From Lacticaseibacillus suibinensis (GTDB lineage: Bacteria; Bacillota; Bacilli; Lactobacillales; Lactobacillaceae): DNA of 64,000 bases. Location: NCBI RefSeq assembly GCF_003946175.1, contig NZ_RHOK01000011.1:1-64000 (forward strand), given 5' to 3'. The notes beneath the pieces are model-generated. The model worked only from the letters and a program-made list of their open reading frames with translations, was not told where the DNA came from and did no database searches. Made by a program: the position numbers and the translations under genes. Below, piece after piece: positions 1 to 64,000 of this stretch. Each line of letters begins with the position of its first letter. Position 1 is the first letter of the stretch.

Positions 1-65
1 TTCTGAGTCTGCCGGCGTTGATCCTCTTCCAATTTGATGCGAACAATCTCTGGCTTCTCATCCAA
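1..65 (-). CDS. Hypothetical protein, N-terminal fragment cut by window edge
   Basis: An open frame of 21 codons begins with TTG at 65 and runs off the left edge without a stop. A strong Shine-Dalgarno (GGTGAGGTGA on the minus strand, 72-81) lies six bases upstream, which is the main reason to call it. The visible peptide is charged (begins LDEKPEIVRIKLEEDQRRQ, with L read as Met). It is separated from typA by a terminator and would be the next gene downstream on the same strand. The fragment is too short to assign a family. Confidence 0.5.
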   Translation of the reverse strand, partial: MDEKPEIVRIKLEEDQRRQTQ

Positions 66-244
66 TAAAAATCACCTCACCATATTTGATGAGGCAATCA
101 TATCGCCCAGAAGCTAGCATTCATATCCGGTCTGTTATTAGGTGCTTACATTGTTTCTACTATTCGGCTTTGCTGGTTTAAGTATACCGGTCTGCAGCCG
201 GTTCTGAAACCTTTTTCCCTTGATTTAGCCAACCAAAACCGGCC

Positions 245-283
245 ATAAAAAACAGCCGCCAACCATGCGCTGGTTGGCGGCTG
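245..283 (-). terminator. Rho-independent terminator of typA
   Basis: A 13-bp perfect stem (CAGCCGCCAACCA, 253-265, with TGGTTGGCGGCTG, 271-283) has a five-base loop and a T-run on the minus strand (246-252), directly after the typA stop codon. Confidence 0.93.
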
Positions 284-295
284 CCTTCTGCTTCA

Positions 296-2140
296 TTACT
301 TCGAAGCCGCAATCTTCTTGCGCTTATCTGCTTTTTGACGTTCGCCGGTGTTCAAAATCTTCTTACGCAGGCGAACACTTTCTGGGGTCACCTCACACAG
401 CTCGTCGTCATTCAAGAATTCAATGGACTCTTCCAAACTCATGTCCTTTGGGGTCTTGATGGCAGCTGCGTGGTCTTTACCAGCCGCCCGGGTGTTGGTC
501 AGGTTCTTCCCCTTCGTCGCGTTAACCGCGATGTCAGTTTCCCGGTTATTCATGCCGACGATCATACCTTCGTAAACTTCCACCCCCGCATCGATGAACA
601 ATTGCCCGCGTTCTTCAATGCTTTGCAGGGAGTAAGTCGTCGCCGTGCCGGCGTTGATGGAAACCAGAGCACCGTTAGTCCGGCCTGGGGTCCAGTTCTT
701 AACAACTGGCATGTACTTTTCGAAGGTGTGGTTCATGATCCCGTAACCACCAGTGGATGAAAGGAACTCAGTGGAGTAACCAATCAAGCCTCGGGATGGT
801 GCCAAGAAGACCAGCCGAGTTTGGCCATTGCCTTCATCAGCCATGTCTTGCATTTCACCTTTACGTTGCGCCATCGCATCGATAACCGTGCCGGTGTATT
901 GGCTTGGCACGTCGATTTGGACTTCTTCGTAAGGTTCCATCATTTGGCCATCGATTTCGCGATAGATGACTTCTGGCCGGCCCAGTTGCAGCTCGAAGCC
1001 ATCGCGGCGCATTTCTTCAACCAAAATGGACAAGTGCAATTCACCACGACCAGAAACCATCCAAGCACCGGCGCGGTCGGTGTCTTCAACGCGCAAGGAC
1101 ACGTCAGTTTGCAGCTGCGCCTTGAGCCGGTCTTCCAGCTTGCGGGCGGTCACTTTGTCGCCTTCGCGACCGGCAAACGGACTGTCATTTTGCATGAACA
1201 TCATCTGCAAGGTCGGTGGATCGATCCGCAGAATTGGCAAAGCTTCTGGGGTATCAGCCGCCGCAACGGTTTCACCCACGTAGATGTCTTCCATCCCGGA
1301 AACGGCAATCAAGTCGCCAGCTTTAGCGGTTTGGACTTCTACCCGCTTCAAGCCAAAGAACCCGAAGATCTTGGTGACGCGGAAGTTCTTCTTGCTACCA
1401 TCAAGCTTCATGACGGTAACATTATCCCCAACGGAAATCGTGCCGCGGAAGACGCGGCCAATCCCGATCCGGCCCACATAGTCGTTGTAGTCCAACATGG
1501 ACACTTGGAATTGCAGCGGTTCGTCGGAATTATCGACAGGCGCTGGAATCGTCTTCAAAATGGTGTCGAACAACGGCACCATGGTGTGCTTTTGGTCAGC
1601 CGGATCATCGGAGTAGCTGGAAGTCCCGTTCAGCGCGGAAGCATAAACGATTGGGAATTCAAGTTGGTCTTCGTCAGCGCCAAGTTCGATGAAGAGTTCA
1701 AGCACTTCATCCACCACTTCGGCGGGACGAGCACCGGGACGATCGATTTTGTTAATGACCACAATTGGGGTCAGGTGTTGTTCCAGAGCCTTCTTCAAAA
1801 CGAAGCGAGTCTGGGGCATAGTGCCTTCAAACGCATCCACAACCAGCAAAACGCCGTCGACCATCTTCATGATCCGTTCCACTTCACCACCAAAGTCCGC
1901 GTGCCCTGGCGTATCCACGATGTTAATCGTGGTGTCGCCATACTTCACGGCGGTGTTCTTGGACAGAATTGTGATCCCACGTTCTTTTTCGATGGCATTG
2001 GTGTCCATTGCCCGATCGCCAATTTGGGTGTGTTCTGGTAAGGTATCGGATTGCTTCAACATTTCGTTAACCAAGGTGGTCTTACCATGGTCGACGTGGG
2101 CAATGATCGCAATATTCCGAATATCGTCACGTGTCTTCAA
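296..2140 (-). CDS. typA: Translational GTPase TypA/BipA
   Basis: 614 residues, the usual length for TypA/BipA, a ribosome-binding GTPase related to EF-G that helps 50S maturation and cold or stress growth. The G domain is N-terminal with AHVDHGKTT (about residues 14-22), RGITI, DTPGHADF and NKID. EF-G-like domains III and V and the BipA-specific C-terminal domain follow, ending in a basic tail (KADKRKKIAASK). The start is ATG 2140 with the GGAAG Shine-Dalgarno just upstream. It stands alone in its transcription unit, with a strong terminator behind it and an unusually long folded leader before it. Confidence 0.97.
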   Translation of the reverse strand: MKTRDDIRNIAIIAHVDHGKTTLVNEMLKQSDTLPEHTQIGDRAMDTNAIEKERGITILSKNTAVKYGDTTINIVDTPGHADFGGEVERIMKMVDGVLLVVDAFEGTMPQTRFVLKKALEQHLTPIVVINKIDRPGARPAEVVDEVLELFIELGADEDQLEFPIVYASALNGTSSYSDDPADQKHTMVPLFDTILKTIPAPVDNSDEPLQFQVSMLDYNDYVGRIGIGRVFRGTISVGDNVTVMKLDGSKKNFRVTKIFGFFGLKRVEVQTAKAGDLIAVSGMEDIYVGETVAAADTPEALPILRIDPPTLQMMFMQNDSPFAGREGDKVTARKLEDRLKAQLQTDVSLRVEDTDRAGAWMVSGRGELHLSILVEEMRRDGFELQLGRPEVIYREIDGQMMEPYEEVQIDVPSQYTGTVIDAMAQRKGEMQDMADEGNGQTRLVFLAPSRGLIGYSTEFLSSTGGYGIMNHTFEKYMPVVKNWTPGRTNGALVSINAGTATTYSLQSIEERGQLFIDAGVEVYEGMIVGMNNRETDIAVNATKGKNLTNTRAAGKDHAAAIKTPKDMSLEESIEFLNDDELCEVTPESVRLRKKILNTGERQKADKRKKIAASK

Positions 2141-2324
2141 GTATCTAAACTTCCTTTCAGCGTGCCTTGCTTCTCAAGGGCACGACTTGACTGCTGCCTC
2201 GCCTCATCGGCTGCACGACCTGCGCGGTTCAACCGCCAGGCCATCAGGAGACGTTGCGTCCTGACTCAGGCGGCGGCTTTCGTCGTTTCCGCAAGCACAC
2301 CGCTTTTTTTGCTCAAAAAAACAT
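2141..2324 (-). promoter_or_regulatory. Long structured 5' leader of typA
   Basis: About 180 nt between a terminator-like hairpin and the typA start contain no gene. Read on the minus strand it has several self-complementary blocks: GCGGTT/AACCGC, TCAGGA...TCCTGA with inner GACG/CGTC, and CGTGCC...GGCACG with inner TTG/CAA just ahead of the GGAAG ribosome-binding site. The density of hairpins suggests a folded untranslated region. No known riboswitch consensus was recognised. Confidence 0.45.
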
Positions 2325-2342
2325 GCCTCATGCGAGGCAGTC
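2318..2342 (-). terminator. Terminator or attenuator hairpin between suhB-like gene and typA
   Basis: On the minus strand TGCCTC-GCAT-GAGGCA is followed by TG and a run of seven T. It most likely ends the upstream operon. Because an apparent -10 box lies only a few bases before it, an attenuator role cannot be excluded. Confidence 0.7.
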
Positions 2343-2353
2343 TTCGTTTTGAA

Positions 2354-2362
2354 ATTATAGCA
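2354..2362 (-). promoter_or_regulatory. Extended -10 promoter element (TGCTATAAT)
   Basis: The minus strand shows TGC-TATAAT, a consensus extended -10, with no good -35. Transcription would start near 2347, just before the 2318-2342 hairpin, and read through the folded typA leader. Confidence 0.55.
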
Positions 2363-2418
2363 CAAAGGCGGGGGTGTGGATAGACTTTCTGAAAAGAAAC
2401 CCCGCCTGCACTTCCTGG

Positions 2419-3189
2419 TTACGCATTCATGCCGGCAATAAAGGCCGCATGGACTTGAGGCATGCCTGCCACCACGACCCCTGCTTCCAGTAAGTCAAGC
2501 GGCTGGCCATCACCGCGGGTCACCACGAGCCCAAACCCTTGACCAATGGCAAGGCCTGCCGCGACATCCCAAGGCTGGAGCCATGACACATACCCGCCTA
2601 AACGGCCCAAGGCGATGCTTTTAAATTCCATCCCCGCGCTGCCTGACATCCGCACCCCGGATGAGGCTAAGCCTAATTCGCCAAGATGCAGGCGGTTTTT
2701 GATCGCCATCGGCCCGCTAATGCCCACCAAACTGGCTGCAAAAGGGCGATCCAGCGGCGGCGTCAAGGGCTCACCATTCAGATTGGGTTTCAGGTCTGGC
2801 CCACCGGAAATCACCTCGTTGCGCATCACATCCATGATCGCGCCATACAGCGGCTGGCCGTCCTGATAGACGCCAATCATCACGGCAAAGTTGGCCTGCT
2901 GCTTGACGAAGTTCATCGTGCCATCAATCGGATCGACGAAGAACACCAGCCCCGCCAGGCGATCCGCCTTGGCCGCCTGCCCTTCTTCTCCTTCAATGCT
3001 GGCGTCGGGAAAAGCGGCGTGAATTTGCTTGATCAGAAAGGCTTGGTTGGCTTTGTCGACATTCGTGACTAAATCATTGCGATTGCTTTTGGTGGCAACG
3101 GTCAGGGGTTGCTGCATCGCTGCCAGAATTTGCTGGCGGCTAACTTGTAGCCAGCCTTTGACCGTTTCATCGAGGGCTTTGATTTCCAC
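2419..3189 (-). CDS. Inositol monophosphatase family protein
   Basis: 256 residues with the metal-dependent sugar-phosphatase signatures: EGEEG (metal-binding acidic residues), VDPIDGTMNF (the DPIDGT motif), and PWDVAAG near the C-terminus (the WDxAxG motif). These Mg2+-dependent enzymes hydrolyse inositol-1-phosphate or similar phosphomonoesters. In lactobacilli the true substrate is uncertain. The start is GTG 3189, chosen because AAGGAGTG lies seven bases upstream and overlaps the end of the preceding UPF0223 gene, so the two are probably translationally coupled. It is the last gene of a three-gene operon. Confidence 0.93.
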   Translation of the reverse strand: MEIKALDETVKGWLQVSRQQILAAMQQPLTVATKSNRNDLVTNVDKANQAFLIKQIHAAFPDASIEGEEGQAAKADRLAGLVFFVDPIDGTMNFVKQQANFAVMIGVYQDGQPLYGAIMDVMRNEVISGGPDLKPNLNGEPLTPPLDRPFAASLVGISGPMAIKNRLHLGELGLASSGVRMSGSAGMEFKSIALGRLGGYVSWLQPWDVAAGLAIGQGFGLVVTRGDGQPLDLLEAGVVVAGMPQVHAAFIAGMNA

Positions 3190-3193
3190 AATG

Positions 3194-3472
3194 TCACTCC
3201 TTCATTTTAAAGCGATTAGCCGTGGTGGCTTGCGCCTGCTTGACGACTCGGTAGAACGAGTAACCAGATACCGCCTCAAAGGCGCGGCCAAGCTGGCGCT
3301 CTTCGCCTTTGGTCGGGACCACCTGCTTAAAGCCTTGATAAGCGGCTTGTAAGTTGGCCCGGTTGACCCCTTTTTCATAAGCATCTTCCACCAGCTGATA
3401 AAACGTCGTCACCTTGACCATATCGGCCTGCGACCAGTCTAAGTCTAACGGGTATTCATAATTCGGTTTCAT
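3194..3472 (-). CDS. UPF0223 family protein
   Basis: 92 residues, beginning MKPNYEYPLDLDWS, the pattern of the small UPF0223 family found across lactobacilli and bacilli. No biochemical function is established. The start ATG 3472 was chosen because AGGAG lies just upstream and its ATG overlaps the TGA of the preceding gene as ATGA. The neighbouring phosphatase gene begins four bases after its stop. A longer frame upstream overlaps the neighbour and lacks a ribosome-binding site. Confidence 0.88.
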   Translation of the reverse strand: MKPNYEYPLDLDWSQADMVKVTTFYQLVEDAYEKGVNRANLQAAYQGFKQVVPTKGEERQLGRAFEAVSGYSFYRVVKQAQATTANRFKMKE

Positions 3473-4347
3473 GCTTTTTCTCCTGCTTCCACGGCCGCAA
3501 TTTGCGCTGCGAGGCGGGTGAGGCACGCCTCCAGCTGGGTGCGTTCGGCCTCAGAGCCTTTGACTTCAAAAGCTGGCGTCACCCCGCGGGCATCAATTTG
3601 CACCGGCCGCGCGTACACCGTCGGCCTGGCCTCATTATCATACAGGCTGGCCACCGGTGCAATCAAGGCGCGGCCAAATAAGGCGGCGAGCAGTCGCTCC
3701 ACCAGGCGACTCGCGACCGCAGCATCCACATTGGCCGCAAAGGTCGTGCAGGCCTCCGTGCACTGGGTCATCAAAGCCGCCCCATCTTCACCTTGCAATA
3801 GGCTCATCACCGCCGTCGCACCGATAAACGCCCGACTCCAGAGCAAGGCAAAATCCTGCTGCGTCCCCACTGCATACGCCGTGACCGCATCTGCGGGCAC
3901 GTCAAACGCGGTGGCGATTTGACGCTCGAAGCATTGCGTCAGTGCCATGGTGCCGAGCCCCAGCACCGCGGTCTTGGGTAACCCCGAAAAGCGTTGCGCA
4001 AAGTAAGTCCCCAACTCACTGGCTTGCATCGCGACAATCACTTTCCCAGCAAAACCTGCTGCCATGGCTTCGTTGATCACTTTGCGCATCCCCGCCAAAT
4101 TCGCGGTGAGGTCCCCGGCCTCGGCGTAGTCCGTCAGCACCAGCACGTCAGCCGTCGCGAATTGCTTAGGCGTGGCCTTGCTGAACGGATTGTCACACAC
4201 TGCGCTCAACGCGCTCAAGGCCGCTAAATTCAGCGCCTCGGGCTGCGCAGCGCTGATCATCACCGCCAGCGGCAAGCGACTTTGGATTAATCGACTGGCA
4301 ATTTCGGCCGTGGCAACACTTTGCCCACATACCACAACTTTTTTCAT
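3469..4347 (-). CDS. LDH/MDH-fold protein lacking catalytic residues (probable pseudoenzyme)
   Basis: 292 residues that align by eye along the length of the L-lactate/2-hydroxyacid dehydrogenase fold: an N-terminal Rossmann strand (KKVVVCGQSVATAEIA), then the equivalents of the NPVD, GTxLDxxR and GEHGDS segments. All three catalytic segments are altered: NPVD becomes MQAS (107-110), GTVLDSAR becomes GTMALTQC (132-139), so the usual Asp and Arg are lost, and GEHGDS becomes GTQQDF (161-166), so the catalytic His is Gln. The third glycine of the nucleotide loop is also missing. The frame is intact, and it heads an operon with UPF0223 and the phosphatase. A non-enzymatic or different role is inferred. 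Confidence 0.72.
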   Translation of the reverse strand: MKKVVVCGQSVATAEIASRLIQSRLPLAVMISAAQPEALNLAALSALSAVCDNPFSKATPKQFATADVLVLTDYAEAGDLTANLAGMRKVINEAMAAGFAGKVIVAMQASELGTYFAQRFSGLPKTAVLGLGTMALTQCFERQIATAFDVPADAVTAYAVGTQQDFALLWSRAFIGATAVMSLLQGEDGAALMTQCTEACTTFAANVDAAVASRLVERLLAALFGRALIAPVASLYDNEARPTVYARPVQIDARGVTPAFEVKGSEAERTQLEACLTRLAAQIAAVEAGEKA

Positions 4348-4431
4348 AAAATGTCCTCCCAGATAAAGTCAATTTTATCTAATTTCAAGGAAGAATATTA
4401 ATACATTTAGGTCACAAATTACCGCGCCCAC

Positions 4432-4463
4432 AAAAATGCGGCTCCGCCAATGGCAAAGCCGCA
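4432..4463 (-). terminator. Terminator of the pdh operon
   Basis: A 7-bp GC stem (TGCGGCT/AGCCGCA, outer bases 4437-4463), extendable inward, is followed on the minus strand by TTTTT (4432-4436), sixteen bases after the pdhD stop. Confidence 0.85.
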
Positions 4464-4478
4464 CCTGCTGAAGCGTTA

Positions 4479-5882
4479 TTAGATGTTCACCGGCATGCCC
4501 AAGGCCAATTCTGCATCGTCCATAATGGCTTCACCCAAGGTTGGATGTGGGTGGATAGTGAGGGCAATATCTTCAGCATTCATCCCAGTTTCCACGGCTA
4601 AGGTCAATTCAGAAATCAAATCTGAAGCACCAGGGCCAGCCACCTGAGCGCCAATCAAGGTGCCGTTCTCATTGGTCACCATGCGCACAAAGCCATCGGT
4701 TTGATCCAGACTGATGGCCCGGCCATTAGCGGCAAACGGGAACTTAGCGGCCTTCGCCTTGATGCCCGCCGCTTTGGCTTCCGCCAAGGTCTGGCCAGTG
4801 GTGGCCAGTTCCGGATCCGTGAAGCACACCGCCGGCATCGCCCGATAATCCACCGCGACCTTTTTGCCGCTGATGGCTTCAGCTGCCACTTTGCCTTCGT
4901 AACTGGCCTTGTGGGCCAAGGCGGCGCCGGCAACAATATCACCAATCGCATAAATGTTAGGCACATTGGTTTGACCTTGGGCGTTGACTTCGATCAGCCC
5001 CCGCTCTGTGGTTTTGATGCCCACAATTTCTAAGCCGAGGTTGTCGGTATTCGGGCGCCGGCCCACCGTGACCATGACGGCATCCGCCGCAATGGTTTGA
5101 TCCTGGCCGTCCACCGTGTAGGTCACCTTGACGCCATCAGCGGTATCTTCCGCCTGTTTCGCCATGGCTGAGGTAATGACAGTCACGCCACGCTTTTGGA
5201 ACGATTTTGTGACCAGTTGCACCATGTCTTTTTCAAAGTTCGGCAAAATTGATGGCGTGCCTTCCAAAATTGTGACATGGGCACCCAGATTGGCGTAGGC
5301 GCTAGCCAGTTCCGAACCCACATAACCGCCGCCAATAATCACAAACTCCTTCGGCACTGCTGGCAGATTCAGACCACCAGTGGAATCAACCACATGAGGA
5401 CCGAATTTGAAACCTTTGATTTCAATCGGCCGCGAGCCAGTCGCGATGATCAGATTTTTGAAGGTGTAGGTCTGCGCCGAATCTTTTTGCATCACGCGCA
5501 GACTATGGTCGTCTTTCAAGAAGGCAGTGCCCCACACCACGTCAATATGATGCTTCTTGAATAACATCCCCACGCCGCCGGTGAGTTTCTCCACCACCTG
5601 GTGCTGCTTCCAGTCTTGGGTTTTGGCGAAATCCAGGGTTGCCCCTTGGCTTTGAACCCCAAAGACACTCCCCCCTTGCGCCGCCTGGAAGGCATGCCCC
5701 GCGTTGATCAAAGCCTTGCTGGGAATGCACCCCACGTTCAGACACACCCCGCCGATGAAGGTATTTTCAATCACCGTCACTTTCTGACCCATTTGAGCAG
5801 CGCGAATCGCCGCCACATAGCCGCCAGGGCCAGAACCAATGACCACCGTGTCTAAATCAATTGCAAAATCTCCCACGACCAT
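4479..5882 (-). CDS. pdhD: Dihydrolipoyl dehydrogenase, E3 of pyruvate dehydrogenase
   Basis: 467 residues, standard length. It reoxidises dihydrolipoamide on E2 with FAD and NAD+. Visible motifs are the FAD loop GSGPGG (about 17-22), the redox disulphide [13 protein letters not shown], the NAD loop GGGYVGSE, the second FAD motif around YAIGDI, and the C-terminal active-site HPHPTLGE. The start ATG 5882 has GGAGG eight bases upstream inside the end of pdhC. It is the last gene of pdhABCD, with four bases between pdhC and pdhD. Confidence 0.97.
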
Positions 5883-5885
5883 GTG

Positions 5886-7562
5886 CTATCCCTCCATCAG
5901 CAGCAGATCAGGATCTGCCAGTAGTGTCTTCAGTTCATTCAGGACGTTTTGCGCCAGCGCGCCATCAATGATGCGGTGATCATAGCTCAACGACAGCTTG
6001 AGCATGTTGCCAACCACGATTTCGCCTGCCGGATTGACCCATGGCTCTTTAGCAATCTTGCCCACGCCTAAAATGGCCACTTCCGGCTGATTGATGACTG
6101 GCGTGAACCAGCCGCCGCCAATCGAGCCAACGTTCGAAATCGTCATCGAGCCGCCGGTCATTTCGTTTGGTCGCAATTTCTGATCATAGGCCTTTTGGGC
6201 ATTCTCGCTGATCTCCTTGGCGATTTGGAACACTGATTTGCGGTCGGCGTCTTTAATGACTGGTACATACAAACCGTGCTCGGTGTTCGTGGCGATGCCA
6301 ACATTAAAGTAGTGCTTGTACACAATTTCGTCAGTGCTGTCGTCAATCGAAGCATTCAGCGCTGGGAAGTCCCGCAAAATCGTGACCAAAGCCTTCACAA
6401 TGTACGGCAGGAAGGTCAACTTGATGCCTTTATCGGCCGCAATCTGTTTGTAGGCTTTGCGGTGGGCCATTAGCTTAGAGACTTCAACGTCATCGAAGCT
6501 GGTCACATGCGGGCTGCGAGCCTTGGAGGCCAACATGGCTTTGGCAATGGCCTTGCGCGTTGGCGTCATCTTTTCCCGGGTTTCCAGCGCTGCGACGTCT
6601 GCGGCTGGCGCATAGGCCGCGACCGCTGGCTTAGCTGGTGCTGGTTTGGCCGCAGAGGCTGGTGCCGCCTGCACTGAAGCGGCCGCCACCGGCGCGGCTG
6701 GGGCCGCCTTGAAGGCATCAATATCAGCTTTCAAAATCCGCCCGCGCTTGCCGGTGCCTGGCACCTGACTTAAGTCGACCCCTTGCTGGCGGGCATATTG
6801 CCGCACTGAAGGCATCGCCAAGATTTCACGTTTGGGATCGACTGCCGCCACTGGAGCGGCTGGTGCCGCCGCTGTTGTTGGTGCCGCTGTTGTTGGTGCC
6901 GCTGTTGCTGGTGCCGCTGTTGCTGGTGCCGCTGTTGCTGGTGCGGCCTGGGTCGCAGGCGCAGGGGCTGCCGGAGCCGCCACTGGAGCGGCGGCCGGCG
7001 CGTTGTACCCTGGGGCATCCAACTCAATCAAGGTTTGCCCCACTGTGGCGGTTTCGCCTTCTGCCACCAGAATGTTGGTGACAGTGCCAGTCACGGGTGA
7101 CGGAATTTCTTCAACTGATTTGTCGTTTTGGACCTCAAGTAAGGTGTCGTCTTCTTCGACGTGATCGCCGACTTTGACGTGCCACTTAACGATTTCCCCT
7201 TCGGCAATCCCTTCACCGATATCCGGCAATTTGAATTCGTAGCGGCCTTCACCACTCGCCGGCGCCGGTGCGGCAGGTGCGGCTGAAGCAGGAGCCGCTG
7301 GCGCGGTTGCTGCGGCCGGGCCGCTGCCATCATCAATTTCCACTAGGGTTTCGCCAACGGTGGCGGTTTCCCCTTCCGGCACCAAGACCTTCAAAATCTT
7401 CCCACTCACTGGAGAAGGGATTTCTTCAACAGACTTGTCGTTTTGAATTTCGACCAAGGTATCGTCTTCTTGAACGGTGTCGCCAGGTTGCACGTGCCAT
7501 TTGACGATTTCGCCTTCAGCGATTCCTTCGCCAATATCAGGTAATTTAAATTCGTATGCCAT
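5886..7562 (-). CDS. pdhC: Dihydrolipoamide acetyltransferase, E2 core, with two lipoyl domains
   Basis: 558 residues. Two lipoyl domains in tandem each carry the lipoylated lysine in the motif NDKSVEEI (about residues 40-50 and 145-155). An Ala/Pro/Thr-rich linker joins them to a peripheral-subunit-binding domain ([16 protein letters not shown]). The C-terminal acyltransferase domain ends with [10 protein letters not shown], the HxxxDG catalytic motif. The enzyme transfers the acetyl group to CoA and forms the core of the complex. The linker between the second lipoyl domain and the binding domain contains near-identical five-residue repeats (TAAPA). Confidence 0.97.
6868..6950. repeat. Tandem 15-bp repeats in the pdhC linker
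   Basis: About five copies of a 15-base unit (plus-strand form GTTGCTGGTGCCGCT, with some copies GTTGTTGGTGCCGCT) encode Ala-Pro-Ala/Thr-Thr-Ala repeats of the flexible E2 linker. Being in frame, copy-number change would only alter linker length. Confidence 0.85.
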
Positions 7563-7577
7563 GATGATGTCCCTTCC

Positions 7578-8555
7578 TTAAAATGCCAACGTCGCTTTGA
7601 CTTGGGCCACAATATCCTTAGCGTTCGGGAGCCAGATGGATTCCGCTTCACCAAATGGGAACGGTGTGTCCGGCGCCGCGACCCGCCCGATTGGGGCATC
7701 CAGACTCAAAATGGCGTGCTCCGAAATTTCGGCAATCACTGTGCTGGCGACGCCGCCCATGCGCTGGGCTTCTTGGGCCACCACCGCATGATGGGTCTTT
7801 TCTACCGAGTGGATAATCGTAGCCGTGTCCAGCGGGGCAATTGTCCGCAGGTCGATAATTTCCACACTGATATTGTCTTTGGCCAATTCATCTGCGGCCT
7901 TGATGGCCTCGCGCACCATCGCGCCATAGGTCACGACGGTAAGGTCTGTGCCTTCCCGAGTCACTGCCGCTTGATCCAGCGGCACGGTGTAACTCCCTTC
8001 AGGCACTTCGCCGCGGAAGGAGCGATACAGTTTCATGTGTTCGAGGAACAGGACGGGATCATTGCTTTGAATCGAGGCCAGCAGCAACCCTTTGGCATCA
8101 TACGGATTACTTGGCACGACCACGCGCATACCTGGGAATTGGGCGACCAGCCCTTCGAAGTTGTCCGAGTGCATTTCTGGCGTGTGCACGCCCCCACCAA
8201 ACGGTGCCCGAATGGTAATCGGCATTTGCCGGGTGTTGCCCATGCGATACCGCATCCGCGACATCTGACCGCCGATACTATCCATCACTTCAAAAATAAA
8301 CCCATAAAATTGAATTTCAGGAATCGGCCGCCAACCAGTTAAGGCTAAGCCAATCGCCAAGCCGCCAATGCCACTTTCCGCCAGCGGCGTATCAAACACC
8401 CGGTCTTCGCCATGCTTGGCCTGCAAGCCATCGGTGGCGCGGAAGACCCCGCCGTTTTTGCCGACATCTTCACCGAAGACGAGGGTTTTCGGATCATCTT
8501 TCAGGGCGATATCTAGGGCATCGGTAATCGCTTGAATCATCGTTTTCTGAGTCAT
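7578..8555 (-). CDS. pdhB: Pyruvate dehydrogenase E1 component, beta subunit
   Basis: 325 residues, full length. With PdhA it forms the thiamine-diphosphate-dependent E1 that decarboxylates pyruvate and acetylates the E2 lipoyl group. Family signatures include [15 protein letters not shown] near the N-terminus, [14 protein letters not shown], the [15 protein letters not shown] segment, and the C-terminal transketolase-like domain ([16 protein letters not shown]). The start ATG 8555 lies two bases after the pdhA stop, with GGAGG inside the end of pdhA. Confidence 0.97.
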
Positions 8556-8557
8556 GA

Positions 8558-9718
<1,161 letters not shown>

Positions 9719-9760
9719 TTACATTTCCTACAAATCAAGCCTATCATCACAAAATGCGGA

Positions 9761-9776
9761 ATGCAAGCGTTTTACA
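9761..9776. promoter_or_regulatory. Possible catabolite-responsive (cre) element upstream of pdhA
   Basis: ATGCAAGCGTTTTACA matches the left half of the cre consensus WTGNAANCGNWNNCW exactly; the right-half C is displaced by one base. It lies about 100 bases before pdhA, where CcpA control would be plausible. A weak promoter candidate (TTGCAT, 17 bases, TAGGCT) overlaps it on the minus strand. Confidence 0.35.
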
Positions 9777-9883
9777 TTTAAGATTGAAAAAGTGAAATGC
9801 CTTTACAGCAACTGTGAAAGGCCTCACAATCTCATTGAAACAGTTTTAAGAATTGATTGATAACAGTGGACATCATGCGGCAC

Positions 9884-9915
9884 AAAAAAAGTCCCCACTG
9901 GCTGGTGGGAACTTT
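9884..9915 (-). terminator. Terminator of the M-box-controlled unit
   Basis: On the minus strand AAAGTTCCCACCAG-CC-AGTGGGGACTTT forms a strong stem (9888-9915), followed by a T-run, directly after the actuator-domain gene. This indicates the gene ends a complete transcription unit. Confidence 0.9.
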
Positions 9916-9928
9916 GCATCATCCTTGA

Positions 9929-10741
9929 TTAACCTGCTACGGGACTGGGCGACGTGACAGGATCCTGGTGATATCGGAAGGCTGCTTCTTTTGCCGCCTG
10001 CCGGTTGTCGACCAGGGACCGATCGAACACGATCGGCGTAAAACCTTGCGCATCAGGCAAAACCCAGCCCGATACGGCTTTAACTTGACTAAAGCGCAGG
10101 CCAACGAACCATTGGCCAAGCGCTTTGCATTGACTAAGTAGGAGGTGAAGCCCCATCTTAGCAAAGGCCCACAGGCTTAACGCCTGCTGCCCAGAAAAAA
10201 CGGCGTGGGTCAGTTGCACACCCATTCGCTGATCACCAGTGGCCACCACGACCACCTGGGCATCAGCCAGTAGGGTGCTGCCAGCAGGGGCAAACCCTGC
10301 GGCACAAGTTTGGTTGGTCAAGGTCAAAATCAACTTGAGCCAGCCGGCAACTTGCACCGGTGCGTTGGTTTCAACATCAAACGGCAAAACCGTGTCGGCG
10401 TTGAATTCGACCACGTCACCGACGACCAAACTGTTGCACTTCATTGCCCGGCGCAACCCGTCGCGAATCACGAGCACTGGGCGATCAGCGTCGAGCCGCA
10501 TGGTCCAGTGGGTAAACACATGGCGTGCGGCCAAGATCAGGATTGCGGCCAAGGCAACCGGTACTAGGCCCAGCCAGGCTTGGTCAAACAGGCGGTCCGC
10601 CAACAATGCGAGGCCAAGCGTCAGCACTGCGAGCTGACGAAGCGGAAAGGTTGGCCGCAGGGTGTGGGCACGCTGAGTGGTGCCGAATTGCTTTTTTTGG
10701 ACTTGAGCTTGACTCAAGCCACTTTGTACTTGCATCAACAT
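9929..10741 (-). CDS. Stand-alone, degenerate P-type ATPase actuator-domain membrane protein under Mg2+ riboswitch
   Basis: 270 residues resembling only the N-terminal third of a Mg2+-type P-type ATPase. GLSQAQVQKKQFG (8-20) resembles the cytosolic entry helix. Two hydrophobic segments follow (about 36-50 and 56-73). VIRDG (91-95), LVVGDVVEFNADTVLPFDVE (105-124) and ADAQVVVVATGD (149-160) match the actuator domain. The TGES dephosphorylation motif is absent, the DKTGT phosphorylation domain and ATP-binding domain are missing, and a further hydrophobic stretch lies near 178-206. The start ATG 10741 has GAGAGGAG six bases upstream within a hairpin. The intact frame, riboswitch and terminator argue against simple decay. 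A regulatory or accessory role in Mg2+ homeostasis is inferred. Confidence 0.68.
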   Translation of the reverse strand: MLMQVQSGLSQAQVQKKQFGTTQRAHTLRPTFPLRQLAVLTLGLALLADRLFDQAWLGLVPVALAAILILAARHVFTHWTMRLDADRPVLVIRDGLRRAMKCNSLVVGDVVEFNADTVLPFDVETNAPVQVAGWLKLILTLTNQTCAAGFAPAGSTLLADAQVVVVATGDQRMGVQLTHAVFSGQQALSLWAFAKMGLHLLLSQCKALGQWFVGLRFSQVKAVSGWVLPDAQGFTPIVFDRSLVDNRQAAKEAAFRYHQDPVTSPSPVAG

Positions 10742-10744
10742 CGT

Positions 10745-10768
10745 ATGCTCCTCTCTTCCCAGAGAGGC
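10745..10768 (-). promoter_or_regulatory. Hairpin masking the ribosome-binding site of the actuator-domain gene
   Basis: On the minus strand CCTCTC-TGGGAA-GAGAGG pairs with the Shine-Dalgarno GAGAGGAG of the gene starting at 10741. An outer CATCG/CGATG pairing could also cover its ATG. Ribosomes finishing the 28-codon ORF just upstream would open it. Confidence 0.6.
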
Positions 10769-10784
10769 TTAGCGATGCGCCTTA

Positions 10785-10871
10785 TTACTTATGGCATATA
10801 AGTGGTGGCACACGATCAAGCCTTCCGGGATCTGCATTGTCCGGACTACCACCATCAACTGCTTGTTTCAT
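10785..10871 (-). CDS. 28-residue Asp/Pro-rich ORF, possible Mg2+-sensing leader peptide
   Basis: ATG 10871 is preceded by AAGGTGA at proper spacing, and the frame ends in tandem TAA stops. The peptide (starting MKQAVDGGSPDNADPG, ending VPPLICHK) has four Asp and four Pro in 28 residues and no membrane segment. It sits between the M-box terminator and the actuator-domain gene, whose ribosome-binding site is in a hairpin. Asp/Pro-rich nascent chains destabilise ribosomes at low Mg2+ in the mgtL leader of Salmonella, so a similar sensing role is possible. Translation is not proven. Confidence 0.5.
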   Translation of the reverse strand: MKQAVDGGSPDNADPGRLDRVPPLICHK

Positions 10872-10948
10872 GTGCTCACCTTCTTTCATTCACCCGCCGT
10901 TGTGCCCCCAAGTTCCACCTTGGGTCATTTTTCTGCGAAACAGAAAAA

Positions 10949-10975
10949 ACGCACACCGATTGAGTATGCGCGCAG
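10949..10975 (-). terminator. M-box expression-platform terminator
   Basis: On the minus strand CGCATAC-TCAATCG-GTGTGCG is followed by TTTTTT: a 7-bp stem with one G-U pair. It follows the aptamer directly, as expected for Mg2+-induced termination. A second AT-rich hairpin (TTTTTCTG/CAGAAAAA, 10928-10949) overlaps its tail. Confidence 0.85.
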
Positions 10976-10984
10976 TTCTTGCAT

Positions 10985-11134
10985 CCCAATCGTTTAGTTT
11001 TAGCACTATACGCCTAGAAAAAATTCTTCAGCTACGTTAGCGCAAGCCTTTGTAGACAAGCGCAGTTGACTCATTGGCATCTCTGGATGTTTCTGAGCAG
11101 CAGCATTGTTCGTATAGGAGCCTCACCTAACGGA
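10985..11134 (-). ncRNA. M-box (ykoK leader) magnesium riboswitch
   Basis: The minus strand carries the conserved M-box order: CGTTAGGTGAGGCTCCTATA, then AATGCTGCTGC, CCAGAGATGCCAATGAGTCA, AACGTAGCTGAAG, and the closing ATAGTGCTAAAACTAAACGA. This matches the known ykoK/mgtE leader consensus nearly base for base in its core. M-box RNAs fold around Mg2+ and turn off Mg2+ transporter genes. A consensus promoter lies 5' and an intrinsic terminator 3'. Confidence 0.95.
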
Positions 11135-11162
11135 AAGCACCAGTTATTTACCTACGCCCTCT

Positions 11163-11191
11163 ACTATACGGACTTCAGGTGAAAAAGTCAA
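11163..11191 (-). promoter_or_regulatory. Promoter of the M-box transcript
   Basis: Minus-strand TTGACT (11186-11191), 17-base spacer, TATAGT (11163-11168). Transcription would begin about 20 bases before the riboswitch. Confidence 0.85.
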
Positions 11192-11266
11192 CTGCAAACG
11201 CTGCTGTACCGGCCTAAATGAGCATTTTCTCATCTTCAATCGCAGCGAGTTTTTAACCGCCATCCG

Positions 11267-11295
11267 TTCACCGCAGCGGTTAATTGTGCTAGAGT
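11267..11295 (+). promoter_or_regulatory. Promoter of def
   Basis: TTCACC (11267-11272), 17-base spacer ending in TGC, TAGAGT (11290-11295), an extended -10 promoter. Confidence 0.6.
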
Positions 11296-11329
11296 AGAAA
11301 AGAAATTGACAAACTGGAGGGTCAAAACC

Positions 11330-11884
11330 TTGTATCTAATGAAAGACATTACCCGCGACGGCGATCCAGTCCTGCGTAAGCGGGCAGCAAAAGTTCAATT
11401 CCCCTTATCTGAGGCCGACCAACAACTCGCACACGATTTGATGCAATACTTGGTCATTAGCCAAGACGAAGAGGAAAACAAGAAATACAAACTGCGGCCC
11501 GGCGTTGGCTTGGCCGCGCCGCAAGTCGGCGTTTCTGAGTGCATGGCGGCTGTACTCGTGCCCGGCCCGGATGACACGATTTTATTTCAAGAAACCCTCA
11601 TTAACCCCGTGATTATTTCCAACTCGGTGCAAGACGCCGCCCTCTCCGAAGGCGAAGGCTGCCTGAGCGTGGACAAAGACATTGAAGGTTACGTTGTGCG
11701 GCATGATCGCATCACCATTCGCTACCAAAACCTTGAAGGCGAAACCAAAAAGGTGCGCCTCAAGAACTATGCGGCGATTGTTTGCCAACATGAAATCGAC
11801 CACTTAAATGGGATTTTGTTCTATGACCACATCAACAAAAAAACACCGTTCAAGATGACGCCTGAAGGTGTTTTGATCGACTAA
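11330..11884 (+). CDS. def: Peptide deformylase
   Basis: About 184 residues. It removes the formyl group from the N-terminal Met of new proteins and is essential. All three motifs are present: GVGLAAPQVG, EGCLSV (metal-binding Cys) and QHEIDHLNG (two metal His and catalytic Glu). Start choice: TTG 11330 (MYLMKDITRDG) lies nine bases after GGAGG. The internal ATG at 11339 is the alternative but sits 18 bases from the Shine-Dalgarno. It has its own promoter and terminator, so it is monocistronic. Confidence 0.96.
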   Translation: MYLMKDITRDGDPVLRKRAAKVQFPLSEADQQLAHDLMQYLVISQDEEENKKYKLRPGVGLAAPQVGVSECMAAVLVPGPDDTILFQETLINPVIISNSVQDAALSEGEGCLSVDKDIEGYVVRHDRITIRYQNLEGETKKVRLKNYAAIVCQHEIDHLNGILFYDHINKKTPFKMTPEGVLID

Positions 11885-11891
11885 GTGATTT

Positions 11892-11917
11892 GACCGGCCA
11901 GCGCGCCGGTCTTTTTT
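11892..11917 (+). terminator. Terminator of def
   Basis: GACCGGC/GCCGGTC stem with a six-base loop and TTTTTT, eight bases after the def stop. Confidence 0.93.
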
Positions 11918-11922
11918 ATGGC

Positions 11923-12369
11923 CTAGACGCGCTGAATATCCTGCAAATAAGCGATGGTCGGCGCGTTGGTCACAAAAGCGACATCAAAGTGGACAACGCC
12001 AGCCCGCTGCCAAAAATCGGTGACCACAAAAGCTGGGTACTGTGGATCAGAGCTGGCAATATGTTGCTGGTTGGCAATCAGTTCCAACTGCTTTTGCAGC
12101 TGGCCAGCGGTAATCGTGATTTTCGGCGTGGCGGTTTCGTACTCAAAGCCCATAATGCCATGACCCCAAACATCCGCCACTGGCGCGGAACGCAGCGGCG
12201 GTTGATATGGCCAATGCAAGGCGGTCAGGCTTTCCGCCACGATTTGATCGGTGAGTTTTTGACTGTGATGCATAAACAACCGTAAGGCCTGGCGCCGCCG
12301 CATGATGCGCCACCAGATGACCACTGCCGCCGCGATGCCCAGCAATAAAACCAAGATCAACCAATACAT
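11923..12369 (-). CDS. Membrane-anchored hypothetical protein
   Basis: 148 residues. One hydrophobic segment (about residues 2-19, MYWLILVLLLGIAAAVVIWW) is followed by a basic patch (RIMRRRQALR), so the N-terminus is probably a membrane anchor with a cytoplasmic soluble domain of about 120 residues. No family was recognised. The start ATG 12369 has AAAGGAAG upstream, and a TATAAT box lies near 12389 on the same strand. It converges with def. Confidence 0.75.
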   Translation of the reverse strand: MYWLILVLLLGIAAAVVIWWRIMRRRQALRLFMHHSQKLTDQIVAESLTALHWPYQPPLRSAPVADVWGHGIMGFEYETATPKITITAGQLQKQLELIANQQHIASSDPQYPAFVVTDFWQRAGVVHFDVAFVTNAPTIAYLQDIQRV

Positions 12370-12472
12370 GCGTTCACTTCCTTTCTTACATTATACGCTA
12401 TTGGGCGCCAGCCGCGCCGACCGAAGCTTAACGGTGCCTGCGGGGTCCATAGCGAAACCGCCGCAGTTATGC

Positions 12473-12478
12473 TAAAAT
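12473..12478 (+). promoter_or_regulatory. Extended -10 of the rpoY-rnjA promoter
   Basis: TATGC-TAAAAT gives an extended -10. No good -35 is seen. A short hairpin (TGTTGA/TCAACA, 12488-12503) follows in the leader. Confidence 0.5.
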
Positions 12479-12517
12479 GTTTGTAACTGTTGAGTTTTCA
12501 ACATTTGACCGGCAAAA

Positions 12518-12552
12518 ATTGCGAAGTCGCGCGCCTTGGTGCGCCTTTTTCG
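12518..12552 (+). terminator. Terminator-like hairpin in the rpoY leader
   Basis: GCGAA...TTCGC encloses GCGC...GCGC and ends in CTTTTT, 20-30 bases before the rpoY Shine-Dalgarno (AAAGGAG). It may attenuate rpoY-rnjA transcription or be only a folded leader. Confidence 0.35.
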
Positions 12553-12574
12553 CGGATAAAAAGGAGCTTTTTTT

Positions 12575-12787
12575 ATGATCTACAAAGTTTTATATCAATC
12601 AGACAAGGTGCGCAACCCGAAGCGGGAAACCACCCAGACCCTTTATCTTGAAGCAGATTCTGCAGCCATTGCGCGAGCGTTGGTGGAAAAAAACACCCCC
12701 TACAACATCGAACTCGTGCAAGAGCTATCCGGCAACTTTTTGGACTATGAAAAAAAGTCTGCTGATTTCAAACTGACGGAGTTTTAA
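12575..12787 (+). CDS. rpoY: DNA-directed RNA polymerase epsilon subunit
   Basis: 70 residues beginning [20 protein letters not shown], typical of the RpoY/DUF1447 family, a small auxiliary RNA polymerase subunit of Bacillota. It precedes RNase J1 by three bases, the standard arrangement in this group. Start ATG 12575 has AAAGGAGC upstream. The Shine-Dalgarno for rnjA lies within its last codons, suggesting coupling. Confidence 0.94.
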
Positions 12788-12790
12788 TAT

Positions 12791-14473
12791 ATGAAACTCA
12801 ATATTAAGAAAAACGAAGTCGCCGTGTTTGCCATCGGCGGCTTAGGAGAAATTGGGAAGAACATGTACGGGGTTCAATACCAAGATGAAATCATCGTCAT
12901 CGATGCTGGGATCAAGTTTCCAGAAGATGACCTGCTTGGGATTGATTACGTGATTTCCGATTACTCCTATTTGGTGGAAAATCAAGACCAAATTAAGGCC
13001 CTGGTGATTACCCACGGGCACGAAGACCACATCGGCGGCATTCCTTATTTTCTCAAGGAAGTACCAAACGTCCCAGTCTATGCCCCACCGTTGGCCGCGG
13101 CGCTGATTCGCGGCAAGCTGGAAGAACATGGCCTGCTACGCACCACCGAGCTACATGAACTCAAAGAAGAAGACGTCCTGAAGTTCAAAAACTTGTGGAT
13201 CGACTTCTTCCGCACCACCCACAGTATCCCAGATACCTTGGGCGTGGCGGTGCACACCCCTTACGGCGCCATTGTGGAAACCGGGGACTATAAGTTCGAC
13301 TTAACCCCTGTTGGCGATCAGCCTGCCCCTAACTTGCAGCGCATGGCCAAGCTCGGTGAGGAAGGCGTGCTGCTGTTGATGTCCGACAGTACCAATGCCG
13401 AAATTCCGAACTTCACCAAGTCCGAACGCTTCGTCGGCCGCTCGATTCGCCATATTCTCGATGGCATTGAAGGGCGCATCATTTTTGCCACCTTCGCGTC
13501 CAACATCAGCCGGATGGCTCAGGCCATTTCGGCCGCTCGTGAACATGGTCGCAAAATTGCCGTCTTCGGCCGGTCGATGGAAACCGCGATGGTCAATGGC
13601 CGGGAACTTGGCTACTTGGATGTCAAAGATGACGAACTGATCGACCCGCATGAATTGAACAAAATGCCCGCCGACCAGGTCATGATTCTCTGCACCGGCT
13701 CGCAAGGTGAGCCGATGGCCGCCTTGTCGCGGATTGCCAATGGCACCCACCGCCAGATCTCCATTCAACCTGGCGACACCGTCATTTTCTCTTCCAACCC
13801 CATCCCTGGTAACACTGTTTCAGTGAACCACGTGATCAACGAGCTGGAAGAAGCCGGCGCTACTGTCATCCATGGTAAGGTCAACAACGTCCACACCTCT
13901 GGTCACGGTGGTCAGGAAGAACAGAAGCTGATGTTGCGGCTAATGAAGCCCAAGTTCTTCATGCCAATTCACGGGGAATACCGGATGCTGAAAATTCACA
14001 CCGAGTTAGCCCAAGAATGCCACGTCCCAGAAGAAAACTGCTTCATCATGGACAATGGCGATGTGCTCGCCTTAACGGCCGACACCGCGCGGCGTTCTGG
14101 CCACTTCCCGGCTGGCGATGTTTACGTCGATGGCAATGGCGTTGGCGACATCGGTAACGCCGTCATCCGCGACCGCCGCCTGCTTTCGGAAGAAGGCTTG
14201 GTCGTAGTCGTCGCCACCATCAACATGCAAAAGCAAGCGGTGTTCGCTGGTCCTGACCTGCTGTCACGCGGCTTTATCTACATGCGAGAAAGCGGCGAGC
14301 TGATCAACCAGGCGCAGCATCGCGTCTACCGGACCATCAAGAATACCTTCAAGCAAAACGAGAAAGTCACTGAAGGCATGCTCAAAGAGGCCATCACGTC
14401 TAACCTGCAGGAATTCCTGTTTGATAAGACCGAACGCCACCCTGTGATTTTGCCAATGCTGATTACCTTGTAA
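12791..14473 (+). CDS. rnjA: Ribonuclease J1
   Basis: 560 residues. It is a metallo-beta-lactamase/beta-CASP nuclease with 5'-3' exonuclease and endonuclease activity in mRNA turnover. HGHEDHIGG (Zn2+ site) lies near residue 74, SDSTNAE and the beta-CASP segment near 200-290, and SGHGGQEE and HGEYRM in the second part of the lactamase domain. Length matches RNase J1. It lies downstream of rpoY in one operon closed by a strong terminator. Confidence 0.96.
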
Positions 14474-14479
14474 GAACTG

Positions 14480-14518
14480 GCACTCAGATGTGAACCTTAA
14501 ACATTTGGGTGCTTTTTT
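14480..14518 (+). terminator. Terminator of rpoY-rnjA
   Basis: A 12-bp stem GCACTCAGATGT/ACATTTGGGTGC with a nine-base loop and TTTTTT. Confidence 0.92.
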
Positions 14519-14537
14519 AGTGGATTATGGCAATCAG

Positions 14538-14566
14538 TTGTGTCAATTTATTCTAATCGGTATAAT
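14538..14566 (+). promoter_or_regulatory. Promoter of the lipid kinase gene
   Basis: TTGTGT (14538-14543), 17-base spacer, TATAAT (14561-14566). Confidence 0.8.
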
Positions 14567-14598
14567 CGGCATTAGTGATTTTTGAGGAGGATCCCCAC

Positions 14599-15549
14599 AT
14601 GGCCGCTGGCTTCTACTACATTATTTTCAACCCCGCTGCCGGTTCGGGCAACGCAGTTAAAATTTACCATGCCGTGAAAGCCGAACTCGACGCGCGGCAA
14701 ATCGCCTATGAAACGCGGGTGAGTCGCTACGCCGGCCATACCATCCAACTGGCGCGGCAAATTGGCAGCTTCAATGAGCGCCAAGACGCAGTGGTGTTGA
14801 CCATCGGCGGTGATGGCACCTTGAATCAGACCATCACCGGCCTGCGGATGACGTCGCAAAGCGACCTGCCTGTCGGTTACATTCCGGCTGGCTCAGGCAA
14901 CGACTTCGCGCGCGGCGTTGGCCTCAGCGAGGACCCGATGAAAGCCTTGGCCCAAGTCCTGGCATCAGAGGCACCGCTGACCTTAGATATTGGCCGCTAC
15001 ACCGAACATACGCACCATGAAACCGGGTATTTCGTCAACAATGTCGGCATCGGCTTCGATGCCGCCGTGGTCGCTTCCAACACCCATAGCCGCATCAAAC
15101 GGATTTTGAATCGGCTGTACCTAGGCAAGTTATCTTATTTCTTCTCCGGCGTTAAAACCTTCTTTACAACGAAAACCTTCGACGTGGTGGTTTACGACCA
15201 AGCTGGCAAAATGGAGCTCATCCCCCGGGCCTTCCTGGTAGACGCCACCAATCACCCCTATTTTGGCGGGGGTATTCGGTTTATGCCCCAAGCCACGCCC
15301 ACCGATGGCCTGCTAGATTTAGTGGTCGTTGAGCACCCGAACTGGCTTGCCTTCCTGTTTTTGCTGGTGCAAATGATTCGCGGCAAGGCCGCGCAATATC
15401 CGCAGGTCCACTACCTCAAGGGCAAACATCTGCGGCTTGAAACCACAGCCCTGGAACCGGGGCAAATGGACGGCGAAGAGATGGGCACCCGGTCTTTTGA
15501 GCTCGAATTCACCACCACCACCCAACGCTTCTGGTTTAAACTCGATTAA
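14599..15549 (+). CDS. Diacylglycerol kinase family lipid kinase (YegS/DgkB type)
   Basis: 316 residues. NPAAGSGNA at the N-terminus, TIGGDGTLNQ (catalytic/nucleotide loop) and PAGSGNDFARG are the signatures of soluble DAG-kinase family enzymes, which phosphorylate diacylglycerol or related lipids during phospholipid recycling linked to lipoteichoic acid synthesis. The start ATG 14599 was chosen over an upstream GTG because GAGGAGG lies eight bases before it. It is monocistronic, with its own promoter and a shared terminator. Confidence 0.93.
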   Translation: MAAGFYYIIFNPAAGSGNAVKIYHAVKAELDARQIAYETRVSRYAGHTIQLARQIGSFNERQDAVVLTIGGDGTLNQTITGLRMTSQSDLPVGYIPAGSGNDFARGVGLSEDPMKALAQVLASEAPLTLDIGRYTEHTHHETGYFVNNVGIGFDAAVVASNTHSRIKRILNRLYLGKLSYFFSGVKTFFTTKTFDVVVYDQAGKMELIPRAFLVDATNHPYFGGGIRFMPQATPTDGLLDLVVVEHPNWLAFLFLLVQMIRGKAAQYPQVHYLKGKHLRLETTALEPGQMDGEEMGTRSFELEFTTTTQRFWFKLD

Positions 15550-15593
15550 AAAACCGGCTGCCAACCTTCATCAAGGTTGACCGCCGGTTTTTG
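15548..15593. terminator. Bidirectional terminator between convergent genes
   Basis: AAAACCGGC...GCCGGTTTTT encloses CAACCTT/AAGGTTG, with A-run and T-run on opposite sides, between the lipid kinase (+) and the Eis-like gene (-). Confidence 0.9.
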
Positions 15594-15600
15594 ATTCGCA

Positions 15601-16818
15601 TCAGAAATAATCAGAGAAGTATGGTTCTTCCATGGGAATGATCCGCTCCAGCAGCTTGATCGCCGCGGGGCTAGCCTGCAAGCGCTCGATTTGCGCCAAA
15701 TACGACGGCCGCCGATAGCTCATCAGCATGGTGGTTAAAGTGGCAATATCGATTTTGACTGCCTCACCCACGGGCCGATCGGTCACGTGCAGCTGGCCTT
15801 TGTCATCCCACCACAGGCCAAAAACGCCCACATTCCATTCCGCTAAGGGGTCGCTGACCACAAAGTGCACCGGCTTATCTGGTTCCACGAAGGGATACGC
15901 CTTCAGAAATTCGGCGACATCGACAATCCGCGCCATAAAGTACGGATGAATGGTTTGCATGATGTCCCCATCATCCAACAGAAAATGCAGCGGTTCATTT
16001 TTGTAGATATTGCCTTTGACATGCTCCACCATTGAGAAATGCGCCGCCACGAAATTCCACAGGCCGCTGCGGGCTTCTTGGGTGTTGTACACCATCTCTT
16101 TGATGTGGAAAACCTCATCAGCGATCCAATACAAGACATAACCCTGGGGCAGGTCGTTTTCATCGTAGTACACACCGGCAATTCGCTCGTCTTCATCTTC
16201 CCAGCGCCAGTATTCGTCCCAGTTCAGCTGATTTCTGATCATCGCCCCATGATTGTGCAAGGCAAAGCGATTGTAGGTTTCAATCACATCCGGATCATCA
16301 ATTTCCAGCCGTTCAACATGGCCTGGCATGTCCGGCACGGATTTTGGCAGCTGGGTGTCTTTAACATCGAAGGTCAAATGATCGGACATGATTTCCCAGC
16401 CTTTTTTCCGGTAAAACGGAATGCTGTAAGGATAAAGGTAAGAAATCCACTGCTGGTGTTCGCGCATATGTTGAAGGGCCAACTTAACCAAATCATGCAT
16501 TAAGCCGTGACCGGCGTATTCGGGATAGGTCCCAACGCCAGTCAAACCACCCATTTGAAAGACCCGGCCGTGAATATTCACACGGCACGGATAGACGGCA
16601 AGCTGAGAAATCAGCTCATCGCCGTGCCACCACCCGATGACATCGGATTTTTCGAGCACCGGCCGTTTAGCGCGTTCCAGTTCACCGTCTTCATAACCAG
16701 ATTCTTCGACTTCCTTGGCGGTCACCTGAAACACATAGGCCAGCAAATTATTAAATTGTTCTAGATCATGCGGGGTCACGGGTCGAATTTCTAACCCGCT
16801 TCGACTATCGTCTTCCAT
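15601..16818 (-). CDS. Eis-like GNAT N-acetyltransferase
   Basis: 405 residues with the three-part plan of the Eis family: an N-terminal GNAT domain (GGLTGVGTYPEYAGHGLMHD is the acetyl-CoA-binding region, about 90-110), a second GNAT-like domain, and a C-terminal sterol-carrier-like domain ending in an aromatic carboxy terminus (PYFSDYF). Family members acetylate amines on varied substrates. Here the substrate is unknown. The start ATG 16818 has AAGGAG six bases upstream. It follows recD2 by 12 bases and probably shares its transcript. Confidence 0.85.
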   Translation of the reverse strand: MEDDSRSGLEIRPVTPHDLEQFNNLLAYVFQVTAKEVEESGYEDGELERAKRPVLEKSDVIGWWHGDELISQLAVYPCRVNIHGRVFQMGGLTGVGTYPEYAGHGLMHDLVKLALQHMREHQQWISYLYPYSIPFYRKKGWEIMSDHLTFDVKDTQLPKSVPDMPGHVERLEIDDPDVIETYNRFALHNHGAMIRNQLNWDEYWRWEDEDERIAGVYYDENDLPQGYVLYWIADEVFHIKEMVYNTQEARSGLWNFVAAHFSMVEHVKGNIYKNEPLHFLLDDGDIMQTIHPYFMARIVDVAEFLKAYPFVEPDKPVHFVVSDPLAEWNVGVFGLWWDDKGQLHVTDRPVGEAVKIDIATLTTMLMSYRRPSYLAQIERLQASPAAIKLLERIIPMEEPYFSDYF

Positions 16819-16830
16819 ACCAAACTCCTT

Positions 16831-19260
16831 CTAGGCTTTGGCCGCAGCGGCAAGCTGCTGCGGCGTGAGACCATTCAGCCCAATCAACGGGTCAATGGTC
16901 TGCGCCATCACTAAGGCCGGCGTCAAGCGAAAATCGGCTGGCGCGGCAGGCGCTTTGGTTCCATTATCTAAAGCATTCGGCGGAGTGTCAACTGGCCCAG
17001 CGTCGGTTGCCGCGTTGACGAGGGTGAATTTAGCAGGCAACACCGCTGTTAATCGCGCCACTAACGCGGTTTTGCGATTATCAGCCACGGCCTGCACCGC
17101 CAGTTCAAAAGCGCGGGGATCGCCGAGCAAAATCAAGTAGTTACGCGCCCGGGTCACAGCCGTGTACAGCAAATTACGCCGCAGCATCCGTCGCGCACCC
17201 AAAGTCAGCGGCAAAATAACCACCGGAAACTCGCTCCCCTGCGCCTTATGAATCGTGGTGGCATACGCCAGCGTAATTTTGGTCCAATCGCTACGTTTAT
17301 ACTGCAGCTCGTTGCCATCAAAGTCGATGGTCAATTCATCCGTTTTACTTTCGGCTTGTTTGGCCATGGTAATACCAGTGATCATGCCCAGCTCGCCGTT
17401 AAAGACGTTCTGCTCCGGGCTATTCACCAGCTGGAGCACCTTGTCGCCAATGCGGTAATGCACCAGGCCCGCATCGACTTCCTTGGTGCGGGCATCTTTT
17501 TTGGGATTAAGAATGTCTTGAATCAAAGGATTAAGCTGATCGATGCCGGCGGTGCCGCGATACATCGGCGCGAGCACTTGCATATCGGCGGGATCAAACT
17601 GCTGAGCCGCCCGCCCCACGACCTGTCCCACGACCCGCGGCAATTGCTCCGGCGGGCACAGAATGAACGAGCGGTCAGCGCGATTTTGCTGCCAATCAGC
17701 CGGTAGCTTACCGGTGTTGATGGCATGCGCCAGGGGAATGATGGAGCTGTCAGCGTCTTGGCGATGAATATGCGTCAGTTCCAACGCCGGCAGTGTATGA
17801 CTGCGGAGCAAGTCAGCGAAAACCTGCCCCGGTCCGACTGAGGGCAGCTGATCTTTATCCCCCACCAAAATTAACTTGATGCCAGGATGCAACGCCGCCA
17901 GCAACGTGCGGAACAAATAAGTGTCCACCATCGACATCTCATCAACAATGAGCAGGCCATCAGGCAACTCTTTGGGCTCATAATCTTGCGTATCAATGGC
18001 CAAACCCAGCAGGCGATGAATCGTGCTCGCCGGCAGGCCGGTGGTTTCCATCATGCGCTTGCTGGCACGGCCAGTCGGCGCCGCCAACATCAACGGAAAC
18101 GGCTCATCGTGATAGGAATTGACGTCAAGGCTCAAATCATTCAGCGCCGCATACGCCCGCACAATCCCATTGATGACCGTGGTCTTACCAGTCCCTGGGC
18201 CACCAGTGAACAGAAACAAAGGCTGCTCGATTGCGGTTTGGATGGCTTCGCGCTGAGTGTCGTCATAGGCAATCCCCTGCGCTTTTTCCACTTGCTTGAT
18301 GACTTTGGCCGTGTGTTTGGAGGCTTTGGTGTCATCGCCGAGCAGTTGTTTGAGCCGGGTGGCAATTTCGCCTTCGGCATCATAGAGGCGCTTCGGGAAC
18401 ACCTTTTGGCCATCGACATACAGTTGATTTTTCTTGGTCAGGGTTAAGATCGCTTGGCCGACCTGATTGGGATCGATTTCGACATTGCGCGCGCCTTCCA
18501 GCAGGCCCACCGCATTATTGATCAGCATCGGCAACTCAACATAGGTATCGCCTTCACCATCTGTCATGCGACTGAGTTCGTCCAATACCGCGCCGCCTAA
18601 GCGAATTTGGGCATCTGGCGCAATGTGCATCCGCGCCGCAATCGCGTCCGCCCGTTTGAACCCAATCCCGTCGATGTCGGCAATCAGCTGGTAAGGATTC
18701 TCCTCAATCACGTCCAGCGCATCGGTTTTGTAGAGCTGATAGATTTTAGCTGCCATATTCGACGTAAAGCCAAAGTCATTGAGGCCAATGATGACCTGCT
18801 CCATCCCCAAATTCAGCTGCAGATTGTCCACCAGCACCGCGCGCTTGGCTGCATTCAGGCCGAGCGGAATCAGCACCTTTTCGTCCTTGAGAATCTTATC
18901 AATCGCCTTGACCCCCAGCGCATCCACAATTTTTTGCGCGGTAATGGTGCCAATACCAGGAAAGCGATCCGAGCTCAAATAAGCCACCAAGCCTTGCTTG
19001 GAGGTCGGCTTGTCAACCTGATAATTATCCGCGGCAAATTGAAGCCCATATTTCGGATGATTGACCACTTTGCCGACGAAGGTGTAAGTTTCGTCTTCTT
19101 TGATGTCGCCAAAATTCCCGGTGACCACAATTTCGTCATCAGGCCATTGAATGTTGGTTTTCGTGATGGTGATCAGAATGATCTTAAAAAAAGAAGTCGG
19201 GCTTTGGAAGAAAAGACTCTTGACCCGACCACTGACTGTTGGCTGTTCAGCTTCATTCAT
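16831..19260 (-). CDS. recD2: ATP-dependent DNA helicase RecD2
   Basis: 809 residues. An N-terminal OB-like and helix-hairpin-helix region (GIGTITAQKIVDALG, IDGIGFKRADAIA) precedes a superfamily 1 helicase core: GGPGTGKTT (Walker A, about residue 350), DEMSMVD (Walker B), LVGDKDQLPSVGPGQV, and ATTIHKAQGSEFP. This is the RecBC-independent RecD2 of Gram-positives, involved in replication-fork stability and repair. The start overlaps the preceding TPR gene by eight bases, indicating coupling. Confidence 0.96.
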   Translation of the reverse strand: MNEAEQPTVSGRVKSLFFQSPTSFFKIILITITKTNIQWPDDEIVVTGNFGDIKEDETYTFVGKVVNHPKYGLQFAADNYQVDKPTSKQGLVAYLSSDRFPGIGTITAQKIVDALGVKAIDKILKDEKVLIPLGLNAAKRAVLVDNLQLNLGMEQVIIGLNDFGFTSNMAAKIYQLYKTDALDVIEENPYQLIADIDGIGFKRADAIAARMHIAPDAQIRLGGAVLDELSRMTDGEGDTYVELPMLINNAVGLLEGARNVEIDPNQVGQAILTLTKKNQLYVDGQKVFPKRLYDAEGEIATRLKQLLGDDTKASKHTAKVIKQVEKAQGIAYDDTQREAIQTAIEQPLFLFTGGPGTGKTTVINGIVRAYAALNDLSLDVNSYHDEPFPLMLAAPTGRASKRMMETTGLPASTIHRLLGLAIDTQDYEPKELPDGLLIVDEMSMVDTYLFRTLLAALHPGIKLILVGDKDQLPSVGPGQVFADLLRSHTLPALELTHIHRQDADSSIIPLAHAINTGKLPADWQQNRADRSFILCPPEQLPRVVGQVVGRAAQQFDPADMQVLAPMYRGTAGIDQLNPLIQDILNPKKDARTKEVDAGLVHYRIGDKVLQLVNSPEQNVFNGELGMITGITMAKQAESKTDELTIDFDGNELQYKRSDWTKITLAYATTIHKAQGSEFPVVILPLTLGARRMLRRNLLYTAVTRARNYLILLGDPRAFELAVQAVADNRKTALVARLTAVLPAKFTLVNAATDAGPVDTPPNALDNGTKAPAAPADFRLTPALVMAQTIDPLIGLNGLTPQQLAAAAKA

Positions 19261-19921
19261 CGGCTTGACCTTGCGCTTTCAAAAAACCGGCGATATCGCG
19301 GACCTGACCGACTTTACTTTGGTAGCCTTTAGGATCGAGCGCCTTGGCTTCATCCAGCCACTTTTGGCCATCAATGCCAGCGCCAGTTTGCGCCATGCCA
19401 TAAGTGAATAGCACCCCGGCATCTTTCATTTTGAGAAACGGCTTCAGCAGCCGACTAGCATCCTTAAACGCCCCAAAACCGAGCAACAGCTGGGCCGCCA
19501 GCAAAGCGGCGTCCACCTTTTCTGGGGCGGCTTCATGGGCCGTGAGCGCGTAAGCCAAGGCTTTTTGGGTACGACCCGCATGCTGCTCGCTCAGCGCCAG
19601 CATGTATTGGGCATCAGTTTGCAAGCTGCCTTGCCCTTGCGCCAGTTGCTTGAAGTACTTGCTGGCGAGGTCAAAGTTTTCCTGGCTGAAAGCCAATAAG
19701 CCGGCATCATACGTCAATTCTGGATGGTTAGGAAACAGCCCCAGCGCGCGCACCAACAACTGGCTGGCTTCATCAAAAGCGTGGATGCCAATCAGCATCG
19801 TGGCCAGCACCGCGTAGCGTTTCGGGTCGGTCGGTTTGTCATCGATGCGCTGAACGGCTTCACGAATGGCGGCATCATGGTCACCTTGATTGAACTGCTT
19901 GATCATGGCTTGTTCACTCAT
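19253..19921 (-). CDS. Tetratricopeptide repeat protein
   Basis: 222 residues, nearly all helical, with repeated 34-residue TPR-like units (for example YAVLATMLIGIHAFDEASQL and YDAGLLAFSQENFDLASKYF). It has no signal peptide, so is probably a cytoplasmic scaffold. It lies between a histidine phosphatase gene and recD2 in one leftward operon, overlapping recD2 by eight bases. The start ATG 19921 has GAGGAGGCGAAG upstream. The partner proteins are unknown; the conserved link with recD2 is known in lactobacilli and bacilli. Confidence 0.88.
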   Translation of the reverse strand: MSEQAMIKQFNQGDHDAAIREAVQRIDDKPTDPKRYAVLATMLIGIHAFDEASQLLVRALGLFPNHPELTYDAGLLAFSQENFDLASKYFKQLAQGQGSLQTDAQYMLALSEQHAGRTQKALAYALTAHEAAPEKVDAALLAAQLLLGFGAFKDASRLLKPFLKMKDAGVLFTYGMAQTGAGIDGQKWLDEAKALDPKGYQSKVGQVRDIAGFLKAQGQADE

Positions 19922-19933
19922 TGCTTCGCCTCC

Positions 19934-20602
19934 TCAAATCGTGTCGCTGGCTTCCAGTTTCTTGGTGATATACGACGTTTCGTTCCACTTAATGAGTTTG
20001 AAGGGCAGCTGTGGACCATGCGCCGCCAAAATCGTCACACTGCTATTGGTCAATCCGCCTGCCTTGCGCAAGTCCTTGATGGGTTTACCCAAAAGCGTTT
20101 GCACCAGCGCCGTCAATGCCGCGCCATGGCTGACGAACAGCAGGTTTTCATCACCAGTGTGATCCGCCCGCACCGCATCTAACACCACCGGCTCCATGCG
20201 GTCAATCAGCTCAGCGAAAGACTCGCCTTGAATCGCCGTCGGGTCATACTCAGCTGGGGCATGGCGGAAACTGTACAGCTCCTGCGGATAACGTTTGGCC
20301 ACATCGGTGAAGCGCATGCCTTCCATGCGGCCAAGATTAAACTCGCGCATCCCCACCGTAATGGTCACCGGAATGGTTTGCCCCAGTTGTTTGATCAGAT
20401 ACTGGGCCGTCGTTTTCGCGCGCGGCAGTGGGCTGACATAGGCGCGGCTGAACTTCACCTGATGGGCCGTGAGGTAATGGGCCAGTTGACTGATTTCCTC
20501 GTAGCTCTCCTTCAGTAGCGGCGAGTCGCCGTTTGCGCCTTGGTAGCGCCCTTCAAGATTCCACTCTGTCTTCCCATGCCGAACAAAATATAAACGCGTC
20601 AC
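19934..20602 (-). CDS. Histidine phosphatase family protein
   Basis: 222 residues of the phosphoglycerate-mutase-like superfamily. The catalytic RHG motif (FVRHGKTEWN) is at residues 6-15, and the second conserved His lies in FVSHGAALTALV. The enzymes of this family dephosphorylate small molecules through a phosphohistidine. The start is GTG 20602 with GGAGGG upstream. It is the first gene of the operon with TPR protein, recD2 and the Eis-like gene. Confidence 0.92.
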   Translation of the reverse strand: MTRLYFVRHGKTEWNLEGRYQGANGDSPLLKESYEEISQLAHYLTAHQVKFSRAYVSPLPRAKTTAQYLIKQLGQTIPVTITVGMREFNLGRMEGMRFTDVAKRYPQELYSFRHAPAEYDPTAIQGESFAELIDRMEPVVLDAVRADHTGDENLLFVSHGAALTALVQTLLGKPIKDLRKAGGLTNSSVTILAAHGPQLPFKLIKWNETSYITKKLEASDTI

Positions 20603-20635
20603 GCCTGACCCTCCAATTGAGTTCTATCTCTACCA

Positions 20636-20664
20636 ATTATCGCGATTTAGGCGCAGTAATTCAA
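20636..20664 (-). promoter_or_regulatory. Promoter of the phosphatase-TPR-recD2 operon
   Basis: Minus-strand TTGAAT (20659-20664), 17-base spacer, GATAAT (20636-20641). Confidence 0.75.
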
Positions 20665-20715
20665 GGGTCGGCTAAAAAGCCAGTGGCAGTTGACCGCCAG
20701 CTCTAATCGAAAGCG

Positions 20716-21246
20716 TTAAAAACCAGCAAGGCGCATGGCGTCTTCAGTCACCGCCAGGCCTTCATGTTTGAGCAGCCAAGCTTTCCGCTCCAGGCCGCCG
20801 GCATAACCGACTAGCGCCCCAGTTTGGCCCACAATGCGATGGCACGGCACAATCACGCTGAGCGGGTTGTGGCCCACCGCCCCGCCGATAGCTCGGGCTG
20901 CGGTCGGATGGCCTTGCTGCTGACTGATTTGATCGGCTAGTTGCTGATACGTCGCCACCTGCCCTGCTGGCACCTGACACAACGCTTGCATCACGTGCTG
21001 GCGGTATGGTGTGCCGGTTAAATGCAGGGACAAATCCCCTAGCGGCTGCGGCCCTACCGCAAAATAGCGCTGCAGCCAGTGCGTGGCCTGCCGCAAAATT
21101 GGTGTTTGCGTGTCAGCGGCCGCGGCCAAATCAAACTGACCACCAAAGTATTGTTGCCCATCAAACCACACCCCGAGCAGACCTTGCTCATCTGCCAGCA
21201 GGGTCATGGCTCCCAGCGGCGAAGTGATCCTTGTTTTCGCTTGCAT
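20716..21246 (-). CDS. ogt: Methylated-DNA--[protein]-cysteine S-methyltransferase
   Basis: 176 residues. The active-site motif IVPCHRIVG carries the acceptor Cys that takes the methyl group from O6-methylguanine in a suicidal repair reaction. GYAGGLERKAWLLKHE follows as expected. The start ATG 21246 (MQAKTRITSPLG) was chosen because AAGGAGATG lies just upstream. The longer upstream frame runs into the mnmA terminator and lacks similarity. Confidence 0.95.
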   Translation of the reverse strand: MQAKTRITSPLGAMTLLADEQGLLGVWFDGQQYFGGQFDLAAAADTQTPILRQATHWLQRYFAVGPQPLGDLSLHLTGTPYRQHVMQALCQVPAGQVATYQQLADQISQQQGHPTAARAIGGAVGHNPLSVIVPCHRIVGQTGALVGYAGGLERKAWLLKHEGLAVTEDAMRLAGF

Positions 21247-21307
21247 GTGCTCATCTCCTTGGTTAGATTGTAGCACGCGAACAAATGTTTGACGAAGCGA
21301 AAATCGT

Positions 21308-21343
21308 AAAAAAAACGCCCTTCCACTGGTAGTGGAAGGACGC
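21308..21343 (-). terminator. Terminator of mnmA
   Basis: Minus-strand GCGTCCTTCCACT-ACC-AGTGGAAGGGCG followed by eight T (21308-21315), just after the mnmA stop. Confidence 0.93.
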
Positions 21344-21349
21344 TTCAAG

Positions 21350-22498
<1,149 letters not shown>

Positions 22499-22535
22499 TT
22501 ATCCGATTTGAAGGTCGTCAATTCCAGTAGTACTC

Positions 22536-22563
22536 ATTATACCAGCGCGACGCAGAATTACAA
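22536..22563 (-). promoter_or_regulatory. Promoter of mnmA
   Basis: Minus-strand TTGTAA (22558-22563), 16-base spacer, TATAAT (22536-22541). Confidence 0.75.
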
Positions 22564-22582
22564 CGCTAACGGAAAGTAAGCG

Positions 22583-23110
22583 TTAGACCCGTCTGCGAGT
22601 CATGCGCATGATGGCCGTAAAAATGTCGTCCTGGGCCGGCTCAAAGCGCAGGCCTTGATGCCGCATCACCTTGCTCAGGGCAAACCCCAGCGTTGTCGTG
22701 ATGTTAGGCACACTGGTGACTCCTTCCAGCACTAGAGCAAAATGCTGGTTCAGCACTGGCATGAGCGCGGCTGCTTGCGCCGGCGTCAGGCTGGCCGCTA
22801 GCTGAATCAAAAGCGCCAGCATGCCGCGCCGCAGTTCATCACTCGTGGCGGACCAAGCCATGCTGCGATTTTGCTGACGCATCCCAATCACTGGTGGCGC
22901 TGGCTGCACCGTCACACCCAGCATCGTTTGCGGGGTAAGCCCTAGGCGCTGGCTAATCAAGACCAGCTGCGCCAGACTTGGCTGCTGATGATTCGTTTCC
23001 CACTCTTCAACCTGCGTTGCGGCCACGCCGATTCGCAATGCCGCGGTTTGCGGCGACAGGTTCAACGTTTCACGTGCCGCTTGGAGATTTTTACCCATTC
23101 TAAATGTCAT
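22583..23110 (-). CDS. XRE-family helix-turn-helix protein
   Basis: 175 residues. An N-terminal Cro/CI-type HTH is clear (LQAARETLNLSPQTAALRIG, then ATQVEEWETNHQQPSLAQLV, about residues 8-55). The C-terminal 100 residues are mostly hydrophobic helices with no recognised ligand domain. The start ATG 23110 follows AAGGTGAT. An in-frame start eight codons earlier (23134) is less likely. It lies alone between mnmA and DUF1831; a local or stress regulator role is inferred. Confidence 0.85.
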   Translation of the reverse strand: MTFRMGKNLQAARETLNLSPQTAALRIGVAATQVEEWETNHQQPSLAQLVLISQRLGLTPQTMLGVTVQPAPPVIGMRQQNRSMAWSATSDELRRGMLALLIQLAASLTPAQAAALMPVLNQHFALVLEGVTSVPNITTTLGFALSKVMRHQGLRFEPAQDDIFTAIMRMTRRRV

Positions 23111-23202
23111 TTCATCACCTTCTGCTTTGAGCATACCACCTCATCGGGCGTCAAAAGCCGAGATGACAAAAGTGTTCGCTCAGCTAACTTGAGGCCAGAA
23201 TC

Positions 23203-23228
23203 AAAAAGGCACTGCGTTTGCAGTGCCT
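23203..23228 (-). terminator. Terminator of the DUF1831 gene
   Basis: Minus-strand AGGCACTGC-AAAC-GCAGTGCCT followed by TTTT, right after the stop codon. Confidence 0.93.
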
Positions 23229-23234
23229 CATTGG

Positions 23235-23576
23235 CTATTGAATCGCCAAAACTTCGCGTTCAATCAGGTTATCAATCAAGTACTGATACTGCTCAACATT
23301 GTCCTTGGTCTGCTCTGACTTGAAAATATTGATGGCCTTCAAGCCATTGGCGGTCGTGGTATCCATTTGGAAACCAGACAGGTCAGCCTTAAACGTGATT
23401 TTCAGCTTGTTGGCTTGCGTGAATGGTGAATTGGGATCCAGTGCACGTTCCAGCTGAAAATTCCCATTCTTGGTTTTCACAAAGCCCAAATCCATGAGCG
23501 TGTACCGCTTGATATTAGGTGAAATTTGATAGGTTTTCGGGTCGCCCAATGCTGCCCCGGTTGCTTTTAGTGCCAT
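23235..23576 (-). CDS. DUF1831 domain-containing protein
   Basis: 113 residues matching the lactobacillus-specific DUF1831 family in length and pattern (MALKATGAALGDPKTYQISP, then a beta-rich middle with GFVKTKNGNFQLERALDPN). The biochemical role is unknown; the family often lies near cysteine desulfurase or thiouridylase genes, and here both are nearby. The start ATG 23576 has AAGGGGAG upstream. It is soluble, with no signal peptide. Confidence 0.85.
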   Translation of the reverse strand: MALKATGAALGDPKTYQISPNIKRYTLMDLGFVKTKNGNFQLERALDPNSPFTQANKLKITFKADLSGFQMDTTTANGLKAINIFKSEQTKDNVEQYQYLIDNLIEREVLAIQ

Positions 23577-23692
23577 CTTGCCACTCCCCTTTCACGCCGT
23601 TGCGTGATTACTCTAGCCTTATTTTACCATGATGCAAGCGCTTCTGAAAGCCAGAGCGCGGCCTAAGCCGTTGATTAACAGCAAACGGTTCG

Positions 23693-24331
23693 TCAGATTT
23701 CACGGGTTTCATAGACGTGCAGACTAATCATCAAGGAGCCGCCAAGCACCACCAGCAACCCCACTAGGCCCATTGCCACTGTGGGCCACACTGGTAGCTG
23801 CGCAAAGGGATCCAGATAAGCCACCAGCCCAAGCACCGCGCAAAGCCCAAACAAGGTGCCATAGACAGCAAATGGCGCCCGTTCAAAGCCCCATTTCAGT
23901 AGCATCGGGTATTCGATGGCGGTGGTCAGAGCGAAAAAGAAGAACACGCCAGCCGCCACGCCGAGCGTGCGACTGAAATTGGCTTCGGTGGGCCGAATGA
24001 GTCCCGTCACCCCATCCACCACTGCAAAATTCAACACCAAAGCCGCGACCAAGCTCAAGGCATAGCCATAATGGCCCCAAACCACGGTGCGCCGGCGCAG
24101 TGGCAATAAGGCCAGCATACCTTCGAGCCCGTGTTGTTGACTGCCTACGAACGGCATCATCAAAGCGGAACTGGCCATCCCCGCTACGGCCCCTAGCATC
24201 AAAAAGCGAGTATTAGCCAGAAAGACGCCCAGCACCACCAGCACGAGGTCGGCTAGCCCCAGGATCCACCATATCGTGTGGAGCTTGGTGGTGGTCCAGT
24301 CTAATCTCATCATCGTCGCAATGTCACGCAT
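23693..24331 (-). CDS. ABC-2 type transporter permease
   Basis: About 212 residues with six hydrophobic segments (for example IWWILGLADLVLVVLGVFL, GVFFFFALTTAIEYPML, MGLVGLLVVLGGSLMISL). It is the membrane partner of the ATPase gene that it overlaps by eight bases. Start ATG 24331 was chosen because GAGGTG lies six bases upstream; a GTG three codons earlier overlaps the Shine-Dalgarno. It is the last gene of a five-gene operon. The substrate is unknown; such pairs next to YtrA-type regulators often respond to cell envelope stress. Confidence 0.85.
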   Translation of the reverse strand: MRDIATMMRLDWTTTKLHTIWWILGLADLVLVVLGVFLANTRFLMLGAVAGMASSALMMPFVGSQQHGLEGMLALLPLRRRTVVWGHYGYALSLVAALVLNFAVVDGVTGLIRPTEANFSRTLGVAAGVFFFFALTTAIEYPMLLKWGFERAPFAVYGTLFGLCAVLGLVAYLDPFAQLPVWPTVAMGLVGLLVVLGGSLMISLHVYETREI

Positions 24332-25184
24332 GGTCTTCACCTCGCTTGCCTAAGTAGATCATCAAAGTATCCAGATCCGGCGTTGAGGTGACCAGCCCTG
24401 CCGCCAGCGCTTGGTCCGTAGTCGGCAGCAGCAGAGAGAACCCAACGCTGGTTTGGCGCAAGCCTAGTCCGTGGTCTTCAAGTGCCGCGGTCAACTCCGA
24501 GGAGCCGCCTTGCACCAGCAGATAACGGTTAAGTAGCGTGTCTGTTTCTCCAAAAAAGCGCTGCTCGCCGTGAATCAGGTACAAGAGATAATCTGCAAAC
24601 TGTGCCAAATCATCCGTTAAATGGCTGGACAACAGCACACTGGCGTCACCAGCTTGAATGTAGGCCTGCAGCAGCTGGCGCAATTCATCCCGTGCAATCG
24701 GGTCCAGCCCCGCCATTGGTTCATCCAAAATCAGGAGCTTGGCATGATGGCTTAACGCCACCGCCAAGTTCACTTTGTTTTGCGTACCTTTGGACAGACG
24801 CCGATACATGGTTTTCGGATTGATATCAAATTGCGCCACCAGCTCCATAAACTGCTGTGAATCCCAGCGCCGAAAGAGGCGGTGCATATTGTCATCAATG
24901 TCCTTGACGGTCCAGACGTCAGGCAGCGTAGTTGAATCGAGCATCGCACCGAGGTCATCGCGGGCCTGCTGCCGCGCATCGGCGGTCTGGGCGCCATTCA
25001 AGGTAAACTCGCCGGCACTGGGTTGGGCCATGTCCAGGAGTAAGCGCAAGGTCGTGGTTTTGCCTGCCCCATTTGGCCCAATCAGACCCATGATGTACCC
25101 AGCCGGCAAATCAAAGGTTAACGGCCCCAGGGCAAACTCGGGATAGGTTTTCGCCAGCCCCAGCACGTTCAGTCGCTCAGTCAT
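24324..25184 (-). CDS. ABC transporter ATP-binding protein
   Basis: 286 residues. Walker A is GPNGAGKTTT, the signature is the variant LSKGTQNKV, Walker B is LLILDEPMAGLD, and the switch His is in LLSSHLTDDL. The start ATG 25184 follows GGGAGGTGACGATC. It overlaps the GntR gene upstream and the permease downstream by eight bases each, so the three are coupled. The layout GntR-ATPase-permease is that of YtrAB-type systems. Confidence 0.92.
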   Translation of the reverse strand: MTERLNVLGLAKTYPEFALGPLTFDLPAGYIMGLIGPNGAGKTTTLRLLLDMAQPSAGEFTLNGAQTADARQQARDDLGAMLDSTTLPDVWTVKDIDDNMHRLFRRWDSQQFMELVAQFDINPKTMYRRLSKGTQNKVNLAVALSHHAKLLILDEPMAGLDPIARDELRQLLQAYIQAGDASVLLSSHLTDDLAQFADYLLYLIHGEQRFFGETDTLLNRYLLVQGGSSELTAALEDHGLGLRQTSVGFSLLLPTTDQALAAGLVTSTPDLDTLMIYLGKRGEDHA

Positions 25185-25566
25185 GATCGTCACCTCCCGC
25201 GGCAATCAAACTATCAAGCATCTCGTGCACCGTCGCCGGTGGAATCTGGCCAATTTTGGCAGCGTCCAAGGCCGCTTGTAGACCCGCTTCCACTTGGCGC
25301 AGGGTCTGTTCGCGCAGCAGTGCCGGGTCTTGGGCCTGAACATAGGTGCCCTTGCCCTGGACGTTTTGCACCAGGCCGGCTTGTTCCAAATCGTGATAAG
25401 CGCGTGTCGTGGTAATCACGCTGATTTGCAAGTCTTTCGCCAGCCCCCGAATGGAAGGCAGCAGGGTCCCTGGCTGCAGGTCGCCACTTAAAATGGCGGC
25501 TTGAATTTGGTCAATAATTTGCTGATAAATCGGCAACTGCGACCGATTTTGAATCACAATTCGCAC
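25177..25566 (-). CDS. GntR-family transcriptional regulator, YtrA subfamily
   Basis: 129 residues. An N-terminal winged helix (PIYQQIIDQIQAAILSGDL, LPSIRGLAKDLQISVITTTR, GLVQNVQGKGTYV, about residues 10-75) is followed by only about 50 helical residues, the short C-terminus typical of the YtrA subgroup. It probably represses its own operon. The start GTG 25566 follows AGAGGTGA at good spacing; a GTG three codons earlier overlaps the Shine-Dalgarno. It sits in the middle of the operon, between two ABC pairs. Confidence 0.93.
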   Translation of the reverse strand: MRIVIQNRSQLPIYQQIIDQIQAAILSGDLQPGTLLPSIRGLAKDLQISVITTTRAYHDLEQAGLVQNVQGKGTYVQAQDPALLREQTLRQVEAGLQAALDAAKIGQIPPATVHEMLDSLIAAGGDDHD

Positions 25567-25571
25567 TGCAC

Positions 25572-26807
25572 TCACCTCTGGGCTTTGGCCACTGACCGAC
25601 TCTTCTTCAAGGCCGCCAAAATGCCACTATCGCTGTAAACCAACACATTCGCCCGATAAGCCCGCGCGGCAAACATGCTGAAGCCGAGTAGGAAGACCAA
25701 GTTGATGGCCAGGGCAATGCCGACTTGGAGCAAGCCCACCTGATCGACCCCATAGCGAGCTGGCATGATCATGGGGCTCAGAAACGGAAGGTAACTCATC
25801 ACGTTGATAATCGGGCCCGAACCATTGCTGACCATCAGCGCCGCAAAGTAGCCAATCATCGCCAAATACAGCACTGGTTGCAGCGCCATGCCCGCTTGCT
25901 CCTGATTGCTGACCAACGAGCCGCACAGCGCGGCTAAAATCGTGTAGCTGAGAATACCAAGCACAAAGAAGCCGAGCATCACCAGGACAAATGACCAGCC
26001 GATTTGCTGCCAATCGACCAGTCGCAGTAGATCATCCAACGCTGGCCAGTGCTTTCGCAGCAGCCATGCCCCGCCGCCCAGCACCGCATAAGCGGACAAC
26101 TGCACCCCGACCAACTCGGCAATGCCTAATAACTTGCCATAAAATTGGGTTTGCGCTTTGATCGCGGCCAAAATCGACTCCTCGATGCGCGACCCTTTTT
26201 CGGTGGCAATTTCTTGCGCGACAATGCTGCCATAACTCATGAGGAACAGATACATGAGAAAACCTACCGCCAACGCCAGGATACTTTTGAGCCCCTCCGA
26301 CTTGTTGGCGGCTGCTTTGAGGTGACCGCCACTCACCGTCACAGTTTTGACCTTGACTTGAGTGGGCCGCAGCATTTGTGCCAGCGCTGCTTGCGATAAG
26401 CCAAGAGATTTGGCCACGGCCTGCGTATTCAACGCTGTCAACGTGGTTTTGATGGTGGCCGGATCGACGGTTTCGCCATCGTCGCGCACCACCAGCTTGA
26501 CGCTCGGACTCGTCGCCTGCGCCACCGTCAGCAAGCCATCGACCTTGCTCGCCTTCAACAGTTTCTGCCCGGCGGCGACGCTGGTCACTGCCTGAAACTT
26601 CGGGTCGCTACTGTGCTTCAGGCTCGCCTGCACTGCTGCCGGTGCCGCCACGGCCACTTGCGCCGGCTGGTTGGTCTGATCCATGTACCAAGAAATCCCC
26701 CCAATGATGGCAAGGGCAATCAGTGGCATCAGCACCAGGCTCCACCAGCTAAAACTCCGCATGTTTTTGCGAAAGACCATTTTGGCAATCAAATTTAACT
26801 TACGCAT
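25572..26807 (-). CDS. ABC transporter permease, NatB-like
   Basis: 411 residues. One N-terminal membrane segment (SFSWWSLVLMPLIALAIIGG) is followed by an extracytoplasmic domain of about 130 residues and then five or six more hydrophobic segments, as in NatB/ABC-2 exporters. The start ATG 26807 (MRKLNLIAKMVFRKNM) follows GGGTGA within the end of the ATPase gene, which it overlaps by eight bases. It probably exports an envelope-active compound or ions; the substrate is not evident. Confidence 0.88.
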   Translation of the reverse strand: MRKLNLIAKMVFRKNMRSFSWWSLVLMPLIALAIIGGISWYMDQTNQPAQVAVAAPAAVQASLKHSSDPKFQAVTSVAAGQKLLKASKVDGLLTVAQATSPSVKLVVRDDGETVDPATIKTTLTALNTQAVAKSLGLSQAALAQMLRPTQVKVKTVTVSGGHLKAAANKSEGLKSILALAVGFLMYLFLMSYGSIVAQEIATEKGSRIEESILAAIKAQTQFYGKLLGIAELVGVQLSAYAVLGGGAWLLRKHWPALDDLLRLVDWQQIGWSFVLVMLGFFVLGILSYTILAALCGSLVSNQEQAGMALQPVLYLAMIGYFAALMVSNGSGPIINVMSYLPFLSPMIMPARYGVDQVGLLQVGIALAINLVFLLGFSMFAARAYRANVLVYSDSGILAALKKSRSVAKAQR

Positions 26808-27699
26808 CAGGTTCACCCACTTTCATCCGGAAAATCTCATCTAATGATGGCGCCTGCTGCCGAAACCCGGCAATATAACCGCCAGCTGTCACGCGGTCAA
26901 AAATCGCTTGTCCCGCGGCCTCATCCATCAAGACCAGCTCAAAGTGGGTGCCAGTTTGCGTCACCTGCGCCACCCCTGGCAAAGCGCCCAGCTCGGCTTT
27001 GCTCAAGGCTGGTTCATCCAGGTGAATCCGCACCCGGCCGTACTGGGCGCGAATTTCCGCCACCGTCCCGGTCAGCACTTCCCGGCCATTTTTCAACATC
27101 ACCAAACGGTCTGACAAGGACTCGACGTTGCGCATGTCATGGCTGGAAAAAATAATCGCGGCACCATTTTCCTGCAACAACCGTACGCCCGCCTCCAGCA
27201 AACTGGCATTGACCGGATCCAGCCCGGAAAACGGCTCATCCAAAATAAGCAGCTTCGGCATCGCAATGAGCGCAGCAATCAGCTGCACCTTCTGCTGGTT
27301 CCCCTTGGACAAATCTTTGATTTTGTCCTTGCGCTTGCCTTTCACCTCAAAGCGATGGAGCCAATCATCCAACTGCGCATCCACGTCCTTGGCGGACAGT
27401 CCATGCAGCTGACCGAAAAACTGCACCTGCTCCTCGATGGTGAGCTTGGGATAAAGCCCCCGTTCTTCCGGCAAATAACCGATAAAATCGCGATTCAGCT
27501 GCGCCAGCGGCTGACCTTGCCAACTAATGCGCCCAGCATCTGGTTGCAACAAATCCAAAATCATCCGAAACGTCGTTGTTTTACCGGCACCATTTTGCCC
27601 AATCAACCCTAGGATCTCCCCTGGGGCAATCGTAAAGCTCACCTCGTCTACCGCTGTTTGATCCCCAAAGTGCTTGGTCACGCCTGCTACCTCAAGCAT
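26800..27699 (-). CDS. ABC transporter ATP-binding protein, NatA-like
   Basis: 299 residues. Walker A GQNGAGKTTT, signature LSKGNQQKV, Walker B LLILDEPFSGLD and switch His in FSSHDMRNVE. A C-terminal extension of about 80 residues follows (DUF4162-like position). It is the first gene of the five-gene ABC/GntR operon. The start ATG 27699 follows GGAG, and a promoter with an overlapping inverted repeat lies directly upstream. Confidence 0.93.
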   Translation of the reverse strand: MLEVAGVTKHFGDQTAVDEVSFTIAPGEILGLIGQNGAGKTTTFRMILDLLQPDAGRISWQGQPLAQLNRDFIGYLPEERGLYPKLTIEEQVQFFGQLHGLSAKDVDAQLDDWLHRFEVKGKRKDKIKDLSKGNQQKVQLIAALIAMPKLLILDEPFSGLDPVNASLLEAGVRLLQENGAAIIFSSHDMRNVESLSDRLVMLKNGREVLTGTVAEIRAQYGRVRIHLDEPALSKAELGALPGVAQVTQTGTHFELVLMDEAAGQAIFDRVTAGGYIAGFRQQAPSLDEIFRMKVGEPDA

Positions 27700-27712
27700 T
27701 TCTCCATCCCCT

Positions 27713-27740
27713 TACTGTATATATCCTTACATGTACAGTA
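27713..27740. promoter_or_regulatory. Inverted-repeat operator, probably for the GntR/YtrA regulator
   Basis: TACTGTA (27713-27719) and TACAGTA (27734-27740) form a perfect 7-bp inverted repeat separated by 14 bases. Its right arm contains the -10 box. Bound protein would block transcription of the five-gene operon. Confidence 0.6.
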
Positions 27741-27763
27741 TCACCAGTAAGCACTGCCGTCAA
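27735..27763 (-). promoter_or_regulatory. Promoter of the ABC/GntR operon
   Basis: Minus-strand TTGACG (27758-27763), 17-base spacer, TACTGT (27735-27740). Confidence 0.75.
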
Positions 27764-27776
27764 TCTGATTCCAAAC

Positions 27777-27808
27777 AAAAACGACCTTGGCTAATTAGCC
27801 AAGATCGT
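27777..27808 (-). terminator. Terminator downstream of the cysteine desulfurase operon
   Basis: Minus-strand ACGATCTTGGC-TAATTA-GCCAAGGTCGT followed by TTTTT. The stem contains a U-G pair when read as minus-strand RNA and an A-C mismatch on the other strand, so it serves leftward transcription. It is 180 bases after the desulfurase stop. Confidence 0.88.
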
Positions 27809-27985
27809 TTCTACTGATACCTTGTAACCTCTACCTGCGATCGCAGATCGTCAATTCAGGTCAGCTGGCAGGCTATCTTCAAACCACAGCATCACCTAGT
27901 CGAAGAAACATGAATGACTAGATCAGCCTATTCTCCAGTGGGCGGCCGTGGTGGTGAGCGGAGCCCACCCCGCAGCCGCCCGCGG
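27809..27985 (-). ncRNA. Folded RNA region downstream of iscS: long 3' UTR or small RNA
   Basis: No gene fits here. Read leftward, the stretch holds a two-tier GC hairpin (GGGCGGC/GCCGCCC enclosing GGTGGGC/GCTCACC with a G-U pair), a nested imperfect stem (CTGG/CCAG, AGGCT/AGCCT, CTAGTC/GACTAG, 27865-27938), a 12-base palindrome CTGCGATCGCAG (27835-27846), and then the terminator. It may be a processed 3' UTR or an independent RNA. No promoter is evident, and no known RNA family was recognised. Confidence 0.4.
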
Positions 27986-27988
27986 CCG

Positions 27989-29146
27989 CTAATGCGCTTT
28001 GCTGCGCAGGCGGGTAACGATTTTCTCTAAGGCATCGATGAATTGGGCGATGTCCATCACCGTGGTGAAAGCGCCGAAGGAAATCCGAATGGACTCGGCA
28101 ATCCGCGGGCTATCCGCCCCGTACATCGCCGTCAGCACATGAGATGGCTCCATGCTGCCCGCCGTGCAGGCTGAGCCGCCAGAAATGGCAAAGCCTGCCA
28201 AATCAAGGTTGGTCTGCAGCGCATAGGTCGAAACGCCGGGGAACCAAAGATTAAGCACATGGTTGAGCGCGTCCGCCTTCAGCGGGCCATTGACCTTGAA
28301 ATCGATGCCGGCGCCAGTCAGCGAATCAATAATCTGTTGCTTGAAGCCGAAGTACTTCGCCTGACGATCGGCTTTTTCCTGTGGGGTAATCAACCGTACT
28401 GCTTCAGCAAACCCGGCCACCGCTGGTGGGTTCTCGGTGCCGGCGCGGCGCTTGGTTTCCTGCTCGCCGCCTTTGAGGAAAGACGGGAAATTGATGCCGG
28501 CGCGGCGATATAAAAAGCCGATACCCTTGGGACCATTGATTTTATGCGCGGAGACGCTGAGCATGTCCACCTGCAAGGCATTCACATCAATCTCCAAAAG
28601 GCCATACGCTTGCGTCGCATCCGTGTGGAACCACGCTTGGTGGTTCGCCAGACGGGCCCCGATTTCAGCAATCGGCTGACGGCTGCCGACTTCGTTATTG
28701 CCCAGCATGATTGAGACCAAAATCGTGTCATCATCTAAGGCCGCGTCAAAGTCCGCCAGGCTGATTTCCCCGTTTTCGTCCACTGGCAGATACGTGACGT
28801 TGAAGCCTTCCTGCTCCAAGGCCGCCATCGGCTTTAACACGCTGGGATGTTCAATCGCCGTGGTAATGATGTGCTTGCCTAGGCTAGCGCGCTTGTGCGC
28901 CGTCTGCATGATGGCAGTGTTATTAGCCTCAGTCGCGCCACTGGTGAGGACAATTTCGGTGGGTTTAGCCCCGATACTGTTGGCCAGGGTCGCATGGGCG
29001 GCGTCCATCACCGTATGTGCTTCACGGCCGAACCAATGCGTCGAGCTGGGATTGCCAAAATCCTGCTGCATCTGGGTCATCATCGTGTCAATGACTGGCT
29101 TGGCCATGGGGGTGGTGGCGGCATTATCAAGATAAATATGGGTCAA
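27989..29146 (-). CDS. Cysteine desulfurase (IscS/NifS family)
   Basis: 385 residues. The PLP enzyme removes sulphur from cysteine. The N-terminus YLDNAATTPM is typical; the PLP lysine lies in VSAHKINGPKGIG and the catalytic Cys in SGGSACTAGSMEPSHVL. By analogy with YrvO in Bacillus it probably donates sulphur to MnmA, whose gene is at 21350-22465. The start is TTG 29146 with AGGAGT upstream. It is the last of four genes: nudix, small membrane protein, mtnN and this one. Confidence 0.95.
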   Translation of the reverse strand: MTHIYLDNAATTPMAKPVIDTMMTQMQQDFGNPSSTHWFGREAHTVMDAAHATLANSIGAKPTEIVLTSGATEANNTAIMQTAHKRASLGKHIITTAIEHPSVLKPMAALEQEGFNVTYLPVDENGEISLADFDAALDDDTILVSIMLGNNEVGSRQPIAEIGARLANHQAWFHTDATQAYGLLEIDVNALQVDMLSVSAHKINGPKGIGFLYRRAGINFPSFLKGGEQETKRRAGTENPPAVAGFAEAVRLITPQEKADRQAKYFGFKQQIIDSLTGAGIDFKVNGPLKADALNHVLNLWFPGVSTYALQTNLDLAGFAISGGSACTAGSMEPSHVLTAMYGADSPRIAESIRISFGAFTTVMDIAQFIDALEKIVTRLRSKAH

Positions 29147-29167
29147 AATCGCTTACTCCTTTGTTCG

Positions 29168-29860
29168 TTAATTCAACTGGTGCAAGTAGGCCAGCAGCAT
29201 CGCGGCGCTGCGCTTGCCCGCATCAATGATGAAATCATCAAAGTTAACACTGGCTTCACTATCACCATTGTCGCTCATCGCTCGAATCACCACAAAAGGC
29301 GTGTGGAATTCAGTGGCGACTTGGCCGATTGCCGCGCCTTCCATTTCACTGGCCAGGGCCTCTGGATAAATCGCCAAAATGCGTTGAATCGCGGTTTTGC
29401 TAGCAATAAACTGATCGCCAGACACAATCAGGCCCACATGTGTGGTGAGCTGAGTGGCTTCGGCGGCCGCTTTGATGGCCGCCACCACGGTTGGATCAGC
29501 CTTGAACCGCTGCGGCTGCTGCGGCAGTTGGCCAGGCAGATAACCAAAAGCGGTGGCATCAACATCGTGATAGGCCACTTCATCTGAGATCACCACATCC
29601 CCAATGGCTAACCCGGTGCCAATACCGCCGGCGCTACCAGTGTTGATCAGCACATCTGGATGGTATTCATTGAGCAGCACCGTGGCGGTCATCCCGGCTT
29701 GGACCTTGCCAATGCCCGATTCGACTAAGGTCACTTCGACCCCATCCAGTTGGCCATGGTAATAATGCTGGCTGGCAAAAACTTTTTCTTCCTTGTTCGC
29801 CAGTTTTGGCAACAAGGTCCGAATTTCTTCTTCCATCGCGCAAATCACGCCGATTTTCAT
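29168..29860 (-). CDS. mtnN: 5'-methylthioadenosine/S-adenosylhomocysteine nucleosidase
   Basis: 230 residues from MKIGVICAMEEEI. It cleaves adenine from MTA and SAH in methionine and AI-2 recycling. GSAGGIG (about 75), ASEMEGAAIG (catalytic Glu) and AMSDNGD (catalytic Asp) are present. The start ATG 29860 follows AAGGAGTG. A frame extended upstream by ten codons lacks a better signal. It lies between a small membrane protein gene and the cysteine desulfurase. Confidence 0.96.
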   Translation of the reverse strand: MKIGVICAMEEEIRTLLPKLANKEEKVFASQHYYHGQLDGVEVTLVESGIGKVQAGMTATVLLNEYHPDVLINTGSAGGIGTGLAIGDVVISDEVAYHDVDATAFGYLPGQLPQQPQRFKADPTVVAAIKAAAEATQLTTHVGLIVSGDQFIASKTAIQRILAIYPEALASEMEGAAIGQVATEFHTPFVVIRAMSDNGDSEASVNFDDFIIDAGKRSAAMLLAYLHQLN

Positions 29861-29908
29861 TACTGACACTCCTTTATCCTTGCGAGTCACTTACTAATTG
29901 TACGCTCA

Positions 29909-30160
29909 TTACAGGAAAAACAGAACCACCAAGACGATGATCAATAGCACCGCAGTGATGCCAATCGCCCAGTTCAGTTTCTTCTTGAGGCTGTTGACTT
30001 TTTTGAAGGTGGGTTCGTCAAACCGGCCGGTGGTGGGTTTCGGCCGGCTTTCCTTTGCGTATTCCCGCTCGGCTTCGCGCCGTTTTTCATCACGAGTTTC
30101 GGCCTCGGCTGCGGCTTTGGCCTGGGCCTCACGATATTCTTTCCGGGTCATCTCAGCCAT
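29909..30160 (-). CDS. Small tail-anchored membrane protein
   Basis: 83 residues. A highly charged Ala/Glu/Arg-rich helical N-terminus (about 1-40, possible coiled coil) is followed by a basic region and a single C-terminal hydrophobic segment (about 63-83). The layout fits a tail-anchored protein with its soluble part in the cytoplasm. The start ATG 30160 follows GAGGAGG and overlaps the nudix stop by eight bases. Similar unnamed proteins occur next to mtnN in lactobacilli; no function is known. Confidence 0.85.
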   Translation of the reverse strand: MAEMTRKEYREAQAKAAAEAETRDEKRREAEREYAKESRPKPTTGRFDEPTFKKVNSLKKKLNWAIGITAVLLIIVLVVLFFL

Positions 30161-30689
30161 GCTTTGCCTCCTCTAGCGCCCACAGCGCCACTGCCAACGT
30201 GGTTTTGGCATCACAGATCAACCCTGCTTGCTGCGCCGCTTGAGCTTCTTGCAGACTCAACCATTCGCCTCGCACCGATTCCCCCAGATCTTGCGGCCGC
30301 TGCTGGGCTGGTGCATGAAAGTCCTCAGCCAAGAAGAGGTGCGTCTGAGCATCCGAAAAACCCGCACTTTGATAAAAGTGGGTCAGCGGTTGCCAGTGCT
30401 CAGCCGCCAGCTGCGCCTCTTCGTTCAGCTCGCGTTTGGCCGCTTGGAGCGGTGTTTCGCCAGGCTCAATTTTGCCCGCTGGCACTTCCAAAGTCTCTTG
30501 CCCCAGCGGCGTGCGCCATTGCCGAACAAACAAGGCGCGGCCTCGCTTGCGGGCGAGCACCCCAGCGGCGCCAGTCGTGTGCACGAGAATCCGCGGCGCA
30601 GTGGTGCCGTCTGGCAGGCGGACTGTAAGCTCACTTAACGTTAAAATCGGCCCAGCATAAAGTTGTTTTCGTTGCTCAATGGTTTCCAA
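30153..30689 (-). CDS. NUDIX hydrolase, probably ADP-ribose pyrophosphatase
   Basis: 178 residues. A Nudix box is visible in GKIEPGETPLQAAKRELNEE, with the final glycine position (EExGU) replaced (EEAQL), a mild deviation. The overall plan, with an N-terminal beta domain and GVLARKRGRALFVRQWR before the box, fits ADP-ribose diphosphatases of the NudF type. The start is TTG 30689 with an AGAAGG Shine-Dalgarno. It is the first gene of the operon with mtnN and the cysteine desulfurase. Confidence 0.9.
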   Translation of the reverse strand: METIEQRKQLYAGPILTLSELTVRLPDGTTAPRILVHTTGAAGVLARKRGRALFVRQWRTPLGQETLEVPAGKIEPGETPLQAAKRELNEEAQLAAEHWQPLTHFYQSAGFSDAQTHLFLAEDFHAPAQQRPQDLGESVRGEWLSLQEAQAAQQAGLICDAKTTLAVALWALEEAKHG

Positions 30690-30722
30690 GCGCTTGCCTT
30701 CTTTCCGGTTTCTTCATAGCCC

Positions 30723-30751
30723 ATGATACCAATGGCCGCCCAGATTACCAA
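30723..30751 (-). promoter_or_regulatory. Promoter of the nudix-mtnN-desulfurase operon
   Basis: Minus-strand TTGGTA (30746-30751), 17-base spacer, TATCAT (30723-30728). Confidence 0.65.
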
Positions 30752-30804
30752 CGCCTTAAGAGATTCTTGACGAAAGTCCATCCGAAGGCGGATATGACCA
30801 CCCC

Positions 30805-30810
30805 TATAAT
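30805..30810 (+). promoter_or_regulatory. -10 box upstream of the XpaC/TelA operon
   Basis: TATAAT at 30805-30810 lies about 50 bases before the first start codon. No clear -35 was found at 16-18 bases. Confidence 0.4.
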
Positions 30811-30856
30811 ATGGTAAACTGAGGTCACGTAAGCATTATAGCAGGAAGTGAAAAAC

Positions 30857-31582
30857 GTGAAAAAACCGGAAAAACGAATCCGCTGGCTCCGCGTTGGGCT
30901 GTGGGCCGCTGGCGGCGCAGTGTTAGGGCTCCTCACTGGCCGGGTGTGGATTGCCGCGTTCTTATTGGTGGTGTTCGGCGGCGCGCGCTTGATCGGTGAA
31001 CTCAGCCGGCCTGAGCCTGAACCCGAAACGCCACCCATTTCGCCTGATATGGCCGCCCATTACAGCGAAGCAGGCCTCTCGGAAACTGAAATCAACTTGT
31101 TTCGGGACACGATGGACCAAGCCGCAGACCAAATCCATGACTTCGAGGCAATCGCGGACCGCGTGCCCAAAATTAAGGCCATCGCCTTAAATGCCGATTT
31201 ACTCGACATCATGCATGCTTATTTTAAGGCCATTGTGCAGACGCCGAAAAAGCTCGGGGCGGCCGGCCATTTTATTTATGAACAATTGCCTAACCTACTG
31301 CGCATTGCGCAGAAATACGAAACGATTTCGCATCATGAAGTCAAAACGCAAGATACCTATGACGTGTTGACCACTGCCGCCAACACCCTCGCCGACTTGG
31401 CGGCCACCATCAAAGATGGCTATGCGGCATTTGTCGAAAGCGATATCGATGACTTGGAAGCCGATTTGAACTTGGCCAAGCAGCAGATTAAACCACGCTT
31501 GACTGAATCGACCCAGCCGCTGAACCGGCAAGTTAATTTGAATGCAACCATTAAGGAAGAAACGGGGCATGAACATGAATGA
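30857..31582 (+). CDS. XpaC-like 5-bromo-4-chloroindolyl phosphate hydrolysis family protein
   Basis: 241 residues. Two short hydrophobic segments near the N-terminus (about 12-45) are followed by an acidic Pro/Glu stretch and an all-helical domain, the plan of XpaC family proteins. Despite the family name no phosphatase activity is established. It pairs with TelA downstream, overlapping it by about 14 bases, an association conserved in Bacillota. The start GTG 30857 was preferred since AGGAAG lies at proper distance; a GTG three codons earlier overlaps that signal. Confidence 0.85.
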
Positions 31583-32768
31583 CGAACCGACACCACAACC
31601 AACTAGCACTCAAGCCGATCCAGACCTACTCAATGACCTGCTGAGCCAGCCCTTCACCGCCGCCGCGCCTGCTGCCGCTACCGGCCAAGCACCAGAAGCG
31701 CAGGTGAAAAAAGCTAACCTCACGCCTGAGCAGGAAAAACAGGCCAAAGACCTGGCCGCCCAAATCGATGTCAAAAACACCGAAGCGGTGATGAACTATG
31801 GCGCCAACGCCCAAAAGCAGCTCGGCCAGTTCTCTCAGACCATGCTGGACAAGGTGCAAAGCCAAGACACGGGTGCAGTCGGCGATGCGTTGACCTCACT
31901 CATGGCCCGGCTGAATGAAGCCAATCCGGATGAGTTACGGGCCGAAAACAACAACGTCTTCAAGAAAATCTTCGGCAAAGTGCGCCGCTCGATTTTCGAA
32001 ATTACCGCGAAGTACCAAAAAATTGGCGCTCAAATCGACACCATTGCGGCCCGCCTTGGCAAGGAGCAGCAAGGCCTGATCAACGACAACAAAATGCTTG
32101 ATGAACTTTACGTCCAAAACAAGGCCTACTTTGATGCACTGAACATCTACATTGCAGCGGCCAAGATGAAGCAAGAAGAACTCTTGACCACCACCATTCC
32201 CGCTGCGATGAAGGAAGCGCAAGATTCCGGCGATCAAATGAAGGTCCAGGAAGTCAACGACCTCAAGCAGTTCGAGGCTCGGCTGGAAAAACGCGCCTAC
32301 GACCTGCAGCTGGCCCGTGAAATCACCTTGCAGCAGGCCCCGCAAATCCGCCTGATTCAAAATACCAATCAGGCTCTGGCAGAAAAAATCCAGGCCTCCA
32401 TCAATACTGCCATTCCGCTCTGGAAGAACCAGGTGGCGATCGCCCTCACCTTATTGCGCCAAAAAGATGCCGTCACCGCCCAGCGGGAAGTCTCCGAAAC
32501 CACCAACGATTTGCTCAAGAAGAATTCGAATATGTTGAAGATTTCGGCCATCGAAACCGCCAAGGAAAACGAACGTGGCGTCGTCGATATCGAAACCCTC
32601 ACCCAAACCCAAAACGATTTGGTCGACACCTTGCAGCAAACCCTCCAGATTCAGCAGGAAGGCCGCGCCAAGCGCCAAGCCGCCGAATTGGAACTGGGCA
32701 AAATGGAAGAAGACCTCAAGAACCACCTGCTCGATTACACCCATGGCGATATGCATCCCCGCCAGTAA
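31569..32768 (+). CDS. Toxic anion resistance protein, TelA/KlaA family
   Basis: 399 residues, acidic and Pro/Thr-rich at the N-terminus, then almost entirely helical and Gln/Lys-rich (coiled-coil-like). It matches TelA/KlaA (PF05816) proteins in length and in segments such as [20 protein letters not shown]. Family members are linked to tellurite or envelope stress tolerance, mechanism unknown. AAGGAAG lies nine bases before ATG 31569; ATG 31575 is an alternative. It overlaps and follows xpaC, and a strong terminator ends the operon. Confidence 0.9.
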
Positions 32769-32785
32769 TCAGCGGCAACGTCAAA

Positions 32786-32818
32786 GCAGCGAATTCTCAT
32801 CGAATTCGCTGCTTTTTT
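32786..32818 (+). terminator. Terminator of the XpaC/TelA operon
   Basis: GCAGCGAATTC/GAATTCGCTGC, an 11-bp stem with a five-base loop, then TTTTTT. Confidence 0.95.
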
Positions 32819-32835
32819 GTACATTCAAGTCTGAT

Positions 32836-33324
32836 TCAACCGAGCGGCTTCACCATGTTGTACCACACCTCACCGGCATGGCTAGAGGCAGATTGGCCTT
32901 CGTTGCGAAAGCCATGTGTTGCATAAAATGGCACCAGGCGCATCAAGCACGTCAGCGTGATGGCGCGCCGGTGTTGCGCAGCGGCCACTTGGGCCAGCTG
33001 CGCAAGCAACTGGCCCCCTAAGCCTTGGCCGCGGCGGTTTGGCGCCACCGCCAAACTCAGGACGGCCTGATAAGGCGCAACTGCCGCATTGGCCGCCGCC
33101 TTAGCGAATAACTCATCAGTCAAATACCGCTGGTCAATCGCAGGCCCAACAATGTAGCCCAGCACTTGATCGGCGACGACGGCGACAATAAAGGTCTCCG
33201 GATAAGCCGCAATGCGGGCCTGCATGCTACTTTTGGTGGCGGCTTCGGCGGGACTGAAGCCCGCAGTTTCAATGGCCATAATGGCCGCCAGGTCACTAGC
33301 CTGGGCCGGGCGAAATTGAGTCAC
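32836..33324 (-). CDS. GNAT family N-acetyltransferase
   Basis: 162 residues. LSLAVAPNRRGQGLGGQLLA is the acetyl-CoA pyrophosphate-binding motif A (about 85-104), and VPFYATHGFRNEG is the usual C-terminal motif. The acceptor is unknown. The start is GTG 33324 (MTQFRPAQASDLAAI), with AAAGGAG eight bases upstream; the longer frame overlaps the phosphatase gene. It is the last gene of a three-gene leftward operon. Confidence 0.92.
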   Translation of the reverse strand: MTQFRPAQASDLAAIMAIETAGFSPAEAATKSSMQARIAAYPETFIVAVVADQVLGYIVGPAIDQRYLTDELFAKAAANAAVAPYQAVLSLAVAPNRRGQGLGGQLLAQLAQVAAAQHRRAITLTCLMRLVPFYATHGFRNEGQSASSHAGEVWYNMVKPLG

Positions 33325-33350
33325 AATCAGGGCTCCTTTGGGGGCAGTCA

Positions 33351-33998
33351 TTAGAGAATGGAGACATTGCCTTCATCCAAGTCGGTATGAGTTAAATAAG
33401 CAGTTTGGTTGTACACATCTAAGTAAAAACGGCCCTCATGCACCGCGAGAATCGAAGTGGACAGATTTTTCAAGCCGAGCAAATTCTCGTTGCCAGTCGC
33501 CGCTTTGATGCCCAGTTGGCTGATTCCACCATGGGAAAACACTAAGGCATTTTCATTTTCGCCGAGGCTGGCGGCAATCTGCTGCAGTGCCTTGCGAAAC
33601 CGGCTGCGCGCTTGATCAAAATCTTCCACGCCTAACGCTTGAAGCGCCGGATCATTTTCACGGTGGGACAACTTCGCAAACAGGGTTGGTGAGGTGGCAA
33701 TCAAATCAGCGCGCTGTTTGCCTTCCCATTGGCCAAAGGAAAGCTCCTTCAGCCCCACCAAAGATTGAATTGGGAGCGTCAGCCCCATCGCTTCAGTCAC
33801 GATGGTGGCCGTTTGCTGCGCCCGGGCAATTGGGCTGGTGTAGACCTGGGTAAACGGATACGCCGCTAAATACTGCGCCAGTTGGTGATAACCGGTCAGA
33901 TCAGCGGTCGGTAGCTGACTGTCGGCCCCGGCCCCTTGCAGGCGCTTGGCCAAATTCCAAGCGGTTTTGCCATGGCGAATGATAAACAAACGCTTCAT
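33351..33998 (-). CDS. Histidine phosphatase family protein
   Basis: 215 residues with the phosphoglycerate-mutase-like catalytic motif IIRHGKTAWN (6-15), the second His in FSHGGISQLG, and a Glu in KELSFGQWEG. It is the second such enzyme in the window. The ATG overlaps the stop of the ComA-like gene as ATGA. The Shine-Dalgarno is weak (GGGAAAAAT), so translation may depend on coupling. Its substrate is not predicted. Confidence 0.92.
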   Translation of the reverse strand: MKRLFIIRHGKTAWNLAKRLQGAGADSQLPTADLTGYHQLAQYLAAYPFTQVYTSPIARAQQTATIVTEAMGLTLPIQSLVGLKELSFGQWEGKQRADLIATSPTLFAKLSHRENDPALQALGVEDFDQARSRFRKALQQIAASLGENENALVFSHGGISQLGIKAATGNENLLGLKNLSTSILAVHEGRFYLDVYNQTAYLTHTDLDEGNVSIL

Positions 33999-34750
33999 TG
34001 AATTTTTCCCACGGTATCGCCGCGCAACCCGCGCCGCAAAGTTTCGACGGCGGTGGCTTCAGCCGCGGCAATGTTACCTAAGTTGACTTGCGGCCCAAAT
34101 TTGAGAATCAAGGCCACTTGCTGCGGCTTCAGCGGCGCTTCAAAAATCAAGCGGTCGCGGCCTGCTTTCGCCAGCGCGTCCAGTTCACTTTCAATAATGG
34201 CCCCACTTGCGTCATAGATGCCGATATTTTTGCCGGCTTCTCTGGCTTCGAGGATGACATAGTTGGCGCCAGCGGCCAAATCGGCCTGGATTTCGGCAAG
34301 TCGCTGCGGCACGGTCAGCTCATGATCCAGAGTGGGATTTTTCTTGCCGACTTCCGTGAGCACAAACAAGCCAGCCGCCTGGGCTTGTTCAATCAACACC
34401 TGCCGCCTGGCCGGCGTAATGACCGTGGAGCCATCGCTGATCTCCACCCCGTTGAACCCTAAGGCCTGGGTTTCCTGCAAGAAAGCAGCGTACTGCCCGG
34501 CGGCTTCCGCGACTTCCAGCAGTGTGCCGCCGGGATAAACCACAATGTTGGCCTGCCGATACAACGCGACTTTTTGTTTGATCAGATTCCGGTCCATGGT
34601 TGCCGCCGTGCCCCAGCCCAACTTAATGAAGTCGATCGTGGCGCCGGCAGTGGCCACCAAATCCGTCGCTGCATTCAGCCCAAAGCCTTTGTCCAAGACC
34701 ATTGTTTTACCAGCCCCGCTCTGGGCGCCTAAAAAATCGTAAGCTAACAT
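33995..34750 (-). CDS. Phosphosulfolactate synthase (ComA) family protein
   Basis: 251 residues. TMVLDKGFG, ATIDFIKLGWGTA, VVYPGGTLLEVA, NGVEISDGS and FVLTEVGKK match the TIM-barrel ComA family (PF02679), whose archaeal members add sulphite to phosphoenolpyruvate in coenzyme M synthesis. The Bacillus homologue YitD belongs to the same family. No ComB or ComC gene is nearby, so the reaction here is uncertain. The start ATG 34750 follows GGAGGGTCAGGAT. It is the first gene of the operon with the phosphatase and GNAT genes. Confidence 0.88.
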   Translation of the reverse strand: MLAYDFLGAQSGAGKTMVLDKGFGLNAATDLVATAGATIDFIKLGWGTAATMDRNLIKQKVALYRQANIVVYPGGTLLEVAEAAGQYAAFLQETQALGFNGVEISDGSTVITPARRQVLIEQAQAAGLFVLTEVGKKNPTLDHELTVPQRLAEIQADLAAGANYVILEAREAGKNIGIYDASGAIIESELDALAKAGRDRLIFEAPLKPQQVALILKFGPQVNLGNIAAAEATAVETLRRGLRGDTVGKIQ

Positions 34751-34823
34751 ATCCTGACCCTCCAAACAAATGATTTGATTAGAACCAGCTTAAACAAAAA
34801 GTGTGACTTTTTTGGGATCATTG

Positions 34824-36260
34824 TTAGCTCTTTTCACCGGCGCGCATCGTCAGCATCCGGTACGCCGTCAGCGCCACCGCCACCACACATAATGCCGTCG
34901 CGGCGATGAAGGCAACATGCATGCCATCGATGAACAGTTGGGGCTGCTTGGCCAGATAGGTCGTCACCTTGCGGCCGGCTTCGTTGCTCATCGCGGCGTA
35001 CAACACGGTGGTCGAAGCGGAAATGCCGACGACCATGCCCATGTTCCGGGCCAAGGCATTGAGTCCCCCTGCCACTCCGAGGTCTTTCGGGGCCACGGCG
35101 GACATGATCAAGGTGTTATTGGGCGACTGAAAAGCACCATTGCCAAAGCCCATCAACACGATAATCGCCATCACAAGCAGCCACGGCGTGTTTAAGCCCA
35201 AGAAAATAAAACCAGCCTGGGCCAGCAAAATCACGCACAAGCCAACCAGCGTGATGCCGTAAGGGCCTTTTTTATCCGAGAGACTCCCAGACAGTGGCGC
35301 GATGATCACCTGCACCACTGGGAAAAGCATCAGCAGATAGCCGGCAGTGGTGGCGGTCAAGCCCCGGGCATTTTCAAGGTAAAACGGCCAAATCACATTG
35401 GCAAAGAAGTTGGTGATGAAAATCAAAAAGCCGACCAGTAGCGAAATGGTGAATTCCTTATTCTTAAACAAGCCCAAGGACACCATCGGCTCAGGCACCC
35501 GGCGTTCAATCTGAATGAACGCTGCTAATGCGAGCACCGCCACGGCGAACGCAGCGAGGATGCCAGGCTGGGTGAAGCCCACTTCCTGGCCGATAAAAAT
35601 GCCAAGAAATAAGCTCAGGATGAACACCACAAAGGCACTAAAGCCGAGCCAGTCAATCTGCGTTTTGGCCCGCGGTAAGTCTTTAGGAAAGACGATTTGC
35701 CCCACAATCATGGTGATGATGCCCAGTGGCAAGTTGATCCAGAAAATGTACCCCCAAGGCAAGGCGCCCAGAATCAAGCCGCCCAAGCCGGGTCCGGCAA
35801 TCGAGCCCACCGACACAAAAGAGCCGATCAGGCCCAAGGCTTTGCCGCGTTCCCGCAGCGGGAAGACTTCGGTGATAATGCCGTTGTTATTCGCCATCGT
35901 CATCGACGCCCCCAGTGCCTGCACCACTCGTGCGCCAAGCAGCAGCGCGAAGCTGTGGTTGAAGCCAGCCAGCAGCGAGCCAATGGTGAATAGCACCGTA
36001 CCGATGCGAAAAATGCGAATCTTGCCGAAGATATCCCCTAGTTTGCCCATCATCAGCAGCAAAGCACAGATGACGATCAGATAAATCGACACGATCCATT
36101 CAGCCACATTCATTTTCAAGCCCATATCCTGGCTGATCACCGGCAAGGCAATATTGACAATGGAAGCATCTAGCGTGGACATAATGGTGAACATCCCCAC
36201 CGCGGTAATGATCCACCAGCGATTCTTTTGCACTTTGGGATCATCAACGTAATTTTGCAT
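34824..36260 (-). CDS. MFS transporter, DHA2 family (14 segments)
   Basis: 478 residues. The N-terminus MQNYVDDPKVQKNRWWIITA leads into segment 1 with the motif STLDASIVNIALPVIS, and GKLGDIFGKIRIF is the loop 2-3 motif. Fourteen hydrophobic segments can be counted, the DHA2 (EmrB/QacA) plan: proton-driven export of drugs or metabolites. The start ATG 36260 follows AAAGGAG; the longer frame has no signal. It has its own promoter. The substrate is unknown. Confidence 0.93.
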   Translation of the reverse strand: MQNYVDDPKVQKNRWWIITAVGMFTIMSTLDASIVNIALPVISQDMGLKMNVAEWIVSIYLIVICALLLMMGKLGDIFGKIRIFRIGTVLFTIGSLLAGFNHSFALLLGARVVQALGASMTMANNNGIITEVFPLRERGKALGLIGSFVSVGSIAGPGLGGLILGALPWGYIFWINLPLGIITMIVGQIVFPKDLPRAKTQIDWLGFSAFVVFILSLFLGIFIGQEVGFTQPGILAAFAVAVLALAAFIQIERRVPEPMVSLGLFKNKEFTISLLVGFLIFITNFFANVIWPFYLENARGLTATTAGYLLMLFPVVQVIIAPLSGSLSDKKGPYGITLVGLCVILLAQAGFIFLGLNTPWLLVMAIIVLMGFGNGAFQSPNNTLIMSAVAPKDLGVAGGLNALARNMGMVVGISASTTVLYAAMSNEAGRKVTTYLAKQPQLFIDGMHVAFIAATALCVVAVALTAYRMLTMRAGEKS

Positions 36261-36338
36261 ATCGTTCTCCTTTAACGACGCGGCCAGGGGCATTCGCCGT
36301 TTGCGAATCGGTTGCGACCTGACCAAATATTCTTTGCT

Positions 36339-36367
36339 AGTATATCTGTGAATTTTCTGAAAATCAA
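36339..36367 (-). promoter_or_regulatory. Promoter of the leftward MFS gene
   Basis: Minus-strand TTGATT (36362-36367), 17-base spacer, TATACT (36339-36344). Confidence 0.75.
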
Positions 36368-36384
36368 ATTTGGCTCACCGTGTC

Positions 36385-36412
36385 TTTACACATCTATTGC
36401 GAGAGCTTTACG
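36385..36412 (+). promoter_or_regulatory. Possible Pho-box-like direct repeats upstream of the phosphate-binding protein
   Basis: TTTACA (36385-36390) and TTTACG (36407-36412) are 22 bases apart, two helical turns, with weaker TTGCG and TACGCA copies in the same register. The PhoP consensus in bacilli is TT(A/T/C)ACA repeated every 11 bases. The match is only partial. Confidence 0.3.
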
Positions 36413-36499
36413 TCGGCTACGCAACAATTACGGCACTCATATCGTTTATTTACTTTCAGCCTTTATGCTGGTGATATTCCACTAAGGGGGGAAACCAAA

Positions 36500-37384
36500 A
36501 TGAAAAAAAGCATTTTACTACTCGCCGCCACGCTGACCTTAACCTTGGCCGCTTGCGGCAGTAAAACCACTAGCTCCGCCAGCACGGCGAAAACCAGCAG
36601 CACCAGCGGCAAAATTGTCGCCGTCGGCTCGACGGCCTTACAGCCGCTCGTTGAACAAGCCGCAAAACAATATCAAACCGACAACCCTGGCGTCGACATC
36701 ACGGTGCAAGGCGGCGGGTCTGGCGCCGGTTTGAGCCAAGTTGCGGCCGGCGCAGTCACCATCGGCAATTCTGATGTGTTCGCCCAGGAAAAAGACGGCA
36801 TCGACGCCAACAAGCTGGTCGACCACCAAGTCGCGGTGGTCGGCGTCGCGCCAGTCGTCCACCCTGGCGTTGGGGTGACCAACCTTTCTAGCGCCCAACT
36901 CGTGGGTATCTTCACTGGCACCATCACCAACTGGAAACAAGTCGGCGGGAAGGATCAAAGTATCGTCTTGATCAACCGCGCGCAGGGCTCTGGCACCCGC
37001 GCCACCTTCGAACAGCTCGCCTTGAAGACCACTAAGGTTAAAACCGCGCAAGAACAGGACTCCAGCGGCACCGTCGCCAAAATGGTCGCTTCGACGCCAG
37101 GCGCCATTTCCTACTTGGCCTTCTCCGCCATCACCAAGGACGTCAAAGCCTTGGCTTTCAATGGGGTGAAGCCAACCGCCGCCAACGTTGCCACGAACGC
37201 TTGGCCAGTATGGGCCTATGAGCATATGTACACCAAAGGCTCGCCGAATGCCGCTACCGCTAAGTTTATCAACTACCTGCAAAGTAAAAGTGTGCAAGCT
37301 AAGCTCGTGACGCAAATGGGTTACATTCCGATTGTGGACATGCAAGTGGCCCGCACGCATGATGGCAAAATCGAAGACAAATAA
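36500..37384 (+). CDS. Phosphate ABC transporter substrate-binding lipoprotein, PstS-like
   Basis: 294 residues. A lipoprotein signal peptide (MKKSILLLAATLTLTLAAC) ends at the lipobox LAAC. A Ser-rich linker follows, then the PstS signatures GSTALQPLVE, GGGSGAGLSQV and RAQGSGTRATFE. It binds phosphate outside the membrane for the PstCAB importer. No pstC, pstA, pstB or phoU lies beside it, and a terminator follows at once, so it is an orphan here. The start ATG 36500 follows AAGGGGGG. Confidence 0.93.
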   Translation: MKKSILLLAATLTLTLAACGSKTTSSASTAKTSSTSGKIVAVGSTALQPLVEQAAKQYQTDNPGVDITVQGGGSGAGLSQVAAGAVTIGNSDVFAQEKDGIDANKLVDHQVAVVGVAPVVHPGVGVTNLSSAQLVGIFTGTITNWKQVGGKDQSIVLINRAQGSGTRATFEQLALKTTKVKTAQEQDSSGTVAKMVASTPGAISYLAFSAITKDVKALAFNGVKPTAANVATNAWPVWAYEHMYTKGSPNAATAKFINYLQSKSVQAKLVTQMGYIPIVDMQVARTHDGKIEDK

Positions 37385-37392
37385 CTTTTGCT

Positions 37393-37420
37393 GGCCTAGC
37401 TACTTAGCTAGGCCTTTTTT
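37393..37420 (+). terminator. Terminator of the pstS-like gene
   Basis: GGCCTAGCTA-CT-TAGCTAGGCC followed by TTTTTT. Confidence 0.95.
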
Positions 37421-37499
37421 GCGTCTAGACGCTTTCTTTCGATAAGCATAAAATAATGGTTATACGATTTAACTCTGATAGCTAAAGGAAGCGCCACTT

Positions 37500-38963
37500 T
37501 TGACCAAACGCAACGTCATGATTGTTACCATCGCTTTGCTCTTATCCAATGTCATGTCTGGCATTGACGGCACCATTGTTAACACTGCGCTGCCCGCCAT
37601 TATCGCCGACTTACATGGCTTACAACTGATGGCCTGGATTGTCGCGGTTTTTCTGCTTGGCACTGCCGTCAGTACCTTGCTGTGGAGCAAGTTCGGCGAG
37701 CGCGTCGGCAACAAAACCGCCTACCAGTGGGCGACGATGGTGTTCGTGGTGGGCTCATTGCTCCAAGGGTTGGCGCCTAACATTGGGCTGCTGATTCTGA
37801 CGCGGGGGCTGGCGGGCATTGGCAACGGCGGCATGATTTCACTGCCGTACATCATTTTCGCCCAGCTCTATCCTAAGGTGCGGGAACGGATGAAGGCCTT
37901 GGCGCTGGTCTCGGCTTTTTACAGCTTCGCCACCATTATCGGGCCGCTGATTGGCGGCTTTTTGGTGGACTACCTCTCTTGGCACTGGGTCTTCTACATC
38001 AATGTCCCGATCGGCCTGCTCTCGGCAGCGATGGTGCAAGTCTTCTATCGCGCGCAGCGGCCCAGCCCTCGCCAAGCACCGCTGGACCGCCGCGGTGCCG
38101 TGCTGTTGGTGGGCCTGTTGGTCAGCTTGCTGGGCGGCCTGGAACTCATTGGCTTGACCGCGCTTTGGGTCGTCGGCTTGCTGCTGGGCCTCACATTAGC
38201 TTGTGGCGCTGGCCTCATCATGGCCGAACGGACGGCGCCGGATCCGGTCGTGCCTGCGCGCTTATTCCGTAACCACCGGCTTGTGCTCGACTTCGTGTTG
38301 TTCACGTTGATCTGGGGGGCCTTCGTGTCCTTTCTCACCTATGCGCCGATGTGGGCCCAAGGGCTACTTGGCACGTCGGCCTTGCTTGGGGGCGCGACAC
38401 AAATTCCCGCCGCCTTCACTAACTTTGGCGGGTCCGAAGCCGTGCCGGTGCTACGGCGCCGCTTTAGTCCGCATCAAACTTTGACCATTGCCATTGTGAT
38501 TTTAACGTTGAGTTTCGTGGTGATGCGGCTACTGTCGCCAACCGCCCCATTTTGGCTTTTGCTCGTCGCCGGCGCTTTTGAAGGTTTTGGTAATGGCGCC
38601 TGCTTCAACGAATTGCAGGTCAAGGTCCAAGTCGACGCTGATCCAGCCGACGTTCCGGTCGCCACTTCGTTTAGTTTTCTGATTCGCATGCTGAGCCAAA
38701 CCTTCACTACCGCCATCTTTGGTCTGGTCATGAACCAGCACCTGGCGGCAGGCATCGCCAAACATCCTCAAATCACCATGAACATGATGAACAAACTGAG
38801 CGATGCCACCCAAGTTGGTCAACTGCCTCACGCTTGGCTCCCCACCATGCGCAGCATTCTTTATTCTGGGCTCCACGCGATTATGCTACTGGCTTTGATT
38901 TTGATGCTGATTGCCTTGGCCTTGAATTTGCTGGCCCAATGGCGCGAACACCGCTTAGCCTAA
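37500..38963 (+). CDS. MFS transporter, DHA2 family
   Basis: 487 residues with the DHA2 motifs SGIDGTIVNTALPAIIADL in segment 1 and SKFGERVGNKTAYQ in loop 2-3. Twelve to fourteen hydrophobic segments are visible. The likely role is proton-coupled export of a drug or metabolite. The start is TTG 37500 (MTKRNVMIVTIALLL) with AAAGGAAG upstream. It has its own terminator. The protein is clearly different in sequence from the MFS at 34824-36260. Confidence 0.93.
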   Translation: MTKRNVMIVTIALLLSNVMSGIDGTIVNTALPAIIADLHGLQLMAWIVAVFLLGTAVSTLLWSKFGERVGNKTAYQWATMVFVVGSLLQGLAPNIGLLILTRGLAGIGNGGMISLPYIIFAQLYPKVRERMKALALVSAFYSFATIIGPLIGGFLVDYLSWHWVFYINVPIGLLSAAMVQVFYRAQRPSPRQAPLDRRGAVLLVGLLVSLLGGLELIGLTALWVVGLLLGLTLACGAGLIMAERTAPDPVVPARLFRNHRLVLDFVLFTLIWGAFVSFLTYAPMWAQGLLGTSALLGGATQIPAAFTNFGGSEAVPVLRRRFSPHQTLTIAIVILTLSFVVMRLLSPTAPFWLLLVAGAFEGFGNGACFNELQVKVQVDADPADVPVATSFSFLIRMLSQTFTTAIFGLVMNQHLAAGIAKHPQITMNMMNKLSDATQVGQLPHAWLPTMRSILYSGLHAIMLLALILMLIALALNLLAQWREHRLA

Positions 38964-38970
38964 GGCCGCT

Positions 38971-39005
38971 CACCCCGCCTTCAAGTCTTTGAGGCGGGGT
39001 TCCTT
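38971..39005 (+). terminator. Terminator of the rightward MFS gene
   Basis: ACCCCGCC...GGCGGGGT stem closing TTCAAGTCTTTGA, then a mixed T/C tail and a later T-run. Confidence 0.85.
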
Positions 39006-39009
39006 TCGC

Positions 39010-39319
39010 CTTTTTTAGGCCGTCACCAGATTGGCCCGACCAGTTTCATTAGTATTTGATGAAATAGTATTATGATATTCATCATAAGATTGCATTTAGG
39101 TTAGAGAAGCCGTTTTACCATCTCAGTGGTGAAGCCTCTAATTTTAGCAAATATTTTTGTTTTTAATCAGTTTTTATCCCGCTTCCCCCTGGATTGGCGG
39201 CCTTTCGTCTTTCGACCAGAACGTGTTTTCTCGTCTTCAACCTAAAATTATGCCGATATAATTAAAGACAAATGGCAATGATGGTGGTATTCTGATGAGA
39301 AGATATTGGAGGCAGGGGT
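39010..39319. other. AT-rich intergenic region with an inverted repeat and a promoter
   Basis: This 300-base stretch has no supported gene. It is distinctly AT-richer than its surroundings. TTATGAT-ATTC-ATCATAA (39070-39087) is a perfect operator-like inverted repeat. TATAAT at 39257-39262 is a likely -10 for the gene at 39320, without a clear -35. GGAGGCAGGGG just before 39320 is its ribosome-binding site. Confidence 0.6.
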
Positions 39320-40264
39320 ATGAACGATGAACCGATTGCTGCGCTTGGGACCGACGCGGCTATAAATTTGCGTACCTTACAACAGCTTTTTCACCAAGCG
39401 CTAGCCGGTCAAACCCGGCTGGTCCAAATTCCACAGCAAACCCAGCTCGAGCCCTTGATTCTGCAACTCTCCGCCGTGGCGCCGCTGCATGAGCTGGCCA
39501 TTATTGCGCCTAGTGGCAGCTTTCATGCCTTTAGTGTGCTGGTGACCTTGGCTAAAACCGTCAGCGCCCAGGGCACCGTGGTGAGTCTCACCACTGGCAA
39601 TACGGTGCGGCTGTGCAATCAATATTTGAATGAAAGCGCCACGCACGGCGCCAGTCTGCACGCCTTAACGGCCAGACTGGCACTTTATGAGTGTTACCAG
39701 CCGCTAAAGCTACATCTCCTCACTGCGCGTTATGCGCAAGTCAGCATCAACATTGTTGCCACCTCAGCGCTATTCTCCACGCGGGTCGCGGCCAGCAGTG
39801 ACTTGAATCTGTTAGCGGTCAATCCCATTGGTGATGATTCGTTGACCCCTTGGCATCAAATCGTCCAAACCGACCGGCACCCTGTCTACATCACAGCCGC
39901 CGGCGCCGCCACCACGCCAGTCGCCGAACCGGTGGCGCTTACCGTCAGCGAGCGCCAAGCGTTGTGGCAAGGGCAAGGGCCGGACCGCGTGCGTCAGGCG
40001 GTTAAAATTGGCCGCATCCGCTACACCGTCTTCGAGTACCAAGCGCTGGCGCTGGTCATTTATGACGCGGCCCAAGAACCTTTCATGGTGCACACCTTCC
40101 GGCATCGCGATGCCGCCACGATTGAAAAGCGCGCAAAAAAACTCGGCCACCTCGATGCGCTTTATCGCACCCCAGTGAGCAATGATCACACGCTCACCAC
40201 TTCTGCGGCATTGCACAAATTCGCCCACCGGCTCTTTCAAGCGGCACGTCATGGTCAGCCTTAG
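39320..40264 (+). CDS. Hypothetical protein of unrecognised family
   Basis: 314 residues, no signal peptide or membrane segment. The composition is balanced alpha/beta with many Leu, Ala, Thr and His. The central part (for example HELAIIAPSGSFHAFSVLV, LTTGNTVRLCNQYLN) looks like a regular globular fold, and the last 60 residues are basic (FRHRDAATIEKRAKKLGHL). I recognise no domain. The start ATG 39320 follows a strong GGAGG. It is monocistronic with a strong bidirectional terminator. Codon use resembles the neighbours, so recent transfer is not indicated, though the upstream spacer is AT-rich. Confidence 0.82.
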   Translation: MNDEPIAALGTDAAINLRTLQQLFHQALAGQTRLVQIPQQTQLEPLILQLSAVAPLHELAIIAPSGSFHAFSVLVTLAKTVSAQGTVVSLTTGNTVRLCNQYLNESATHGASLHALTARLALYECYQPLKLHLLTARYAQVSINIVATSALFSTRVAASSDLNLLAVNPIGDDSLTPWHQIVQTDRHPVYITAAGAATTPVAEPVALTVSERQALWQGQGPDRVRQAVKIGRIRYTVFEYQALALVIYDAAQEPFMVHTFRHRDAATIEKRAKKLGHLDALYRTPVSNDHTLTTSAALHKFAHRLFQAARHGQP

Positions 40265-40267
40265 CCC

Positions 40268-40314
40268 AACCAAAAACGGCAACCCATCTTAACAATGGGT
40301 TGCCGTTTTTGGTT
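40268..40314. terminator. Bidirectional terminator
   Basis: A perfect 20-bp stem AACCAAAAACGGCAACCCAT with its complement, seven-base loop, between the hypothetical gene (+) and the cold-shock gene (-). The A/T tracts are inside the stem ends and serve both directions. Confidence 0.93.
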
Positions 40315-40319
40315 AGTCT

Positions 40320-40541
40320 TTAAGCGCCGTAATTAGAATCCTCAACCACCGTCACATTGGCGGCTTGAGGGCCTTTCGCGCCTTCAACAATAACAAACTT
40401 CACTTTTTGGCCAGCGGCGAGCGACTTGAACCCGCCACCTAGAATAGCCGAAAAGTGGACATAGATATCCTGACTACCATCTTCAGGGACGATGAAACCG
40501 TAGCCCTGCTTTTCGTTAAACAACCGGACGCGGCCTAACAT
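40320..40541 (-). CDS. Cold-shock domain protein coupled to ileS
   Basis: 73 residues, a single OB-fold cold-shock domain with RNP1 variant QGYGFIVP (12-19) and RNP2 YVHFSAI (27-33), and the usual GPQAANV near the end. The typical KWFN is RLFN, so one nucleic-acid-stacking Trp is missing. It probably binds single-stranded RNA. Its ATG lies three bases from the ileS stop, and its Shine-Dalgarno is within ileS, so expression should follow the isoleucine T-box. Confidence 0.92.
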
Positions 40542-40543
40542 GA

Positions 40544-43330
40544 TTAGGCCTCAAAGCCGTTGGTCACGGCTTCTGGGAAGTTTGCCGCCACAATCTTGGC
40601 ACAACGCGCACACAAGGTTGGGAAGCGGTCATCACTGCCCACATCAGTCGTGGTCATGCGGCAGCGCTGGCACACATCGCCGGCTGCATGCGCGACCACA
40701 ATCGCACCATCGTCAAACGAAACCGCATCAGCCGGCACGGCAGCGTCCTCAGCCGCAACTGTGAAGCCACTGGTGATCAAAAGCTGCATCACATTGGCAT
40801 CCAGCCCAGCGAGCAGTGCGCGTAAGGCGGGCTTTGGATAAACCGTCACCGCCGCTTCCATGGACTTACCAATTAACTTGGCATCGCGGGCCATTTCCAA
40901 ACTCTTTTGGACTTCAGCACGGAACGCCATGAAGGCCCCCCACTGCTTCAGCAGTGCTTCACCATTAGCAAAGTTTTGGGCACTCGGCAAATTGCTGAGC
41001 GCGGCGTAAGCTTCCGGCTGGCGCAGATATGGCCAAACCTCTTCCGCCGTGTGGGAAAGAATTGGCGTCAGCAGCTTGGTCAAGTCAACCAAGGCCCGGA
41101 ACATCACAGTTTGCATCTGGCGCCGGGCCAAACTATTTTCGGCTTCAATGTAAACCACGTCTTTGGCAAAGTCGAGGTAGAAGGCCGACAGATCGTTCAC
41201 CAAGAAGTTGGAGATAGTCTTTTCCACGGTGGCAAAGTCATAGCGGTCGTAAGCGGCCTTGGCCGCTTCAATCACCTGATTCAGACGGACCATCAGATAC
41301 TGATCGACGCTACCGAGTTGGTCGTAAGCAACGATGTCCTTAGCTTCATCAAAATCACTCGTGTTGGCGATCATGAAGCGCAAGGTGTTACGAATCTTGC
41401 GGTAAGCCTCTGAAGTCTGGGCAAAATTGTCCATCGACACGCGGACATCAGAAGAAGAATCCACCGTGGCCGCCCATAAGCGGATGATTTCAGCGCCGTA
41501 CTGCTTTTCCACGACATCTGGGGCAATCGTGTTGCCCAAGGACTTGGACATCTTGCGGCCTTGACCATCTAAGGTGAAGCCTTGCGATAAGACCTGCTTG
41601 TAAGGGGCCTTGCCGCGCGCTGCCACGCTGGTGATGATACTGGAGTTGAACCACCCCCGGTACTGATCAGAACCTTCCAGATACAAATCAGCTGGATAAG
41701 TCAGTTCCGGCCGTGCTTCAACGACGCCAGACCAAGAAGAGCCAGAGTCAAACCACACATCCATGATGTCGGTTTCCTTGGTGAACTCGCCATGCGGGGA
41801 GTGTTCATTGGTGTAGCCTTCAGGCAGCAAGTCCTTGGCCTCGCGCTGCGACCACACAATCGAGCCATATTGGCCGAACAAATCGGCAACATGATCAATC
41901 GTGGCTTTTTCCAAGATTGGGGTGCCGTCTTCGGCATAGAAAATCGGTAGCGGCACACCCCAAGCGCGCTGACGGGAAATCACCCAGTCGCCGCGGTCTC
42001 TAATCATATTGTACAGGCGGGTCTTCCCCCATTCTGGCGTGAACTGCACGTGATGGATGGCAGCCAAAATCTGCTCGCGGAAGGCATCGACTGAGGCAAA
42101 CCATTGCGTGGTGGCCCGGAAAATCACTGGTTTCTTAGTCCGCCAGTCATGCGGATACGAGTGCGTGAAGAAGTCGAGCTTTAGCAGTGCCCCTTTTTCC
42201 TCTAAGGCTTTGGTCACCATGGGGTTGGCCTTGTCGTAGAACACGCCGGTAAAGCCAGGCGCGTCTTCGGTCATAAAGCCCTTTTCATCGACCACAGACA
42301 CCACTGGCAGGTCATATTTCATGCCGGCCTTGTAGTCATCTTCACCATGACCAGGCGCGGTGTGGACTAGGCCGGTCCCGGAATCAAGCGTCACATGATC
42401 GCCTAAGATCACTAAGCTGGTACGATCATACAGCGGGTGCTGGGCGGTCATGCGGTCCATTTCCTTGCCGCTAAAGGTCTTCAAGATTTCAACGTCCTGC
42501 CAGCCCAGCGCCTCTTTGACCACCGGCAAGCGTTCGGCGGCGACCACATACTTCTTGCCATCGGCTGCCACCTGGGCGTATTCAAAGCGCGGGTTAACTG
42601 CAATCCCGTAGTTGGCGGGAATGGTCCAAGGGGTGGTGGTCCAAATAATGAAACTGGTATCGCTGTCCAGCAAGCACTTGCCATCAACCACCTTGAAGGC
42701 GACATAAATCGAAGGTGATTTCACATCATGGTATTCGATTTCCGCTTCCGCTAAAGTGGATTCGGAACTCCAGGACCAATAAACCGGCTTCAAACCATGA
42801 TAGATATAGCCTTTTTCCGCCATGGCGCCAAAGACCCGAATTTCCGCTTCTTCAAACTTCGGCTGCAAGGTGATATAAGGATGCTCCCAGTCGCCCAGTA
42901 CCCCCAGGCGCTTGAAATCGGTGCGCTGCTTATCGATTTCCTTCATCGCAAACTGGCGGCACAGTTCCCGGTAGTCCGCCATGCTCATTTCCTTGCGGTG
43001 GACGCCTTTTTTGGCCAGCTGCTGTTCAATTGGCAAGCCGTGCGTATCCCAGCCAGGCACATATGGCGCGCGGAACCCATTCATGCTCTTATAGCGCACA
43101 ATGATATCCTTCGAGATCTTGTTGAGCGCGTGGCCCATGTGGATGTTCCCGTTCGCAAATGGCGGGCCATCATGCAAAATGAAGGTGGGTTTGCCTTCAT
43201 TCGCTTTTTGGCGTTCTTGGTACAAGTGATTTTCTTCCCAGGCTTCCTGCATCTTTGGTTCTTTATTCGGCAAGCCGGCGCGCATTTTGAAATCAGTTTT
43301 GCCCAAATTCAATGTGTCTTTGACTTTCAT
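40544..43330 (-). CDS. ileS: Isoleucyl-tRNA synthetase
   Basis: 928 residues, class I synthetase. The HIGH motif is HMGH in [16 protein letters not shown] (about 57-72), KMSKS is in [10 protein letters not shown], and the C-terminal zinc site uses CQRC and CARC. An editing domain occupies the middle. The start ATG 43330 ([17 protein letters not shown]) follows GAGAGGAG; the upstream extension overlaps the T-box terminator. It is controlled by the T-box leader directly upstream. Confidence 0.97.
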
Positions 43331-43351
43331 AGCGACTCCTCTCTTCCATAC

Positions 43352-43562
43352 AAAAAACACCCGTCCCGATTAGGACGAGTGTTCACTCGTGGTACCACCT
43401 AAGTTCGAGCTAAAAATTAGCTCCTTCAGCAATCGATAACGGGATTACCCGGCGCAAGGCTTCGCTGAACTGATACCGTCAATTGACTTGCACCGGGCTT
43501 CCACCATTCCCAGTTCGCTGTGGCAAGGGGCAACTGCCGACTTGTGTTCAGGCGTGATTGAT
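43352..43562 (-). ncRNA. T-box riboswitch of ileS (isoleucine)
   Basis: The T-box core AGGTGGTACCACG lies at 43388-43400 on the minus strand and is followed by a terminator (ACACTCGTCC...GGACGGGTGT plus T-run, 43352-43382). Stem I upstream has the GGGAATGGTGGAAGCCC arrangement, and GGTATCAGTT presents ATC, an isoleucine codon, as the likely specifier. Uncharged tRNA-Ile would favour the antiterminator. The leader begins right behind the divIVA stop. Confidence 0.93.
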
Positions 43563-43563
43563 T

Positions 43564-44277
43564 TTAATCTTGATCAGATTCAACTGGCGCTTCGCTAGTG
43601 GCAGGGCCATCCGTTGGCGCATCAGTTTCTGGTTCATCTGTCGGGAAAACAATTTCGGTAAACTTGGTTTGACCGTCGGTGTCTTCAGCCGCCTCTGAGT
43701 TTACAGAATCTGACGCCTCGTTGTCAAGCGGCGCTGGTGTTTTGACCTGGGCCGGATCTAGGTATTCGGCTGATTCTGTGGTGCTAGCCAACAAGTCTTT
43801 CCATTCTGGGCTCTTGACCACTTCCAACTGCGATTCCAGCATCACTTGCAGGCGCTGGCGGAAGACGCGGGTCTGCCGCTTAAGGTCTTCGGTTTCCACC
43901 GTGATCTTCTTGGCCTTATCCGAAGCATCGCCAACGATATGGTTGGCCTTGTCGGTAGCATCCGTCAGCATGTCCTGAGAGGTCTTTTCGGCTTTCTGCT
44001 GAATCAAGGCGGCTTCGGTTTCCGCATTCTTCTTGACCTTATCGGCGGCTTCTTGCGCCACAATAATCGACTGGTTCAAGGCATCCTTCAGGTCAGTGAA
44101 GTACTTATTCTTGTCTTGGGCCTCTTGCAGCGCTTTTTCGGTTTCTTCATTTTGCTTCAACAGCGCCGTGTAGTCTTTGATGATCTGCGACAGAAAATCG
44201 TTGACCTGGTCTTGATCATACCCGTGGAAGCGAACGTTGAATTCCTTATTGTGAATATCTAGTGGACTTAATGCCAT
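43564..44277 (-). CDS. divIVA: Cell division protein DivIVA
   Basis: 237 residues. The N-terminal lipid-binding and dimerisation region is conserved (LSPLDIHNKEFNVRFHGYDQ), followed by long coiled coil (about 30-150) and an acidic Thr/Pro-rich tail. It marks strongly curved membrane at the septum and poles and recruits partners. The start ATG 44277 follows GGAGG. It is the last division gene before ileS. No terminator separates it from the T-box leader, so readthrough into that leader is likely. Confidence 0.96.
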   Translation of the reverse strand: MALSPLDIHNKEFNVRFHGYDQDQVNDFLSQIIKDYTALLKQNEETEKALQEAQDKNKYFTDLKDALNQSIIVAQEAADKVKKNAETEAALIQQKAEKTSQDMLTDATDKANHIVGDASDKAKKITVETEDLKRQTRVFRQRLQVMLESQLEVVKSPEWKDLLASTTESAEYLDPAQVKTPAPLDNEASDSVNSEAAEDTDGQTKFTEIVFPTDEPETDAPTDGPATSEAPVESDQD

Positions 44278-44317
44278 GGTGGTACCTCCTCGTTATTGGG
44301 CCTGCTTAGCGCAGACG

Positions 44318-45097
44318 TTATTTGTGAATGACCTCAGTGGCCAAGCGCTGCTTACCTTTTTTGCTGATGCCGAGCAAGGCTGTGATGCGAACGCGGCCGA
44401 ACCCGCGCACCGAAATCAGATCCGCTTGCCCCACTGGTTCATCAGGGCGCGTCATCACCTCAAAGTTCAGGCGCACTTTTTGGGCTTCAACTAGGGCCTT
44501 CGCCCGCGCCCGCGACATGCTGAAAGCGTGAGCCACCAAGCTATCCAGCCGCAAGGTGGTGACGGAAAATTCAAGCGGCTGCCAGTCATTGGCTGGTGTG
44601 ACCACCTGATCGAGGCCAATGGGTTCAAGCCGGACGCCAATCCGGCCAATTTTGGTGATATTGCTTTGGACCCAATCACTCATCGTCTGCGTGGTAAACA
44701 GTTGCCAGCGCTGACCATCCGTGATGATATCGCCGAAAGCCGTGCGTTTGATGCCCGCATTGGCCATGGTGCCCAGCACATTGCTGTGATGCATTTCCGC
44801 AAATTTTTCCGGATAGTTGATTTCTAAAGGTGCGACCTCAAAATCAATCAAATCCGGCGCGAAATACGCTGGGGCAAAAATGATACGCGCCCGTTCAGCG
44901 CCAATATAGCCGCCAAAAACATGGCATTTCACATCGCCATCACTGCCGGTCAGCACCCGGGCAATGTGGATCTGACGCGGATCCAGAAAATCTGTCAGCA
45001 CCGGCCGATACTCGGTGGCCGCTAAATTCAAATGTTCGGCCAGTTCATCAATCAGCGGGGCCTCGTCTTTGCGAAAATGCTGATAAATGGCATCCAT
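44318..45097 (-). CDS. YlmH family S4-domain RNA-binding protein
   Basis: 259 residues. The C-terminal S4 domain (about 180-245: LRLDSLVAHAFSMSRARAKA, then VRLNFEVMTRPDEPVGQADL) is the RNA-binding part. The N-terminal region matches YlmH of the division cluster in bacilli, recently linked to rescue of stalled ribosomes. The ATG overlaps the YggT stop by one base (TGATG). It lies between yggT and divIVA, its usual place. Confidence 0.95.
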   Translation of the reverse strand: MDAIYQHFRKDEAPLIDELAEHLNLAATEYRPVLTDFLDPRQIHIARVLTGSDGDVKCHVFGGYIGAERARIIFAPAYFAPDLIDFEVAPLEINYPEKFAEMHHSNVLGTMANAGIKRTAFGDIITDGQRWQLFTTQTMSDWVQSNITKIGRIGVRLEPIGLDQVVTPANDWQPLEFSVTTLRLDSLVAHAFSMSRARAKALVEAQKVRLNFEVMTRPDEPVGQADLISVRGFGRVRITALLGISKKGKQRLATEVIHK

Positions 45098-45381
45098 CAG
45101 GACATCACCCGCATCAAAATCGCATTAAAAATGGTGTTTAAGCCACCGCGCAAAAGATCCAGCACGAAAAAGGCAATCAGCGGTGAAAAGTCGAGCCCCA
45201 AAATCGGCGGAATGATGCGAAACAGGTTCAGCCACGGGCCAACCACGCGGCCCAGCAACTGGCCGAACCGGGATTGATACGCCCCAGGAAACCAGGACAT
45301 CAATACATAAATCACCATCAGCACCATGTACACATACAAGGCATCATTAATAATCGTAAATAACCAAGCTAATGCGGTCAA
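45097..45381 (-). CDS. YggT family membrane protein
   Basis: 94 residues with two long hydrophobic regions (TALAWLFTIINDALYVYMVL and PLIAFFVLDLLRGGLNTIF) and the family segment NLFRIIPPILGLDFSPLIAF. The role is not defined biochemically, but the gene is a fixed part of the cluster downstream of sepF. The start is TTG 45381 with GGAGG upstream. Confidence 0.93.
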   Translation of the reverse strand: MTALAWLFTIINDALYVYMVLMVIYVLMSWFPGAYQSRFGQLLGRVVGPWLNLFRIIPPILGLDFSPLIAFFVLDLLRGGLNTIFNAILMRVMS

Positions 45382-45392
45382 ACAGACGCCTC

Positions 45393-45857
45393 CTAGCCTA
45401 AATCGATGTCGTCATCAGTGCCCAATGTGGCCGCCAAGCTGCCATCAATCTGGAAGTTCGCCGGGGTGACCAGAAAGATCATTTGCCCGATGCGCTTGAT
45501 TTCACCATGAATGGCAAACACCGTGCCGGTCAGAAAATCAACGATGCGGGTGGCATCAGCTGATTCGATCTGGTCAAAGTTGACCACGACAGCCCGGTTG
45601 TTCATTAAGTGGTTCCCGATTTCTTTGGCATCAGAGTAAATGCGTGGTTCATACACCACGATTTTGGCGGTTTTTTCCGTTGGTTCGCCCATCGCCACCA
45701 CTTTGTTCGTGCGATAGTTGGGCTTGGCCGCAGGTTTCGCCTGCGGCGCGGGACTGGCTGGGGCGACCGTTTCCGTCGGCCCACTGGTCAAATCATCCTC
45801 ATCGGGATCCATCGCAAAGAATTGACTAAATTTGTTGCCGATTTTTTCAAGCACCAT
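45393..45857 (-). CDS. sepF: Cell division protein SepF
   Basis: 154 residues. An N-terminal amphipathic membrane-binding helix (MVLEKIGNKFSQFFAM) leads to an Ala/Pro-rich linker and the SepF domain (about 70-150, with NNRAVVVNFDQIESADATRI). It bundles and tethers FtsZ to the membrane. The start ATG 45857 follows GGAGG; the longer frame is not supported. It lies 11 bases before yggT. Confidence 0.95.
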   Translation of the reverse strand: MVLEKIGNKFSQFFAMDPDEDDLTSGPTETVAPASPAPQAKPAAKPNYRTNKVVAMGEPTEKTAKIVVYEPRIYSDAKEIGNHLMNNRAVVVNFDQIESADATRIVDFLTGTVFAIHGEIKRIGQMIFLVTPANFQIDGSLAATLGTDDDIDLG

Positions 45858-45892
45858 ATGCTTTCCTCCTGACCTGGCGTTCTGCACCAGAT

Positions 45893-45942
45893 AGACAAAA
45901 ACCGATACCAGCAGACGCCTAAGCGTGTCGCTAGTGATCGGC
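45893..45942 (-). terminator. Possible attenuator between ftsZ and sepF
   Basis: On the minus strand an imperfect long hairpin (closing stem CCGAT/ATCGG, inner AGC, GA, CGC pairs) is followed by TTTTTG. It lies in the 117-base gap where ylmE usually sits. Partial termination would lower expression of sepF and genes beyond. Confidence 0.4.
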
Positions 45943-45974
45943 TTGGCGCAAGCGCCTAGAGCTTAGGCTGGTGA

Positions 45975-47189
45975 TTATTGCCGCCGCAGCTTGAAGAATG
46001 GCGGCTGGTCATCGCCATCGTCAGGCTTGGCCTGATCATCTGGCTGACTTTCGAAGATATCGAACTCCTGCTTCTTCACATGGTCGAAATCCGCATCTTT
46101 CTCAGCTGGCTTGTCGCTGGCTTTCGGTTCGCGGCGCAAATCCCAGTGCACAAAAGGATCATCGGCACTCTTGGCTGGCGCTTCTGTTGCCGGGCGCGCA
46201 GCTGGGCGGCGGCGATTGTTATCCTGCGCCCCGCCTTCATCGATGCCGGTCGCAATGACTGTGACCACCACTTCATCGCCCAGGTCTTCGTTGATCGAAG
46301 TCCCGAAGATGATGTTGACGTCGCTAGAAGCTGCTTGCGCCACAATGTCAGAAGCGTCCTGGGCTTCAAACAAGGACAAGTCTGGGCCGCCGGTAATGTT
46401 GAGCAAAACGTTCTTGGCGCCATCGATGGAAACTTCCAGCAGCGGGCTGGAAATGGCCTTCTTGGTCGCCTCGACGGTGCGGGTTTCGCCAGTAGCAGAA
46501 CCAATACCCATCAGCGCGGTGCCTTGGTTGGCCATGACGGTTTTGACATCGGCGAAGTCCAAGTTGACATAGCCCGGGCTGGTAATCAAATCGGAAATCC
46601 CTTGCACCCCTTGGCGGAGCACATTATCAGCGGCATGGAAGGCTTCCAGCATTGGGGTCTTCTTGTCCACGATTTCCAGTAAGCGGTTGTTGGCGATAAT
46701 CACCAAAGTGTCCACTTGTTCTTTCAGCTGAGCGATGCCTTCAGCGGCGTTTTTTGCGCGCTTCGGGCCTTCGAATGTGAAGGGCCGGGTCACCACGCCA
46801 ACAGTCAAAGCGCCAAGGTCCTTGGCCACTTTGGCCACCACTGGCGCCGCACCGGTACCGGTGCCGCCGCCCATCCCGCAGGTGACAAAAATCATGTCAG
46901 CCCCGGTCAAGGCATTTTGGATGGCCTCTTCGCTTTCTTCAGCCGCTTTTTGGCCCACATCAGGGGTGGAACCAGCGCCAAGGCCGCGGGTCAATTTCGG
47001 GCCGAGCTGAATCTTGGTTTCGGCATCCGAGTTGGACAAGGCCTGCACATCGGTGTTAGCGGCGATGAATTCAACGCCTTTGACGTCTTCGGAGATCATG
47101 CGGTTCACGGCATTACCGCCGGCGCCGCCAACCCCGATGACCTTGATCACTGCACCGGTATCTTTATCTGTATCAAGTGAGAATTCCAT
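45975..47189 (-). CDS. ftsZ: Cell division protein FtsZ
   Basis: 404 residues. The tubulin-like GTPase carries [13 protein letters not shown] (signature, about 108), NADT-like NTDVQAL, and the T7 loop with VNLDFADV. A variable charged linker ends with the conserved C-terminal peptide ([11 protein letters not shown]) that binds FtsA and SepF. The start ATG 47189 follows AGGAGG. It forms the Z-ring. It lies immediately after ftsA. Confidence 0.98.
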
Positions 47190-47211
47190 TGTCGTTCCTC
47201 CTAAATAGGGT

Positions 47212-48504
47212 TTATTCGAAGAAATTGCCGAAGAAGCGTTTCAAAGCTGAAGCCTTTTTCGGTTCATCGCTGGTGGGTTCAGCGGGTTTAGTCGGCACCT
47301 TCGTTGGCGTCTGGGTCGCTGGCCGCTCGTTGGCAGCCGGCGGATTAGGTAAGACGCTGGCGACCAACAAATCGATGTCCGTCAGCTGCGAAGCGTAGGT
47401 GATAAGACCCAGCGCCGCGGTGAAAGCCGGGTGCCGTAAACCCATTGCATCTGGGATATACCGCTTCACCGGATGCTGGAACACATCCTGGGCCAGTTCG
47501 GTAATCCCAGGCAGCGCCGCATTGCCGCCGGTAATGACAATGCCACCAGGCAACGCGAAAGCATCAACGGCCTGCAAGGCTTCATTCAAGCGGGTCAAGA
47601 TCTGTGTGAGCCGCGCTTCAATGATTTCGGCCAAATACTTCTCTGACACCATGATGGGTTCGGTTTTGCCCACCACTGCCACTGGGAACGTATTATCTTC
47701 GTGAGTGGCTAAGGAATCGGCAGTGCCGTAGTCGCGCTTGAGCTTTTCCGCATCAGCGTAACCGGTATTCAGCACCACGGAAATGTCCTTGGTGACGTAC
47801 TCGCCACCTTCTTGATCGACATCGGTGAACTTCAGCTTATGGTCATGAATGACGGCTGCAGTCGACTGGCCGCCGCCTAAGTCAATCAGAATGGTACCAA
47901 AATCTGCTTCGCCATCACTTAAGGCCACTTGCGCTTGCGCCAGCGGGGAAACAACCACATTGCGCAAGGTCAAGCCGGCTTTTTCAATCGCCTTTTTCGT
48001 GTTATGTAACACCGTTTTCGGCGCGGTGAACAAGATGCCGTGCATTTCCAGGCGCACCCCGATCATGCCGCGGGGATCTTTGATGTCGTCAAACCCGTCA
48101 ACAATAAACTCGGTTGGCGTTAAGGATAACATCTCCCGCTCTGGCGGGAGGTTCCGGACCAAGGCCGCGGCCGCCACCGCGCGCACGTCGTTGTCGGTGA
48201 TTTCTTTACTTTGATCGCCGACTGCAATCATCCCGGTGACGCTTTCGATTTGCAGCATGTTCGCTGGGACCCCAACGACGACTTGTTGGATCTTGATACT
48301 TGCTTTTTCTTCCGCTTGACTGACGGCTTGCCGAATTGCTTCAGCGGCCTTGTCAATATCCACGATCACGCCGCGCGATAACCCTTGCGACCTGGAACTG
48401 CCCACGCCAATAATGTTCAGCTGACCTTGCACAAGCTCGGCCACAATCACTTTTATTGAGGTGGTCCCGATATCAAGCCCTACATAGATGTCTTGATTTT
48501 CCAT
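47212..48504 (-). CDS. ftsA: Cell division protein FtsA
   Basis: 430 residues of the actin fold. [11 protein letters not shown] is phosphate loop 1, DLGGGQST phosphate loop 2, and GGNAALPGI the adenosine site. The C-terminal amphipathic helix ([11 protein letters not shown]) anchors it to the membrane. The start ATG 48504 lies ten bases after AAGGAGG; a GTG two codons earlier is only four bases away. It anchors FtsZ. Confidence 0.97.
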
Positions 48505-48628
48505 GACCACGGAACCTCCTTGCTACCTGTTTTTTAATAATTAGATGAGAAAACATAACGCTGAATTTATCTTACCACACGAACCCGTCATTTGCGCCGC
48601 CATATCGGCAAAAGCCGGCGTTTTTCGC

Positions 48629-49462
48629 CTATTTTGCCGTTTTGGCTGGATAAGGGGTGAAAAATGCCCCCACTTCCAGGTCCACCGTGCCTTTCGTTGT
48701 CACCTGCGCCACGATGCTCGGGTAGTAAGCAATCTTTTTGGCCACGGTGCGACTATCAGCCACCACGGTGTTACCATCGGTCATCGTCAGCGTGATTTGA
48801 TAAGGATTACCGTCGCCGCGGCTAGCATCCACTTCCGAAGTGGCCCGCCGCACCGCCGGCGGAAACTTGGCGACGGCTTTGGCCAACGCCGCGGCCTCTT
48901 TCACCGTGAAACCGGAAAAAACCGGGTAGTTCGCTAGTGGGGTTTTCGTCTTGGCTTTAATCAAAGTGCCATTGGCCAAAATCATTTGATACCGCTTATT
49001 GGCCAGGCGGTAGCCGATGGGCTCATGCTCCTTCACCGTAATGGTGACCTGATCAACGGCCTGCACTTTGACCTGGGCCGAGGCAATTTGCGGCAGTGCT
49101 TGCTTGATACGCGTGAGATAACGCTGCGGATGCAGCAGCACGCTGGGAATCAGAACACGATTAGACAGCGTACTGGCATCAATGACCTGCTGAATCGGCA
49201 CATTCTCAGTGCCATTGACACTGACCTGTTGCACCTTGGCCACTGGGGACATCAGATAGCCAAACCCAGCGAGGAGTAAGACTAACGGCGCGGTGACCAG
49301 GATGATATTGCGCGTGCGTTGGTGCCGTCTGAAACTGGTGAGCGTCGGTAGCGGCAGATTGCGCTGCTTAGGATGGCGCCTTTTTTTGGCTTGCTTAGCC
49401 TGGTAGGCTTCCCACGGCGTCAAGGGATCAGCTTTTTTGCGTGCAGAATGAAACCATGCCAC
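48629..49462 (-). CDS. divIB: Cell division protein DivIB/FtsQ
   Basis: 277 residues. A basic cytoplasmic N-terminus (about 1-52) leads to one membrane segment (NIILVTAPLVLLLAGFGYLM), then a POTRA domain (VAKVQQVSVNGTENVPIQQV) and a beta domain. The start is GTG 49462 with GGAGGTG upstream. It works with FtsL and DivIC in the divisome. It lies between murG and ftsA as usual in lactobacilli. Confidence 0.95.
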   Translation of the reverse strand: MAWFHSARKKADPLTPWEAYQAKQAKKRRHPKQRNLPLPTLTSFRRHQRTRNIILVTAPLVLLLAGFGYLMSPVAKVQQVSVNGTENVPIQQVIDASTLSNRVLIPSVLLHPQRYLTRIKQALPQIASAQVKVQAVDQVTITVKEHEPIGYRLANKRYQMILANGTLIKAKTKTPLANYPVFSGFTVKEAAALAKAVAKFPPAVRRATSEVDASRGDGNPYQITLTMTDGNTVVADSRTVAKKIAYYPSIVAQVTTKGTVDLEVGAFFTPYPAKTAK

Positions 49463-49493
49463 TGTGAGTCACCTCCTAACTGTGAATGAACGA

Positions 49494-50591
49494 TTAACGG
49501 GCGATGGCTTCCTGCAGCACCGCAATCAACTGATCGGCGGCGTCAGGCACCCCCATGTTTTTGGCGGCTTTAGCCATGGCTTGCAGTCTGGTATCATCAG
49601 CCATCAGCGCCGTGATTTGACTGGCAAAGTTGGTATCTAATTCGGGTTCGGTGATCATCAAAGCCGCCCCACCATCAGCCAAACTCTTGGCATTCACGTA
49701 CTGGTGGTTATGGGTGACATTCGGACTGGGAATCAACACGCTCGGCAAACCCAAGGCGGTTAATTCCGCGAGGCTCGTGGCGCCGCTGCGGCCAATGACT
49801 AAGCTCACATCTGGCAAAATCGCCGGCATGTCATCGACATAAGGCACCACCTTAACGTTTTCGGGAACGTGCTTCAGTTGATTCTTGATCCGGCCGTAAT
49901 GGCGATTACCGGTCACAAATAGCGTCTGGAAATCAGCTCGGCCAAAAGCCGGTAAGGCCTGAACCGCCGCCGCATTGATTTTTGGGGCGCCGCGCGAGCC
50001 ACCAAAAATCAGCAGTGTCCGCTTGTGCGGGTCGAGTCCAAAGTCCGCTAACCGCTCATTGGGCCGAAGCCCTGCGACTTGTTGGGCCCTGGGATTACCA
50101 GTCAGTACCACTTTTTTGGCCGGAAACGCACTGGCCACTTCAGGAAAGGTGATGGCTATGCGATCGACAAAGCGAGCCAAGAATTTATTGGTGACGCCGG
50201 CCACCGAGTTCTGCTCGTGAATCACCGTGGGCACGTGATGGGTCGCCGCTGCAAACAGCACCCCGGCCGAGACATAACCACCGGTGCCCACCACGACATC
50301 GGGTTTGAAGGCCTTGACCATTTTGGTCGCTTTATTCATGGAACCCACAAACAGCCCCAGCGTTTGGACGTTAGTTTTGACGCCGGCCAAGTTTAGCTTG
50401 CGTTTGAAACCCTGCAGCGGCAAGGTTTCAAAGGGAATCTTGGCGTTGGGCACAATGCGGCTCTCCAGCCCTTTTTCGGTCCCCACATACATCACTGCGT
50501 CCAAAAGCCCGCGTTCTTGCAGGCGCTGAATTAAGGCCAAGGCCGGGTAAATGTGGCCGCCAGTGCCGCCACCGGAAATCATCAGGCGCAT
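49494..50591 (-). CDS. murG: UDP-GlcNAc:lipid I N-acetylglucosaminyltransferase MurG
   Basis: 365 residues. It adds GlcNAc to lipid I to make lipid II at the inner membrane face. The glycine-rich loop GGGTGGHIYPALA is at residues 7-19, GTGGYVS is the second loop, and the donor-binding site includes RSGATSLAELTALG. The ATG starts one base after the murD stop, with GAGGAAG in the end of murD. Confidence 0.97.
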   Translation of the reverse strand: MRLMISGGGTGGHIYPALALIQRLQERGLLDAVMYVGTEKGLESRIVPNAKIPFETLPLQGFKRKLNLAGVKTNVQTLGLFVGSMNKATKMVKAFKPDVVVGTGGYVSAGVLFAAATHHVPTVIHEQNSVAGVTNKFLARFVDRIAITFPEVASAFPAKKVVLTGNPRAQQVAGLRPNERLADFGLDPHKRTLLIFGGSRGAPKINAAAVQALPAFGRADFQTLFVTGNRHYGRIKNQLKHVPENVKVVPYVDDMPAILPDVSLVIGRSGATSLAELTALGLPSVLIPSPNVTHNHQYVNAKSLADGGAALMITEPELDTNFASQITALMADDTRLQAMAKAAKNMGVPDAADQLIAVLQEAIAR

Positions 50592-51965
50592 TTAAGCTTC
50601 CTCGCTTTCGGCTAGTGCTTGAACCGCGGCAATGAATTCATCCCCTCGGATTTCAAAATTAGGATATTGATCCCAGCTGGCGGCAGCTGGCGACAGCAAC
50701 ACGACATCGCCAGGCTGACTTTGGGCAAATGCCAGCGGCACCGCGGTTTTCACGTTTTCGGTGCGCTGGTAAGGAATGTCGGCTTGCTGCGCCAGGGCTT
50801 CCATTAACGGCGCTGTTTCCCCAAAAGTGATCATGGCGTGAACATGAGCCTTGATCAGTGGCAGCAAATCATCCATCGGCAGGTGCCGATCGAGCCCGCC
50901 GGCCAGTAACACGATGGGCTGATGAAAAGCAGTTAAAGCGACGGTGCTGGCTTCAACGTTAGTCGCCTTGCTATCGTTATAGAATTTGCGGCCGGCAATG
51001 GTTTGCACATATTGAATCCGGTGCTTAACGCCGGTGAACCGGCTTAACACTGCCACAATGGCGGCGTTGGTCACGCCGCTGAGTTTAGCGGCGGCAATGG
51101 CGGCCAGGGCATTCTCGATGTTGTGCGCCCCGGGGATTTGCAAAGCGTCAGCTTCAATGATGCGCTCACCGTCAAAGCATAACCAACCGTCCGTTAAGGT
51201 GGCCCGGGCGCCGGTAGCGCCTTGGCGTGAAAATGGCACGATGGTCGCTTGGCTTTGCTTGGCCAGCTCATGCATCTCCGGTAAATCCCAATTCATGATG
51301 AAATAATCATCGGCGGTTTGATTCATGGTGATGCGCATTTTGGCCTTTACGTAGTTTTCTCGACTGCCGTGCCAATCCAAATGCGCCTCGTAGATATTAG
51401 TCAAAACCGCAATATGTGGGTGCAAGGTTTGAATGCCCACCAGCATGAAGCTGGACAATTCGGCGACAATCGTATCGGCCGCGGTGGCTTTTTGGACGAC
51501 CCCAGACACCGGAATACCAATATTACCAGCGTCATAGGCATGCCCAGCGCGCTCGCCTTCGTTCAGCATCAGGCCAATTAAAGTCGTGGTGGTGGTTTTA
51601 CCATTACTGCCGGTCACGCCGATCCAAGTCGAATCAGAAACTGAGTAAGCCAACTCGGGTTCAGTAATCACCGGAATGCCCAGCGCCTCGGCGCGCTGCA
51701 CCATGGGATTGCTGTATGGAATGCCGGGATTTTTCACCATCAGTTCGAAGCCCTCGTCGAGCAACTCCACCGGATGGCTCCCAGTAATCACGGTAATGCC
51801 TTCGTCCAGCAGGGCTTGCGCTTCCTTGTTGTCATCGAACTTTTGCTTATCATTGACGGTCACCAACGCGCCGAGCCGATGCAGCAATTTGGCGGCATTG
51901 ACCCCACTTTTGGCTAACCCGAGCACTAACACTTTTTTGTTTCGATATGCTGTATTTACACGCAT
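50592..51965 (-). CDS. murD: UDP-N-acetylmuramoylalanine--D-glutamate ligase MurD
   Basis: 457 residues of the Mur ligase family. GVTGSNGKTTTTTLIG is the ATP loop (about 112-127), HLDWHGSRENY carries the Mg2+ ligand region, and FYNDSKATN is the C-terminal domain motif. It adds D-glutamate to UDP-MurNAc-L-Ala in the cytoplasm. The start ATG 51965 follows GGGAG. It lies between mraY and murG. Confidence 0.97.
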   Translation of the reverse strand: MRVNTAYRNKKVLVLGLAKSGVNAAKLLHRLGALVTVNDKQKFDDNKEAQALLDEGITVITGSHPVELLDEGFELMVKNPGIPYSNPMVQRAEALGIPVITEPELAYSVSDSTWIGVTGSNGKTTTTTLIGLMLNEGERAGHAYDAGNIGIPVSGVVQKATAADTIVAELSSFMLVGIQTLHPHIAVLTNIYEAHLDWHGSRENYVKAKMRITMNQTADDYFIMNWDLPEMHELAKQSQATIVPFSRQGATGARATLTDGWLCFDGERIIEADALQIPGAHNIENALAAIAAAKLSGVTNAAIVAVLSRFTGVKHRIQYVQTIAGRKFYNDSKATNVEASTVALTAFHQPIVLLAGGLDRHLPMDDLLPLIKAHVHAMITFGETAPLMEALAQQADIPYQRTENVKTAVPLAFAQSQPGDVVLLSPAAASWDQYPNFEIRGDEFIAAVQALAESEEA

Positions 51966-52016
51966 GCGCCAAAACGCTCCCCTATCTTTGCTCTCTTCAA
52001 CGGAAGAGGCACAATC

Positions 52017-52979
52017 TTACCAAAAAAGAACCAAGTACAAGCCACTGCCCAAAATGGCCACCAACCAAAACGTCAAATCCACTCGCCATTCCGACCAGCC
52101 CAGCATCTCAAAGTGATGATGAATTGGCGACATTTTGAAAATGCGTTTGCCGGTCAACTTAAAGCTGGCCACCTGCAAAATCACACTCGCGGTTTCACCG
52201 ACATAAACGATGCCAATCAGCAGCAAGGACCACGGCCGATTTAGCAACAGCGAAATCACGGCCAAAAGTCCCCCTAACGCCAGGCTCCCGGCGTCGCCCA
52301 TGAAAATCTTGGCTGGCTTGTGGTTGAACAGGAAAAAGCCCACCATCGCGCCGACGGTCACCAGGCACAAAATCAAGACATCGACGCGCCCATCATGCGC
52401 CGCCAGCACGGCATAGGCAATGAAGCTAATCGTGGCCAAACCAGCTACCAACCCGTCGATCCCGTCGGACAAATTGACCGCGTTGGAAAAGCCAACCAAC
52501 CAGACCACCGCAAAGGCCGCAAACAACACTGGCACGGCCAAGGTGAAGCCAAACAGCGGCAAACTCGCCGGAAAGCCCTCATGGAAGTAGGCAATCAGGA
52601 ACACCACCGCCCCGAGAATCTGACCCAACAATTTTTGCCAAGCCCGTAAGCCGAGGTTGCGGTGATGCGAAATCTTGATGAAATCATCCAAGAACCCTAG
52701 CAGTCCATACAAAACCAAGATAAACAAGCCAACCCACACGCTGACGGTTAAGGCGTGTTGCCACCAATCGCACAGCAGGGCTGCCACCACAATGGCGAAA
52801 ATGAACACGACCCCGCCCATGGTTGGGGTGCCGTTTTTCTTTTCGTGCCACTTCGGCCCGATTTCCCGAATGGTTTGGCCTTCCTTTTTCATGCGCATGT
52901 AGCCAATGAACAAGGGCATGATGATGATGGTCAGCGAAAACGCCGCCACCATCGGGATCAACATCTGTGTGAATTGCAT
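52017..52979 (-). CDS. mraY: Phospho-N-acetylmuramoyl-pentapeptide-transferase MraY
   Basis: 320 residues with about ten membrane segments. GFLDDFIKI holds the first Asp pair, NLSDGIDGL the second motif, and [11 protein letters not shown] the HHH motif near the end. It transfers phospho-MurNAc-pentapeptide to undecaprenyl phosphate. The start ATG 52979 follows GTAGGAG. Confidence 0.97.
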
Positions 52980-52999
52980 GATACTCCTACCTTCATGAT

Positions 53000-55165
53000 T
53001 TACTGAGTTTTCTGAAAAGCTACCGTCACTGTTTCGCTGCCAAGCAGTGAACCACTCGCTAGGCTCTGTTTAGTGGCGTAGCCTTCCCCTTGGAGCTTGA
53101 ATTTCTTCCCTGTAAGCTGGGCTAATTTTAACACATCGCTCTTCGACCAGCCAGAAACGTCAGGCATGGTCATCGCCCCATTGGTTAGCAGAATCACCCG
53201 TGAACCAATCAGTGCCGCGGAATCAGCCGCCGGCATCTGTTGCACAATCCGGTTCCCAGTCCCCACGGTGGACACCACTAACTTCTTCGCGGTCAACGCG
53301 GTTTGCGCCGCTGTCAGCGTGTCGTTGGTTACAGCAGGAATAGCCAAGGTTTGCGCCGAGGCGCTAACACTGCTGCCAGCGTTCAACGCCAGCAGCCGAG
53401 TCATCAACGGATGGAACAAATCATTGATCGCGGTAGTAGCTGGTTTTTTCATGGTCTTATTTTGCTTCAAAGTGATATAAACGATGAATTGGGGATCACT
53501 GGCTGGCGCAATCGCCAGCAGACTGTGCAACTGATTGGTGGCCCCATCGAGGTACCCACCTTTAGGATTCGGCACATTGGCTGTCCCGGTTTTGGCGGCA
53601 ATATCAGCACCGGCGATTTTGTACATCGTCCCAGTACCATAGCTTTGGTTGATGGTATCGCGCATCTCATTCAGCACCTGACTCGCCGTGCTGGCGCTGA
53701 TCGGCTTGCCCACCACTTGCCGCGAATAAGTCGTGGTTTTGCCACTGGCAGACTTGATCTTGCTGACAATCCGTGGGCGCACCATGGTCCCACCATCGGC
53801 GATGGCGGTAGCCGCCTGCAAAATCTGCATTTGCGTCACGTTGATACTTTGCCCGTAGGCCATGACCGCGCGGGTCACCGCACTGTTCAGGTTGTAACTA
53901 CCAGCGCTTTCATTGGGCAGCGCGATGCCGGTTTTTTGACCAAAGCCAAAATCCTTTAGGGTTTTAGCCTGATTGGCTTCACCCATGGCTTGCACAATAT
54001 GCACAAAGCCGACGTTACTGGAGCGCGGCAAGGCCTGACTGAGTGGAATTTCACCAAACCCCACGTGGTTCCAGTCACGAATGGTGGTATCGCCCACTTT
54101 TATTTTGCTGGAATCGTAATACTGATTAGAATTGAAGGTGCCGCTTTGAATCGCCCCGGCCAGATTGAACACTTTCATGACTGATCCAGGTTCATAAGCA
54201 TCTTCCACAAGACTGTTTTGCCAGGAAGCGCCGGCACCGAGGCCGTCCAAGGTGCTGGGATCAAAGGTCGGCCGCTGACTGGCAGCCAGAATTTCGCCGG
54301 TTTTGGCGTTCATCACCACCGCCGTCAGTGATTGTTGCTGATACGTGTTTTGCACCTGGGTCATGAGGGTTTCCAGATAAGATTGCAGACTACTGTCCAA
54401 GGTTGTGTAAACATTGCTCCCGTTTTTCGCCGCCTTGGTTTTCACCTTGGCTTGCGGAATCCGGTAACCGTAATTGTCGCCTTGCGCGGTGCGATAGCCA
54501 TTGTGCCCGGCCAGCAGCTTGTCGAAGGTCTTCTCCAGCCCCATCACGCCCACTAGGGATTGATCCGAGTCGGTGGTTTTATTGGCCTGGGCAAGGCCAA
54601 CAGTGTAACTAGCGAAGACCCCATTTGGGTACAAGCGCGAAGGACTAGCCGTCAACGCAATGCCCGGGAGTTTTTCCTTCATGATCTGATTGCGCGTCGC
54701 CAGCGACAAGTTCGTCCCCGCCGTGCCAAATTCGACTTGATTAGTGCCTTGCTTGGGATTGAGATAGGCCAAAATCTTCTCTTTGGCCAACGGCAGGTAC
54801 CTGGCCAAAACGGTGGCGGTTTGCTCTTTGTCGGAGACGTATTGCTTCTTGCCATCAACCACTTGGGTTTTGTCCAGCACCGCATAAAGCGTGTAGGTAT
54901 TCGCGTCTTCGGCAATCACACTGCCATTGCGATCATAGATATTTCCACGATCGGCTTGAAGTTTGGCTTCCCGATAGTATAGCTTCTGCCGAAAGGCGGC
55001 GAGGTTTTGATTATCTACGGACCCACCGGCAGCGACGTACCAAAAACGACAAATGAACGCAAGCAAGATGGCCCCAACCCCAAAGATCAGAATAATACCG
55101 AAGATCTTGCGATTGCGCTCAGGATGCCTAACGCTCATTTGTCGTGATTGCTGTTTCTTTTTCAT
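53000..55165 (-). CDS. Division-specific penicillin-binding protein 2B/2X with PASTA domains
   Basis: 721 residues. A short cytoplasmic tail, one membrane anchor (about 22-44), the pedestal domain, then a transpeptidase with SxxK in EPGSVMKVF, SxN in RSSNVGF and KTG in AAKTGTAN. Two PASTA domains close the protein (from about residue 600; [14 protein letters not shown] in the second). It cross-links septal peptidoglycan as the class B partner of FtsW. The start ATG 55165 follows GGTGAAT in ftsL. Confidence 0.97.
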
Positions 55166-55561
55166 CTACTTATTCACCGCACGTTTGATATTTCCCTCGA
55201 TCACTGTGAAGCCGTGCGCCTTGGCGTAACTGGTCAAGCGATTGGAATTGGATAACTCACCGATATTTTGCTTGGCATCGGCGATATCTTGTTTCGAAGT
55301 GGTGATGTTGCGCTGGACCTGCTGATAACTGCGATCCATATTGGCCAAGGTCATTTGGCCGGTCAGGTAGAACAGACAAAAGCCCACCATGATTAAACCT
55401 AGCGCCAAAGTGGCCAACCGCTCAAGCGGCGAAAACGGCACATGCTTGGGCGCCGCTTGCGGCGCCTGCTGCGGCGTCGGGGCGGCTTTGGGTGCAGCAG
55501 GTGTTGGCTCAGGCTGCATCATATCTAACTGTCTTGCTGTGTTATCAAGCATGTCGTTCAC
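55166..55561 (-). CDS. ftsL: Cell division protein FtsL
   Basis: 131 residues. A Pro/Ala/Gln-rich cytoplasmic part (to about 45) is followed by one membrane segment ([18 protein letters not shown]) and a short extracellular coiled coil ([20 protein letters not shown]). The start GTG 55561 overlaps the rsmH stop as GTGA; ATG three codons later is possible. It is a small bitopic divisome scaffold. Confidence 0.93.
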
Positions 55562-56496
55562 TTCGCTTTCCGCATGATGACCCGTAATTTCGCGCTATGC
55601 GCACGATGATTGACGGCTAATTCAGCTTCACTTGGTAAGATTGGTTTGCGATTAACCAAACTGAAGTCTGGCACCGCGTCTGCCGGTATCACCGGCAAAT
55701 CGCGCGGGAGATCTTTGGTTTTTGTTTTTTCATTGAACATGGTTTTGACGAGCCGGTCTTCCAAAGATTGGAAGGTAATGACGCTAATGCGGCCGGCTGG
55801 CGCCAACAGCGTGAAGGCTTGCGTCAAGGAGTCTTCCAGCGCCCCTAATTCGTCGTTCACGGCGATGCGGATGGCCTGGAACACTTTTTTGGCGGGATGA
55901 CCGCCCGTGCGCCGCGCCTTAGCCGGAATGCCGGCTTTGATCAGCTCAACCAGTTCAAAAGTGGTCTCAATCGGCTGCTCAGCGCGAGCCCGCTCAATTT
56001 GGCGGGCAATCGACTTGGCAAACCGTTCCTCACCGTAGCGGGTAAAAATCCGCACCAGGTCTTGGAAGGACCACTCGTTGACCACTGTCCGGGCCGTCAA
56101 GCGCTGGCTTTGGTCCATCCGCATATCTAGCGGCGCATCAAAGCGATAGCTAAAGCCGCGCTGGGAGTCATCGAACTGCGGTGATGACACGCCCAAATCG
56201 TACAAAATGCCATCCACCTGCGTCACCCCGGCTTCTGCCAAAGCGGCGGTTAAATCGCGAAAGTTGCGATGTAGCAAATGCAAGTTTGCTGGCATTGGCT
56301 GCAAAGCAGCGGTCACGGCATCAATGGCGGCCTGGTCTTGATCAAACGCGTAAAGCTGGCCCGAGGTGAGCTGGCTCAAAATGCGTTTGGTATGACCGGC
56401 GCGGCCCAAAGTGGCGTCAACATAGATACCGGCAGGATTGACGGCCAGCTCATCAGTGGCCTCTTTTAATAAGACGGTTTCGTGGGTAAATGTCAT
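55558..56496 (-). CDS. rsmH: 16S rRNA (cytosine(1402)-N4)-methyltransferase RsmH
   Basis: 312 residues. The SAM site is [10 protein letters not shown] (about 27-36), followed by [13 protein letters not shown] and the [16 protein letters not shown] segment typical of MraW/RsmH. It methylates N4 of C1402 in the 30S decoding centre. The start ATG 56496 lies three bases after the mraZ stop, so translation is probably coupled; no strong Shine-Dalgarno is visible. Confidence 0.96.
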
Positions 56497-56499
56497 CGG

Positions 56500-56931
56500 C
56501 TACAGTCCAAAGTCTGTCAGATTTTCAGAGATATCATCAAAGCTCTCTTCAGCAGAGGCAGTGAAGGCGTTCCACCGCGCTTCACTCCACACTTCAATGC
56601 GATCAGAAACACCAACTAAAACGCAGGCCTTCTCTAGCCCAGCGTGCTCGATCAAAGGCTTGGGAATATTCACGCGACCTTGTTTATCAAGCTCGCATTC
56701 CGTGGCCGCCGAGTACAAGAAGCGGCTAAAGGTCCGGGCGTCTTTTTTGGTCAAAGGGAGGGTCTCAACTTGCGCCTGCAACTTCTCCCATTGCGCCATG
56801 GGATAACCAAAGAGGCAGCCGTCCATGCCCCGGGTAAGCACAAAATCACCGCCCAGTGTTTCACGAAATTTGGCTGGAATAATCAAGCGTCCTTTCGCAT
56901 CAATGCTGTGATGAAATTCACCCATTAGCAT
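56500..56931 (-). CDS. mraZ: Transcriptional regulator MraZ
   Basis: 143 residues with two AbrB-like halves: [14 protein letters not shown] and [16 protein letters not shown]. It binds direct repeats in front of its own operon and represses it. The start ATG 56931 ([14 protein letters not shown]) follows AAGGAGGGG; the longer frame runs through the promoter and repeats. It is the first gene of the division and cell wall cluster. Confidence 0.96.
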
Positions 56932-56962
56932 GACAGACCCCTCCTTTCCTGACGTTAAATTC

Positions 56963-56992
56963 AGTCTACCACAATCCCCCACTATCCACCAC
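56963..56992 (-). promoter_or_regulatory. MraZ-binding direct repeats
   Basis: Three adjoining 10-base repeats on the minus strand: GTGGTGGATA, GTGGGGGATT, GTGGTAGACT. MraZ is known to bind GTGG-type repeats at 10-base spacing in front of mraZ. The third copy may overlap the -10 (TAGACT). Confidence 0.75.
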
Positions 56993-57052
56993 TCAAGTAT
57001 CAAAAAATGGCTTGACAAATCTGGTTTTTGACCAACGTTTCCCACGATGTAC

Positions 57053-57092
57053 AAAAAATCCCCACCGGCCGCGGTTTGCAGCAGGTGGGGAA
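57053..57092 (-). terminator. Terminator of the DUF3397 gene
   Basis: Minus-strand TTCCCCACC...GGTGGGGA followed by TTTTTT, between the DUF3397 gene and the mraZ promoter. Confidence 0.88.
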
Positions 57093-57130
57093 CGGTGGAT
57101 TCTGGGTGGGAGATGCGCCCTATTTTTGCT

Positions 57131-57457
57131 CTAAAGGGTGATTAAAATCGCCCCAAGCCACCATAAAGTTGTGGCTAAAGTGAGGACGCCGCCCAAAGTT
57201 GAAAAATAACGTTTGAGCACTAAATCATAATCTCGGTCAACCAGCAGGACGACCAAGAGTAAGGCAATCGCGCAGGCCGCAAACAAAGCGACCCAGATTG
57301 CATTGGGGAGCGGGTTGGCCAAGAGCATGGCCAACCCGCCTAAATTCAGCAGTGTGGCCACTAACGGTAGCAACCGTGAGCGAAATTGAAAGGCGCGACT
57401 GGCAATCAACAGCGCCAGACCCACAAGGGGTAATAGATAGCCGAACAACGTGTACAT
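57131..57457 (-). CDS. DUF3397 family membrane protein
   Basis: 108 residues with four hydrophobic segments ([76 protein letters not shown]). The position just upstream of mraZ and the size fit DUF3397, a lactobacillus family of unknown role. The start ATG 57457 follows GGAGG by seven bases; upstream ATGs lack a signal. Confidence 0.82.
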
Positions 57458-57565
57458 AAGCATTCCTCCAAGCTCCACTATACCCGATTCTGTGGCCGGT
57501 CGCATCGATTTGTTCTGCGGTCGCTGGATTGACGAAGGCGGACGACCCGCACCCAACAATTTCAG

Positions 57566-57594
57566 TTGCCCTTGCCTGGCAAAACAGGTAAACT
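57566..57594 (+). promoter_or_regulatory. Promoter of the DUF4044 gene
   Basis: TTGCCC (57566-57571), 17-base spacer, TAAACT (57589-57594). Confidence 0.6.
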
Positions 57595-57650
57595 ACAAGG
57601 GAATAAATGGCAAATCGTGCAGGCGCAGACTGGAAAAGGTGGTGATACTG

Positions 57651-57767
57651 GTGAAGCAAAAGCGTTCTAAGTTTTGGTATATTACCCATATCGCAACATG
57701 GGCCATGCTGATCGTCACCGTGTTTGGGGTTTTGGTTTTAGCCCTGCAAGCAATGGGTAGTCTTTAA
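57651..57767 (+). CDS. DUF4044-type small membrane protein
   Basis: 38 residues. A basic N-terminus (VKQKRSKFWYITHIATWAM, V read as Met) is followed by one hydrophobic segment (about 15-36). Size and layout match the DUF4044 proteins encoded near mraZ in lactobacilli, function unknown. GTG 57651 lies after AAGGTGGTGAT. A promoter precedes it and a bidirectional terminator follows. It reads opposite to its DUF3397 neighbour. Confidence 0.72.
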   Translation: MKQKRSKFWYITHIATWAMLIVTVFGVLVLALQAMGSL

Positions 57768-57784
57768 CCCTTCCATATAAAAAT

Positions 57785-57829
57785 AAGCGTTGCCTCCAAC
57801 CTGCACCTGGCTGGAAGCAACGCTTTTTT
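57785..57829. terminator. Bidirectional terminator between DUF4044 and thiT
   Basis: AAGCGTTGC-CTCCA...TGGAA-GCAACGCTT followed by TTTTTT on the plus strand; the minus strand has TTATTTTTA. Confidence 0.88.
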
Positions 57830-57834
57830 GTGAG

Positions 57835-58443
57835 CTAATGTTGCGGTTGGAACTGGGTCGCGGTTTTGGGCTGGAACAGCGCCTTGCGCACGGTCCGCAG
57901 CAGCACAGTCACCACGATCAGGGTCACCAGCCCGGTCGCAATCGCTGAGCCGCCATTGATGGCCAGCGAATACAGCCAAGCCGGCATGCCTTTAGGCGCG
58001 TATGAACCCCAGAACACCCAACCGGCTAAGAAATGGCAGAAGTACTTCGCCGCCGTGCCAATCAGCACGGCCAGCCAAGCCGTCGCCAGGATGGCTTTAG
58101 GCTTATTCTCATGCAGTGCCTTTTGAAATTGCGGATAAAGCAACCCGCCCAAGCCGGCGACGGCAAAGGCAATCGGATATTCCAAAAAGCCTTGAAGCGG
58201 ATTCAGCACTGAACCTTCGCTAAAGCCGATCAAAAAGACATCCAGCACCCCCCAGGTCAGCCCAGCAGCCATGCCGGCGCCTAACCCACGGCGCAGTGCA
58301 AGCACGGTAATCGGAATCAAGCCGTAGCTCATTTCCACACTAGAAATCCCCGTTTTGTGAGGCACATATTCAAGTGCCATCGCGAATGCGGCAATCACCG
58401 CAATTTCCATCAGAACAATCAAACGTGACATCGTTTTAGACAT
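57835..58443 (-). CDS. thiT: Thiamine ECF transporter S component ThiT
   Basis: 202 residues with six hydrophobic segments. The substrate-binding loop WVFWGSYAPKGMPAWLYSLA and the early ALEYVPH are typical of ThiT, which captures thiamine with high affinity and uses a shared EcfAA'T module encoded elsewhere. The start ATG 58443 follows GAAGGAGG. A TPP riboswitch precedes it. Confidence 0.96.
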   Translation of the reverse strand: MSKTMSRLIVLMEIAVIAAFAMALEYVPHKTGISSVEMSYGLIPITVLALRRGLGAGMAAGLTWGVLDVFLIGFSEGSVLNPLQGFLEYPIAFAVAGLGGLLYPQFQKALHENKPKAILATAWLAVLIGTAAKYFCHFLAGWVFWGSYAPKGMPAWLYSLAINGGSAIATGLVTLIVVTVLLRTVRKALFQPKTATQFQPQH

Positions 58444-58451
58444 CAAAAAAC

Positions 58452-58487
58452 CTCCTTCGTGTGCTGGGAGCCAGCCACAAAGAAGGT
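58452..58487 (-). promoter_or_regulatory. Hairpin sequestering the thiT ribosome-binding site
   Basis: On the minus strand CCTTC...GAAGG with inner GCTGG-CTC-CCAGC pairs part of the AAGGAGG Shine-Dalgarno. It lies just 3' of the TPP aptamer and suggests translational control. No intrinsic terminator with a T-run is seen. Confidence 0.6.
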
Positions 58488-58501
58488 CGAAAAATATCGA
58501 C

Positions 58502-58588
58502 ACCGCAATTCCTACGCTCGTATTAACGAACAGGTTCGAAGGGTCTGGGCAAATGCCCACTCTCAGCCAATGGCTCCCCTTTGCGTTG
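58502..58588 (-). ncRNA. TPP riboswitch (THI element)
   Basis: The minus strand shows GGGGAGCC, GGCTGAGAGTGGGC, ACCCTTCGAACCTGTTCG and CGTAGGAATTG, the conserved TPP aptamer elements in order. Thiamine diphosphate binding would shut off thiT. Confidence 0.96.
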
Positions 58589-58620
58589 GTCCCGGACAAC
58601 TATTTACTTGTGCAAAACCC

Positions 58621-58648
58621 ATTATAAGGGACCGCTTACCAAAGTCAA
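58621..58648 (-). promoter_or_regulatory. Promoter of the thiT transcript
   Basis: Minus-strand TTGACT (58643-58648), 16-base spacer, TATAAT (58621-58626). Confidence 0.85.
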
Positions 58649-58673
58649 GTAAAAGCACCAGGCTACAGAAAAC

Positions 58674-58797
58674 GCTGTGGAGCTGGGCGCCCTTAGCCCG
58701 GCAGGTAGCCTAAGTCAGCGCATTGAAGTCGCACTTTGACTTCGAGGCGCTGACTGTAGCTAGCTGCTCGGGCGTTGCCCAGCGTAGCGCAACTACA
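58674..58797. repeat. Folded tandem repeat, unit A1
   Basis: First of four alternating units. It folds into a long hairpin: GCTGGGC (58682-58688) with GCCCAGC (58777-58783), a middle TAGCC...CAGGTAGCCTA pairing with GTAGCTAGCTG...GGGC, and AGTCAGCGC/GCGCTGACT closing TGAAGTC/GACTTCG. Confidence 0.85.
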
Positions 58798-58798
58798 G

Positions 58799-58924
58799 GC
58801 GGCGGAGGGTGGCCGCTTTTAGCCTGACAGGTAGCCTAGCCGGAAGCAGTGCCGCCGCTTTTTGGCGGTGAGGCTTCCGGCGTAGCTAACTGCTCAGGCG
58901 TTGGCCACCCGGAGCGCAACTAAA
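58799..58924. repeat. Folded tandem repeat, unit B1
   Basis: Same middle core as A1, but different outer stem GGGTGGCC (58807-58814) with GGCCACCC (58903-58910) and different top: CCGGAAGC/GCTTCCGG and CCGCC/GGCGG. Confidence 0.85.
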
Positions 58925-59049
58925 GGCTGTGGCGCTGGGCGCCCTTAGCCCGACAGGTAGCCTAAGTCGGCGCATTGAAGTCGCACTTTGACTTCGAGGC
59001 GCTGACTGTAGCTAGCTGTTCGGGCGTTGCCCAGCGCAGCGCAACTAAA
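58925..59049. repeat. Folded tandem repeat, unit A2
   Basis: Near-identical copy of A1, displaced by 252 bases; outer stem GCTGGGC (58934-58940) with GCCCAGC (59029-59035). Confidence 0.85.
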
Positions 59050-59176
59050 GGCTGCGGAGGGTGGCCGCTTTTAGCCTGACAGGTAGCCTAGCCGGAAGCA
59101 TTGCCGACGCTTTTTGGCGGTGAGGCTTCCGGTGTAGCTAACTGCTCAGGCGTTAGCCACCCGGAGCGCAACTAAA
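59050..59176. repeat. Folded tandem repeat, unit B2
   Basis: Near-identical copy of B1, displaced by 252 bases; outer stem GGGTGGCC (59059-59066) with AGCCACCC (59155-59162). A partial unit (59177-59211) follows up to the cls stop codon. Confidence 0.85.
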
Positions 59177-59218
59177 CGCTGTGGACCTGAGCGCTTTAGC
59201 CAGACAGCCCACGCAAGT

Positions 59219-60652
59219 TTATAGAATCGGGGCAAACAGCCGCGCCAGCTCAGTGCCCATTTGATGCCAGCGCGTCTGGCTCTTGACCTCGGCATAAGTA
59301 TAGGCCGTCGCCTGCTGCAAATCGAGCTTGAACTGCCGCTCAGCGCGTTCAGCCAGCGCCTGGTCATAGATGAAGGCCGCAATTTCAAAATTCAACTTGA
59401 AACTGCGGACATCCAGATTGGGTGACCCCGTCATGAGATACTGACTGTCGACAATGATGACTTTCCGGTGCAAAAAACCGGCATCATAGCGGTAAACCTT
59501 CACCCCATGCTTAGCCAAACGGTTCAGATAAAAGGCCGTGGCTTTTGCCATTAGCGGTTGGTTGGTTTGTTTGGGCACCATCAGCCGCACGTCCATGCCA
59601 CTTTGGGCGGCTAAAATCAGCCCATCAAGTAGACTATCATCCGGCACGAAGAACGGCGATTGCACCCAGATACGGCGCTTAGCCAAGGCCAAAAGCCGCA
59701 AATCGCCCAACTTGATGGCTTCCAAATCCTGCTCCGGACCGCCACTGACAATTTGCATGGTGGTCCGGCCGGTATCATGTGATTCCGGAAAATAAGCGCG
59801 TTGGAAATGCACCTTTTTAATGCGGGCAGTGGTGTTCCAATCCATGAAGAAGCGCGCCTGCAACGACGCCACCGCCTGCCCGCTGATCCGCAGCTGGGTG
59901 TCTTGCGTGATGAGATACTTGCGTGACGACGAGCCAATGTCAAAGCCTCCCATGTACCCGACACGGCCATCAATGACGGTGATTTTGCGGTGATTGCGAA
60001 AGTTGATCCGCAAATTGGCCCGGCCTAGCTTGGTGGCAATGAACGGCTCCACCATGCCACCAGCCGCGATCAGCGGCCGCCAAAAGTTTCGATTCAGGCG
60101 ATGAGAGCCAAAGGTGTCGTAAATCACCCGGACCCGCACGCCGGCCTCGACTTTTTTGACCAACAACTGCACCAGGGCTTGCCCGTGGGCATCAGGCGCA
60201 ATCGTGTACGCCTCAATATGAATATGGTGCTGAGCCGCCTCCAAATCCTCAAACAAGCGGCGACTAAACGCCGTGCGGTCAAAAATCAACTGCACGTCAT
60301 TCATCGTTGTAATCAAAGCCCCATCCGCCTTGAGCAGCGTCCGCACCAACTCCGGCGCGCCAGCAAACGGGGAATTAGTACCTTGGTCTTGGCTCAACTC
60401 AACCGCTTCTTGCTGCGCGGCCACCATTTGATCAATCCCAAGCCGCTGCTGGGTGGCCAGTGCATTCAGTTTGTTGGTTGACAACTTACGGCCAAACAAC
60501 CAATACAGCACAAAGCCGAGCACCGGAATTAACATCAAAACCAGCAACCACGCCCAAGTCGCCGCGATATCGCGCGGCTGCCGAAACACCGTCACGATGG
60601 CTGATGCCGCATTGACGACCACGATGACAACCAGAAGTGTCTCCAGCCACAT
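59219..60652 (-). CDS. cls: Cardiolipin synthase
   Basis: 477 residues. Two N-terminal membrane segments (MWLETLLVVIVVVNAASAIV and AWLLVLMLIPVLGFVLYWLF) lead to two phospholipase-D domains with the HKD motifs HRKITVID and HRKVIIVD. It condenses two phosphatidylglycerols to cardiolipin. The start ATG 60652 follows GGAGGAGGG; the longer frame is not supported. It stands alone, and its 3' side runs into the tandem repeats with no clear T-rich terminator. Confidence 0.95.
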   Translation of the reverse strand: MWLETLLVVIVVVNAASAIVTVFRQPRDIAATWAWLLVLMLIPVLGFVLYWLFGRKLSTNKLNALATQQRLGIDQMVAAQQEAVELSQDQGTNSPFAGAPELVRTLLKADGALITTMNDVQLIFDRTAFSRRLFEDLEAAQHHIHIEAYTIAPDAHGQALVQLLVKKVEAGVRVRVIYDTFGSHRLNRNFWRPLIAAGGMVEPFIATKLGRANLRINFRNHRKITVIDGRVGYMGGFDIGSSSRKYLITQDTQLRISGQAVASLQARFFMDWNTTARIKKVHFQRAYFPESHDTGRTTMQIVSGGPEQDLEAIKLGDLRLLALAKRRIWVQSPFFVPDDSLLDGLILAAQSGMDVRLMVPKQTNQPLMAKATAFYLNRLAKHGVKVYRYDAGFLHRKVIIVDSQYLMTGSPNLDVRSFKLNFEIAAFIYDQALAERAERQFKLDLQQATAYTYAEVKSQTRWHQMGTELARLFAPIL

Positions 60653-60868
60653 CCGGCATCCCTCCTCCACTTATCGTTTTATTCATAATACCACAGGGCA
60701 AGCAAGCGCAGTCCTACATGATGGTACGTTTTTTAATAACGAAGCAATATTTTGATGACGCCTTCTGACAGGAAAGAATGCTGATTAAAATAACGAGCGA
60801 TACTTGACCATGTTATTCAGCCAGGGCGGTCGGGTCAGGCAGAGGGACGCGGTGGGCAAGCGGTGAAA
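60653..60868. other. Intergenic spacer upstream of cls
   Basis: A possible cls -10 (TATTAT on the minus strand, about 60687-60692) is the only signal seen. The rest is without a supported gene. It grades from AT-rich to GC-rich near 60830. Confidence 0.4.
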
Positions 60869-60869
60869 C

Positions 60870-60998
60870 GAAAAAGCCGGCGAGACTGCGGTTTTTGCAG
60901 GCTCACTGGCCTTTTCGGGGCCAATCCTGAGACTCGAAGGCGAGCGGGGCGAGTCGAGCTCCGGATTGAGGGTCGAGACCTTGGCTCGGCCCGGCCCC
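60870..60998. repeat. GC-rich long inverted repeats, possible structured element
   Basis: A 20-bp imperfect stem (60870-60889 with 60897-60916, three mismatches, loop GGTTTTT) is followed by a second nested structure closed by GGGGCC/GGCCCC (60917-60922, 60993-60998) and AATCC/GGATT. No gene is supported. It lies between the ABC transporter terminator and cls. Confidence 0.6.
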
Positions 60999-61043
60999 AC
61001 AGCGCCCCGGCGCCTAACCCGATCGCGCTGGCGCCCCCGAATC

Positions 61044-61068
61044 AAAAAAGAATGGCACAAGGCCATTC
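61044..61068 (-). terminator. Terminator of the amino-acid ABC operon
   Basis: Minus-strand GAATGGC-CTTGT-GCCATTC followed by TTTTTT, just after the binding-protein stop. Confidence 0.92.
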
Positions 61069-61071
61069 CCC

Positions 61072-61881
61072 TTAGTCCACCGATTTTTCACCGAACCATT
61101 TCTCGTTGATCTTTTCCAGCGTCCCGTTTTTGGCCAAAACCTTTAACCCATCATTGATTTTCGTTTGTAGGGTGGTATCGGTTTGACGCAAGCCCACAGC
61201 GAAGTCTTCCGGCGGGAAGTCGCCGGCCACCACGCGATAAGCGCTCGGGTCACTTTGGTGTTTGACATAGTAGTCAGCGTAGACCTGGTCGATCAAAATC
61301 CCTTGAATGCGCCCGGCGTTCAGATCCAAGAAAGCATCGTCGAAAGTGTCGTAAAGCACTGGCGTTTGCTTGGCAATCAAATTCTTCAGCTTCTTGGGTT
61401 CACCATCCAGATCCGCGGCACCGCTAGAGCTGGTTTGAACCCCTAGTGTCTTGCCTTTCATATCAGCAAAGGACTTGATATTGGCATTGGCCTTCGTGAC
61501 CAGCACCTGGTGATTCAACAGATATGCCTTAGAAAACCCAACCTGCTTGGCCCGCTCTGGCGTCACCGTGTAACCATTCCAAATCAAATCAATGGTTTGG
61601 TTCCGCAACTCGGTTTCTTTCATCGACCAATCGATGGTTTGGAAACTCGGCGTGATGCCGTATAGTTTGAACACGGCTTTGGCCAGGTCAATATCGTAAC
61701 CACTGAGCGTCCCGTCTTTTTGACGAAAACCCATCGGCACAAAACTATCATCAAGGCCAATCACGACTTTTTTGGTTTGCTGAATGCGTGGCCAACTGTT
61801 TTTCACCACGGTGCGGGCGCAGCCAGCAGCACTCACGACGGCCAGCACGAGCACCAGCAGGGCGATAATTCGCTTTTTCAC
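61072..61881 (-). CDS. Amino-acid ABC transporter substrate-binding lipoprotein (family 3)
   Basis: 269 residues. A signal peptide (MKKRIIALLVLVLAVVSAAG) ends at lipobox SAAGC. The mature part has the family 3 pattern: LDDSFVPMGFRQKDGTLSGY, DIDLAKAVF, TIDWSMKETELRNQTIDLIW. It captures a polar amino acid outside the membrane. The specificity is open; the upstream T-box should name the amino acid. The start overlaps the ATPase stop by four bases (ATGA type). Confidence 0.93.
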   Translation of the reverse strand: MKKRIIALLVLVLAVVSAAGCARTVVKNSWPRIQQTKKVVIGLDDSFVPMGFRQKDGTLSGYDIDLAKAVFKLYGITPSFQTIDWSMKETELRNQTIDLIWNGYTVTPERAKQVGFSKAYLLNHQVLVTKANANIKSFADMKGKTLGVQTSSSGAADLDGEPKKLKNLIAKQTPVLYDTFDDAFLDLNAGRIQGILIDQVYADYYVKHQSDPSAYRVVAGDFPPEDFAVGLRQTDTTLQTKINDGLKVLAKNGTLEKINEKWFGEKSVD

Positions 61882-62519
61882 GCTTCCCCACCTCCAAGTT
61901 TAGCCACCGTCAGTGTTTCATCCGCCACCGCCTGCGCAAAGTCCATATCGTGGGTCACCACCACTTGGGTCATCCCTTGCGCCTTCACACTGTTAATCAG
62001 ATCCGCCACAGATTGGCGCAAGTTAGGATCCAGCGCCGAAGTGGGTTCGTCGTAGAGCAAAATTTGCGGCTTCAAGGCCAAGGCCCGGGCAATGGCGACC
62101 CGCTGCTTTTGCCCCCCTGACAAGGAAAACGGGTAAGCGTCCGCCTGAGCAGATAAATCGAGCTCGGCAAGCAGTTGATCCGCCTGCGCGGTTGCCGCTG
62201 CTTGAGTGGCGCCTTGCAAGGTGGGCGCTAAGGTCAAATTGCGCCGGACCGTCAGATTGGGGAATAATTCAAAACCCTGGAACACAACCCCAATCAGTCC
62301 AGCCTGCCGCATTTTAGCTGCGGTCGTGGCCTTACCGTTCCAAATCATCTCACCGCTGTCCGCTGGCGTCAGCCCAGCGATAATGCGAAGCAGCGTGGTT
62401 TTCCCAGCGCCGCTGGGGCCGACAATCGCGAGCGTTTTCTGGTCGGCAATGGTGACATCAACGCCTGCCAATACGGTTTGGTCACCAAATTTTTTCGTGA
62501 TATTTTTGAGTTCTAACAT
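61878..62519 (-). CDS. Amino-acid ABC transporter ATP-binding protein
   Basis: 213 residues, compact for the family. Walker A GPSGAGKTT, signature LSGGQKQR, Walker B ILLYDEPTSALD, switch His in VVVTHDMDFA. It powers uptake with the permease and binding protein beside it. The start ATG 62519 follows GGAGGTCATCAC. It overlaps the binding-protein gene. Confidence 0.95.
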   Translation of the reverse strand: MLELKNITKKFGDQTVLAGVDVTIADQKTLAIVGPSGAGKTTLLRIIAGLTPADSGEMIWNGKATTAAKMRQAGLIGVVFQGFELFPNLTVRRNLTLAPTLQGATQAAATAQADQLLAELDLSAQADAYPFSLSGGQKQRVAIARALALKPQILLYDEPTSALDPNLRQSVADLINSVKAQGMTQVVVTHDMDFAQAVADETLTVAKLGGGEA

Positions 62520-62531
62520 GTGATGACCTCC

Positions 62532-63188
62532 TTATTTGTAGTAGCTAAAGGCTTTTTCAACGCGGCGCTGGAGCAGGGTTAACACCAACGTCATGATCAA
62601 GTACAGTAGCGCCACTAGCACCAGTGGCACCAAAGTGACATCGCGCGCGGTCGCCACTTCCCCGGCCCGGAGCAGGTCGCCTAGGCCAATCACGTACACC
62701 AAGCTGGAGTCTTTGACCAGGTTGATCACTTCATTCCCCATGGAAGGGAGCACCACTTTCAGGACTTGGGGAATGACCACATAACGTAAGGTTTGCCAGC
62801 GGGTCAGGTTCAGCACACTAGCGGCTTCAAACTGCCCTTCCTCAATCGCGCCGAACCCGCCGCGGTAAATTTCCGCGAAATAAGCGGCGTAGTTGAGAAT
62901 GAAGGTGAAAATCACCGCAGAGAAGCGATCGAAGACAATGTGGACCAGCGGTAACCCGTAAAAGACGAAAATCAGCTGCAGCAACAGCGGTGTGCCGCGG
63001 AATAACCAGATATAGCCGTCCAGTAAGCCTTTACCGGCAACGGCCAATGGGTTTTTGCCGCGATACAGCAGCCCGACGGCTACAATCATACCCAGTGGAA
63101 TGGCCCCCAGTAACGTGATGGCAAAAACGGCTAGGGTCATTTGTACCCCAGAAAGTAATGCTGGTAAAATCGAAATCACGTAATCCAT
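62532..63188 (-). CDS. Amino-acid ABC transporter permease
   Basis: 218 residues with about five membrane segments and the EAA loop (EGQFEAASVLNLTRWQTLRY, about 140-160). It is a HisM/GlnP-type permease. The start ATG 63188 (MDYVISILPALLSG) follows AAAGGAGG; the longer frame overlaps the T-box terminator. It is the first gene of the operon, which probably uses permease homodimers since only one permease gene is present. Confidence 0.95.
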   Translation of the reverse strand: MDYVISILPALLSGVQMTLAVFAITLLGAIPLGMIVAVGLLYRGKNPLAVAGKGLLDGYIWLFRGTPLLLQLIFVFYGLPLVHIVFDRFSAVIFTFILNYAAYFAEIYRGGFGAIEEGQFEAASVLNLTRWQTLRYVVIPQVLKVVLPSMGNEVINLVKDSSLVYVIGLGDLLRAGEVATARDVTLVPLVLVALLYLIMTLVLTLLQRRVEKAFSYYK

Positions 63189-63238
63189 AATGTCCTCCTT
63201 TTGCCGCTTCTGCAGCAGGTTAATCGTTGAATGAACGC

Positions 63239-63612
63239 AAAAAGCGCCCTCCTGTACGGTTGTACAAGAGGACGCTTCTGCGTGGTGCCACCTCACTTCG
63301 CCTTGCTGTCACCAACAAGACCTCACGTGGTTGAAAAACCCACCGGAAACAAAAATGCCCCCACTCAGGCGAATTGCCTGAATGAGGGCGACTTGAATGC
63401 CGCGGTGCCACCTCATGCGCGTGCCCTTGTCACCAAGGACACCTCATGTCGTTTTTCAACCACGGCGATAACGAGCCCAACCGACCTGACCTACTACTTT
63501 CAACCAGGCACTCATGGATGTGAGGGGCAAGGCGACGTCTCTGGCTTCCACTCTCCCAGAGTCGCTGATCGTCAACGCATGCACCATTTCCACTCAACGT
63601 TTTTAAATGATT
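63239..63612 (-). ncRNA. T-box leader with one stem I and two antiterminator/terminator modules
   Basis: From the promoter: a stem I region with CTCTGG-GAGAGTGGAAG-CCAGAG apical hairpin, then module 1 with T-box core AGGTGGCACCGCGG (63400-63412) and terminator (63351-63389), then module 2 with AGGTGGCACCACG (63281-63293) and terminator (63239-63277). The two modules share further sequence (TTGGTGACA, TGAGGTGGCACC), so they arose by duplication. Only about 70 bases lie between terminator 1 and core 2, so no second stem I fits. The specifier codon was not assigned with certainty. Confidence 0.88.
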
Positions 63613-63618
63613 GTGCTT

Positions 63619-63646
63619 ATCATACCTTGTTTTTGCTGCTTGTCAA
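63619..63646 (-). promoter_or_regulatory. Promoter of the T-box/amino-acid ABC operon
   Basis: Minus-strand TTGACA (63641-63646), 16-base spacer, TATGAT (63619-63624). It begins right after the minD stop. Confidence 0.88.
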
Positions 63647-63648
63647 GC

Positions 63649-64000
63649 CTAACGATGAAAAAGGCGATGCCAGAAGCCCACTTTTTTCTGTTCAATGTTC
63701 ATCAGTGGCACACTTTCACCCAGCAACCGGCGCGCAATGTTGCGGTAGCCCTGGCTGGCCGGATCATCTGGATCCATCACCACAGTTTCGCCTTTATTCG
63801 AAGTTTCAATGACGCCATCATCATCCAAAATGATGCCGAGCAAATCGATGCCTAGGTGCTGTGTGATTTCGTCGATATCCATCGCACGGCCATCAGCCAT
63901 CATGTGCTGGCGAATCTGATTGATCACCAGTCTCGGCGGATAAACCATATCACGCTGCTCGAGTAGCCCCACAACGCGATCGGCGTCGGACACAGCGCTG
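63649..64000 (-). CDS. minD: Septum site-determining protein MinD, C-terminal part
   Basis: The last 117 or so codons of a frame open at the right window edge. SDADRVVGLLE, PPRLVINQIRQHM, DIDEITQHLGIDLLGIILDD and ARRLLGESVP match the MinD ATPase C-terminal half, and the final amphipathic helix (KKVGFWHRLFHR) is the membrane-targeting sequence. With MinC it blocks division at the poles. The start lies outside the window. No terminator separates it from the T-box promoter. Confidence 0.93.
   Translation of the reverse strand, partial: SAVSDADRVVGLLEQRDMVYPPRLVINQIRQHMMADGRAMDIDEITQHLGIDLLGIILDDDGVIETSNKGETVVMDPDDPASQGYRNIARRLLGESVPLMNIEQKKVGFWHRLFHR

Follow-up and report, generated by a model that had tools for sequence, protein, structure and literature searches.

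The window, by which we mean the entire stretch of 64,000 nucleotides that was analyzed (contig NZ_RHOK01000011.1, positions 1 to 64,000), is from Lacticaseibacillus suibinensis, whose genus finds wide use in food, and the genome to which it belongs is labelled G000. On the minus strand of this window, a gene for a 270 aa membrane protein, which we will refer to as the short gene, is located between def and pdhA, and NCBIfam also identified the PDH E1 beta (below its cut-off) and RNase J1 among the further neighbours. In the preliminary description of positions 9884-11191, it was proposed that a promoter, an M-box aptamer, a terminator, a short ORF, a hairpin masking a ribosome-binding site (RBS), the 270 aa protein and a final terminator follow one another, and this order was confirmed by our analysis (Table 1). 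Elsewhere in the window, a TPP riboswitch (68.5 bits) was observed at 58492-58590 on the minus strand.

Table 1. Features of the short-gene locus and its two flanking genes.
Feature	Position	Strand	Remarks
def, peptide deformylase	11306-11884	+	named by NCBIfam
Promoter, TTGACT-17 nt-TATAGT	11163..11191	-	10/12 consensus matches; shuffles average 0.6 such sites
M-box Mg2+ riboswitch aptamer (RF00380)	10978..11141	-	covariance model, 126.3 bits (gathering cut-off 44 bits), E 6.2e-28, model 1-169 of 169
Aptamer 3' strand CGATTGGG, candidate antiterminator 5' arm	10985..10992	-	8/8 complementary (G-U allowed) to 10957-10964
Riboswitch intrinsic terminator, stem-loop followed by T-run	10949..10971	-	9 pairs
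uORF, 28 aa, MKQAVDGGSPDNADPGRLDRVPPLICHK, conserved Asp-Pro motif	10785..10871	-	present in 28/28 genus loci
Hairpin CCTCTCT-GGGA-AGAGAGG, positioned over the Shine-Dalgarno sequence of the 270 aa ORF	10750..10767	-
Actuator-only MgtA-derived protein, 270 aa	9929..10741	-
Residues 34-83 of the protein, helical hairpin, probable M1-M2 equivalent	10493..10642	-	model, hydropathy, structural-match range
Residues 86-186, A-domain core lacking TGES	10184..10486	-
Residues 253-264, conserved C-terminal tail AAFRYHQDPVTS	9950..9985	-	genus consensus AFRYNQDPVS
Final intrinsic terminator	9888..9915	-	11 pairs
pdhA, PDH E1 alpha	8558-9664		named by NCBIfam

The presence of an actuator (A) domain fold in the 270 aa protein is supported by profile alignment, by its predicted structure and by structural matches. 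In the predicted model, helices extend over residues 34-52 and 55-83, and residues 224-243 have a pLDDT below 50. The middle and C-terminal parts of the protein are fast-evolving and poorly modelled, and within the tail the residues F255 and Q259 are invariant in 28/28 short proteins from the genus. A 9-residue pattern derived from this tail retrieved 21 stretches from the genome collection, 19 of which belong to relatives of the short protein. An alignment profile of the protein matched a plasma-membrane (P3A) ATPase with an E-value of 7.8e-11, and comparison of the genus profile with the N-termini of 11 pumps (three of them stubs) by hhalign gave 96.8% (E 2e-10). These profile matches are restricted to N-terminal stretches, and the later pump helices are absent. 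Single-sequence searches of PDB, Pfam, and NCBIfam produced either P-type ATPase matches that were below every curated cut-off or no matches; against NCBIfam, the window protein had no match at 1e-5 and did not reach the 610.75 bit threshold of the MgtA equivalog TIGR01524. The motifs [TS]GE[SA] and DKTG were both absent from all 28 short proteins of the genus, which also contain no P or N domain, and the earlier account of the product as two helices plus an actuator-like part without TGES, DKTGT or an ATP-binding domain is thus borne out. As no site for the binding or hydrolysis of ATP is present, the short protein cannot function as an ATP-driven pump, and the loss of catalysis is well supported. 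Ligands for Mg2+ have been reported in the A domain of Lactococcus lactis MgtA (PMC13174805). By mapping, two of these (a Glu and the Asp of AGD) correspond to Ala99 and Thr117 in the short protein; since both of them are replaced, sensing of Mg2+ by this route is improbable for the short protein, and direct sensing via the MgtA-type A-domain sites was rejected as a candidate function.

The short frame was found in 28 of the 30 Lacticaseibacillus genomes, with lengths of 248-271 aa counted from the chosen start, and a 29th match (L029) proved to be a longer paralogue. In all 28 loci the frame is open to its conserved C-terminus, and a terminator-like hairpin is present 3' of the gene in 27 of them, including that in the window. 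The fetched stretch includes def in 25 of these loci and pdhA in 13. For 13 pairs of genes from the genus, the dN/dS ratio calculated by the Nei-Gojobori method was between 0.15 and 0.59, with 12 of the values at or below 0.34. The gene in the window and its nearest relative differ by 57 synonymous and 30 non-synonymous changes (dN/dS 0.146; Fisher p 3e-17), and the p values for the three pairs to which the Fisher test was applied ranged from 2e-12 to 3e-17. For nine pairs of short genes from three other genera of the family (denoted g12, g25, and g37), dN/dS was 0.06-0.28. The gene had been considered earlier to be intact and maintained, and these results agree with that view. Two contrary situations that were raised at the same time, viz. 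that close relatives carry full-length pumps with only this copy truncated, or that dN/dS is near one, were both examined and neither of them holds. A decaying MgtA pseudogene that is still expressed by chance would account for the missing catalytic motifs and for the fast evolution of the protein, which in the window is only 21-41% identical to 26 of its 27 genus orthologues. The single pair with a dN/dS of 0.59 also points in this direction, as does the value of 0.03 for the only computable pair of full-length MgtA genes, although the latter was obtained at a dS of 2.25, i.e., near saturation. However, the open frame in every locus, the dN/dS values of most pairs, the conserved ends, leader and terminator, and the occurrence of the same state in other genera all argue against decay. 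A pseudogene is therefore largely refuted and barely credible as an explanation, and it was rejected along with a truncation confined to a single strain. Maintenance of the short gene by natural selection is well supported.

An M-box was identified in 26 of the 30 genomes of the genus, exactly one in each, and in all 26 it lies 5' of the short gene; these counts agree with a cmscan of the loci. The aptamer strand CGATTGGG can pair with a stretch inside the terminator, which is the usual layout of an OFF switch, the terminator/antiterminator platform being recognized here purely from sequence complementarity and a predicted hairpin. The 8/8 antiterminator pairing (G-U allowed), within 60 nt, was found in 20 of the 26 M-box leaders, and a predicted hairpin precedes a T-run in all 26. 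Two genomes (G009 and G022) have kept the short gene and contain no M-box, and hence control by low Mg2+ is not universal. In G016 (85% complete) and G026 (91% complete), neither the short gene, in a single-sequence search, nor an M-box was detected. According to the literature, the gene that follows an M-box is nearly always corA, mgtE or mgtA, and on one earlier occasion an M-box pointed to a new class of transporter (PMC4072509). Based upon this precedent, it could be proposed that the helices of the short protein themselves let Mg2+ or a counter-ion across the membrane, as a channel or as a carrier. However, the hydropathy of the short proteins indicates mainly one helical-hairpin region, with a weak additional stretch in part of the family, and two g25 proteins that were aligned lack the M1-M2 region and yet retain the A-domain core. 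A transport function of this kind is thus unlikely.

The uORF was found in all 28 loci of the genus, including the two that have no M-box, with the reservation that the finder made use of its motif, so that this count is partly circular. Two Asp residues of the uORF are invariant (28/28), Asp-Pro is present in 27 of 28, and further along the peptide two more columns contain Pro (in 27 and 23 loci, respectively). The start codon, the ribosome-binding site, and the gaps in multiples of three (judged by eye) agree with a real uORF, although its pN/pS is only 0.67. The codons GAT CCC GGA, specifying Asp-Pro-Gly, are nearly fixed in the genus (27, 27, and 24 of 28), which suggests that both the RNA and the peptide are constrained. 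In the three leaders of the genus g21 that precede MgtA-type pumps, uORFs containing PADPDDRPRR or PADPPSRSRR are present. By our own reading, a stem resembling the RBS hairpin, with differing arms, exists in 25 of the 28 loci. This hairpin was missing from the consensus structure that RNAalifold gave for 22 of the 28 leaders; the program called a helix of six pairs between the Shine-Dalgarno sequence of the uORF and the end of the uORF, in which two pairs are changed on both sides. In shuffles carried out for each locus, between 1 and 300 of 300 reached the observed score of the RBS stem. In view of these outcomes, the support for the hairpin comes from its kept position combined with changed arms, and not from statistics. 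As a separate observation, 13 rows (12 distinct loci, L108 being identical to L157) from the genera g13, g15, and g20 contain an M-box followed by a DPG ORF of 26-33 codons, with no long gene next on the strand (L108, L109, L112, L115, L119, L124, L126, L138, L149, L151, L156, L157, and L160); in these loci, the micro-ORF or the RNA itself may be the product.

Several known leaders provide points of comparison. In MgtL, an EPDP motif is reported to destabilize ribosomes at low Mg2+ (PMC11282234), and in MgtQ acidic residues are described beside a sequestered RBS (PMC8092293). Similar to the uORF found here, both are short ORFs with early acidic and proline residues that precede an Mg2+ gene, and the RBS hairpin here would be the counterpart of the downstream RBS sequestration reported for MgtQ. 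In contrast to them, the present uORF is combined with an M-box and occurs in Gram-positive bacteria, and the likeness is put forward as a lead without any claim of homology. By this analogy, the Asp-Pro uORF is possibly a second, MgtL-like sensor of Mg2+. The pN/pS of 0.67 and the absence of the RBS hairpin from the RNAalifold result count against the likeness. The pe20 Mbox of Mycobacterium tuberculosis likewise precedes a conserved small uORF, rv1805A; however, as it is described (PMC12810186), its platform is translational and Rho-dependent and its downstream genes are different, whereas the layout here involves an intrinsic terminator.

The short protein could also represent one half of a split pump, whose P and N domains are encoded by another gene. 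The A domain together with M1-M2 forms a compact module that might in principle act in trans. However, in a search of G000 for the exact DKTGT motif, the motif is preceded by 299 codons or more in all 10 of the frames recovered, and these contain TGE[SA] (nine frames) or SGES (one frame), so that within this genome and for this exact motif every DKTGT frame comes with its own A domain; in addition, the short protein is itself without TGES. On the basis of this genome and the exact motif, a split pump was rejected, and we regard it as very unlikely. With TGES and the P and N domains lost in all genus proteins and no complementing frame in G000, the suggestion of a non-transport product is supported, whereas the accompanying idea that it regulates another P-type ATPase or ATP use is a conjecture. 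In respect of possible partners, CorA was found in 30/30 genomes of the genus, MgtE above its cut-off in 0/30, MgtA above its cut-off in 5/30, and other P-type ATPases in 30/30. A fixed partner among the M-box-driven pumps was rejected as a rule, as 26 genomes of the genus hold a single M-box; among the genomes with a short gene in other genera, a single M-box is also found in 4/6 of g25, 2/4 of g12, and 2/8 of g37. In the light of these frequencies, CorA or a P-type ATPase that is not under M-box control is the natural candidate for a partner.

Profile and M-box searches were also conducted on 397 genomes of the family, of which 144, from 18 of 40 genera, were positive for the M-box; the survey of the genes behind the M-boxes covers the fetched loci, which are a subset of these. 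Beside def and behind an M-box, short ORFs of 229-316 aa were observed in g12 (4/4 positive genomes), g25 (6/6), and g11 (1/1). In the g12 and g25 loci the short gene is followed by pdhA, and in g11 by a membrane protein that we take to resemble an ABC permease. In g21, an MgtA-type pump lies behind the M-box with def adjoining in all three loci read. Two of these frames are 878 aa long and the third (L141) is of 754 aa and is followed by an overlapping frame; the one pump that was scanned (L142) is an MgtA equivalog with 1074 bits, against a cut-off of 611 bits. The single g12 short protein scanned has MgtA as its best match (8.6e-15) and also matches the Cation_ATPase_N domain. Based upon the location of MgtA at the same def/M-box site in g21 and the best match of the g12 protein, the short gene looks like the positional heir of MgtA.

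A second arrangement was observed in g37, for which 21 loci were read (20 fetched loci and L152). In eight of them, from eight genomes, the M-box is followed by an MgtA stub of 331-361 aa and then by a metG-like gene, which was named by NCBIfam in L171 and recognized by its start in the others. The other 13 loci encode pumps of 887-940 aa, 12 with an exact DKTGT and nine followed by the same metG-like gene. The frame of the stub L152 includes the M4 region and then stops, and its match to MgtA has an E-value of 5e-55. The TGES position is altered in the three stubs aligned and also in the full-length pumps of g37 and g40 that were aligned; among the latter, the MgtA-type pumps L173, L174, and L139 have NGES or DGDS in its place. 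As full-length pumps also deviate at this position, the loss of TGES is a weak sign of inactivity, and the firm sign is the absence of the P and N domains. In six of the eight g37 genomes with a stub, a second M-box is present, and in all five cases read (L110, L111, L113, L118, and L120) a pump frame containing DKTGT follows it and continues beyond the end of the fetched sequence. Judged from position and sequence, truncation of MgtA seems to have occurred more than once, with the def-locus and metG-locus events appearing independent; the number of events is likewise derived from these two features. Some other loci deserve mention in their own right. In a g25 genome (G089), the MgtA-like pump behind a second M-box (L147) is broken up into several frames, and the short gene (L148) is intact. 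In a g17 genome (G045), def, an M-box and a possible uORF remain at L153, with no pump or short protein of the listed size after them; the next gene is presumably an ABC-type ATPase. Lastly, apparent ABC transporter genes lie directly 3' of the M-box in L143, L144, and L150 (g4, g38, and g15, respectively), those of L144 being identified by Pfam as a BPD_transp_1 permease and an ABC_tran ATPase, and they possibly encode an undescribed ABC importer of Mg2+.

The positions of pdhA and metG lend themselves to the explanation that the RNA matters rather than the protein, i.e., that the leader or read-through controls an operon lying further downstream, for example pdh or metG. In keeping with this, the fetched stretch includes pdhA at 13 of the 28 genus loci and at those of g12 and g25, metG follows the eight g37 stubs, and uORF and M-box are conserved. 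However, the gene is followed by a terminator-like hairpin in nearly all genus loci and its protein is under purifying selection; furthermore, pdhA is outside the fetched stretch in 15 of the 28 loci, and another gene begins just downstream in L015, L023, L026, and L028. Hence, we consider control of this kind to be highly improbable.

In comparison with known systems, the short protein resembles MgtA/MgtB (P3B; TIGR01524) in its homologous N-terminal half, with a helical hairpin and an A domain, and differs from them in lacking TGES, the P and N domains and the later helices and in falling below every curated cut-off. The locus shares with other M-box (ykoK) genes a full aptamer, a terminator and the antiterminator layout, but the product of the short gene is not a recognizable transporter. 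A further parallel is provided by the plant P3B ATPase PH1, which is described as not transporting H+ by itself and as enhancing the P3A pump PH5 (PMC10654040). By that description, a relative of MgtA that moves no H+ itself enhances a different P-type ATPase, although PH1 is presented there as a P3B ATPase and not as a truncated one. Among the matches listed in a search of the open-licence literature, no title was concerned with a truncated P-type ATPase under M-box control or with an actuator protein that stands alone, and PMC3766115 and PMC13273304 proved not to be relevant. The locus is built from known parts and amounts to a genus-wide, selected M-box pseudo-pump, to which the stubs in other genera of the family are parallel.

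These observations suggest that a pump that has lost its engine, and is nevertheless kept, has another job during magnesium shortage. On balance, we consider it probable that the short protein is a recurrently evolved, membrane-anchored pseudo-pump, a remnant of MgtA that is induced by Mg2+ starvation and has a regulatory or adaptor role, its partner and mechanism being the conjectural elements. According to this proposal, an MgtA-type pump under M-box control would have lost its catalytic half and TGES, and the remnant would have been retained in the membrane. At low Mg2+, the antiterminator of the M-box would open and the short gene would be transcribed, as expected from the layout observed and the behaviour of this riboswitch family. 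Ribosomes would then encounter the conserved Asp-Pro uORF, and its completion or abortion may set the access to the RBS hidden in the hairpin. The short protein itself would most likely bind another membrane protein of the Mg2+-starvation response, either CorA or a P-type ATPase of full length, whose activity or stability it would tune. A more specific reading is that Lactobacillaceae have at least twice converted an M-box MgtA into a dead, actuator-only regulator of Mg2+ starvation, which in Lacticaseibacillus is placed under two stacked sensors, the M-box for transcription and the Asp-Pro uORF with the RBS hairpin for translation; this reading, toward which the evidence is nearly balanced, is advanced tentatively.

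In regard to the use of the M-box as a sign of Mg2+ transport, for which a strong association has been reported (PMC4072509), the short gene constitutes a genus-wide exception. A 2023 review raises the question of whether P3B ATPases truly pump Mg2+, and it recounts evidence that uptake is not the sole purpose of mgtA/mgtB induction (PMC10654040). The recurrent, selected reduction of MgtA to its A-domain half is a natural experiment on that half alone. If the short protein is indeed an actuator-only regulator, the N-terminal half of MgtA would be selectable without transport, which would bear directly on the question of whether pumping Mg2+ is all that P3B ATPases do, and with the short proteins a function other than transport can be put to the test.
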